Shown here: one piece after another, positions 1-39,946 of the stretch | Layout of the letters: each line of letters begins with the position of its first letter | How positions within the stretch are numbered: the stretch's first letter is position 1 | Assembly: GCA_020718905.1 (NCBI GenBank) | Contig: DYRD01000002.1 | Span: 1-39,946, forward strand | DNA length: 39,946 nt | Source of the DNA: Syntrophus aciditrophicus | GTDB lineage: Bacteria > Desulfobacterota > Syntrophia > Syntrophales > UBA8958 | Direction: 5' to 3' | Program-made: the position numbers and the translations under genes | Notes under the pieces: model-generated | Databases searched by the model: none | What the model saw: the letters and a program-made list of their open reading frames with translations, nothing else | Told to the model about the DNA's origin: nothing

Positions 1-11
1 AATCCTCCCAC

Positions 12-725
12 TTATGCACCTGTCCAGTTTTGCCATACCCGCTCTCCGTAGATGATCCGGGCGATTTCCGCCTGGGCGAAGGTGGAGAGGCCCTCGTTGA
101 TGACGGAGAGGGTAACGGCCCCGATGATCGGTCCCAGCCAGGTGCCCCCGCCGCCGAACATGGCCATGAGGACAATGAGAATGGAGATATTGATGTTGAA
201 GACAACGTCGGCATGGATATAGGTCAGGTAATAGGCGAAGAGCCCCCCCGCAATTCCGGGGAAAAAGGCGGAGAGGATAAAGGCCTGTATTTTGAGCTTT
301 GCCGTCGGAATGGCCATGGTTTCGGCAACTTCTTCATCGGAGCGGATGGCCCTCAGGCCGGCGCCGAACCGCGAGTTGCCGAGCCACCAGGAGACGGCGA
401 GGGTGACGACCATGAGGAGAAGCATGACTTCATACATGATGGAACTGGAGAGTTTTTCCGGAATGTCCATGAACTTCAGGTATATTCCTTCCGCCCCGCC
501 GAAAAACTCGACATTCTTCACGGTCAGTTCCACGACAAAGGCAAAGCAGATTGTCACGACGGAGAAGTAGGGCCCCCGGATTTTCAGGCACGGGTAGCCG
601 ACGATCAGTCCGACCAGCGCCGCCAGGGCCCCGGCCGGGAGCGTGGCCAGGATGGTCAGGAGTGGTGTCAATTCGAAGGTTACCGCCGCTTTCGCTGTGG
701 CGAAGGCGCCGATTCCGAAGAAGGC
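12..725 (-). pseudogene. livM: LivM-type branched-chain amino acid ABC permease, N-terminus missing
   Basis: Inner-membrane permease subunit of a HAAT-family ABC transporter. The readable part begins with AFFGIGAF, which in the family follows a conserved glycine-histidine about 50-70 residues into the protein, and runs through several hydrophobic segments and the EAA-like segment RSDEEVAETMAIPTAKLK to a normal stop at 12-14. The first in-frame ATG is at 671, but homology extends to about 725, where the frame joins the end of livH directly. Family members have about 300-350 residues, so the N-terminal membrane segments are absent. A GGAGG motif just below position 11 suggests another gene continues downstream outside the window. 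The missing segment is either a real deletion or an assembly collapse. The family assignment is secure; function of this copy is doubtful. Confidence 0.8.
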
Positions 726-1578
726 CGTGGGGCCGGAAGATGAGGAAGATCATCAAGAGCCCGAAGGTAACAAGGTTGACCCACTGGTAAGGGAGAAAGG
801 CCATGGAGAGCCCCGTGATCACGCCGATAATGAGTCCCGCCAGGGCCGTGCCGATAACATTGCCCACCCCGCCCACTATTACCACCAAAAAGAGGTAGAT
901 GAGGCAGAGATTGTGGGAGTGGGGCTCAAAGGAATTGAGGAGGGCCAGGCCGATGCCCCCGGCCCCGGCCGTGGAAACGGCCAAGGCGAAGGTAATCATG
1001 CTGATCCGGTAAAGGTTGACACCGTACAACTGGGCGGCCTCGGGCTGCTGCCAGGCGGCCCGGACGGCCATGCCCGTGTAAGTCTTTTTCAGGAAGAGAT
1101 ATATTGCCGTTATCCCCGCGAGGGACAAAGCGAAGCCGACGAGGTGGGGATACTGAAAATAAAAAGGGCCCAAGATCAGGGCGCCGCTGGCATAGGTCGG
1201 CGTCAGCACCCGGGGGTCGGCCTTCCAGATGAGGACCATGACGTTTTCCAGGATAATGGCCAAGCTTAAGGTGAGGATCATCGAGGCCACGATGACCTCC
1301 TTGGCCCTGGTGATGGGTCTGATAAGGAGCTGATAGACCCCGCAGGCAACGAGGAACAAGAGCGGTACGGACACCGCTGCCGAAACGACGGGGTCCACGC
1401 CGAAATACTGCAACAGGCTGTAGGACAGATACGCCCCCAGGAGTCCGAAGGCGGCATGGGAGATATGGATGACGTGCATCACTCCCCAGGTCAGGGAAAA
1501 TCCGACACTGAGGAGTGCATACACCATGCCCATCATGATGCCGCTGATCAGGGACTGGATGATTAAAACGGGATCCAC
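430..1578 (-). CDS. livH: LivH-type branched-chain amino acid ABC permease with aberrant C-terminal tail
   Basis: Inner-membrane permease partner of LivM. The GTG start at 1578 lies 1 bp after the stop of the substrate-binding gene. Residues 1-285 are normal LivH: an N-terminal segment SGIMMGMVYALLSVGFSLTW, many hydrophobic helices and the typical end LLMIFLIFRPHG at about 724. A normal LivH would stop a few codons later. Here the frame runs on into livM DNA in the wrong frame and adds about 97 arginine- and glycine-rich residues until a stop at 430. The tail is therefore not biological LivH sequence. The core is undamaged, unlike the neighbouring transporter genes. The joint at 720-730 shares a GGCCTTCTTCGG-like stretch expected in both genes, which points to a microhomology deletion. 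Confidence 0.85.
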   Translation of the reverse strand: MDPVLIIQSLISGIMMGMVYALLSVGFSLTWGVMHVIHISHAAFGLLGAYLSYSLLQYFGVDPVVSAAVSVPLLFLVACGVYQLLIRPITRAKEVIVASMILTLSLAIILENVMVLIWKADPRVLTPTYASGALILGPFYFQYPHLVGFALSLAGITAIYLFLKKTYTGMAVRAAWQQPEAAQLYGVNLYRISMITFALAVSTAGAGGIGLALLNSFEPHSHNLCLIYLFLVVIVGGVGNVIGTALAGLIIGVITGLSMAFLPYQWVNLVTFGLLMIFLIFRPHGLLRNRRLRHSESGGNLRIDTTPDHPGHAPGRGPGGAGRTDRRLPVPENPGALLLRRDNLLCLCRGTDREECRVFRRGGRNIPEVHGHSGKTLQFHHV

Positions 1579-1579
1579 A

Positions 1580-2787
1580 CTACTTCTTCCAGGCCGGCTT
1601 CGGATAGACCGGTTCCTTCGTGCGGATGTTCTTCGGGAAGACCAGCTCTACCTTACCGTTAATAATCTGGGTGGCGAAGTTGATCGGCGCCGGCAGGCCC
1701 TGTTTGTTGAAGGTCATGGGACCGGCGATGGTATTGACCTTGTTTTTCTTCAGCCAGTCGCGGATCTTCGTCTGATCCAGGCTTTTGGACCCCGTCACCC
1801 CCTGTTCGAGGGTCTGCATCCAGGCGTAGCCGAACCCGAAATAGAGGGGTAGATGTCCAGTTTGTATTTTTTCTTCACATAGGCGTTGAGCTTGTCGGTC
1901 CCCGGGTAATTAAGCATGCCGTGGAGAACGGTCCCGGAAAAAACATAGTCCCCGTCCGTCCCGAGTTCCTTGACCCAGGCCGGAAGAACGGAGCCGATCC
2001 CCTGGACGATGGCCTTGGGGTTGTAATCGAGGGCCTTGGCGGCCTTTAATGTCGTGACTCCGTCGGGGAAAAAGCCGTTGGAGAACAGGATATCGCAGTT
2101 CATCTGTTTGGCCTTGACGATGAGCGAGGTAGCGTCGGCTAGGGGGGGATTGTACTTTTCGTTGATCACTACCTGGATGTTGAGCTTTTTTGTCCAGCGG
2201 TCAATGGAGTCCTGGAGGGACAGGCCGACGGGGTTATTGATGGTGTAAACGGCGGCCCGCTTCGGGCGCTGATTCGCCGGAACGGTGGCCAGCCACTGGA
2301 AGAACCCCTCGTACCACCACTCCCCCATCAGGGGCGGGGCGCCGAAGGAGTAAGTATAGCCCTGCTGAAAGCTCTTCATGTGGCCACCCATGGAGACATA
2401 GACCACTTTGTGCTTTTCTGCCACGGTCATGACCGCCCTAGCGGCGTCGCCGGGATAACCGCCGAAGAGGAGATCGACCTTGTCCACGGTGATGGCCTTT
2501 TCCGCAAAGGTCACGGCCTTGCCCCCGTTGGACTGATCATCGTATATCTTCAATTCTACCGGACGTCCCAGCAGCCCCCCCTTTGGCGTTGATTTCCTCC
2601 GCCCAATAACGCATGCCTCTATCTACCCACTGTGCCTGTTCAGCATACTGACCCGTCAGGGGCAACGAGCCGCCGATGACGATCGGCTTGCCGGCGCCGA
2701 TTGCCGTGGGGGGGGCGTCAACAACAACCCGCAAAGCACGGCGATGGTCGTAAGCAAAGAGAATCCTTTCAACCGTTTTCCTTTCAT
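1580..2787 (-). pseudogene. Branched-chain amino acid type ABC transporter substrate-binding protein (Peripla_BP_6), three frameshifts
   Basis: Periplasmic solute-binding protein feeding the LivHMGF transporter. ATG at 2787 has a strong AAGGAGG 7 bases upstream and encodes a signal peptide beginning MKGKRLKGFSLLTTIAVLCG. The mature part opens with KPIVIGGSLPLTGQYAEQ, the usual start of this family, and ends at 1580 with KEPVYPKPAWKK. Three frame changes are needed: a C8 run (2708-2715) that should be one base longer, a C7/G7 run (2575-2581) that should be one shorter, and a four-base run at 1846-1849 that should be one longer. With these corrected the protein is about 400 residues, normal for the family. 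All three lie in homopolymers, so sequencing error is as likely as true decay. The ligand cannot be read from sequence; the neighbouring catabolic genes suggest it need not be leucine. Confidence 0.82.
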
Positions 2788-2826
2788 TATGTAGCCTCCT
2801 TTCCAAAGTTTGGTCTATCTTAAATC

Positions 2827-3528
2827 TTAGCGTCCCAAATAGGACGTCTTGACTTGCGGATCCTCCAGGAGTTCTGAGGAGGGGCCCTTCAGGGCCACCA
2901 CCCCATTTTCCAGGACATACCCGTGGGCAGTGATGGCCAGAGTTTCCAGGACTTCCTGGGATACCAGCAGCACCGACAGCCCTTCCTTGTTCAATCCCCT
3001 GATGGTGGCAAATATTTCCGCCGCCTTGGGAGAGAGGCCCAGGGAAGGCTCATCTAACATGAGAAGGCGGGGCCTGGCCATCAAGACCCGTCCCAGGGCC
3101 GCCATCTGCTGCTCCCCTCCGGACAGGCTACCGGCCAGCTGGCGGCGCCGGTCGGCCAGGCGGGGGAAGATGTCGTATACCTGACGGAGAGCCTCCTGGC
3201 TCTCCGTCAGGACCGTAGGCAAATAAGCCCCCATGATCAGATTCTCTTCCACGGTCATGGCGGGAAAGAGCTTGCGGCCTTCGGGGACCTGAACGATCCC
3301 CTCCCGACATATCCGGTCCGGGGCAAGACCGTTCAGGGGTTTGCCCTCCCAACTCAGACTGCCCGCGGCCGGGGTGAGCAATCCGGAAATAGTATTCAGG
3401 AGGGTTGTCTTGCCGGCGCCGTTGCCGCCGATCAGGGCTACCATTTCCCCCGGAGAGATCTCCATGGACACGGTGCGCAGGGCCTGCATCTGGCCGTAAC
3501 AGACGGTGAGCTTGTCAACACGCAGCAT
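2827..3528 (-). CDS. livF: LivF-type ABC transporter ATP-binding protein
   Basis: One of the two cytoplasmic ATPases of the HAAT transporter. At 233 residues it has the normal LivF length. Visible motifs are Walker A GGNGAGKTT (34-42), signature LSGGEQQ (135-141) and Walker B LLMLDEP (155-161), and the glutamine-type switch LVSQEV that LivF proteins carry in place of the H-loop histidine. It ends with the family-typical SYLGR. The ATG at 3528 overlaps the end of livG by 14 bases, so translation is probably coupled. This is one of the few undamaged genes in the transporter block. Assignment is secure; the specific substrate is unknown. Confidence 0.93.
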   Translation of the reverse strand: MLRVDKLTVCYGQMQALRTVSMEISPGEMVALIGGNGAGKTTLLNTISGLLTPAAGSLSWEGKPLNGLAPDRICREGIVQVPEGRKLFPAMTVEENLIMGAYLPTVLTESQEALRQVYDIFPRLADRRRQLAGSLSGGEQQMAALGRVLMARPRLLMLDEPSLGLSPKAAEIFATIRGLNKEGLSVLLVSQEVLETLAITAHGYVLENGVVALKGPSSELLEDPQVKTSYLGR

Positions 3529-4238
3529 AAGCGGTTCCCAGATAGGCGGAGATGACCTCCGGGTGATTGGCCACCTCTTCCGGCGTCCCTTCGGTGATCT
3601 TGGTTCCGAAATTCAGCACCATGATGCGGCTGCACGTGCACATGGTGGCCTTCATTACGTGCTCAATCATGAAGATTGTCGTTCCGTAAGTATCCCGGAT
3701 CCGGAAGGTCAGCTCGATGGCGCTGCTGATTTCCGTCGGATTCAGCCCGGCAAAGACCTCGTCGAGAAGCAGTATCTCTGGATTGAGGGCCAGGGCGCGG
3801 GCTATTTCCAGGCGTTTGCGGTCTTCCAGGACCAGTTCGCCGGGGAGGCGGCGGGCTTTTTCCGTCAATTCCGTAAAGGCGATGATCTCCTCGGCTTGCT
3901 CCCCTGGGGCCGGCCGTTTTTTTACGGCCATAGAGGACACCGGTGGAGACGTTGTCGATAAGATTCAGGCCCGTCAGGGGACGGACGATCTGAAAGGTGC
4001 GGCCGATTCCGAGACGGGCCCGTTTGTAGGGGAGGAGCTTCGCTATTTTCCGGCCTTCGAAGAATAAATCTCCCCCGTCGGGGGCGTAAATGCCGGAGAT
4101 AACATTGAACAGGGTCGTCTTCCCCGATCCATTCGGACCGATGAGCCCGACGATCTCGCCGCTGTGCACCTCGAAATCGACTTCCGAGAGGGCCGTCAGG
4201 CCGCCGAAGCGCTTCGTTATCTTCTTACCTGTCAACAT
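3515..4238 (-). CDS. livG: LivG-type ABC transporter ATP-binding protein, one frameshift
   Basis: Second ATPase of the HAAT transporter. The start chosen is ATG 4238 (MLTGKKITKRFGG), where LivG homology begins; an upstream in-frame ATG at 4298 would cover the intergenic hairpin and is unlikely. Walker A is GPNGSGKTT, followed by the LivG-type RTFQIVRPL segment. The frame breaks at an A7 run (T7 on plus, 3917-3923); removing one base joins VLYGRKK to RPAPGEQAEE and restores about 240 residues. The region where LSYGQ is usual reads LVLEDRKRLEIARAL, followed by Walker B LLLLDEVFAGLNP. I recall this variant signature from a LivG subgroup but cannot check it. The single homopolymer indel suggests a sequencing error. 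Confidence 0.85.
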
Positions 4239-4264
4239 CTTTTTATACCCTATCCCCACTCTGT

Positions 4265-4287
4265 CCCTCCCCTGGCAGGGGAGGGAA
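4265..4287. repeat. Short perfect hairpin in livG upstream spacer
   Basis: A 9-bp perfect inverted repeat, TCCCTCCCC and GGGGAGGGA, separated by 5 bases, lies between the damaged cyclase gene and livG. No run of T follows on either strand, so it is not an obvious intrinsic terminator. It resembles the short G/C palindromes that are dispersed in many genomes, but no second exact copy was seen in this window. It could act as a processing or partial termination structure between the enzyme and transporter parts of the operon; that is an inference. Confidence 0.6.
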
Positions 4288-4325
4288 ATCAAGGGCATAG
4301 AACCTCTTAATGATACACCCCCATT

Positions 4326-5097
4326 TTACGTATTAATGATCGCAACCGCGCGGCACCATCCCGCTGAGCCTCTGGTTAGTTTTACGGGGAAGCAGGCCAC
4401 CTTGAAACCGAATGGTTTTGGCAGCTTATCCAGGTTGGCCAGTTTTTCCATGTGGCAGTATTCCCGTTCAATTCCGGCCAGATGGGCCTCCCACAGGATC
4501 TTTGGGTCTCCGGTCCTGGCAAAGGCTTCCTTGATGGCCCAAAAAGGGCGGTCCCATCCCCAGGGTGTCGATACCCATGACCCGGATTCCTTGGTCTATC
4601 AGTCAGAGCGTTGATTCCCGGCTCATGCCGCAGCCGGCGTCGAAATATTTCGCCTGCCCCCAGAATTTATCGGCTCCGGTCATGATCAGGACGATATCGT
4701 AGGGTTTCGGGGTATAGTCAATACGGCTTAATTCCTGCCGCAGGTCCTCGCTGCTGATGGCGGCCCCATGCGGTTTTTGCCGGAAATCAAGGACGACGCC
4801 GTCGCCGTAACACCACTCCAGGGGGATCTGGTCAATGGTTCGGGCCGGCTTTCCCTCGCTTTGGGGGCATAATGCCAGGGGGCGTCCAGATGGGTGCCCG
4901 AATGGGAGATCATATCCACGCGGTCGTTGGCATAGCCCAAGCCGTTGCGCAGGTCCGCCTCCTTGCACCCGAAAAAGCCCGCGAGCAACCGGGGCCGTCT
5001 CCTTATGACTCTGATGCACAACCTTGAGGGAAAGGGCTTCGCTCGGGCTCTCTTCCGTAGGCACGCTCAGATCGATAATGGTAGTTTTTCGATTCAC
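4326..5097 (-). pseudogene. Cyclase-family (kynurenine formamidase-like) hydrolase, copy B, disrupted
   Basis: A second, damaged copy of the PF04199 metal-dependent hydrolase at 6040-6819. It starts with GTG 5097 (MNRKTTIIDLSVPTEES) behind GAGG/AAGG, shows the metal-binding motif HSGTHLDAPWHY in a shifted frame near 4890, and ends at 4326-4328 with AGWCRAVAIINT. Three frame changes are needed: near 4990 (GGCCCCGG), at 4860-4867 (short A/G runs) and at 4558-4561 (CCCC). There is also an in-frame TGA at 4603-4605 where copy A has phenylalanine and where I would expect tryptophan in relatives. With repairs the protein is about 257 residues, the same as copy A. Four independent lesions make genuine decay plausible, though indels in short runs may be sequence errors. 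Confidence 0.8.
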
Positions 5098-5115
5098 CGC
5101 CTTACCTCACAGTCG

Positions 5116-6036
5116 TCAATAGTTTACCTTGTCCAATCCTTGCAGTCCGAGGATCTTTCTTCCCTCGTCATGGGTGGCCGGTTCGATGTCCAGGGCCTTG
5201 GCAATCCGCACAATGTTTTCCACCTGCTCGGCGTTGCTTTTGGCCAGTTGCCCTTTTTCCAGGTACAGGCTGTCTTCGATTCCCACCCGGACATTTCCGC
5301 CCATGAGGAGGGCGGCCGTGCCCATTTTCATCTGATACTGACCGGCGGCGCAGACGGACCAGACAAAGTCGCCGATGGCGTCTTTTGCGGTCCGATAGAG
5401 AAACAGCAGGTTTTCCATGGTGGCGGGGATGCCTCCCAGCAGGCCCATGACGAACTGAAGGTAGACGGGTTAGTGAATGTGTCCTCCTGCAATCATGTGG
5501 GCCAGATTGTTGATCATTGCCACGTCATAAATCTCAATTTCAGACTTTGTTCCATGCTTTTTGAAGGCCGCGGCGAATTCCCGCAGGCCCTTGAAGGTAT
5601 TGGGGAAGATATAGTCTTCCGTCATGGCGAGAAAAGCCGGTTCCCATGGAAATTTGAAATTGCTGTGCTTGGCGAAGAGAGGGAACAGGGCCACATTGAT
5701 GGAGCCAAAATTGAATGATCCCAGCTCCGGTTCAAAGGCCGGGATGACCGCCAGCCGTTATTCCGACGTCATGCCGAGCCCCCCGCCTGTTGTTATGCAC
5801 AGGGTGATGTCGCAGCGGGACTTAATGTCGGTGATCGCTTCCCGGTAAAGCTCCAGGGATGAAGATGGCTGTCCGGTTTCGGGGTTCCTGGCGTGGATAT
5901 GGGCCACGGCGGCTCCGGCCTCCCAGGCCCGGACCGTTTCATCGGCGATCTGTTTCGGAGTAATGGGCAGATAAGGGGCCATGGAGGGAGTGTGGATGCC
6001 CCCGGTAATGGCCGCTGTAAAAATCGCGTTTGTCAT
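5116..6036 (-). pseudogene. BKACE (DUF849, 3-keto-5-aminohexanoate cleavage-like) enzyme, copy B, two in-frame stops
   Basis: Second copy of the beta-keto acid cleavage enzyme encoded at 6837-7760. The reading frame is continuous from ATG 6036 to the stop at 5116 (306 codons), but it contains TAA at 5758-5760 (after GGGLGMTSE) and TAA at 5470-5472 (after AGGHIH). At the second site the intact copy has KK (GHVKKPVYLQ against GHIH-stop-PVYLQ). Metal ligands in HIHARNPETG and the C-terminal GLDKVNY are kept. Single substitutions (for example GAA to TAA and AAA to TAA) would explain both. Spacing to the upstream cyclase gene is 3 bases, with a GAGG unusually close to the ATG. No indels are present, so homopolymer error does not explain this gene. 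Confidence 0.82.
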
Positions 6037-6039
6037 TCC

Positions 6040-6819
6040 TCATTCATTGATAATAGCCACCGGTCGGCACCAGCCGGCGGAGGCCCCTTTGATCTTCACG
6101 GGAAAGGAGCAGACCGTAAAGCCTTGGGGACGGACGATGGCGGCGAGGTTCGCCATCTTTTCCATATGGCAGTACCCCGTTTCCATACCGGCGAAATGGT
6201 CCTCCCATACTACTTTCGGGTCTCCTTTTTCCTTGAATTCCTGAGCCAGGAAGGGAAGGGGGTGATCCCAACTCCAGGCGTCGATGCCGACCACTTTTAC
6301 GCCTCTATCCGTGAGGAAGAGGGTGCTTTCCCTGGTCATACCGGGCCCCTTGACGAGATACTGGGGCGTTCCCCAGGCGGCGTCGGCCCCGGTCTGGACA
6401 AGGACGATATCGAGGGGTTTAGGCTTGTAGCCGATTCTTTCCAGCTCGTTCTTGACGTCCGCTGCGGTAATCCGCTCGCCGTCTCCCTTGTGGCGGAAAT
6501 CGAGGAGGACGCCGTCGTTCATGCACCAGGACAGGGGCACTTCGTCAATGGTAAGGGCGGGTTTCCCTTTATCCTGGGTGGGATGGTAGTGATACGGGGC
6601 GTCGAGGTGGGTGCCGCTGTGGGTGGTGAGGGTCAGGAATTCCAGTGCCCATCCAAGGCCGCCGGGTGGCTGCTCCCGGCGGATGCCGGGAAAGAAGCCG
6701 AGCATCTGCACCGCCCCTTGGGCATGATCGACGTATGCGATCTTGGGAATCATCATGGGAGGATTGCAGGGGAGCGCCGCTTCAATGGCAATGCTCAAAT
6801 CGACGAATCGTTTCCCCAA
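6040..6819 (-). CDS. Cyclase-family (kynurenine formamidase-like) metal-dependent hydrolase, copy A
   Basis: Intact member of the cyclase/arylformamidase family (PF04199), which hydrolyses amide or cyclic-imide bonds using zinc or manganese. The start chosen is TTG 6819 (LGKRFVDLS), because AGAGGAG sits 8 bases upstream and homology begins with FVDLS; this gives 259 residues. The metal motif HSGTHLDAPYHY is near residues 75-86, and RESTLFLTDRGVKVVGIDAW marks the conserved second half. It begins 17 bases after the stop of BKACE copy A, so the two are co-transcribed. In context it would open an amide or lactam and pass an acid to the BKACE. Substrate is unknown; kynurenine itself is not indicated, as no kynureninase is near. 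Confidence 0.86.
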   Translation of the reverse strand: MGKRFVDLSIAIEAALPCNPPMMIPKIAYVDHAQGAVQMLGFFPGIRREQPPGGLGWALEFLTLTTHSGTHLDAPYHYHPTQDKGKPALTIDEVPLSWCMNDGVLLDFRHKGDGERITAADVKNELERIGYKPKPLDIVLVQTGADAAWGTPQYLVKGPGMTRESTLFLTDRGVKVVGIDAWSWDHPLPFLAQEFKEKGDPKVVWEDHFAGMETGYCHMEKMANLAAIVRPQGFTVCSFPVKIKGASAGWCRPVAIINE

Positions 6820-6836
6820 TTTCTTTACTCCTCTTG

Positions 6837-7760
6837 CTAAAAATTTACCTTGTCTAATCCCTTCAGGCCGAGGATCTGCCGCGCCTCCGCCGGTGTTGCC
6901 GGCTCGATGCCGAATTCCCGGGCGATGCGGACGATCTTGGCCACCTGCTCGGCGTTGCTTTTTGCCAACTGCCCTTTTTCGAGATAAAGATTGTCCTCCA
7001 GGCCGACCCGGGCGTGTCCGCCCAGCATCAGGGAGGTGGTACAGAGGCTGAACTGGGTCATGCCGGCGGCGCAAACGGAGAACTGAAAATCGCCGATGGC
7101 CTTCCGGGCGCATTCCAGGAGAATGACAAAATTCTCGATCGTCGCGGGGATGCCGCCGAGAATTCCCATGACAAACTGGAGATATACCGGTTTTTTTACA
7201 TGGCCCCTCTCAATGAGGAAGGCCAGATTATTGATCATCCCGAGGTCGTAGATCTCAAATTCCGGCTTTGTCCCCTGGGCGGCAAATTTTTCCAGGAATT
7301 GCCGCATCGTCAGAAAGGTGTTGCGGAAGATGAAGTCCTCTGTCGCTTCCAGGTAGCCTTTTTCCCAGTCGTGAGTCCATTTCTCGTAGTTGTCGGGGAT
7401 GTGGAAGAGGGCGAAATTGAGGGACCCGGCGTTGAGGGTCGCCAGTTCCGGCGACAGGCTGGTAACAACCCGGACGCGGTTTTCCACCGGTTCGCCGAGA
7501 CGGCCCCCCGTCGTACAGCAGATGATCATGTTGCAGCGTTTTTTGACTCCTTCGGCAAAGGTCCGGAAGATATCCTGATCGGCGCAGGGGAGGCCCGTCT
7601 GAGGGTTCCGGACATGGATATGGGCGACGGCCGCCCCGGCCTCGTGGGCTTTGACCGCCTCTTCAATGAGCTCTTCTGGGGTGACGGGAAGATGGGGGGA
7701 CATGCTGGGGGTATGGATGGCCCCGGTCAGGGCGGCGGTAATAATTATTTTTTCCCTCAT
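6837..7760 (-). CDS. BKACE-family beta-keto acid cleavage enzyme (DUF849), copy A
   Basis: BKACE enzymes, of which 3-keto-5-aminohexanoate cleavage enzyme (Kce) is the type, condense a beta-keto acid with acetyl-CoA to give acetoacetate and a new acyl-CoA. This copy is intact at 307 residues. ATG 7760 (MREKIIITAALTG) is preferred over TTG 7769, since AAAGGAG is about 10 bases before the ATG. The zinc ligands HIHVRNPQTG, the CCTTGGRLGE loop and the C-terminal GLKGLDKVNF are present. It is the first structural gene after the TrmB regulator (70 bp gap) and is followed by a cyclase-family hydrolase and a duplicate of both. No lysine fermentation genes (kamA, kdd, kal) are near, so the substrate is probably not 3-keto-5-aminohexanoate. 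Confidence 0.9.
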   Translation of the reverse strand: MREKIIITAALTGAIHTPSMSPHLPVTPEELIEEAVKAHEAGAAVAHIHVRNPQTGLPCADQDIFRTFAEGVKKRCNMIICCTTGGRLGEPVENRVRVVTSLSPELATLNAGSLNFALFHIPDNYEKWTHDWEKGYLEATEDFIFRNTFLTMRQFLEKFAAQGTKPEFEIYDLGMINNLAFLIERGHVKKPVYLQFVMGILGGIPATIENFVILLECARKAIGDFQFSVCAAGMTQFSLCTTSLMLGGHARVGLEDNLYLEKGQLAKSNAEQVAKIVRIAREFGIEPATPAEARQILGLKGLDKVNF

Positions 7761-7830
7761 GACGGCCAATCTCCTTTCTTAATCGTCTATTACCATGCTT
7801 TCGTGACCGTCGGGTCCTTGTTAACGATGG

Positions 7831-8643
7831 TCAGTCTGTCTCGAGGTTGAGCAGTTGCTGTAACTGGTTCCCGTCCTCGGTCTTGGCATTGCCTTCAAAA
7901 CGGTAAATCAGCTTGTTTAAATAGATTTCATGACGGATGTAGTTGGTCATGAGCTTTACCACCCCGGGGTTGGTGGTCCAGAAACCGTTCCATTCCTGGC
8001 CCGGCGGCCGGCCCATGAACAGGCCGACGGATTCGTCAAATACTATCGTCAATTCCCCGCTGTGGCGCTCGTGAATCGTGTCTATCTGGATATGATGAAA
8101 AACCTTGCCGATATTTATCCTCGCTTGTCCGAACTGGATGGAAATGATCTTGACTCCTCGCTGTTGGGCGGCGGTAAGGTTCTCTTCCAGAAGCACTCCC
8201 TGCTCGTGCCAGAGGCTCATCAACAGGCTTTTCTTCGCCCCTTCGATGAGTTCCCGTGACTTGCCGATCAATAAGTCGTGATCCGTCAATTGCCATACCG
8301 TGATGTCGGGAGGGGGAATGGAGATCTTCTTGAGGTTGGCATTTAAAAGCTGTTCGGTAATCTTGAACTCATTCTTTTTGCGGGTGAGCAGTTCATGGTA
8401 GGGCAGGGGAGAATACATCTGAGGGTTCGTATTCAAGACGGCCACCAGCCCCTTCTGCATCATGCGGTTGAGGGTCTCGTAAATCTTGGGACCCGGTACG
8501 CCCGAACGGCGGCTTATCTCATGTCCGTGGGAGGGGTGCTTCTGGAGGAGAGCCAGATAGGCTTTGGCTTCGTAGACCGTCAGGCCCATGCTGTTTAGGG
8601 CGTCTACCGTAGTCTGGAATACGTTGCCGAATACTTGTTCCAT
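7831..8643 (-). CDS. TrmB-family transcriptional regulator
   Basis: A 270-residue DNA-binding regulator. Residues about 10-80 form a winged helix with the TrmB signature (ALNSMGLTVYEAKAYLALLQ, then EISRRSGVPGPKIYETLNRM). The rest matches the C-terminal effector region of TrmB proteins, which has a phospholipase D-like fold (SLLMSLWHEQGVLLEENL, then LTIVFDESVGLFMGRP). It is the first gene of the minus-strand operon, 70 bp upstream of BKACE copy A, and probably controls that operon and perhaps the divergent SMP-30 gene. The 356-bp region upstream carries a strong inverted repeat (8837-8876). A TTGACA lies on the minus strand at 8733-8728, but I see no convincing -10 box at the right distance. 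Family is clear; the effector is unknown. Confidence 0.88.
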   Translation of the reverse strand: MEQVFGNVFQTTVDALNSMGLTVYEAKAYLALLQKHPSHGHEISRRSGVPGPKIYETLNRMMQKGLVAVLNTNPQMYSPLPYHELLTRKKNEFKITEQLLNANLKKISIPPPDITVWQLTDHDLLIGKSRELIEGAKKSLLMSLWHEQGVLLEENLTAAQQRGVKIISIQFGQARINIGKVFHHIQIDTIHERHSGELTIVFDESVGLFMGRPPGQEWNGFWTTNPGVVKLMTNYIRHEIYLNKLIYRFEGNAKTEDGNQLQQLLNLETD

Positions 8644-8836
8644 GTCCGTCCTGTTTAAAGAGGGCTGATGAAATATCCGCGGCGATCTCCTTTACTACAT
8701 AAATAGTGTGCTTGTATCGCCTATCCTTGTCAAGTATTTTCTCCAAGGTGGTTTCTCCAATACAGTCCCGAAAGAGGGTTGACCTCGGGCCATGGATTTG
8801 ATAAAAAAATCACCGACATGCTTATGAATTCGACAC

Positions 8837-8876
8837 CGTTTGCATGCCCTGTAGCTTGCCGTAGGGTATGCAAACG
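8837..8876. promoter_or_regulatory. Inverted-repeat candidate operator between TrmB and SMP-30 genes
   Basis: Two 14-base arms, CGTTTGCATGCCCT (8837-8850) and AGGGTATGCAAACG (8863-8876), are reverse complements at 13 of 14 positions with a 12-base spacer. Outer parts contain TTTGCAT/ATGCAAA. The site lies in the 356-bp gap between two divergent genes and has no T-run after it, so it looks like an operator rather than a terminator. The TrmB regulator encoded next to it is the obvious candidate ligand, which is an inference. A second small hairpin (TGCCGCC/GGCGGCA) lies near 8916-8932. The rest of 8644-8999 shows nothing recognisable. Confidence 0.55.
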
Positions 8877-8999
8877 AAATATCTCTCCGTGAGCATCTAA
8901 GTTTCTCCGCGGCGTGCCGCCGAGGGCGGCAAGACGATGCTTTTCCCGGGCGCTAAAGAATCTACGGGAAGGGCTTTTTGATTTTTTGAGAGGTGTGCC

Positions 9000-9821
9000 G
9001 TGGCGAAGAACCCGCTGATGGGATTTCAAGTCGAGCGATCCGAAATCAGATATGTAGGCCATGATCTGCAGCGCCCGGAATGTATTCTCGCCGAGCCGGA
9101 CGGCACCCTGTGGACTGCCGATGCCCGGGGAGGAGTGATGAAGATCACACCAGACGGAAGGCAGGAAATTATAACTCAGGCCTTCGCGTCCGCCTTCCAG
9201 GAAACGGCTGATGAGGCGAGCCGCTTCACCCAGGGGACATTGCCCAATGGATTGGCCTTTGCGGAAAACGGTGATATTTTAATTTCCAATTTTGGTACGG
9301 ACCTGCTCGAACTCATGAAGCGCGACGGGACAACGAGAACTCTCCACGACCGTATTGACGGGCAACCTATCGGCAAGGTGAATTTTGTCCTGAGGGATCG
9401 CAAAAACAGGTGCTGGTTAACCGTTTCCACCCGCATCCAAAACTGGATGCAGGCGATGAATCCCAAGGTGGCCGACGGATATATCGCCCTGGCGGATGAA
9501 AAAGGGATCAGGATCGTCGCCGATGGATTTCGGTTCACCAATGAAATCCGCCTCGATGCCGCGGAAGAATATCTGTATGTCGTCGAAACCACCGGGCAGT
9601 GTATCTCCCGCATGAAGGTGAGGGCAGACGGCTCTTTGTCGCAGCGGGAGATTTTCGGACCTTCCAGACTGGGCCGGTTCGGCTTCCCCGACGGCATTGC
9701 CTTCGACGCCTGCGGGAATTTATGGGGAACCCTGGTAATGGCGGACCAGCTCTTCTTTCTGACCCCCGCCGGGGAGTTTCACATTATTCTTGATGATGGG
9801 AATATGGTCCACTGGCGGTAA
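9000..9821 (+). CDS. SMP-30/gluconolactonase/LRE-family protein, probably C-terminally shortened
   Basis: Beta-propeller hydrolase family acting on lactones. Start is GTG 9000. The four usual metal-site positions can be matched: glutamate in RPECILAEPDG, asparagine in GKVNFVLRDRKNRCW, asparagine in FTNEIRLDAAEEYLYV and aspartate in FPDGIAFDACGNLW. At 273 residues it is shorter than the roughly 300-residue family members I would expect. It stops after DDGNMVHWR, whereas DDGN normally precedes a further blade and family members often end in a histidine-tryptophan motif. An internal deletion that joined DDGN to the natural C-terminus, or a premature stop followed by remnants (9822-10073), would each explain this. 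It is divergent from the TrmB operon and may act in the same pathway as a lactonase. Confidence 0.78.
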   Translation: MAKNPLMGFQVERSEIRYVGHDLQRPECILAEPDGTLWTADARGGVMKITPDGRQEIITQAFASAFQETADEASRFTQGTLPNGLAFAENGDILISNFGTDLLELMKRDGTTRTLHDRIDGQPIGKVNFVLRDRKNRCWLTVSTRIQNWMQAMNPKVADGYIALADEKGIRIVADGFRFTNEIRLDAAEEYLYVVETTGQCISRMKVRADGSLSQREIFGPSRLGRFGFPDGIAFDACGNLWGTLVMADQLFFLTPAGEFHIILDDGNMVHWR

Positions 9822-10119
9822 AATAGGAATCTGCCGATAAATATCCGCGTCACGGGAACGATATCGCGCTTATGAGGATTACCCAAGGTCTTGACGCGAT
9901 TGCCGGCCGAGGGGTTCGTAGACCTGTACATGGTTTATCTGTCTGGCAACAGTCTCATCGCCGACATCGCAAGGGTCCACCTTCAGGGTCGACTTAAGCA
10001 CCGCTTGATATGTCATCTCGGAGATGAGGAGCATGTCCGGCATGGCGATTGTCGTCTTTGCTTGCCGAAATAATTATTTCTCGTAGGCAGGGGCGCCGGT
10101 TGTATGTTAAGGAGCCCCC
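9822..10119 (+). other. Non-coding spacer with possible remnant of the SMP-30 C-terminal blade
   Basis: In the same frame as the SMP-30 gene, after two stops, the segment 9912-9985 reads GFVDLYMVYLSGNSLIADIA. This loosely resembles the GPDL-TVY-GSL-G segment of the last propeller blade. No ribosome-binding site or convincing start precedes it, so it is not called as a gene. The only other recognisable element is AAGGAG at about 10109-10114, which serves the next gene. Confidence 0.3.
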
Positions 10120-10857
10120 ATGGAAAAGCCGACAGGATCGGAAAAACGAGTAAAAACGGCCTTTATTCTCGGGGCGGGGCTGGGGACGCGCCTGATGCCG
10201 CTGACCCGGGAATGTCCCAAACCGCTCTTGCCCCTGCGGGGCCGTCCGATTATCACCTACGCCATGGACCATCTCAGGAAAGCGGGGATCGAGCGGTTTA
10301 TCATCAATACCCACCACCGTGCCGAGGTATATGGGCAAGTATTCCCGGGCCATGCATGGTGCGGCGTTCCGATCATATTCCGCCATGAGCCGGACCTCCT
10401 TGATACGGGGGGAGGATTGAAGAACATAGAAGAACTGCTCGATGACGGCGAGACCCTAATGGTCTACAACGGCGATATCCTGACTGATATTCCCCTCGCG
10501 GAGCTGGTGGACCATCATTTCCGGGCCGGGAAGGAGGCGAGCCTCGCCCTCCGGAGTTCTGGTGAGCCCCGGAATGTGAATCTTGATGCCGGAGGAGCCA
10601 TCTGCGATTTCCGCCGGGTCCTGGGCAGGCCCGGGGTGCGGGCCTGCCCTTTCACGGGGATTTACATCATCGAAAAAACACTCCTGAAAAGGATACGACG
10701 AGGGGTCAAACAGGATATCATCCCCGTATTCATAGACATGATCCGGGAGGAGCCGGGAGCCGTGGCGGGAATCGTGATCGACGCCGGGCAGTGGACCGAT
10801 ATCGGAACTCCGGAGAGCTACGCCGGGCTGAACGAAGCGGCATCCCCCTTACGATGA
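10120..10857 (+). CDS. MurU-like sugar-1-phosphate nucleotidyltransferase
   Basis: A 245-residue GT-A-fold nucleotidyltransferase that activates a sugar 1-phosphate with an NTP. The signature ILGAGLGTRLMPLTRECPKPLLP (about residues 16-38) gives the nucleotide-binding loop and catalytic lysine, LMVYNGDILTD supplies the metal-binding aspartate, and WTDIGTPESY is the typical C-terminal motif. Length and the adjoining kinase match MurU (MurNAc-1-phosphate uridylyltransferase) rather than the longer RmlA or GalU proteins. ATG 10120 follows AAGGAG at proper spacing. Its stop overlaps the kinase start (ATGA at 10854), so the two are translated together, as in the AmgK-MurU peptidoglycan recycling pair of Pseudomonas. 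Which sugar it uses cannot be told from sequence. Confidence 0.85.
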   Translation: MEKPTGSEKRVKTAFILGAGLGTRLMPLTRECPKPLLPLRGRPIITYAMDHLRKAGIERFIINTHHRAEVYGQVFPGHAWCGVPIIFRHEPDLLDTGGGLKNIEELLDDGETLMVYNGDILTDIPLAELVDHHFRAGKEASLALRSSGEPRNVNLDAGGAICDFRRVLGRPGVRACPFTGIYIIEKTLLKRIRRGVKQDIIPVFIDMIREEPGAVAGIVIDAGQWTDIGTPESYAGLNEAASPLR

Positions 10858-11882
10858 AGCTTATGGAAGACACATTTATCGCTTATGCCTGTACCATCCT
10901 CAATGTCGCGGAGGAAACGGCGGGACGAATGACGATCGAGGCGATTACGAAAGGCGGCTCGGACCGGTGCTTTTATCGCCTGTCGCTGCCAGATGGCAAA
11001 AGTTATCTGTTTATGGCCTATGGCCGCCACCAGGAGGAAAACGCCTACTGGGCGGACATTGCCGCTTTCCTTGCTGCCCTGGGGGTTTCCGTCCCGGCGG
11101 TTTACGGACCTGATCCGGAGCGGGGTTTCGTCCTCATGGAAGATCTCGGGGATCGGGAGCTCTGGTCCTACCGGCATGAACCCTGGGATGTCCGCCGCGA
11201 CCTGTACCGGAAGGTTCTGAAAAGAATCTCCCCCCTTCATGCCTTCGTTGGGTGTTCTCCCACCAAGGGAAAAAGGGGGGGGGCCGTAGCCATGTCACCC
11301 CCATTGCCCAAGACAATGAGGGGATATAACCGGGAACTCTACCGTTGGGAACACGAATATTTTCTCACGCAGTTTGTCGGGGACGTGTGCGGGATCACTC
11401 TTTCCGGGAGGGAAGGTGCTGTCCTGAAGGAGGAACTGGAGTCCCTGACTGGCCGGCTGCTGGTGACGGGGCCGCCTCTCGTCCATCGGGATCTTCAATC
11501 ACAGAATATCATGATCTGCAGGGGTGAGCCTGTTTTCATCGATTTTCAGGGCCTGCGCCCGGGGTCGCTTTTCTATGATCTCGGGTCCCTGCTGTGCGAC
11601 CCTTATGTCCCGCTTACGGCGGAGGAGCGGGAGGACCTCCTCCGCTATGCCTATGAGCTTCTGACCCTGGATATGGACTGGACCCGCTTCCGGGAAGGCT
11701 TCCTGGGCGGTTCCGCCCAGCGGCTCATGCAGGCCCTGGGAGCTTTTGGTTTTTTAGGGTTGAAGAAAGGGAAGGAAGGGTTTCTCACCCATATTCCCCG
11801 GGGAATTGAGAATCTGGGCAGTATGGCCGCCGCTTCCGGGCAGTTGCCCCATCTTTTGCAACTGGCGAGGAGATTGAAATGA
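10854..11882 (+). CDS. AmgK-like anomeric sugar kinase (aminoglycoside phosphotransferase fold)
   Basis: A 342-residue kinase of the APH fold. ATG 10854 overlaps the stop of the nucleotidyltransferase; upstream in-frame starts would lie inside that gene. Visible are [11 protein letters not shown] (glycine-rich loop), the ATP-binding hinge VLMEDLGD, the catalytic loop VHRDLQSQN (about 208-216) and the metal aspartate in FIDFQG. AmgK phosphorylates MurNAc and GlcNAc at C1, and MurU then makes the UDP-sugar; this gene pair fits that pathway. An unusual insert near residues 132-150 ([17 protein letters not shown]) is encoded by a stretch with a G9 run (11275-11283), and could be a low-complexity insertion or two compensating indels. 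Confidence 0.83.
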
Positions 11883-13345
11883 TTACCGTTGCTTTGTGCC
11901 GCAGCGACTATCGAGGGGCGGATCAAACCATTGAGCTCCTTAGCGCCTCGCCCCTTGTTGCCAGGATACTCGTCGTTCACGACGGCAATCCCCTGCCTGT
12001 CTGGCCGAAGTGTCAGCTAATCCGCGGTGATACCCTTGCCGCGGGATGGATTCTGGAGGCGGTCCTGAAAAAATCCCGCACTCGTTACCTCCTGATGATT
12101 ACGGGGGGAGCGGATATTGATCTTGGCCCGCGGACCCTGGCAAGACTCCTTGACGTCATGGGGACGACGGGAGCGGGAATGCTTTACAGCGACTATGAAG
12201 AAACGACGCCCGACGGCGCCCGCAAGGAGCGGCCCGTAAATGATTATCAATTGGGCAGTATCCGGGATGACTTTCATTTCGGCCCGGTACAATTATTTTC
12301 TACCCGTGCCGTCCGGCAGGCGCTCGCCGACAGCGGGCCCCTGCCGGTACTCAAATATGCCGCCCTGTATGATCTGCGCCTGAAGCTTTCCCTGCGTGCG
12401 CCCATTGTCCGACTTCCGGAGCGCCTTTACGGAACCTCGGTAATCCCGGAAAAGGGAAAGGGAGAAAAACATTTTGCCTATGTGGACCCCCGGAATCTGG
12501 CCTATCAGCAGGAGATGGAAATGGTTGCCTCAGAGCATCTGCGCCGCCTCGGGGCCTGGCTTGCACCATCATCCCGAAGATTGCCCGCCGATGGGGGGTC
12601 GTATCCCGTGGCGGCAAGCGTGGTAATCCCCGTCCGCAACCGGGAAAAAACCATTGCCGACGCCGTCCGTAGCGCCCTGGCCCAGGAGACGGATTTTGCC
12701 TTCAATGTCCTCGTGGTGGACAACCATTCCACCGACGCTACGGCTTCCGTCGTCTCGGAACGGGCACATAATTATCCTCCGGTGCGGCTCCTGGTCCCGG
12801 AGCGGCGGGATCTCGGCATCGGGGGCTGCTGGAACGAGGCCGTCTATTCTACTCATTGCGGTAAATATGCCGTTCAGCTCGATTCCGACGATCTCTACGG
12901 AGGTCCGAAGACCCTGCAACAGATAGTAGCTATGCTGGGGAGGGGACGCTGTGCCGCTGTCATCGGATCCTACTCCCTCGTGGACGGCAAGGGGGCGGAG
13001 ATACCCCCCGGCCTTGTGGACCATCGGGAATGGACGGACGGGAACGGTCGGAACAACGCCCTGCGGGTGAACGGTTTCGGCGCCCCCCGGGCTTTCCGGA
13101 CAGACATCCTCCGCCGCTCGGGCGGGTTTCCGAACGTGAGTTACGGAGAGGATTACGCCGCCTGCCTTAGAATATCAAGGGATTACCGTATCGGCCGGAT
13201 CTACGATAGCCTGTACCTGTGCCGGCGTTGGGAAGGCAACACCGACGCCGCCCTCTCCGTAGAGAGGATTAATGGGAACGACGCTTACAAAGACAGGCTC
13301 CGGAGCCTGGAGATCATGGCCAGACAAAAAATGACGGCTTCGTAA
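11879..13345 (+). CDS. Family 2 glycosyltransferase with an extra N-terminal domain
   Basis: A 488-residue protein whose ATG overlaps the kinase stop. Residues about 244-480 form a GT-A glycosyltransferase of family 2: [29 protein letters not shown], the DxD-type metal motif QLDSDD (about 332-337) and a [11 protein letters not shown] acceptor-side motif. The first 220 residues form a second, more divergent GT-A-like region (VHDGNPLPV, then [14 protein letters not shown] and MLYSDYEE). No signal peptide or membrane helix is seen, so it should be cytoplasmic or peripheral. The last four residues (MTAS) and the stop come from the dispersed repeat at 13333-13456, so the original C-terminus may have been different. 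Donor and acceptor are unknown; the context suggests a sugar activated by the two upstream enzymes. Confidence 0.85.
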
Positions 13346-13456
13346 AAAGTCCGGAGGCGATGTTGCGCCTTATCCTTCGTCACTGCGGCGTACGCCGAAT
13401 GCGCCTCATGATTCAAGATTTGCTGCCTTGCCTGCGGATATTTTTACGGAGCCGTC
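13333..13456 (+). repeat. Dispersed 124-bp repeat with terminal inverted repeats, copy 1
   Basis: The element starts GACGGCTTCGTAAAAAG and ends with the reverse complement of a near-identical sequence (TTTTTACGGAGCCGTC), giving imperfect terminal inverted repeats of about 17 bases. A second copy lies at 26971-27096 in the opposite orientation and shares the internal block at 13372-13394 exactly. It has no coding capacity, so it resembles a non-autonomous miniature element or REP-like repeat. It overlaps the end of the glycosyltransferase gene and supplies its stop codon. I recall similar sequences in Syntrophus-type genomes but cannot confirm that here. Confidence 0.75.
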
Positions 13457-13500
13457 GCTTATGACCGATTTCTCAACTTTTAAGGGTACATCAAACAAGA

Positions 13501-14535
13501 ATGAGGGGTGACGATTTGGAAACAGGGGATTATTTGCTAGCACCGGAGAGGATATGGAGCGAATATGACGGCGTTCCAGGGGGGATATCCCTACCCGCCA
13601 TGTGCGGGGAGCTTTTTTCTCAACAGATCTTTAACTGGCAGGAGTTCGCCGTCGCCCATATGGCTATGAAAGGGGCCTGGCTCCGGGAGCTGACCTCCGG
13701 GCCGCACACCCTCCTGGTCCAGTTCAATCAGGGCCGGACCATCAGCGCCACCGCCGCCCTTGGTGCGGAAACCGTCAGCAAACGTCCCTGTTTTCTCTGT
13801 GTCCACCATCTGCCGGCGGCCCAGAAGGCGGTCCTTTACCGCAAGAGCTTTCTCATTCTTGTCAATCCCTTCCCGATCTTTTCACCCCATTATACCGTCG
13901 TCAACGTTAACCACGAGCCCCAGGAACTCGCCGGACATCTCGGCGCCCTACTGGCCCTGTCCCATGACCTGGGACCGGCCTTCACGGTCTTTTACAATGG
14001 CCCCCGCTGTGGCGCTTCCGCCCCGGATCATCATCACTTTCAGGTCTGCCCGGCGGGAATGATCCCGGCCGAAAAGGCTTGGGAAGCAGCAGGAAGGGAT
14101 ATCCTGCCCATGGATCGGGAGGGCTTGTCCTTCGGCGTGCTGAGGTTGCCGGGGAGAATCTCCCTAGTCATGGAAGGAAGCGTCCCGGATGCCTTGGAGG
14201 CATTCCTGAGGCGGCTGATCGTGACGATGGGAGAGGTCATGGGCAGCGCGGAAGAGCCCATGCTCAATCTCATCTGTATGCAAAAAGATGGGAAGTTGCG
14301 GCTCCTCCTTTTCCCCCGCCGGAAACATCGCCCTGAAGCCTATTATCGGGAAGGGGAAAAAAGCGTCCTCGTAACCCCCGGGGCCGTGGAAATGGGCGGC
14401 TTGCTCATCACGATCCGGGAGGAGGATTTCCTCAAAATGACCCCTGTCCTTGCCGAGGAGATCTATGGAGATGTATCCCTGCCGCCGGAGCTGATCGAAG
14501 AAATCGTAAGACATGTACGGAGGGATCGGGCATGA
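13501..14535 (+). CDS. DUF4922 HIT-like nucleotidyltransferase/phosphorylase
   Basis: A 344-residue member of the DUF4922 family, related to the HIT superfamily enzymes galactose-1-phosphate uridylyltransferase, Ap4A phosphorylase and GDP-hexose phosphorylase. The active-site triad segment is DHHHFQVCP (about 176-184), preceded by an early CFLC cysteine pair (about 97-100) and by a domain containing FPIFSPHYTVVNVNHEPQ. ATG 13501 lacks a good ribosome-binding site; TTG 13516 has AGGGG 8 bases upstream and is a real alternative. The stop overlaps the ATG of the M15 peptidase. Such enzymes move a nucleotidyl group to or from a sugar phosphate, so it may complement the MurU-like enzyme. No specific reaction is established for the family as far as I know. 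Confidence 0.8.
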   Translation: MRGDDLETGDYLLAPERIWSEYDGVPGGISLPAMCGELFSQQIFNWQEFAVAHMAMKGAWLRELTSGPHTLLVQFNQGRTISATAALGAETVSKRPCFLCVHHLPAAQKAVLYRKSFLILVNPFPIFSPHYTVVNVNHEPQELAGHLGALLALSHDLGPAFTVFYNGPRCGASAPDHHHFQVCPAGMIPAEKAWEAAGRDILPMDREGLSFGVLRLPGRISLVMEGSVPDALEAFLRRLIVTMGEVMGSAEEPMLNLICMQKDGKLRLLLFPRRKHRPEAYYREGEKSVLVTPGAVEMGGLLITIREEDFLKMTPVLAEEIYGDVSLPPELIEEIVRHVRRDRA

Positions 14536-15104
14536 CACCGGGGCAACATGGCACCGCGCCCATTATGGACAGCCGGATGACTCTCCGGGAGGCCCTGGAA
14601 GGGACCGGGGCCCCCACCGACGTCGTGGGGGCGCTATGGTTGGAGGATGTCCGTTATTATTCCTTTGACGGGGTGCTCCACCAGGGGCAGTTGGTGGTTC
14701 ATAAGGATGTCCGGAATGATATAGGGGAGATTTTCCGGAGTATGGAAAGGTTGAGGTTTCCCGTCATAAGGCCGTTCCCATCGTTGCCTATGGCTGGTCG
14801 GACGATGCCTCCATGGCCGATGACAACACCTCCGCTTTCAACTACCGGAGAGTGGTGGGGACAAAAAGGCTCTCTCGTCACGCCTGCGGCCTGGCCGTGG
14901 ACATCAACCCCGTCCGGAATCCAAGTAGTCTATAACAGCGGCCGGATATCACCTCCGGGCGCTGTTTACCGGCCCGGCGACCCCGGCGTGCTGACGGCCG
15001 ATCACCCCGTCGTGGTGGAATTCCTCCGGAGGGGCTGGCAGTGGGGGGGCAACTTCAAGTCCATGAAGGACTATCATCACTTCGACAGGATCATGGCGAG
15101 GTAG
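14532..15104 (+). pseudogene. M15-family D-Ala-D-Ala/L-Ala-D-Glu peptidase, two compensating frameshifts
   Basis: Peptidoglycan-cleaving zinc peptidase of the M15 (VanY/CwlK-like) type, about 190 residues. The start ATG 14532 overlaps the DUF4922 stop and has ACGGAGG upstream. The first 75 residues are in frame. From about 14771 the true sequence continues one frame over as HKAVPIVAYGWSDDASM, then NYRRVV and the zinc motif SRHACGLAVDINP, and returns to the first frame near 14930 (YNSGRISPP, then the second zinc segment GWQWGG and DYHHFD). The first shift needs one extra C near CCCGTCATAAG, the second one base fewer near AGTAGTC. As the sequence stands, the central catalytic segment is replaced by a proline-rich stretch. 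No signal peptide is evident. It ends the sugar cluster and overlaps the convergent CYTH gene by 28 bp. Confidence 0.75.
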
Positions 15105-15592
15105 GTCCGGGGTTCGGACGCCCTAATTCCCAGTTTTTCTGCCAGGGCAAGGATTTCCTGTTCAATAAGTTCTTTGTTCTCCCCCATCTTTTCCAGTTCT
15201 ATAAAGCTTCCCAGTCCCAAGACGTCATCGAGACAGATTACGGTGTCCGCCAGATAGAAGACGGACCGTGTTTTTTCAACCCTGCCGACGGGACGGAAGC
15301 CCAATCTCTCCAATATGGAGGAAATCGTTACGTAATCACCGATCTCCGTTTCCGCTTCAAAGTGGATCTTGGCCGTTCCTGCCATCCTTGGTCCTTTGTA
15401 GGTAATGCGGCCTTGGCCGTTTGTCATCCGTAGGCGCAGGGCTTCGTTGGTCCGGCCAAAATCACGGACCGGATGTTGATAATAAAGATCCTTTTCCTGG
15501 AGGATCGGTCCCGCCATGGCCCCTACCTGTCTGAGGAGATCCTTCATGGCATGTGGATCGGTGAGGACCGCCTTGATTTCAATTTCGAGCAT
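15077..15592 (-). CDS. CYTH-domain protein (CyaB-type class IV adenylate cyclase or tripolyphosphatase)
   Basis: A 171-residue CYTH protein, which binds triphosphorylated substrates in a beta-barrel tunnel. The N-terminal metal motif ExExK appears as EIEIKA (residues 3-8), followed by ALRLR, ITYKGP and the acidic FIELEKMG. This arrangement is the CyaB/CYTH pattern, but enzyme type (adenylate cyclase, thiamine triphosphatase or inorganic tripolyphosphatase) cannot be decided from sequence. It is a single gene on the minus strand, ATG at 15592, convergent with the M15 gene. Confidence 0.87.
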   Translation of the reverse strand: MLEIEIKAVLTDPHAMKDLLRQVGAMAGPILQEKDLYYQHPVRDFGRTNEALRLRMTNGQGRITYKGPRMAGTAKIHFEAETEIGDYVTISSILERLGFRPVGRVEKTRSVFYLADTVICLDDVLGLGSFIELEKMGENKELIEQEILALAEKLGIRASEPRTYLAMILSK

Positions 15593-15773
15593 TGTTGGTT
15601 ACGGTCAGCGCCGCCTCCTGATTCAGTAACGCCGTTAATATGATTACTAATAAGAAATATGTCAGTAAAATTACACAGTCGCAATTAATTAGCAAGGGTT
15701 TTCAAGTACGGGGCAGTTGACAATCAACGCCGGCATCCTAATCTTAGATGAAAGTATTTATGGGAGAGAAACG

Positions 15774-16862
15774 ATGAAGAAAATATTCCGTTGCTTATTC
15801 CTTATCCTTATCGGCCTGGCGATCGGTTGCCAGAGCGCCAATGGCGATAAACAGGAGGTTAAAAAAGTTATGGAGACGAACAATGGTCAGGTTAAAACGG
15901 CTACCTTCGCCGCCGGCTGCTTCTGGTGTGCCGAGGCCGATTTCGAAAAGGTTCCCGGGGTCGTGAAGGTGATTTCCGGATACACGGGGGGAACGAAGGA
16001 CAAGCCGACCTATGAGGAGGTGTCGGCGGGGAAAACCGGCCATGTGGAGGCCGTTCAGGTCTATTACGACCCGGAAAAGATTACCTACGAGCAGCTTCTC
16101 GACGCCTTCTGGCGCCATGTAGATCCTACCGACGGCGGGGGACAGTTCGCAGACCGGGGTTCCCAATATCGCAGCGTCATCTTTTATCATGATGACGAGC
16201 AGCGACAGGCCGCCGAGAAGTCAAAGGAGTCCCTGAACAAATCCGGGCGGTTCAATAAGCCGGTGACGACGGAGATCCTCCCCCTTGGCAAGTTCTATGA
16301 GGCGGAGGCCTATCATCAGGACTACTATCGGCATAATCCGTTGCGCTACAAGTATTACCGGCATGGGTCCGGTCGCGATCGGTTCTTGGAGAAAGTCTGG
16401 GGGAATGTCCAGGCTCCCCTGCCGGCGGCGAAAAAACAAGGGTACTCTCAACCGGATAAGGAATCGCTGAAGAAGAAATTGACGCCCCTGCAATATGAGG
16501 TCACCCAGAAAGAAGGCACCGAGCCGCCCTACCGGAATGAGTATTGGGACAACAAGGGGGAAGGCATCTATGTTGATATCGTCTCCGGCGAACCCCTTTT
16601 CAGTTCCCTGGACAAATATGATTCCGGGACGGGATGGCCGACTTTTACCAGGCCCTTGGAGCCCGCTAATATCAGGGAAAAGGAAGACCGGAAACTTTTT
16701 ACGAGCCGTACGGAAGTCCGGAGCCGTCAGGGGAATTCTCATCTGGGACATGTTTTCCCTGATGGACCGAAACCTACGGGTCAGCGGTATTGCATGAATT
16801 CGGCGGCCCTGCTGAGGGAATTGACCGGCGCGGAGATAAAAAGGCGACCCCAAGTGGCATAG
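15774..16862 (+). CDS. msrAB: Bifunctional methionine sulfoxide reductase MsrA-MsrB, lipoprotein
   Basis: Fused repair enzyme that reduces S- and R-methionine sulfoxide in proteins. ATG 15774 (MKKIFRCL) follows GGGAGAG; the upstream in-frame TTG at 15717 lacks support. A lipoprotein signal ends in the lipobox LAIGC near residue 19, so the enzyme is probably anchored outside the cytoplasm. The MsrA part carries [18 protein letters not shown] (catalytic cysteine about residue 48), and the MsrB part carries [22 protein letters not shown] and the catalytic RYCMNSAAL (about 339). The two zinc-binding CxxC pairs of many MsrB proteins are absent, as in PilB-type fusions. A thiol donor for the periplasmic enzyme is not encoded nearby. 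It fits the oxidant-defence theme of the window. Confidence 0.93.
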
Positions 16863-16993
16863 ACAATATGATAAGAAGCCTCTTTTTTACCGATCCGAAC
16901 AAGTACGATCTAAAACAAGATTGAAGTTGGGATTTGGGGGAATGTCAAGCGGTGGCAGGTCGGAATTGTAAACGATTTCGTCACAACATATAC

Positions 16994-17230
16994 CTACCCA
17001 GCCATCACCGAATCTCGAGTTCTTTCCGTAGCACGGTTGCAGTCAATAATTATCCCGATTTGGACATCGGCCCAGAAGATTGAAGCTGACCATAGTGCAT
17101 AGGCAATCTGATACTTCTTTCCACATTCCCGCGGTGCCTCGTCAACCTTCTTGCCACCAGGGCATTGCGGTGATGGCAGGCGCAGTTCGCTGATCCCTGC
17201 GATCAATTGCTTTTCGGTCTTCTTCCCATC
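16994..17230 (-). pseudogene. Degenerate PAS-domain sensor fragment
   Basis: On the minus strand this segment reads KKTEKQLIAGISELRLP, a typical linker before a PAS domain, then KKYQIAYALWSASIFWADVQ and GIIIDCNRATE. The latter resembles the PAS pattern SDAIFWAD-x-GIIIxCNxAAE. The frame is open only over 70 codons, lacks a start signal, and has stops on both sides, with no kinase domain. It looks like a relic of a PAS sensor protein. The rest of the 634-bp gap 16863-17496 shows no gene, tRNA or repeat that I recognise. Confidence 0.4.
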
Positions 17231-17496
17231 TCTCTAAGGTAGGCACGTTTCGATTCTCTTAGGGACCTCTCTTTTTAAGACCAGGGTCCTCTGGGGGCGC
17301 AATATATTGCCATTGTATCCCCTGGCAATCACGGGGATGATTATCGGGAAAAAATATAACACAATCAAGGAGAATGATACCCATAAATTATGCGGGCATC
17401 CCCCCTGATTGCCGGAGCTTCTCTTTCGTGAAGAATAAGGGCAAAGGGCATGGCGGCGCGGTCATCTTAATCTCCATGGTCGCGCCCCCGCCGCTT

Positions 17497-18072
17497 TTAT
17501 GCATATACCTTCTTCATGAGCCAGGTCATGTTCTTTCCGAGATCCTTCATCGTTTGCATGCCCTCGTCGTCTTTGAGGACGTCGCCGATATCGCGACCGA
17601 GGCCGAGGCTCCAGTAACTCGTTCCCGGCATCACCATCTGCATGTAATGGAGAAAGAGATTCATGCCGCTGAAGGCCTGAATGGCTCCGGCCCGCCGGAC
17701 GGCGACCACCGCGGCCCCGACTTTACCCTTGAGCATGTAGTCGTTGGCCCGGGCGACGAATCCGCACCGCTCGATGAAGGCCCGCATATTGGCGGTGGCG
17801 TCGGAAAAATAGGTTGGGGAACCGAGGAGGATCCCCTCCGCCGCAAGCATTTTGTCGATGATCTCATTGAGCATGTCCGTCTCGACGGAACAATGCTTGT
17901 CCTTTTTCTTGAAGCATTTGTAGCAGGCCTTGCAGCCGGGAAGGGCCGTTCCCGCCATCTGGATGAGTTCCGTTTCTATTCCTTCCGCCTTCAATTCGTC
18001 GAGAACGAGATTGAGGAGAATGGCGGTGTTGCCGTTCTTCCTGGCACTGCTGTTTAAGGCGATAACTTTCAT
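17497..18072 (-). CDS. Flavodoxin-fold FMN reductase / iron-sulfur flavoprotein family
   Basis: A 191-residue NAD(P)H-dependent FMN reductase-type protein. The N-terminus IALNSSARKNGNTAILL is the phosphate-binding loop for FMN, followed by a cysteine cluster GCKACYKCFKKKDKHC (about 46-61) and ILLGSPTYFSDATANM, all typical of this family in anaerobes. The close CxxCxxC spacing may bind an iron-sulfur cluster. It starts 32 bases after the metallo-hydrolase gene on the same strand, so the two probably form an operon. The electron partner is unknown. Confidence 0.88.
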   Translation of the reverse strand: MKVIALNSSARKNGNTAILLNLVLDELKAEGIETELIQMAGTALPGCKACYKCFKKKDKHCSVETDMLNEIIDKMLAAEGILLGSPTYFSDATANMRAFIERCGFVARANDYMLKGKVGAAVVAVRRAGAIQAFSGMNLFLHYMQMVMPGTSYWSLGLGRDIGDVLKDDEGMQTMKDLGKNMTWLMKKVYA

Positions 18073-18104
18073 GTTTTGCTTCCCTCCGTTATTATTTTAT
18101 TGTC

Positions 18105-19001
18105 TCAGGCTTCTCTGCTCCTGCGCAGGAGCAGGCGGCAGCAGCCGATGATGTTTTCCCGGGAATAGATGAGCAACTCGTCGCGGTAGAACTCTTTAAA
18201 GATTTCCTCGATAATGCGGTCATCATCCCCGGGATGTGCCAGAATCTTTTTTTTCATGGTCTCTGCTTCCTGTCGGGCCAGGTCCAAGGCTTTTACGACA
18301 TCGGCTCCGCCCTGGAAAAATGCCTGATGGGCCGGGGCGACGATCTGGGGCCGCAGGGATGCCAGACGGTCAATTGTCTCCATATAGTCGGCATAGCCGG
18401 TGAAATAGATGGAGAAGAAGCGTTGACACGTAAGATAGTAGCCCAGGCTATCGGAAACCATGAGGGTGCGGAGCTCGGGGATATGGACAGCCAGGTTTCC
18501 CGGGGAGTGACCCTTGGTGACGAGAAACTCAAGGGTCATGCCGCCGAGATCGATGACGTCTCCTTCCCCTTTGATGAGGGTGTCGTCACCGAGGAGGGGT
18601 CCGGTGGCGATAGGGGGGCGGCTGTTGACGATGCCCTTATCCTTGAGGAAGGCCGTCATGAATTGGTCGTCGTGGACCAGGGATGGCCCGGTGCGGGGAT
18701 GGGATAGAAACTCCGGTGCTCCGGCTCCGGCAATTACGTAAGCTTCGGGAAATGCCTCCCTCAGGGCAGGCAGGCCGTTGATGTGATCAACGTGGGGATG
18801 ACCGATAATGAGATAATCGGGCCGGATGTTCAACGCCGCCAGTTGTCCGACGACCGTATCCGCCGTTGCCGAGACCCCCATTTCGATAAGGGCCGAAGCA
18901 TTAGTACCCCGGACCAGATATACATGAAAAAAAGGGTGACCGAGCACCTGGAGTCGGTCATGAACAACAACAGGATAAGATCTTTGGATGTTTGTTTTCA
19001 C
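18105..19001 (-). CDS. Metallo-beta-lactamase-fold hydrolase
   Basis: A 298-residue MBL-fold protein with the metal motif HPHVDH at residues 68-73. Further ligands are likely in KGHSPGNLAVHIPE (histidine), MVSDSLGYY (aspartate) and VAPAHQAFF (histidine), in the expected order. The C-terminal 80 residues are helical. The substrate is unknown; a thioesterase, lactonase or glyoxalase II-like activity is possible. It is divergent from the enoyl-CoA hydratase gene and precedes the flavoprotein. Confidence 0.87.
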   Translation of the reverse strand: MKTNIQRSYPVVVHDRLQVLGHPFFHVYLVRGTNASALIEMGVSATADTVVGQLAALNIRPDYLIIGHPHVDHINGLPALREAFPEAYVIAGAGAPEFLSHPRTGPSLVHDDQFMTAFLKDKGIVNSRPPIATGPLLGDDTLIKGEGDVIDLGGMTLEFLVTKGHSPGNLAVHIPELRTLMVSDSLGYYLTCQRFFSIYFTGYADYMETIDRLASLRPQIVAPAHQAFFQGGADVVKALDLARQEAETMKKKILAHPGDDDRIIEEIFKEFYRDELLIYSRENIIGCCRLLLRRSREA

Positions 19002-19157
19002 GTCCCCTCCTTGCCGCCTTTAAATGATTTAAATGAAGCTCTTTGTCAAGAGGAAGCTTGTTTGTCTTTTGAATTCTTGGCAAAAAATCGTTATAGTGGC
19101 CGCGAAGGACGGTCCGGGAATCGGCCTGGGGGGGGGGAAACAAAAAATGGAGATGCG

Positions 19158-19943
19158 ATGATGGCAGGAAAAGCGTCTTTGCTGGAAAGGATCGGCAATA
19201 TTGCCAAAATTACGATGAACAATCCGGCGTCCCTGAATTCCATGACCCAGGCGCTCCTCGACGACACTCATCAGGCCCTGCGGGAGGTGGATGACGATCC
19301 GGAAATCCGGGCGGTGATTCTTACCGGCGCGGGACGGGCCTTCTGCACTGGCGGGGATCTTCCCTACATCCTGACCTTCGATAACATATCCAAGTCCAGG
19401 AAGTATATCCAGGATATTGCCCGTATCGTCAATACCATCGTCCACATGTCCAAGCCCGTCATTGCCATGGTGAACGGTGTCGCCGCCGGCGCCGGCTTCA
19501 GCCGGGCCTTGTCCTGCGATCTCATCTTTTGCGGCGTCGCCGCTCGGTTTTCCCAGAGTTTTGTGCGGATCGGCCTGATTCCTGACGGCAGCGCCACCTA
19601 TTTCCTGCCCCGGACCATCGGCCTCCACCGGGCCAAGGAGCTTATGTCTACCGGTGATATCATCAACGCCGACCAGGCCTTTCAAATCGGTCTCGTCAAC
19701 CGGGTCGTCGAAGACGAGAAACTATGGGACGAGACCCGGCGCTTTGCCGAGCAGCTGGCCTACTACGCTCCCCTCGCCATCTGTCTGATGAAGAAGGTTC
19801 TCAATTAGCATGATAAACTGGATCTCCAAGCGGGGATCGAACTGGAGACGGGGATACAGTTATTCTGTATCGGCACGGAAGATCATCGGGAGGGGGTAAA
19901 CGCCTTTTTAGAGAAGCGCCCTCCCTCATTCAAAGGGCAATAA
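19158..19943 (+). CDS. Enoyl-CoA hydratase/isomerase, interrupted by an in-frame TAG
   Basis: Crotonase-fold enzyme. ATG 19158 (or 19161) follows GGAGATG. Landmarks are ILTGAGRAFCTGGDLPY and VNGVAAGAGFSRALSCDL for the oxyanion hole, then RIGLIPDGSATYFLPRTIGL. After KKVLN a TAG occurs at 19806-19808. The same frame continues for 44 codons with the normal crotonase C-terminus (LDLQAGIELETGIQ, then EDHREGVNAFLEKRPPSFKG) to TAA at 19941-19943. The full frame gives about 260 residues, the family norm, whereas the truncated product has 216 residues. A CAG or AAG to TAG change is the simplest cause. The aspartate in the loop IPDGSA replaces the glutamate usual in hydratases, so the exact reaction is uncertain. 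Confidence 0.85.
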
Positions 19944-19992
19944 ACGGAACTGTTGGCACAAGATATGACCAATGTAATTGAGGAAAAATATC

Positions 19993-20021
19993 TTGACAAA
20001 GACCTCCAATAAAGACATATT
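19993..20021 (+). promoter_or_regulatory. Sigma-70-type promoter for leader and small basic protein/RRM genes
   Basis: TTGACA at 19993-19998 and CATATT at 20016-20021 are separated by 17 bases. The -35 box is perfect and the -10 box matches at 4 of 6 positions. Transcription would begin near 20028. It lies after the enoyl-CoA hydratase stop and before the hairpin at 20061. Confidence 0.55.
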
Positions 20022-20060
20022 GACGCTACTTCTGAGTCGGTTTTGGTTTAATATTGTCAT

Positions 20061-20098
20061 CCCAGAGCCAGAGGAAAGGCGTCTGGGGTTTTTTATTT
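20061..20098 (+). terminator. Intrinsic terminator or attenuator in the leader of the small basic protein gene
   Basis: A stem CCCAGA/TCTGGG (20061-20066 with 20082-20087), extended by GCC/GGC with one bulge on each side, is followed by a T6 run and further T-rich sequence. It lies only about 35 bases after the predicted transcription start and 60 bases before the next gene. It therefore either ends a short RNA of about 70 nt, ends upstream transcription, or works as an attenuator. Confidence 0.7.
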
Positions 20099-20159
20099 TG
20101 ACCTCAGATCTTGGTGAAGCTCAGAGAGCGGCTTTGAAAAAGATCGCATAAGGAGGATT

Positions 20160-20357
20160 ATGGCAAAAAGAAATCAGAACACCTTTTTTAAGCGGCAAAA
20201 GGAGATCAAGCGCCGGCAGGAGGCCCAGGAAAAAATGGCCCGTCGGCAGGGCAAGAAGAAGCAAGATGAGCTGGAAGGGCAGGCAGGGGAAGATATGGAG
20301 CTTGTCGCGCCTGAACCAGAGCCTGCTGATGCGGAACCGAAGGAACCGACGGAATAG
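20160..20357 (+). CDS. Small highly charged protein of unknown function
   Basis: A 65-residue protein beginning MAKRNQNTFFKRQKEIKRRQ. The first 35 residues are rich in lysine, arginine and glutamine and likely helical; the last 25 are acidic and proline-rich (PEPEPADAEPKEPTE). An AAGGAGGATT sits directly before the ATG. It lies 108 bp upstream of an RRM RNA-binding protein. I recall similar small basic proteins in Deltaproteobacteria beside RNA-binding genes, but no function is known to me. The charge pattern would suit nucleic acid or ribosome contact, an inference only. Confidence 0.75.
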   Translation: MAKRNQNTFFKRQKEIKRRQEAQEKMARRQGKKKQDELEGQAGEDMELVAPEPEPADAEPKEPTE

Positions 20358-20465
20358 TCGATGATGATGAGATTCGTAGCGCCAAATTACCAGCTACAGG
20401 TCGTTGCCGAGGGATTTATCATTTCAAAGGGGAACGGTATTTTACCTTAATAAAAGGAGGATGTA

Positions 20466-20789
20466 GTGAATATTTACGTAGGGAATCTGGCTTACACCAT
20501 CAGCGAGGAAGATTTGCAGAAGGCTTTTGAGGGGTTCGGAAAAGTTGCCTCAGTGAATATTATCCGGGATCAATTCAGCAATCAGTCTAAAGGGTTCGGG
20601 TTCGTTGAAATGCCTGAACAGACTGAGGGCCTCTCAGCCATCAGCGGTCTTAACGGCAAGGAGATGAACGGCCGGGCCCTGAACGTAAACGAAGCGCGTC
20701 CCCCGGCCGAAGGCGGACGCGGTGGCGCCGGTGGTGGCGGCGGTTTCAACAGGAAGCGCGGTCCCGGTGGCGGCAGAAAGCGATTCTAA
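20466..20789 (+). CDS. RRM-domain RNA-binding protein with glycine-rich tail
   Basis: A 107-residue protein like the cold-inducible RNA-binding proteins of bacteria. GTG 20466 follows AAAGGAGGATGTA. A single RRM spans residues 1-80, with RNP2 IYVGNL (3-8) and RNP1 KGFGFVEM (about 39-46). The tail is glycine- and arginine-rich and ends RKRF. It binds single-stranded RNA in the cytoplasm, and members of this type are often cold-regulated. A strong terminator follows at 20820. Confidence 0.93.
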   Translation: MNIYVGNLAYTISEEDLQKAFEGFGKVASVNIIRDQFSNQSKGFGFVEMPEQTEGLSAISGLNGKEMNGRALNVNEARPPAEGGRGGAGGGGGFNRKRGPGGGRKRF

Positions 20790-20819
20790 CGCTTAACTCA
20801 GTTTCTCGCGAGTTCTTCT

Positions 20820-20866
20820 AAAAACCCCCCCTCCTCACCTTACCAAAGGGAAAAGGGGGTTTTTTT
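20820..20866 (+). terminator. Intrinsic terminator after the RRM gene
   Basis: AAAAACCCCCC at 20820-20830 pairs with GGGGGTTTTT at 20855-20864, forming a long stem with an internal loop and a T7 run (20860-20866). It sits 30 bases after the RRM stop. The A-run on the left could also serve the minus strand, but no minus-strand gene ends there. Confidence 0.8.
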
Positions 20867-20925
20867 ATTGTGCCCACTTTCGAGGGACCAGAGAAAAAAT
20901 CAGCAAAGCGGCACCCTAGCTTAAC

Positions 20926-22617
20926 ATGTGGTATAAACTTCAAAGTCAGTTCAATTTTAGAGATAAGCATTGGAGAAAGGATAAGGTCTTGTTGCCCATT
21001 CGTATCGTATTTGCCGCTCTGCTCGCCGTATATCTGGTTACCAGCCCCTACGCCGCCGAAAAGGCTGTCCCGGTGGCGGCGGCGAAGGAAACGCTGCCGG
21101 CCGAGGCCACCTACGACGACCCCTTGGGGCGCAATACCCCTCAAGGTACTGTCTTGGGATTCCTGAAAGCGATGCAACGCGATGACTACGAACGAGCCGT
21201 CGATTATCTCGACACGCGACAGACAGGAAAACGGGCCCAGCAGCTCGCTATCCAGTTGAACTACATTCTTGACCAAGGCGTATCTGCTACTGCGGCCAAG
21301 CTGAGCACAAAACCAGAGGGAAACCTTCAAGACAACCTGTCTGTCAACCAGGAGATCGTGGGCATTGTCAAGACGAAGAAAGGGGAACACAAGATCCGGC
21401 TTGATCGTATCCAGAAGGAAAACAACCTTCCCGTCTGGCTTTTCTCATCGGAGACCCTGAAATACGTTCCTCAGATCTATGAGGAAACCGACGTTCCTTG
21501 GATAGAAGCTCATCTGCCAACGTACCTGACGGATACCCGGCTGGCAGGCCAGCCGCTATATCGATGGTGCATGCCCTTCGTGCTGCTTCCCCTGACTTTT
21601 CTACTTGGCTGGCTCTTCACTAAGCTACTTTTTGCTTTGTTTCGAGCGTCGCTTCACCGACAGCTTGATGAGGCGCTGTTTCAGAAGCTCAGGAAAATAC
21701 GAAAACCCTTGCTGCTGCTATCAATGGCTGCGGCGGTCTACATTATTTCTCTGGGTTCTTTCTCGCTGCTCGGCCGGTTGTTCTGGACTTTTATGGCCTC
21801 GACATTAGCTGTCTTTGGCCTGATGTGGCTCACTATCCATCTGATCGACTTTGGTGCGAAGATCATTGAAGGTCGAAGGCCCGAGGCCGCAAATGCTACC
21901 ATCCGCCTTGCGGCGACTTTGCTGAAGGTTCTGGCTGTCGGAACGGGACTCGTGATCATTTTCTATTACTTTGCAGGAATCAACCTTACGGCGGTAGTGG
22001 CCGGCCTCGGTGTCGGCGGCATAGCGGTGGCCTTCGCAGCGCAGAAGACGATCGAGAATTTCTTCGGAGGGGTTTTTCTGGTTTGGGACAGGCCGATCCG
22101 GCTTGGTGATTTTTGCAGGGCTGGCGAGTACCAGGGCACGGTCGAACATATCGGCCTTCGCTCAACGCAGATCCGCACAGTCAAACGCACCGTCGTCTCC
22201 ATCCCCAATGGTCAGCTCTCCTCGATCGGTGTCGAAAACTTTTCTCTCCGCGACCGCTTCCTCTTTCAGCATACCCTGAACCTGCGTTACGAGACTACGA
22301 CGGACCAACTCCGCTACCTCATTACGCAGGTCCGTGAGATGCTGTCCCAGTATCCCCAAGTTGACTCTGCGACGGTGCGCGTGCGATTCGTCGGCTTCGG
22401 CCAATCGTCTCTCGATGTGGAGACATTCGCATACATCCTGGACACGGCTCAGGAATCTTTCCTGGCCACTCAGGAGGATCTCCTCTTGCGGATCATGGAC
22501 ATCGTCGAGTCCTGTGGTAGCAGTTTTGCCTTCCCCTCGCTGATGGTGTACATGAAAAAGGACGTGGATATTAAGGGCTGCGAGTCGGCAGGGGCCATGC
22601 AACACTTCAAGTTGTAA
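20926..22617 (+). CDS. MscS-family mechanosensitive ion channel with periplasmic N-terminal region
   Basis: A 563-residue membrane protein. A signal-like segment (IRIVFAALLAVYLVTSPYAA) is followed by about 150 periplasmic residues, then helices from about residue 210, and the MscS core. The pore helix is GVGGIAVAFAAQKTIENFFGG, followed by the beta domain (WDRPIRLGDFC, then VVSIPNGQLSS) and a C-terminal alpha-beta domain. ATG 20926 has no ribosome-binding site; TTG 20989, with AAGGA 7 bases upstream, would start directly at the signal segment and is a good alternative. It is monocistronic. Function is osmotic release or a related gating role. Confidence 0.9.
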   Translation: MWYKLQSQFNFRDKHWRKDKVLLPIRIVFAALLAVYLVTSPYAAEKAVPVAAAKETLPAEATYDDPLGRNTPQGTVLGFLKAMQRDDYERAVDYLDTRQTGKRAQQLAIQLNYILDQGVSATAAKLSTKPEGNLQDNLSVNQEIVGIVKTKKGEHKIRLDRIQKENNLPVWLFSSETLKYVPQIYEETDVPWIEAHLPTYLTDTRLAGQPLYRWCMPFVLLPLTFLLGWLFTKLLFALFRASLHRQLDEALFQKLRKIRKPLLLLSMAAAVYIISLGSFSLLGRLFWTFMASTLAVFGLMWLTIHLIDFGAKIIEGRRPEAANATIRLAATLLKVLAVGTGLVIIFYYFAGINLTAVVAGLGVGGIAVAFAAQKTIENFFGGVFLVWDRPIRLGDFCRAGEYQGTVEHIGLRSTQIRTVKRTVVSIPNGQLSSIGVENFSLRDRFLFQHTLNLRYETTTDQLRYLITQVREMLSQYPQVDSATVRVRFVGFGQSSLDVETFAYILDTAQESFLATQEDLLLRIMDIVESCGSSFAFPSLMVYMKKDVDIKGCESAGAMQHFKL

Positions 22618-22677
22618 TTATTGGTATGATATCATTGCATAAATTGATGACTTGCCGCGGTTGTAAATAAACGGCAG

Positions 22678-23709
22678 TCAGCAGGATTGTCCAGTCAACT
22701 GGCCGCAGGCGGCGAGGATGTCGCTGCCGCGGCTGGCACGGATGATGGTCGTATAGTGGTTTTTCAGGAGGACCTGCTGAAAGGATGCCACCGCCTCTGG
22801 GGACGGGGTCTTGAATGCTGATCCGGGGAATTCATTGAAAAGGATCAGATTCAGCTTGCAATGGAGGTTTTTCAAGAGACGGGCGACCTTTGCCGCGTCT
22901 TGAGGGCTGTCGTTGACGCCGGCCATGAGGATGTATTCAAAGGTCAGCATCCGGCGGCCCGGCATGGGATAGTCCCGGCAGGCCTTCAGGAGATCTTCCA
23001 GGGGGTAGCGCTTGTTGACGGGCATCAGGTCGTTTCTTAGCTTATTATCCGGGGCGTTGAGGGAAATGGCCAGGTTCACGCAGATGTCTTTGCCAAGCTG
23101 GACGATCTTCGGCGCCAGGCCGCAGGTGGAAATCGTCACCTTCCGATGGGATAATCCCAGACCCGCGTCGGATGTCATGATACGGATGGCTTTCAGGGTA
23201 TTATCGTAATTCGCCAGGGGTTCGCCCATTCCCATGAGGACGATGTTTTTGACATTGGGACCTTCTGGAGTCCCGTACTTGAGGGTCGTCAACTGGCCGG
23301 AGATCTCCGAAGGCAGAAGGTTGCGCTTCAGGCCGAGGGAGCCCGTAAAACAGAACCGGCATCCCATGGCGCAACCCGCCTGGGTGGACAGACAGGCCGT
23401 CCAGTGATTCTTTCCCGGAATCAGCACGCTTTCGATCTGAAGCCCATCGTGGAGCCGGAACAGGATCTTTTTGGTGCCGTCTGCCGAGGCCTTGAACTTG
23501 ACGATCTCCGGACTCGCCAGGCAGGCTACTTCGGAGAGGTGAAGCCGCAGATCCCTGGACAGGGTTGTCATCTCCGCAAAGGAGTTGACACCCGACTGAT
23601 AGATCGCCTTCATGATCTGATGGGCGCGATACCTTTCCTTCCCTAAATGGGCGATGAAGGTCTCGATTTCTTCAAAGGTCAGGTCTCTGATATTGACTTG
23701 CTTTTTCAC
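22678..23709 (-). CDS. rlmN: Dual-specificity 23S rRNA/tRNA adenine-C2 methyltransferase RlmN
   Basis: Radical SAM methylase of A2503 in 23S rRNA and A37 in tRNA. At 343 residues it has the normal length. The cluster motif CAMGCRFC gives cysteines 113, 117 and 120. The C-terminal [15 protein letters not shown] contains the methyl-carrying catalytic cysteine, and GMGEPLANY is the SAM-binding GxGEP-type motif. Its ATG (23709) overlaps the stop of the isocitrate dehydrogenase gene by 4 bases, so it is the last gene of the aconitase operon and is translationally coupled. Confidence 0.96.
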
Positions 23710-24932
23710 GCCCGTTTCTTTTGCAGCCTTGCCCCGATGGCGTCGATAAAATCTTTGGTGCTGACTTTTCTGTTCCCAGGAGCCTGCTCCGCGACGGCCA
23801 ACAGGTCACCGGTCATAATGCCCGCTTCCACCGTTTCGATGGCTGCCTCTTCGAGGGCATCGGCGAAGGCCATGACTGCGGGCGCATGGTCGATCTCCCC
23901 CCGTTTGCGCAGCCCACCTGTCCAGGCAAAGATGAGGGCCATGGAATTCGTCGAGGTTTCCTCCCCTTGAAGATGTTTGTAGTAGTGCTTCTGGACCGTG
24001 CCGTGGGCGGCCTCGTATTCGAAATAGCCTTGGGGGGAGACGAGGACGGAGGTCATCATGGCCAGAGAGCCGTTGGCGGAGGCGATCATATCCGACATGA
24101 CATCGCCGTCGTAATTCTTGAGGGCCCACAAAAGACCGCCCTCGGAACGGACGATGCGGGCGACGGCGTCATCGATAAGGGTGAAGAAGTATTCTATGCC
24201 CGCATCGGCAAAGGGCTTTTTCCAGTTCGCCTCATATTCCCCGTCGAAAATAGCCCGGAAACCGGCGTCGTAGGTCTTGGAAATGGTATCCTTGGTACTG
24301 AACCAGAGATCCACCTTGCGGTCGAGGGCATAGGCGAAGCAGGCCTTGGCAAAGCTGGCGATGGAGGCGTCGGTGTTATGAATGCCCTGGATGATCCCGG
24401 GTCCGGAGAAATCATGAATCGTGGTCCTGATGATCTCGCCCCCGCCGGCGGGGGTAAAGACGATTTCCGCCTTGCCCGCCCCGGGGATTCTCAACTCCGC
24501 ATTGCTGTATACGTCTCCGTAGGCGTGCCTGCCGATGATGATCGGCCGTTTCCAGGTGGAGACGAAGGGCTTGATATTTCGGGCCAAAATAGGGGTCCGA
24601 AACACCGTCCCGTCCAGCATGGCCCGGATGGTCCCATTGGGGCTCTTCCACTGTTCTTTCAGATCATATTCCCGGACACGGTCTTCCGTGGGGGTGATGG
24701 TGGCGCACTTCACCCCTACGCCGTACTTCATGATGGCCTTTGCCGCGTCGATCGTTACCTGATCGTTCGTTTCATCGCGGTGCTTTACATGGAGGTCGTA
24801 ATACTCAAGGGTAACATCGAGATATGGCAGAATCAGCCGGTCTCTGACGAGTTGCCACATGATCCGGGTCATCTCGTCGCCGTCCAATTCCACGAGGGGA
24901 GTTTTAACAAGAATCTTTTTCTTCGTACGCAT
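23706..24932 (-). CDS. icd: NADP-dependent isocitrate dehydrogenase, eukaryote-type homodimer family
   Basis: Converts isocitrate to 2-oxoglutarate, or the reverse in reductive metabolism. ATG 24932 ([21 protein letters not shown]) is chosen because GGAG lies 9 bases before it; ATG 24947 would add five residues. Features of the eukaryote-like type II enzyme include [47 protein letters not shown] and [24 protein letters not shown]. The gene ends overlapping rlmN and begins about 33 bases after the aconitase stop, making a clear operon. A bacterium using this form rather than the E. coli-type Icd is notable but common among anaerobes, to my knowledge. Confidence 0.95.
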
Positions 24933-24965
24933 ATAACCAGGCTCCATCGTATTATTTTTTATCCG

Positions 24966-26897
24966 TTATTGGGCATTCAAGGCGCCGCCGGCAAGAAGAA
25001 GCTTTTGCTGCCGGTCCGTCAGTTCATAAACCACGGCAAAGTCGCCGCCCTTGGTGATATTGCTGAGCTGTAGGGGGGAGCTCCTTTCCAGGGCATCCCT
25101 GACGCCCGGAATCCGGAGGAGATCTCCGGAGCTGATTCCTTCGTAATCTTCGCCATGTTGAAAGACAAGGGGTAGAATCCCGAAGTTGATAAGATTTGCC
25201 GCGTGAATGCGTTCGAATGATTTGGCGATAACTACCTTCACTCCGAGAAACATGGGGCAGATGGCCGCATGCTCTCTTGACGATCCCTGACCGTAGGACT
25301 GACCGGCGATAATAATGTTCTGACGGCCGTTGTCGCGAATCTGGAGGGCGCGCTTGTAGAAATGGCGGTCCAGAAGCTCGAAAACATATTGGGAGTACTT
25401 GGAGATATTGGATCGGTACTTCATTCTGGCCCCGGCAGGGATGATGTGATCGGTAGTGATCTTGTCTCCGACCTTGATGGTTACCTCGCCGTCAATATCA
25501 TCGGGCAGGGGATTGTTTACGGGGGGGGCGCCGATGTTGGGACCTCTGACGATTTCCACTTTTCCCCGCTCTTCCGGCGCGAGGGGCCTCAGAATCATTC
25601 CATCGTCGACATGAAATTTTTTGGGGACGGGAATAACCGGCACGTTGGCGCCGAGATCCCGGGGATCGGTCAGCCGGCCCGTAAGGGCTGACGCCGCCGC
25701 CGTTTCCGGTCTGACCAGATAGATATCGGCATCCCTGGTCCCGGAACGTCCGAAGAAATTGCGATTCGACGTGCGTAGGGAGACGGATTTGGAAGGGGGA
25801 CTTTGGCTGTTGCCGATACAGAAGCCGCAGGCATTTTCCATGATCCTGGCGCCGGCGGCAATAATGGGGACGAGGTAGCCGTCCCGGGTGATGTTTTCCA
25901 GTACCTGGCGCGACCCCGGGGCGATAATCAGGCTCACATCGGTATGAACGGTCTTGCTTCGCAGGATCTCCGCGATGGTGACCAAGTCTTTGTAGGAAGA
26001 ATTTGTGCAGCTGCCGATACATATCTGCTGGACCGCGATGGGGCCGATTTCCCTGACGGAGCTGATATTATCGGGGCTGTGGGGTCTGGCCGCAAGAGGC
26101 TCGAGGTGAGAAAGCTCGATGGTTGTCTCACTATCGTAAACGGCATCAGGGTCTGCCTGCAGGGGGGCCCAGTCCCTTTCCCGGCCCTGGGCCTTCAGAA
26201 AATGTCTTGTCATGTCGTCGCTGGGAAAGACCGAGGCGGTCACGCCGCACTCCGCCCCCATATTGGCAATGGTGGCCCGCTCGGGGACACTGAGAGACGC
26301 AATACCGTCGCCGCCGTATTCGAAGATCCTCCCGACATTACCCTTGGTAGTGAAGATACTGAGGATCTTCAAAATGATGTCTTTGGCTGATACCCAGGGA
26401 GAGAGTTTTCCCTGGAGATTGATGCGAAATAACCTCGGACTATGAAGATAGAACGGTTTTCCGGCCATGGCCAGAGCCACATCGAGGCCGCCGGCGCCGA
26501 TGGCAAGCATGCCGAGGGCTCCCGCCGTAGGGGTATGACTGTCGGAACCGATAAGGGTTTCCCCCGGCTTCCCAAAACGCTCCAGATGAACCTGATGACA
26601 GATGCCGTTTCCCGCCCGGGAAAGGTGGATACCGAATCTCCCGGCGACGCTTTGCAGGTAACGGTGGTCGTCGGCGTTTTCAAAACCGATCTGAATCGTA
26701 TTGTGATCGATGTAACTTACGGACAGCTTAGTCCTGATTTCGGACATGTACATCGATTCGAACTGCAAATAGGCCATGGTGCCCGTTGCATCCTGCGTGA
26801 GGGTCTGATCGATACGGATACCGATCTCCTCGCCGGGGAGGTATTTACCTGACTCCAGATGGGCGCCGATGATCTTCTCGGTAATAGTTTTCCCCAT
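24966..26897 (-). CDS. Aconitate hydratase, short Aquifex-type
   Basis: Isomerises citrate and isocitrate using a [4Fe-4S] cluster. The 643-residue length and motif order fit the 640-660 residue putative aconitase group rather than the 890-residue AcnA. Cluster ligands are in CIGSCTNSS (about residue 297) and ENACGFCIGN (about 359 and 362). Other landmarks are GSDSHTPTAGALGMLAIGAGG, the swivel-domain segment GDKITTDHIIPAGA and GQSYGQGSSREHAA. It is the first gene of the operon aconitase-IDH-RlmN, with ATG 26897 and no obvious ribosome-binding site. Confidence 0.94.
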   Translation of the reverse strand: MGKTITEKIIGAHLESGKYLPGEEIGIRIDQTLTQDATGTMAYLQFESMYMSEIRTKLSVSYIDHNTIQIGFENADDHRYLQSVAGRFGIHLSRAGNGICHQVHLERFGKPGETLIGSDSHTPTAGALGMLAIGAGGLDVALAMAGKPFYLHSPRLFRINLQGKLSPWVSAKDIILKILSIFTTKGNVGRIFEYGGDGIASLSVPERATIANMGAECGVTASVFPSDDMTRHFLKAQGRERDWAPLQADPDAVYDSETTIELSHLEPLAARPHSPDNISSVREIGPIAVQQICIGSCTNSSYKDLVTIAEILRSKTVHTDVSLIIAPGSRQVLENITRDGYLVPIIAAGARIMENACGFCIGNSQSPPSKSVSLRTSNRNFFGRSGTRDADIYLVRPETAAASALTGRLTDPRDLGANVPVIPVPKKFHVDDGMILRPLAPEERGKVEIVRGPNIGAPPVNNPLPDDIDGEVTIKVGDKITTDHIIPAGARMKYRSNISKYSQYVFELLDRHFYKRALQIRDNGRQNIIIAGQSYGQGSSREHAAICPMFLGVKVVIAKSFERIHAANLINFGILPLVFQHGEDYEGISSGDLLRIPGVRDALERSSPLQLSNITKGGDFAVVYELTDRQQKLLLAGGALNAQ

Positions 26898-26970
26898 AAG
26901 TTATTGCCGTTTCTCTTTCCTTCCGTTCTTAATGACAAACCCGCATAAAATTTTATAATTGGCCATAATC

Positions 26971-27096
26971 GCCGGCTTCGCAAAAAGATCTGCAGGCAAG
27001 GCGCGCAAATCATGAGGAATGAGGCGTGCTTGACGTACGCCGCAGTGACGAAGGATGCAACGCAACGCCGCATCCGGATATTTTTGAGGAGCCGTC
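26971..27096 (-). repeat. Dispersed 126-bp repeat with terminal inverted repeats, copy 2
   Basis: Reverse orientation relative to the copy at 13333-13456. It starts GCCGGCTTCGCAAAAAG and ends TTTTTGAGGAGCCGTC, the same terminal inverted repeats with a few changes. The block CGTACGCCGCAGTGACGAAG at 27034 onward is identical to the complement of the first copy. It lies in the gap between the aconitase and NlpC genes, does not interrupt a gene, and codes for nothing visible. The rest of 26898-26970 shows no feature. Confidence 0.75.
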
Positions 27097-27103
27097 AATA
27101 ATG

Positions 27104-27135
27104 AAAAGGGCACGGCCATGGAATAGGCCGTGCCC
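27104..27135 (-). terminator. Intrinsic terminator of the NlpC/P60 gene
   Basis: A perfect 10-bp stem GGGCACGGCC/GGCCGTGCCC (27108-27117 with 27126-27135) with an 8-base loop is followed on the minus strand by TTTTCATTATT. It lies 27 bases downstream of the NlpC/P60 stop codon and is the strongest terminator in the window. Confidence 0.88.
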
Positions 27136-27161
27136 GCAATCTTTAAACTTTTCTTTATTGA

Positions 27162-27953
27162 TTAAATATCGTTATCCCCTTCGAGGGCCTTTAAGCGTAC
27201 CGCTTTGATAAAACGTTGGTTGTAATAGGGTTTGTCGAGGCTGTCGATACGGACATGGCGGTCCTTCTTTCCTGAGGAGGCATGTACAAACTGGTTGTTA
27301 CCGATGTAAATTCCCACGTGACCGAAGGCCCTTCTCGTGTTGAAAAAGACGAGATCCCCTTCCGTCAGCTCTCCTTTGGCGACCTTCATCCCGACCTTGG
27401 CCTGTTCTCTTGCCGTCCGGGGAAGATTTACATCGAAGAACTCATATATTTTTCTGACAAAGCCGGAGCAGTCCAGCCCTTGCACAGATGACCCTCCCAA
27501 ACGGTAGGGCGCGCCGAGGAAGCCTTTGGCAACCTTGACGACGAGGTTGCGCTCCTCCGGGTCTCGCCACTGTCCCAGAGGATTTTCGGAATGCTGGACG
27601 TCACTATCCAGTTCGGAGGTCTTCTCCAAGACCGGGACTTCATCGGAAAGCAGATCTTCTTCCCCGTCGTTTTCGCTGAAGTCAGGCTGGGCAGCCTTTT
27701 TTTGCTGTCGCGCCCCATTGTCGGGTGTGGGCTTTGCCAAGGCAAGTTTTTGGCCGGTGTGAAGCTTATGCTTCCGGAGGTTATTCAGCGTTTTGATGTC
27801 GCTGACGGACAAACCCGTCTTCTTCGCAATCCCAGAAAGCGTGTCGCCCTTTTTTACCTTGTATTGCTGGTCCGCAAACCCATCTGTGCAGATCAGCAAT
27901 GAAAAGAACAGGACACTCAGTCCCATCCATAGGAAAATCCGCCGTTCCATCAT
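27162..27953 (-). CDS. LysM and NlpC/P60 peptidoglycan endopeptidase, secreted
   Basis: Cell-wall hydrolase of about 263 residues. ATG 27953 (or the adjacent 27950) follows AAGGAGGT; an upstream in-frame ATG 27989 has no such site. A signal peptide (RIFLWMGLSVLFFSLLICTDGFA) precedes one LysM domain (YKVKKGDTLSGIAKKTGLSV, about residues 29-75), a charged linker of about 60 residues, and an NlpC/P60 domain. The catalytic cysteine is in LDCSGFVRKIY (about residue 161), and the histidine is in AFGHVGIYIGNNQFVHASS. A perfect hairpin terminator follows. It is divergent from the GT51 gene, and both act on peptidoglycan. Confidence 0.93.
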   Translation of the reverse strand: MMERRIFLWMGLSVLFFSLLICTDGFADQQYKVKKGDTLSGIAKKTGLSVSDIKTLNNLRKHKLHTGQKLALAKPTPDNGARQQKKAAQPDFSENDGEEDLLSDEVPVLEKTSELDSDVQHSENPLGQWRDPEERNLVVKVAKGFLGAPYRLGGSSVQGLDCSGFVRKIYEFFDVNLPRTAREQAKVGMKVAKGELTEGDLVFFNTRRAFGHVGIYIGNNQFVHASSGKKDRHVRIDSLDKPYYNQRFIKAVRLKALEGDNDI

Positions 27954-28170
27954 GAGTACCTCCTTATTGGTATTCGGGGGTTGCTTCATTTATTAACGGT
28001 GCACAGATTTAGATGATGGATGACAAACTGTACACAAAAAATGAGCCCCCTTATACAAGAAAAATTCCTCCAAGTCAAAATTTTTTTCAGGGGGACGGAT
28101 TTTTCGTAAGGGTTGGTCGAAAAATTTCTAATTGGTTGAAAAATAAAACAATGTAGTTTATGTAGGTATC

Positions 28171-29052
28171 ATGTGGAAAAAGCTGATCTTCATGATAATC
28201 ATTATTCCCGTGGGGGTGCTGTCACTTAACATCGGTTATTATTTCCTCTTCCCCGACGTCGCTGCCCTCGGGAAAACCAACCCCAAGAAAACAGCTTTTA
28301 TGGAATACCGGGAGAAGGAATGGGAACGGGAAGGTAAAAAGAAAAAGATACAGCAAAGATGGGTCTCCTTGTCCCAGATCTCACCGTATGTAGTCAAGGC
28401 CGTTATTATCGCCGAGGACGACAAATTCTGGAAGCATGAAGGATTCGATTTCGAGGCCATGCAGAAAGCCATCGGAAAAGACATCCAGAAGGGAAAAATC
28501 AAGGTCGGCGGAAGCACTATCAGTCAGCAACTTGCCAAAAATTTGTATCTTTCGCCGTCCAAGAATCCCATCCGCAAGATCAAGGAGGCCATTCTTACCT
28601 GGCGGATCGAGGAGCATCTGTCGAAAAAACGCATCATTGAGCTCTATCTGAATGTCGCCGAGTGGGGGGACGGTGTTTTTGGCATCGAGATGGCCGCCCG
28701 CACCCACTTCGGGAAATCAGCCGCCGTCCTGAACGCCCAGGAGGCGGCAAGATTGGCGGCGGTGCTCCCTAATCCCAGGAAATTCAACCCCACCGGGACA
28801 TCGCGGTATGTCTCCGGCCGGGCCGAGCGGATTTATCAGATCATGGTCAGGAGAGGCATTGTCATCCCGGAATATGAGGATGTGATGAAGAATGAGACGG
28901 ACCTGGGGGAGCAATTGGAAAAACGGGATCCCGAAGCCATGAAAAAATTGGAAGATCAGGTGGACGCCTGGAAGAAAGAAGCTGCCGAAGCATCCCGCAA
29001 GCTGGAGTCTCCGGATCCAAAGGAAGGCAATAAGGAATCTGATCGGGATTGA
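28171..29052 (+). CDS. mtgA: Monofunctional biosynthetic peptidoglycan glycosyltransferase (GT51)
   Basis: A 293-residue membrane-anchored transglycosylase polymerising lipid II. One N-terminal helix (LIFMIIIIPVGVLSLNIGYYF) is followed by the GT51 domain: AEDDKFWKHEGFD with the catalytic glutamate near residue 83, then GGSTISQQLAKNLYLSPSKN and RIIELYLNVAEWGDGVFG. It lacks a penicillin-binding transpeptidase domain. The C-terminal 60 residues are highly charged and unlike typical MtgA, so the tail is unusual. The 180-bp gap before it has no clear promoter that I would call. Confidence 0.92.
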   Translation: MWKKLIFMIIIIPVGVLSLNIGYYFLFPDVAALGKTNPKKTAFMEYREKEWEREGKKKKIQQRWVSLSQISPYVVKAVIIAEDDKFWKHEGFDFEAMQKAIGKDIQKGKIKVGGSTISQQLAKNLYLSPSKNPIRKIKEAILTWRIEEHLSKKRIIELYLNVAEWGDGVFGIEMAARTHFGKSAAVLNAQEAARLAAVLPNPRKFNPTGTSRYVSGRAERIYQIMVRRGIVIPEYEDVMKNETDLGEQLEKRDPEAMKKLEDQVDAWKKEAAEASRKLESPDPKEGNKESDRD

Positions 29053-29110
29053 CAGATAAAACATCAGATGTTACAAGTCAGGTCATAAAAAAACGCAACG
29101 GGGAGTGAGT

Positions 29111-30322
29111 ATGGCAGACGTATACAAGGCGGTTAAACTGACGGACAGGGTCTACTGGGTTGGGGCCATCGACTGGACGATCCGTGACTTTCACGGCTAT
29201 ACGACGCGCCGGGGAAGTACCTACAATGCCTATCTGATTATGGCGGACAAGATAACCCTGGTGGATACGGTCAAGGCCCCCTTCAAGGAGGAGCTTTTCA
29301 GCCGCATTGCCTCCGTAGTGAATCCAAAAGACATCCAAATTATTGTATCCAATCATTCCGAAATGGATCATTCGGGCTCCCTTGCCGATACGATCGAACT
29401 GGTCGACCCGGAAAAGGTCGTCGCTTCAACCATGGGGGCCAAAACACTTCAGGATCTTTTCCATCTGGACCGGGAGATAATATCCGTAAAGGACGGGGAT
29501 GCGCTCAGCCTCGGCAATATGGAGCTCCGTTTCCTGGAAACCCGGATGCTCCACTGGCCGGACAGCATGTTTTCCTATCTTCCCGAAGAAGAGATCCTGT
29601 TTTCCCAAGACGCCTTTGGGATGCACCTGGCATCTTCCGAACGTTTCGACGATGAAATCGATCCCGCCATTCTCCAATATGAGGGGGCGACTTACTTTGC
29701 AAATATCCTCCTTCCCTACTCACCCCTGATCACAAGGTTGATCGGACGGGTTGCCGCATCAGGGATGACCTTCAAATACATTGCCCCCGATCATGGACCT
29801 GTCTGGCGCAAGGATATCGGGGGGATTGTCGGGAAATACGCAGCATGGGCGGCGCAAAAGCCGACCCCTAAGGCCGTTGTTGTTTACGGCACCATGTGGC
29901 ACAGCACTGAACGGATGGCCAGAGCGATCAGTGAGGGACTCGCAGCTGTCGGGGCGATTGCCAAATGCATGTCCATGGACGTTTTTCATCGCAGTGACGT
30001 CGCCTACGAGGTCCTCGACGCCGGGGCCCTGGTGGTTGGTTCCTCAACCCTTAACAATAACATGCTTCCCCAGATTGCCGATGTGCTGACCTATTTGAAG
30101 GGTCTCCGGCCGGTCAATCTCGGGGGGGCGTCTTTCGGTTCTTACGGCTGGAGCGGTGAGGCGCCGGGACAGATAACGGATATCTTGAAGGAGATGAAAA
30201 TAGAAGTGATGGCCGAGCCCATCAAGGTTCAACATGTGCCCCGGGAGGATGATCTGGCCCGCTGCTATGCCCTGGGGGGGGATATAGCCCTGCAATTGAG
30301 AAGAAATAAGGAGGTTGCATGA
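29111..30322 (+). CDS. fprA: FprA-type flavodiiron protein (A-type flavoprotein, rubredoxin:oxygen/NO reductase)
   Basis: Reduces oxygen to water or NO to N2O in anaerobes. ATG 29111 (MADVYKAV) follows GGGGAG; GTG 29105 is also in frame. The N-terminal metallo-beta-lactamase domain binds the diiron site through SNHSEMDHSG (HxExDH, about residues 80-86), HWPDSMFSY, SQDAFGMH and APDHGPVWR. The C-terminal flavodoxin domain begins AVVVYGTMWHSTERMARAI (about residue 257). No rubredoxin domain is fused, but a separate rubredoxin is encoded three genes on. The stop overlaps the hemopexin gene start by 4 bases. Confidence 0.95.
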   Translation: MADVYKAVKLTDRVYWVGAIDWTIRDFHGYTTRRGSTYNAYLIMADKITLVDTVKAPFKEELFSRIASVVNPKDIQIIVSNHSEMDHSGSLADTIELVDPEKVVASTMGAKTLQDLFHLDREIISVKDGDALSLGNMELRFLETRMLHWPDSMFSYLPEEEILFSQDAFGMHLASSERFDDEIDPAILQYEGATYFANILLPYSPLITRLIGRVAASGMTFKYIAPDHGPVWRKDIGGIVGKYAAWAAQKPTPKAVVVYGTMWHSTERMARAISEGLAAVGAIAKCMSMDVFHRSDVAYEVLDAGALVVGSSTLNNNMLPQIADVLTYLKGLRPVNLGGASFGSYGWSGEAPGQITDILKEMKIEVMAEPIKVQHVPREDDLARCYALGGDIALQLRRNKEVA

Positions 30323-30897
30323 AAAAGTCGCAAGAATTGTTCATGTTAATGTCGGTGTTGGCTTTTCTCATTGCCGGTGTCTTTACTGTTCAGGCGGAGA
30401 AGGATGTTCCGGACAGGGTCATTGGTGCCGGTGCGAACTGGGGCAATGGCAAGGTATATTTCTTTAAAGGCGATAAGTACGTACGTTATTCCGCGAAGCC
30501 GGACATGGCCGAAGATCTCATGGGAGACAGGGCCGATCCCGGTTACCCCAAGACCATCGACAAAGAAACCTGGCCGGGGTTGAACTGGACCGATATTGAC
30601 GCCGTGGTCTTTATGGGCAACGGTAAGGTTTGTTTTTTCAAGGGAAAAGAATACATCCAGTACGATATCGATGCCGACAGGGCCGATCCGTGGTACCCGA
30701 AACCCATCAGTGACCAGACCTGGCCGGGAATGATCTGGACCGACGGCATTGACGATGTAGTGAACTGGGGCAACGGCAAGGCCTATTTTTTCAAGGGTAA
30801 TGAAGACATACGCTATGATATCAAGGATGATATGGCGGACCCGGGTTATCCGAAGCGGGTAAACAGGCAGACCTGGCCGGGGCTTGTTAATTGGTGA
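30319..30897 (+). CDS. Secreted hemopexin-repeat protein
   Basis: A 192-residue protein with an N-terminal signal peptide (MKKSQELFMLMSVLAFLIAG, then VFTVQA). The mature part is three hemopexin-type repeats of roughly 45-60 residues, each with NGKxYFFKG, a YxxY/YDI strand, ADPGYPK and TWPGL. The repeats begin near 30436, 30610 and 30760. Hemopexin domains normally form a four-bladed propeller, so three repeats is one fewer than usual; the protein may dimerise or be shortened. The ATG overlaps the FprA stop (ATGA at 30319), so translation is coupled. Location in an oxygen-defence operon suggests binding of haem, metal or a surface partner outside the cytoplasm, which is an inference. Bacterial hemopexin proteins exist but few are characterised. 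Confidence 0.88.
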   Translation: MKKSQELFMLMSVLAFLIAGVFTVQAEKDVPDRVIGAGANWGNGKVYFFKGDKYVRYSAKPDMAEDLMGDRADPGYPKTIDKETWPGLNWTDIDAVVFMGNGKVCFFKGKEYIQYDIDADRADPWYPKPISDQTWPGMIWTDGIDDVVNWGNGKAYFFKGNEDIRYDIKDDMADPGYPKRVNRQTWPGLVNW

Positions 30898-30927
30898 CGG
30901 CTTAGCGAAGATAAGGAGACTTAAAAA

Positions 30928-31086
30928 ATGGAAAAATACGTTTGCAATATTTGCGGTTATGTCTACGACCCCGAGCAGGGTGATCAGGACGGCGGGATTG
31001 CGCCGGGGACGGCATTTGCCGATCTGCCCGAGGGCTGGATTTGTCCGATCTGCGGGTCGGGGAAAGACGAATTCGTTCCCGCATAA
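30928..31086 (+). CDS. Rubredoxin
   Basis: A 52-residue electron carrier. The protein begins [19 protein letters not shown] and ends with [14 protein letters not shown], giving the two CxxCG iron ligands; the middle [18 protein letters not shown] is the rubredoxin signature. AAGGAGAC precedes the ATG by about 8 bases. It lies between the hemopexin gene and rubrerythrin and is the likely electron donor to FprA and rubrerythrin. Confidence 0.96.
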
Positions 31087-31116
31087 AAACGGAATTCTTG
31101 TCAAGAGGTGCTGGTG

Positions 31117-31611
31117 ATGGATGAACTGCAGAAGGCATTGTCTGAGGCGTATGTAGGAGAAGCAAAAGCGGCGCTGCGCTTGAAGGTCTTTGCGGAGAAG
31201 GCTAAAAAGGAAGGCTATCCGCAGGTTGCAAAGCTCTTCGGTGTTATTTCCTGCTCTGAAGAGATACATGGGACCAGGGCGCTGAAACTGCTCCGGGAGG
31301 TAAAATCGACGGAAGAGAATCTTGCGGCAAGCTTCGAATCGGAACAGAAGGTTGCCGGCGTTGCTTATGACGAATTCATAAAAATGGCGGAACGGGCAGG
31401 GAACAAGGCGGCGGTCCTTCACTTCAGCCAAAGCCGGGATGTGGAAGAGGTCCATGCCAAACTCTATAAGGAGGCGATGAATCACTTTCTCGAAGAGCGG
31501 GAAACGACCTATTATGTATGCAAGGTATGCGGTTTTGTGTCCGATGGAATCCTGCCTGACGAATGTCCCGTCTGCGGGGCCAAAAAAGAGCAGTTCGAAC
31601 CGTTCGGATAA
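31117..31611 (+). CDS. Rubrerythrin
   Basis: Peroxide-reducing diiron protein of 164 residues. ATG 31117 is preferred over the in-frame GTG codons at 31108 and 31114, as AGAGGTG precedes it. The four-helix part has the diiron ligands in GEAKAALRLKVF, SEEIHGTRALK and DVEEVHAKLYK. The C-terminal rubredoxin-like part has CKVCGFV and CPVCGAKKEQF. It follows rubredoxin by 30 bases and completes an FprA-rubredoxin-rubrerythrin oxygen and peroxide defence operon. Confidence 0.95.
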   Translation: MDELQKALSEAYVGEAKAALRLKVFAEKAKKEGYPQVAKLFGVISCSEEIHGTRALKLLREVKSTEENLAASFESEQKVAGVAYDEFIKMAERAGNKAAVLHFSQSRDVEEVHAKLYKEAMNHFLEERETTYYVCKVCGFVSDGILPDECPVCGAKKEQFEPFG

Positions 31612-31651
31612 TAAGGTGAATGTTCATCAACAGAGAGAATGAGGAGCGATA

Positions 31652-32002
31652 ATGAGAGGGCTGATCGTCCGCTGGCTGATTCTGACCATTGCCATCCTGT
31701 CCGCCGCCTATTTCATCCAAGGTATTTATGTCAGTAGTTTCGCTGCCGCCTTTTTTGCCGCAGCGGTGCTTGGGGTATTGAACGCCCTGTTCAAGCCCGT
31801 TCTCATCCTCCTTACCCTGCCCATAAATATCCTGACCCTCGGCCTCTTCACCTTTATCATCAATGCGGCACTTTTGAAACTGACGGCCGCCCTCGTTCCC
31901 GGATTTCATCTCCAGGGATTCTGGCCCGCCGTTCTCGGCGCCCTTGTCATCAGCATCGTCAACTGGCTTCTTCACATTCTTATCGCCGATTCCGGGAAAT
32001 GA
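31652..32002 (+). CDS. Phage holin-family / YvlD-like small membrane protein
   Basis: A 116-residue protein with four hydrophobic segments, matching the family often labelled phage holin family (PF04020). The typical core [23 protein letters not shown] is present. No phage genes are near, so a lytic role is unlikely. The start is ATG 31652 behind GAGGAG, and the stop overlaps the mutS ATG by 4 bases. Confidence 0.9.
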
Positions 32003-34668
32003 AAAACCAGGGGGCTGAACCAGACAAAAGGACAACGCCGACAAGCGATCTGACTCCGGCGATGAAGCAGTACGTGGAGCTGAAGTCCCGTTATCAGGAC
32101 AGCATCCTGTTTTTCAGAATGGGTGATTTTTATGAAATGTTTTTTGAAGATGCCGTCATTGCCGCGAAGATTCTCGAGATCACCCTAACCTCAAGAAACA
32201 AAAATAAAGATGGCAGCATTCCTCTTTGCGGGTTTCCCTATCATGCCGCGCCTTCCTATATAGCCAAACTGATTGAAAAGGGATGTAAAGTCGCCATATG
32301 CGAGCAGACTGAAGATCCGAAATACGCCACCGGCGTTGTTAAGAGAGACGTGGTCCGGGTCATAACGCCGGGACTGATGGCTGATCCCAACCATCTGGAT
32401 GCTACGGAGAATCATTTCATCGCCTCCCTCGCTGTGGAGAAGGGGAGCTTCGGCTTGGCCTTCATGGACATTTCGACGGGAGAATTCCGGGTGATGGAGT
32501 TTCAGGACCGGGACCTGTTCCTGGCCGAAATAATGGGGCTGCGCTTTCGGGAAATCATCATTTCCGACGATTTCCCGGATCAGGGCCTGTTAAAGCTTCT
32601 TTCCCGGCATGAACACATAGCCGTCATCAATTCCTTTCCCCGGGACTACTTTGACCGGGATGAATGCCTCCGGCGCCTCCGGGACTACTTTCCTGATGAT
32701 AATCTCGCCGCCGTCGCCATCGAAAACCGTCCGGCCATCATCGGTTCGTCCGGGGCCATCCTCCGCTATTTGGAAGAGACGCAAAAAGAACATCTTGCTC
32801 ACGTCAACCGTTTGGAGGAGATGGCGTGGAAACAGGTGTTGCTCCTCGATGATATTGCCAAGGGAACCTTGGAATTGTTCCATACCATCCAGGAACACAA
32901 GCAAAAGGGTTCCCTTTTCTCGATTCTCGATGAAACGGTGACGGCAATGGGGGCAAGAAGGCTGCGCTGGTGGCTCCATTATCCCCTTACGGAACCGGTA
33001 AAAATCAAAGAGCGCCTTGTCTCGGTTGGGGAGATTAAGGAGCATCATTTCCTGCGGGAGGAACTACGCAAGATCCTGGACAAGATTTATGATCTTGAGC
33101 GCCTGAGCGGCCGGGTGGCAATGGGTACGGCCCATGCGAGAGATCTTGCGGCCCTGAAGACGTCTTTCCAGGTTATCCCGCAGCTGAAAGCGCTTCTCCA
33201 ACCCCTGGCATCGCCCCTGGTACATTCCCTCCTGAGCGGGATGGATGATCTGCCGGAGACGACGGCGCTCATCGACCGCGCCATTGTTGACGACCCTCCC
33301 CTGACAATTCGCGAAGGGGGGATAATCAGGGATGGTTTTGACGAAGAACTTGACCGCCTGCTGTCTCTATCCCGGAACGGCAAGAAGAACATTGCCGCCA
33401 TTGAAGATCGGGAGCGAAGAAAAACGGGGATACCGTCCCTCAAGGTAGGATTCAACCATGTATTCGGTTATTATATCGAAGTGACCAAGGCCAATGCCCA
33501 ACTGGTCCCTGACGACTATATCCGCAAGCAGACCCTGGTCAACGCCGAACGCTATATCAACCAGGAACTCAAGGAGTTCGAGCAAACCGTCCTGCATGCC
33601 GAGGAAAACGGCAGGCAGCGGGAATACGAACTATTTCTCCGGATCAGGGAAGAAATATCACGTCATATCAGACAGATTCAGGAAACGGCGTCCTGTCTCG
33701 CCAATCTGGATGCCTTGACCTCTCTGGCCGAGGTAGCGGAAAAATACGGCTATTGCTGTCCTGTCATTGATGATGGTGACGTTATCGAAATCACCGACGG
33801 TCGCCACCCGGTGGTGGAAAGGATGGCCCTGGCAGAAGGATTCGTTCCCAATGACACCTATCTGGATCTGAATCAAAACCGGCTGCTTATCATTACGGGA
33901 CCCAATATGGCCGGTAAATCGACCTTCATCCGTCAGGTGGCCCTGATTGTTATTATGGTCCAGATGGGCGGCTTTGTCCCGGCAAAAAAGGCCCGTATCG
34001 GTGTTACGGACCGCATTTTCACCCGTATCGGCGCGGCCGACAGTCTCGCCCGGGGGCAGAGCACCTTCATGGTGGAAATGAAAGAGATAGCGAATATCCT
34101 TAATAACGCCACCCGCCGGAGTTTGATTGTCCTCGACGAAGTGGGCCGGGGAACGAGCACTTTTGACGGCTTAAGCATCGCCTGGGCGGTGGCCGAGTAT
34201 ATTCAGGATGAAACTCATCTCGGTGCTAGGGCCCTGTTTGCCACCCATTATCATCAATTGACCGAACTGGCCCTGACCCATGAAGGGGTGAGGAATTATA
34301 ACATTGCCGTCCGGGAGTGGGGGGACAGGATAATCTTTCTCAGAAAGATCATGGAAGGCGGAACAAGCCGGAGCTATGGAATTCAGGTGGCCAGATTGGC
34401 CGGCGTTCCCGACGAGGTGATCCGGCGTTCCCAGGAAATCCTGAAAAATATGGAAAAGGGGGAGCTTGATGATATGGGCGTCCCGAGGATTGCCCGGGGG
34501 AAGAAAACCGCTGCCAAAGGGACGATGAAAAATCAGTTGAGCCTTTTTATGGATGACCGGGAGATCGTTTTAAACGAACTTGCGGACCTCGACACAACTG
34601 TTCTTACCCCCCTTGAGGCCTTAAATCGCCTTCACGACTGGCAAAACAGGATCGGAGGGAGGAGATGA
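31999..34668 (+). CDS. mutS: DNA mismatch repair protein MutS
   Basis: An intact 889-residue mismatch recognition ATPase. The N-terminal mismatch-binding motif is [11 protein letters not shown]. The core includes a clamp domain ([15 protein letters not shown]), Walker [14 protein letters not shown] (about residues 634-646), and [21 protein letters not shown] with [12 protein letters not shown] for the Walker B and switch. It ends with [11 protein letters not shown]. The start overlaps the holin-like gene and the end overlaps the transglycosylase gene (ATGA), so it sits inside an operon. Its 2.6 kb without any frame error shows that the break density elsewhere is uneven. Confidence 0.98.
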
Positions 34669-35620
34669 AGGCAAGCAGAGGCAGGCGGCCATTGAGGGAC
34701 CATGCCCGCTATGGGATCATTGCCCTTTCCCTGCTGTCGTCCTTGCTCCTCTCCTTTCCCGCGCTGGCGGCGGACTGGTCACCCCTGATGAAACGGTTGA
34801 TTCAGGACGGGTTCGAAGAGAAATCGGTGCAAACGCTTTTCAGCCGTAATGACGTCCAGTTTGATCCGGAGCCGATGGCAACGAAAATGAATGAACTCTT
34901 GCGGCGCTCATCCCCCCATCCCGAGTCATCAAAGCGATTCGTAAGCAGGGAAGTTCATAAACGGTATCTTCGCTCCGACATGATCAATAAGGCCCGGGTG
35001 TACCTGGAGCGGAACCGTTCCACCCTGGAGCAGATTCGCCGGACCTACTGCGTGCCGAAAGAGGTGGTAGTGTCCATCCTTCTCGTTGAAACCCATCTGG
35101 GGGCCAATACGGGGAAGAGAAAAGCCTTCCAGGTCCTTTCCAGTATGGCCCTGAGCTCAGATCTGGAACAGGTGAGATCTTTTGTGCCGGCGGGCACTAT
35201 CCGCGCCGATAATGAAGAATACGCCCGGACACGGTGCCGGGAAAAATCCGATTGGGCCTATAATGAATTGAAATCTCTATTGGAATATTCCCGCATCAAC
35301 AAAACCGATCCCCTTGCCATTCCCGGGTCAATATATGGGGCCATAGGTCTTTGCCAGTTTATGCCTTCTAATGTCTTTCTCTATGGCGTCGATGCGGACG
35401 GCAAGGAGGGCATCGATCTTTTTTCTATTCCCGCCGCCCTGAACAGCATTGCCAATTATCTCCATCAGCACGACTGGGGATGCGGGATAAAAAAAATAAC
35501 CGGCGTCAGATTGTGATGACCTATAATAAAAGCCAGGTTTATGCCAATACCGTTTTGGCCGTGACCGACCGGTTGCAGGCAAAGAAACGGGAGCAGGGAA
35601 GATCAAACCGGGCAACATAG
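34665..35620 (+). CDS. MltB-like lytic murein transglycosylase, one frameshift near the end
   Basis: A periplasmic muramidase-like enzyme of about 318 residues after repair. A signal peptide ([16 protein letters not shown]) is followed by the SLT_2 domain: [19 protein letters not shown] carries the catalytic glutamate (about residue 143), and [18 protein letters not shown] and [12 protein letters not shown] are family motifs. The reading frame stops at 35516, but one more A in the A8 run at 35489-35496 restores [20 protein letters not shown], the usual C-terminus, to the TAG at 35618-35620. The ATG overlaps the mutS stop. The single long-run indel suggests a base-calling error rather than a true lesion. 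Confidence 0.88.
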
Positions 35621-35643
35621 AATCACGGGGCAGAAGGCAGGCT

Positions 35644-36765
35644 ATGGAAGAGTATGTCCTCACCAGCAAGGGCGAGGCGGACGTCAAGGCTTCCCTGAGC
35701 GGGAGATTGGTGATCGGCAATGTCGCCCGGTTTATGGAAGAGATGGAGCGGCTCTTTCGTGAACGCCGGCCGATCTCGATGACCTGTGAGCTTGCCGGCC
35801 TTGCCTATCTCGACAGTGCCGGCGCCCTTGCCTTATTGAAGCTTCAGGATTCCGCAAAAAGCCGTAACTTCTCCCTGGCCTATGAGAATATGTCAAGAGA
35901 GGCCGGGGAAATAATGGACCTCATCGACAGGGACGCCCTGGTCAAACCTCCCCTCCATGAAGAAATGACGAGTCGTTCTTTTACCGAGCGGACGGGGGAT
36001 GGGGCCGTTCATTTTTATCATGATCTGATCAACATGCTGACCTTTCTCGGCGAGTTACTGGTGGCGATCGCTTACTGCATTGTCCATCCCGGCGCCGTAA
36101 GGTGGCGGGATGTGCTTTTTTATATGCAGAGGGCCGGGGCCGAGGCGCTGCCTATTGTTGGTCTTATCAGCCTGCTCATCGGTCTCATCATGGCCTTTAT
36201 GTCTTCCCTCCAACTCAAACAGTTTGGGGCCAACATCTTTGTCGCCTCCCTCGTCGGCATCTCCATTGTCCAAGAATTAGGTCCGATTATGACGGCGATC
36301 ATTTTTTCCGGGCGTTCCGGGTCGGCTTTCGCCGCCGAGATTGCCACGATGATGGTCAATGAGGAAGTCGACGCCCTGGCGACGATGGGTTTCGATCCTT
36401 TACGGTTCCTCGTTATTCCCAAAGTGCTGGCGGCGATTATCGTTGTGCCCGTCTTGACGCTTTATTCCATGTTCTTCGGAATTCTCGGCGGTTTGCTCGT
36501 GGGCGTTCTCGGGCTGGACTTGACATTTTATACTTATCTCCAGCAGACGATGAAGCCGCTAGGGGTCTTTGATCTTGCCTCCAGTCTTGTTAAATCCATA
36601 GTTTTTGCGGTGCTGATTGCCGGTATCGGCTGTCAGCGCGGTTTTCAGGTAAAAGGCGGGGCCGAGGCCGTGGGGGAGGCGACAACGTCGGCAGTGGTCG
36701 CGGCGATATTCCTTGTAATTGTGGCCGATTCCGCATTTGTCATTGTCCTCCAATATATTCGTTGA
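35644..36765 (+). CDS. mlaE: STAS-MlaE fusion permease of an Mla-type lipid ABC transporter
   Basis: A 373-residue inner-membrane permease. Residues 1-95 form a STAS domain (LAGLAYLDSAGALALLKLQDS), the part that is the separate protein MlaB in E. coli. The rest is MlaE with its long helices and the hallmark QELGPIMTAIIFSGRSGSAFAAEIATMMVNEEVDALATMG. It transports phospholipids between the membranes with MlaF and MlaD. The gene begins 23 bases after the transglycosylase stop, and its TGA overlaps the possible TTG start of mlaF. Confidence 0.94.
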   Translation: MEEYVLTSKGEADVKASLSGRLVIGNVARFMEEMERLFRERRPISMTCELAGLAYLDSAGALALLKLQDSAKSRNFSLAYENMSREAGEIMDLIDRDALVKPPLHEEMTSRSFTERTGDGAVHFYHDLINMLTFLGELLVAIAYCIVHPGAVRWRDVLFYMQRAGAEALPIVGLISLLIGLIMAFMSSLQLKQFGANIFVASLVGISIVQELGPIMTAIIFSGRSGSAFAAEIATMMVNEEVDALATMGFDPLRFLVIPKVLAAIIVVPVLTLYSMFFGILGGLLVGVLGLDLTFYTYLQQTMKPLGVFDLASSLVKSIVFAVLIAGIGCQRGFQVKGGAEAVGEATTSAVVAAIFLVIVADSAFVIVLQYIR

Positions 36766-36773
36766 TTGCTTTT

Positions 36774-37364
36774 ATGGAAGAGGAGAATATCATTGTCGTT
36801 GAGAATCTCGTCGCCGGTTACGGAGACAACATAATCCTCGCCGGGGTCAGCTTTGACGTCCGACGGGGAGAAATATTCATTATTCTTGGCGGTAGCGGTT
36901 GCGGTAAATCGACCCTCCTTAAATACATGATCGGTCTATACAGGACAACCCAGGGGCGGGTGATGATCAACGGCGCCGACATCATGTCTGTGGATGATAA
37001 AAAACTGAAGCGGAATTGTCGGGAGGGATGAAAAAAAAAGCCGGGCTCGCCCGGTCCATGGTCCTGGACCCGACCATTCTTTTTTTTTGACGAGCCGACG
37101 GCGGGTCTTGATCCGGTGACGTCAACGGAAATCTACGGTTTGATCAGGAGGATAAACGCCGATATGGGGACGACGATGATTATTGTCACCCACGACCTTG
37201 ATCTGATCATGTCCATCGGCCATCGGGTGATCATGCTGGATAAGGCGGCCCAAGGGATTATTGCGGAAGGGATGCCTCGGATGTTAAAGGAGAACCGCGA
37301 CAATCCCCTGGTTTTTAATTTCTTCAATCGGGAAGAGCAAGGAGATGGGCATTATGGCGCGTAA
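36774..37364 (+). pseudogene. mlaF: MlaF-type ABC transporter ATPase with internal deletion and frameshift
   Basis: ATPase of the Mla-type transporter. ATG 36774 is preferred, though TTG 36762 overlaps the mlaE stop. Walker A is GGSGCGKSTLLKYM. After KKLKRN (about 37017) the sequence jumps to LSGGMKKKAGLARSMVLDPT, in another frame. About 60 residues that normally hold the Q-loop (FGVLFQSGALF in relatives) are missing. A T9 run at 37079-37087 then needs one base change to give FFDEPTAGLDP. The H-loop VTHDLDL and the C-terminus are present. The joint CGGAATTGTCGG shares GAATT with what both sides should contain, hinting at a microhomology deletion. As written the protein cannot work, yet the rest of the operon is intact, so an assembly error is possible. 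Confidence 0.82.
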
Positions 37365-38289
37365 GACATCGATGTTTTTGGTCGGTCTTTTTGTCATCAT
37401 GGGAACGGTCATCGGGGTGATGTTTATTGTCTGGATCGGCGCGACGAAGTATTTTGATAAGGGCCAGATTTACCTGACCTATTTTGACGAGTCCGTTCAG
37501 GGCCTGCAGGTCGATTCCGATGTCAAGTACCGGGGAGTCGACGTCGGCAGGCTATTGAAAATCGGCGTTGCCCCGGACAACCGCCTGGTCCAAGCAACGA
37601 TGAAGATAAAGATGCCGGGGATCATTGCCAGCGACACCGTGGCCAGACTCAAGTCGTCGGGGATTACGGGACTGGTGTTTATTGAACTGGACCGCCGGGA
37701 GGGCAAGGAACCCATTTTGGGACCCAAGCTTGATTTCGAAACGGACAATCCCGTTATTCCCTCCCGGGCGTCGGATATCAAACAAATCATGGCCGGGTTC
37801 GTCGAGATTTACGACAAGATCAAGGTCATCGATTTTGGGAGTATTGCCGGCCAGTATAAAAAGACGGCCAAATCAGTGGACGATTTCTTCAACGGCGCCG
37901 TTTTGAGCGGCACCATGCAGAACATCGAGACGACAACCGCCTCAATGGATAGGGCGACAAAAAAAATTGACGCCATCCTTGCCGAGGGCAAAGTGGATGG
38001 CGTGCTGACGGAGGCTAAACAGGGCCTCCTAGAAACCCGCCAGCTGATCGGCACCTTCAGGAATGAGATCGCGGCGATGAAGCTAAAAGAAACAGCCCAG
38101 AAAACGGACCGCTTCGTAACCAACCTGGATTGGCGGACGCAGCTGATAGCAGGCAGCATGGACGAGACCCTCCGGGGGATAAGGGAGAATTCGGACAACC
38201 TCAACCGGATTCTGGATCATCTCTCCCGAAATCCCTCAGAGCTTCTTTTCGGTATTCCCGCCCCCGGCAACGAGAGAAAGGAGAGATGA
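37354..38289 (+). CDS. mlaD: MlaD-type MCE-domain lipid-transport protein
   Basis: A 311-residue inner-membrane-anchored periplasmic protein. ATG 37354 is preferred because AAGGAG lies 9 bases upstream; ATG 37345 overlaps that site. One N-terminal helix (MFLVGLFVIMGTVIGVMFIVW) is followed by a single MCE domain (ESVQGLQVDSDVKYRGVDVG, then GITGLVFIELD) and a long helical region that would form a coiled tunnel. MCE proteins carry phospholipids between inner membrane and outer-membrane partners. It overlaps mlaF by 11 bases and precedes the lipoprotein gene by 1 base. Confidence 0.93.
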   Translation: MARKTSMFLVGLFVIMGTVIGVMFIVWIGATKYFDKGQIYLTYFDESVQGLQVDSDVKYRGVDVGRLLKIGVAPDNRLVQATMKIKMPGIIASDTVARLKSSGITGLVFIELDRREGKEPILGPKLDFETDNPVIPSRASDIKQIMAGFVEIYDKIKVIDFGSIAGQYKKTAKSVDDFFNGAVLSGTMQNIETTTASMDRATKKIDAILAEGKVDGVLTEAKQGLLETRQLIGTFRNEIAAMKLKETAQKTDRFVTNLDWRTQLIAGSMDETLRGIRENSDNLNRILDHLSRNPSELLFGIPAPGNERKER

Positions 38290-38290
38290 A

Positions 38291-38911
38291 GTGAACATCA
38301 AGCAGGTTTTCCTGTTCCTTGCGGTAATTGCCATGGCGGGTTGTCTCGGGGGCTCACGATCCGCCGCGGTTGTCCAGTATTCTCACCTCGAATACGGGGC
38401 CCCCGGTTTCGTAAACCTTGCCCCCTGCCCCCAGGCCATCCGGGTGGAAAGGTTGACCGCGAACCGGGCCTTTGACAGTCGGGCCATGATCTATCGTTCC
38501 GAGCCTTTTGTATTTGCCGATTATCCATCGGGACGCTGGTGGGTCACACCGGCGGACATGCTTACGGACAGCCTCATCCGTGGCATACAGGCGGCGGGTC
38601 TGTTCAGCTCCGTTTTCACCTTCCGGGATTCTGAAGAGACCCGGTTTGTTCTGGAAGGGAACGTGGAAGAATTTATGGAAATAAGCGCTAAGGGAGAATC
38701 CCTGGCCTCGCTGGTGATCAGGGTTGTCTGTGTGGACAGGGTGAAGCAAGAGACCGCCGGGGTGGCTGTTCTTCAGAAAACCTATTCCCTTCGGGAGCCA
38801 TTACGAGACCGGACCCCGGAGGCATTGGCCAGGGCTATGAGCGTTGCCATGGAGAAACTGTCAAAACAAATGATTACAGACGTTTATCAGATACTCCAGA
38901 AAACTAGTTGA
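38291..38911 (+). CDS. PqiC-like ABC-transport auxiliary lipoprotein
   Basis: A 206-residue lipoprotein of the PF03886 auxiliary family. GTG 38291 follows GGAG by 7 bases. The lipobox IAMAGC ends the signal near residue 18. The mature part matches PqiC/YmbA-type proteins (YSHLEYGAPG, APCPQAIRVERLTANRAFDSRAMIYRS split over two strands, then LVLEGNVEEF-like). In other operons these proteins partner MCE transporters at the outer membrane. It is the last gene of the operon, and its final 8 bases overlap the convergent ATPase gene. Confidence 0.87.
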   Translation: MNIKQVFLFLAVIAMAGCLGGSRSAAVVQYSHLEYGAPGFVNLAPCPQAIRVERLTANRAFDSRAMIYRSEPFVFADYPSGRWWVTPADMLTDSLIRGIQAAGLFSSVFTFRDSEETRFVLEGNVEEFMEISAKGESLASLVIRVVCVDRVKQETAGVAVLQKTYSLREPLRDRTPEALARAMSVAMEKLSKQMITDVYQILQKTS

Positions 38912-39946
38912 TACAGACCCGGCGGACCTGCTTGAAATCGGTGATGCCCTGCAGGGACTTCTGGATGCCGTCCTGGAGCAGGGTGGTCATACCTTCGGAC
39001 ATGGACATTGCCCGCATGGCTTCCACCGTTGCGTGTTTCTGGATCATCCGTTTGATGTTGTCCGAGGCGACGAGCAGTTCGTGGATGCCCATCCTTCCCT
39101 TATACCCTGATTTGTCGCAGATATCACAGCCTTTAGGCCGGTAGAGGGTGAAGTCGTCCGTATAGGCGATATTGAGCTTCTGGAAGTATTCTTCACCATA
39201 ACTGTCCACAACTTCGTCAAATTCCTGCTGAGTAGGATGATAGGCTTCCTTGCAGCTCTTGCAGAGGGTGCGGACCAGGCGCTGGGCAAGGATCCCCAGG
39301 AGGGCGTCGGCGAAATTCAAGGGGTCGATTCCCATATCGAGGAGCCTGGTGATGGTTTCCGGGGCGCTGTTCGTATGGAGGGTGCTGAAGACGAGATGTC
39401 CCGTCAGGGACGCCTCGACGCCGGTCTTGGCGGTTTCGAAATCCCGCATTTCACCGACCATGATGACATCGGGGTCCGCCCGGAGGAAGGCGCGCATGGC
39501 GGCGGCGAAATCAAAACCGATCTTCGGTTGGACCTGAACCTGGCGGAGTCCGTACTGGGTTATTTCGACGGGATCTTCGGCGGTCCAGATCTTCCGGTCC
39601 GGGGTGTTGATATGGTGCAGGGCGGCATGGAGGGTGGTGGTTTTACCGGAACCGGTGGGACCCACCACGAGGATCATCCCGTAGGGCTTTTCGGCAGAGA
39701 TATCGAGGAGCCCCTTGTAATTCCGGGGCAACATCCCCATCGCCTCCAGGGGCAGGGTTTCCCCTTTGGCCAGGATGCGCATGACGACATCCTCGACGCC
39801 GCCCTGGGTGGGAATCGTCGCCACCCGTAACTCGATCTCGTCCCCCCCCCGGCCTGCGGAACTTGATTTTACCGTCCTGGGGAAGGCGTTTGATGGTGAT
39901 GTCGAGATTGGACATGATCTTGATCCGGGAGATCAGGGCGGCCCGG
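38904..39946 (-). CDS. GspE/PilB-type secretion or pilus assembly ATPase, partial, one frameshift
   Basis: Hexameric ATPase driving type IV pilus assembly or type II secretion. Only the C-terminal part is in the window. Walker A is GPTGSGKTTTLH, followed by the Asp-box and His-box motifs (RADPDVIMVGEMRD, then TGHLVFSTLHTNSAPETI). A zinc tetracysteine is visible as CKSCKEAYHP and CDICDKSGYKGRMGIHEL. The frame from 39824 downstream is open. Upstream, KIMSNLDITIKRLPQDGKIKF lies in another frame, and removing one base from the C9 run at 39842-39850 joins it to GDEIELRVATIPTQGG. The gene continues beyond 39946. No pilin or other secretion gene is visible to decide between the two systems. Confidence 0.9.

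Follow-up and report, generated by a model that had tools for sequence, protein, structure and literature searches.

Between positions 10,120 and 15,104 of the window, the whole 39,946-nucleotide stretch of Syntrophus aciditrophicus DNA that was analysed, lie a dispersed repeat and five genes, each found on the forward strand where a preliminary description had placed it:

10120..10857, + strand: MurU-like sugar-1-phosphate nucleotidyltransferase, 245 aa (Pfam NTP_transferase, 1.2e-22)
10854..11882, + strand: AmgK-like anomeric amino-sugar kinase of APH fold, 342 aa (Pfam APH, 1.5e-17)
11879..13345, + strand: tandem GT-A glycosyltransferase (GT), 488 aa (Pfam Glycos_transf_2, 3.5e-20, residues 247-396)
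13330..13475, no strand assigned: dispersed repeat of ~140 bp with inverted-repeat ends (29 genome matches)
13501..14535, + strand: DUF4922 protein with an Apa2-like nucleotide phosphorylase fold, 344 aa (Pfam DUF4922, 8.4e-47)
14532..15104, + strand: M15-family peptidase ORF (Pfam Peptidase_M15_4, 5.2e-7, C-terminal end only)

Four junctions had been described as overlapping or nearly so. This holds for three of them, which share 4-nt ATGA overlaps (MurU-like/AmgK-like, AmgK-like/GT and DUF4922/M15), but not for GT and DUF4922, which are separated by a 155-nt gap. As had been proposed, a repeat sits ahead of DUF4922: it fills this gap, starts within the last GT codons and supplies both these and the stop. 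A similarity search found 29 matches to it in the genome at 70-94% identity, shorter and secondary matches counted, and a second copy lies within the window at 26957-27097 on the reverse strand. In the same-genus genome L042, GT and DUF4922 abut with no insert, which shows the repeat in the window to be an insertion.

In the M15 ORF, two frameshifts that compensate each other flank the metal-binding stretch and leave the codons at about 14768-14923, HACGLAVDINP among them, out of frame, so that the metal-binding and catalytic residues do not fall in one frame in this assembly. A tblastn comparison with the intact gene of L042 showed that the out-of-frame codons are 92% identical to the sibling's M15 and that the frame returns afterwards; the gene is also intact in siblings L041 and L044. 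The frameshifts are either a sequencing error or the mark of a damaged gene. The gene shows no evident signal peptide, which makes trimming of imported peptides in the cytosol a more likely role than the earlier suggested action on the wall.

A survey of gene neighbourhoods identifies GT and DUF4922 as the constant unit, adjacent or fused in nearly all genomes examined from Desulfobacterota, Bacteroidota, Acidobacteriota, Ignavibacteria and Planctomycetes. GT lies beside DUF4922 on the same strand in 145 of 158 DUF4922 loci and is fused to it in 10. The genes that recur around the pair are an AmpG permease (60 of the 158 loci), a SpoIID-type enzyme without a signal peptide (84), and AmiA-like (48) and M15 (32) hydrolases, with AmgK near DUF4922 in 28. 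These are joined by AmgK-MurU in the window's phylum, or by NamZ/MurK/MurQ/MurT-like genes in Bacteroidota, where MurQ-like and BadF-kinase genes recur in DUF4922 loci. Linkage of a muropeptide permease to MurNAc-processing enzymes, as expected of a recycling cluster, is thus seen across phyla. Hydrophobic N-termini are absent from GT, DUF4922, SpoIID, AmgK and MurU. Of the 48 genomes with both genes, 24 have AmgK no more than 12 kb from DUF4922, against less than 1% expected for random placement in a 3 Mb genome; these counts put the GT-DUF4922 and AmgK-DUF4922 linkages far beyond random and rule out a chance neighbourhood. Co-occurrence persists even where the genes are unlinked, as in one complete genome (G036), where the two map to 478 kb (DUF4922) and 824 kb (AmgK).

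The preliminary description had taken MurU-AmgK as the base pair, extended by the other genes. Both belong to the cluster, but the core unit is GT-DUF4922, often with SpoIID and AmpG, while AmgK-MurU is a downstream module that can be exchanged for at least one other. In 80 DUF4922 loci surveyed beyond the window's phylum, neither MurU nor AmgK was found nearby, though a few of the 80 come from the query's close within-phylum relatives; the prevalence of DUF4922 in Bacteroidota is known only from these 80 best loci, which are biased toward relatives of the query. DUF4922 genes lying mostly away from MurU/AmgK homologues had been named as evidence against the proposed association. They do so outside the phylum, yet their neighbours are still recycling genes.

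The DUF4922 protein belongs clearly to its family (PF16269, 159.2 bits against a Pfam gathering cut-off of 23.6). Its predicted structure (pLDDT 93.7) superimposes on the yeast Ap4A phosphorylase Apa2 over 273 residues (Z 22.9, rmsd 3.4), and a DUF4922 profile matches Apa2 at E 1.5e-6 with the HxHxQ motifs aligned; single-protein sequence found no match among solved structures, so that a profile was needed. HxHxQ, whose second His is H179 in the window's protein, is kept in 65 of 65 homologues and aligns with the Apa2 motif mutated in 4i5v, and a CxxC motif is also invariant in the family. Both the fold and the HxHxQ nucleophile motif of HIT-superfamily nucleotide phosphorylases are therefore present, which backs the earlier phosphorylase-like reading, and the protein is modelled as a predicted phosphorylase of Apa2-like kind. 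The likeness to Apa2, whose relatives include plant GDP-L-galactose phosphorylase (VTC2/GGP) and animal GDPGP1, extends over the whole-chain fold and HxHxQ. DUF4922 differs in being only ~15% identical, in nearly always adjoining a GT and in its place within recycling clusters. Literature on DUF4922, bacterial GDP-glucose phosphorylase, and AmpG with SpoIID yielded no functional study of the GT-DUF4922 pair; DUF4922 is mentioned in two papers on plant GGP.

The GT model (pLDDT 92.6) has as its best Foldseek match the chondroitin polymerase K4CP of E. coli K4 (2.3e-23), which likewise carries two GT-A domains in tandem. The C-terminal half is a GT2 domain in which DSDD, GED and RW, corresponding to the DxD metal motif, the catalytic ED and (Q/R)xxRW, are invariant in 53 of 53 homologues. 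The N-terminal half is GT-A-like with no conserved DxD, so the enzyme probably has a single active transferase site. It differs from K4CP in this respect, and in a soluble recycling context rather than one of polymer synthesis. In some families the GT-DUF4922 pair is fused.

The MurU-like protein scores 115.5 bits against the NCBIfam MurU model (NF045761, cut-off 250) and a similar 122.5 bits against mannose-1-phosphate guanylyltransferase (NF052502, cut-off 440); GDP-mannose pyrophosphorylase and MurU are both among its PDB homologues. The AmgK-like protein is a Pfam member of the APH fold family and scores 68.8 bits against NCBIfam AmgK (NF045759, cut-off 550). Since both scores lie far under the equivalog cut-offs, MurNAc would be only the presumptive substrate of these enzymes, and gene context is what suggests that the MurU-like protein acts as a MurNAc-1-phosphate uridylyltransferase.

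Phylogenetic profiles tie these genes together. The window's order was profiled over 100 genomes, in which DUF4922 is accompanied by GT in 51, by AmgK in 48 (p=1e-14) and by SpoIID in 47. In the same 100 genomes it coincides with a NagZ-type GH3 in 0 of 24 (p=4e-10), AmgK and GH3 are never found together, and full-length AnmK is found in none. Across the wider phylum, 4 of 36 genomes with DUF4922 also have GH3, compared with 198 of 261 others. The window's own genome (G000, 97.8% complete) contains neither GH3 nor AnmK, the enzymes that mark NagZ/AnmK-dependent recycling. The exclusion is not universal, as DUF4922 is present with both AnmK and GH3 in Bacteroides ihuae, and few lineages underlie it (four GH3 families), the glucosaminidase search having covered GH3. 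The GH3 proteins of the GH3-positive genomes that lack DUF4922 are NagZ-like (192-195 bits, cut-off 207) with N-terminal export signals, and AmgK is absent altogether from their genomes. This weakens a one-for-one replacement of cytosolic NagZ, and the exclusion may instead reflect two alternative lifestyles.

Taken together, neighbourhood, co-occurrence and the fold and motif of DUF4922 support peptidoglycan recycling well, and we consider this assignment very probable. The amino-sugar direction of the preliminary description is borne out by the neighbours (AmpG, SpoIID, AmiA-like, NamZ and MurK/MurQ-like genes) and by the phylogenetic profiles. The cluster belongs to a widespread, little-noticed bacterial pathway that salvages cell-wall fragments, in which GT and DUF4922 probably take over a step done elsewhere by standard recycling enzymes. 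As the best explanation, held at slightly less than even confidence, we propose a branch of cytosolic recycling that lacks NagZ and AnmK and runs in five steps. GlcNAc-(anhydro)MurNAc-peptides would be imported by AmpG, and their peptides trimmed by cytosolic AmiA-like and M15 hydrolases. The tandem GT, working in reverse, would move GlcNAc from the disaccharide to UDP, and DUF4922 would phosphorolyse the resulting UDP-GlcNAc to GlcNAc-1-phosphate and UDP through a nucleotidyl-histidine; since UDP is thereby released, it would cycle, and the pair would act as a two-part disaccharide phosphorylase. The cytosolic SpoIID-type enzyme, a relative of lytic transglycosylases, would then open anhydroMurNAc to MurNAc, which the AmgK-like kinase and MurU-like nucleotidyltransferase would convert to UDP-MurNAc, with MurK/MurQ-type catabolism in place of this last step in Bacteroidota. 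That the pair acts on a GlcNAc-MurNAc disaccharide has about an even chance. The reverse transfer with phosphorolysis is more doubtful, though possible, and we know of no citable precedent in peptidoglycan for physiological reverse operation of a GT2 enzyme.

Two known systems resemble the proposed route. The Pseudomonas AmgK-MurU route shares homologues of the kinase and nucleotidyltransferase leading to UDP-MurNAc. There, NagZ, AnmK and MupP precede AmgK, whereas the window's genome has neither a NagZ-type GH3 nor AnmK, and its pathway adds GT, DUF4922 and a cytosolic SpoIID. In Tannerella forsythia, the co-transcribed operon Tanf_08345-08385 comprises xanthan lyase, gtf, gtf, lytB, ampG, ybbC and murTKQ, and its AmpG has been shown to import muropeptides (PMC5388701). 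Its gene order is shared with the Bacteroidota DUF4922 clusters, lytB corresponding to SpoIID and ybbC to NamZ; the Bacteroides ihuae locus (L195), for example, holds a 'xanthan lyase'-like gene, metallophosphatase, GT, DUF4922, SpoIID, AmpG, NamZ and an HGSNAT-like gene. Judged from gene position, the second Tannerella gtf may be DUF4922. The window differs in carrying AmgK-MurU in place of MurT-MurK-MurQ. For the five-step route as a whole, the present analysis establishes gene content, co-occurrence, folds and motifs, the functions of AmpG and MurTKQ are taken from the Tannerella literature, and each substrate from peptide trimming onward is inferred.

Three other readings of the pair were weighed. 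The GT may run forward within recycling, with UDP-HexNAc as the donor for re-glycosylating a muropeptide, imported or anhydro, or for making a cytosolic glycan that SpoIID would process, and with DUF4922 tuning or recovering the sugar nucleotide. The invariant GT2 motifs speak for this, as do the closest folds, which are forward UDP-GlcNAc/GalNAc polymerases and transferases (K4CP, TarS, heparosan synthase), and a SpoIID lytic transglycosylase would require a MurNAc-GlcNAc bond. A fused partner that phosphorolyses the donor of its own GT would be wasteful, however, and the pair has no recurrent neighbour for polymer export; we regard forward action as unlikely. It is decidedly improbable that DUF4922 is a GalT-like exchanger, passing a nucleotidyl group from a sugar nucleotide to MurNAc-1-phosphate or GlcNAc-1-phosphate and so supplementing or replacing MurU. 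Its invariant CxxC, H and HxHxQ resemble the residues that serve in zinc binding and catalysis in GalT, its structural matches include GalT and ADP-glucose phosphorylase (Z about 9-10), and no MurU lies near the Bacteroidota clusters; but the phosphorylase Apa2 matches far better than these (Z 22.9, the others about 10), and MurU-like genes are kept alongside DUF4922 in the window's order. Finally, degradation of Ap4A or another signalling nucleotide by a DUF4922 merely co-regulated with cell-wall recycling is very unlikely: Ap4A phosphorylase is the best structural and sequence match and Pfam gives a sub-threshold Ap4A_phos_N hit, but DUF4922 can hardly be separated from the GT, fusions included, a tie that would be superfluous for an enzyme of housekeeping nucleotide metabolism.

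Returning to the five-step route, it would be a variant on known recycling, independent of NagZ and AnmK. Rather doubtfully, it could amount to a third type of peptidoglycan-sugar recycling that replaces NagZ and AnmK in several phyla, in which a reverse GT and a phosphorylase share a cycling UDP and keep the bond energy as GlcNAc-1-phosphate, and SpoIID opens anhydroMurNAc without ATP. The proposal provides a testable pathway for DUF4922, a family often found in Bacteroidota of the gut and the environment and in Desulfobacterota that live anaerobically. It also bears on the source of MurNAc in bacteria such as Tannerella, which uses GlcNAc-anhydroMurNAc although it lacks AnmK, by a route to MurNAc that has been described as unexplored (PMC7670621). 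The fragments that such bacteria recycle are relevant to immune sensing by the host and to intrinsic tolerance of fosfomycin.

The locus contains all five genes of the preliminary description (MurU, AmgK, glycosyltransferase, DUF4922 and M15 peptidase), each where it had been placed, on contig C248 of a metagenome-type assembly (3.0 Mb, 319 contigs, 97.8% complete):

10120–10857 (+), MurU-like nucleotidyltransferase (Pfam NTP_transferase)
10854–11882 (+), AmgK-like kinase (APH)
11879–13345 (+), tandem glycosyltransferase, GT (Glycos_transf_2)
13330–13475, dispersed repeat of ~140 bp with inverted-repeat ends; second copy at 26957–27097 (-)
13501–14535 (+), Apa2-like protein (DUF4922)
14532–15104 (+), M15 peptidase (Peptidase_M15_4, weak)
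15077–15592 (-), CYTH/CyaB-type gene (class IV adenylate cyclase family), converging on the M15 gene and overlapping its end
15717–16862, putative MsrA-MsrB-like fusion (methionine sulfoxide reductase); N-terminus lipoprotein-like, judged by sequence

Four junctions had been described as overlapping or nearly so; this holds for three, which are ATGA overlaps (at 10854, 11879 and 14532), whereas the GT–DUF4922 junction holds the repeat. Similarity search gave 29 matches to this repeat in the genome, and the last codons and stop of GT derive from it; in a genome of the same genus (L042) GT and DUF4922 abut. The nucleotidyltransferase scores 115 bits against MurU and 122 bits against mannose-1-phosphate guanylyltransferase, both far under the cut-offs, and the kinase 69 bits against AmgK (cut-off 550). 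Both are homologues with presumed substrates.

Among 100 genomes of the order, 52 carry DUF4922, and we surveyed its flanks out to ~10 kb in both directions in every one (less at contig ends). GT lies beside it on the same strand in 51 of the 52 loci, fused in 10; M15 is nearby in 32, an AmiA-like gene (PF07313, formerly DUF1460) in 31, SpoIID, a lytic-transglycosylase-related enzyme, in 13 and an AmpG-like MFS permease in 9. One family has the full string SpoIID–AmpG–MurU–AmgK–LeuS–LptE–GT+DUF4922–M15–AmiA-like; leuS and lptE there separate AmgK from a mostly fused GT–DUF4922 gene (L052, L053, L055, L058, L060, L062, L071, L074, L077). The proposed tie between DUF4922 and MurU/AmgK is seen within the order (AmgK 22/52, MurU 21/52). 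Neither gene lies near DUF4922 in any of the best 80 loci from an all-genome scan, most of which belong to Bacteroidota, Acidobacteriota, Ignavibacteria, Planctomycetes and Binatota. The GT–DUF4922 pair itself is kept across these 80 and 26 loci elsewhere in the phylum, many with SpoIID directly 3’ and then AmpG (best 80: GT 71, SpoIID 57, AmpG 48).

Bacteroidota clusters also carry NamZ, MurQ-like (SIS domain), BadF-type kinase and HGSNAT-like genes. Gene order in Bacteroides ihuae is that published for the co-transcribed Tannerella operon, except for an inserted metallophosphatase gene; in Tannerella, AmpG and MurTKQ were studied and two ‘gtf’ genes were not (PMC5388701). By position alone, the second ‘gtf’ would correspond to DUF4922. 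In 31 loci of Bacteroidota type, a protein of ~1000 residues is encoded 5’ of the pair (e.g. B. ihuae L195:3473-6526, and L156:5375-8416). It apparently corresponds to the Tannerella protein annotated as ‘xanthan lyase’, matches only the Golvesin C-terminal domain in Pfam, and looks amidase-like in sequence.

The DUF4922 model (pLDDT 93.7) superposes on the yeast Ap4A phosphorylase Apa2 (Z 22.9, rmsd 3.4, 273 residues), followed by DUF4931 (Z 10.8) and uridylyltransferases (Z ~10). A profile of 65 homologues also matches Apa2 (E 1.5e-6) with the HxHxQ motif aligned. Invariant residues are CxxC, HxHxQ and two further His. The best Foldseek match of the GT model (pLDDT 92.6) is a two-domain chondroitin polymerase; the C-terminal half of GT resembles GT2 enzymes (Z 20-25). 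DSDD, GED and RW are invariant among the GT homologues compared, in whose N-terminal half no conserved DxD was found.

Phylogenetic profiles across the order join these genes. GT co-occurs with DUF4922 in 51 of the 100 genomes, SpoIID (in 59) in 47, and AmgK (in 57) in 48 (p=1e-14), while NagZ-type GH3, present in 24, never occurs with DUF4922 (p=4e-10) or AmgK and once with SpoIID; these p-values ignore shared ancestry. Within the order, GH3 is confined to four families; in one of them (f6) the two states occur in separate genera. The GH3 proteins are NagZ-like but exported. AnmK was found in none of the 100 genomes at the family cut-off. Across the phylum (297 genomes), GH3 occurs in 4/36 genomes with DUF4922 versus 198/261 others; three of the four are long ORFs (669–833 aa) and the fourth a weak match.

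The window's own genome, in which neither GH3 nor AnmK was found, carries two frameshifted genes. Two compensating frameshifts (14768–14923) interrupt an M15 ORF that is intact in siblings; codons 80–131 of a sibling M15 align with the window in another frame at 92% identity. Because M15 shows no other decay, an error of sequencing or assembly and a dead gene are equally likely. The sole SpoIID of this type (C51:7360-8716, locus L239) is also split by a frameshift. A 59-residue AmpG fragment lies at a contig end. Since M15 and SpoIID belong to one pathway, decay in this organism is a possibility, as is error.

AmgK and MurK-type kinases take free MurNAc as substrate. This is also described in PMC7670621. 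A genome that has this pathway but neither NagZ nor AnmK must therefore have another way to split GlcNAc–MurNAc and to open anhydroMurNAc; GT–DUF4922 and a cytosolic SpoIID are the co-inherited candidates for these steps, on presumed substrates. Fusion of an Apa2-like phosphorylase to a UDP-sugar-type glycosyltransferase suggests coupled reverse transfer and phosphorolysis, which would convert disaccharide and phosphate to GlcNAc-1-P and (anh)MurNAc. From textbook bond energies, we estimate this net reaction to lie near equilibrium, as with ordinary disaccharide phosphorylases. Phosphorolysis by some GH3 glucosaminidases has been claimed and, as a general property, disputed (work cited in PMC6572805). 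That the gene group serves peptidoglycan recycling is well supported.
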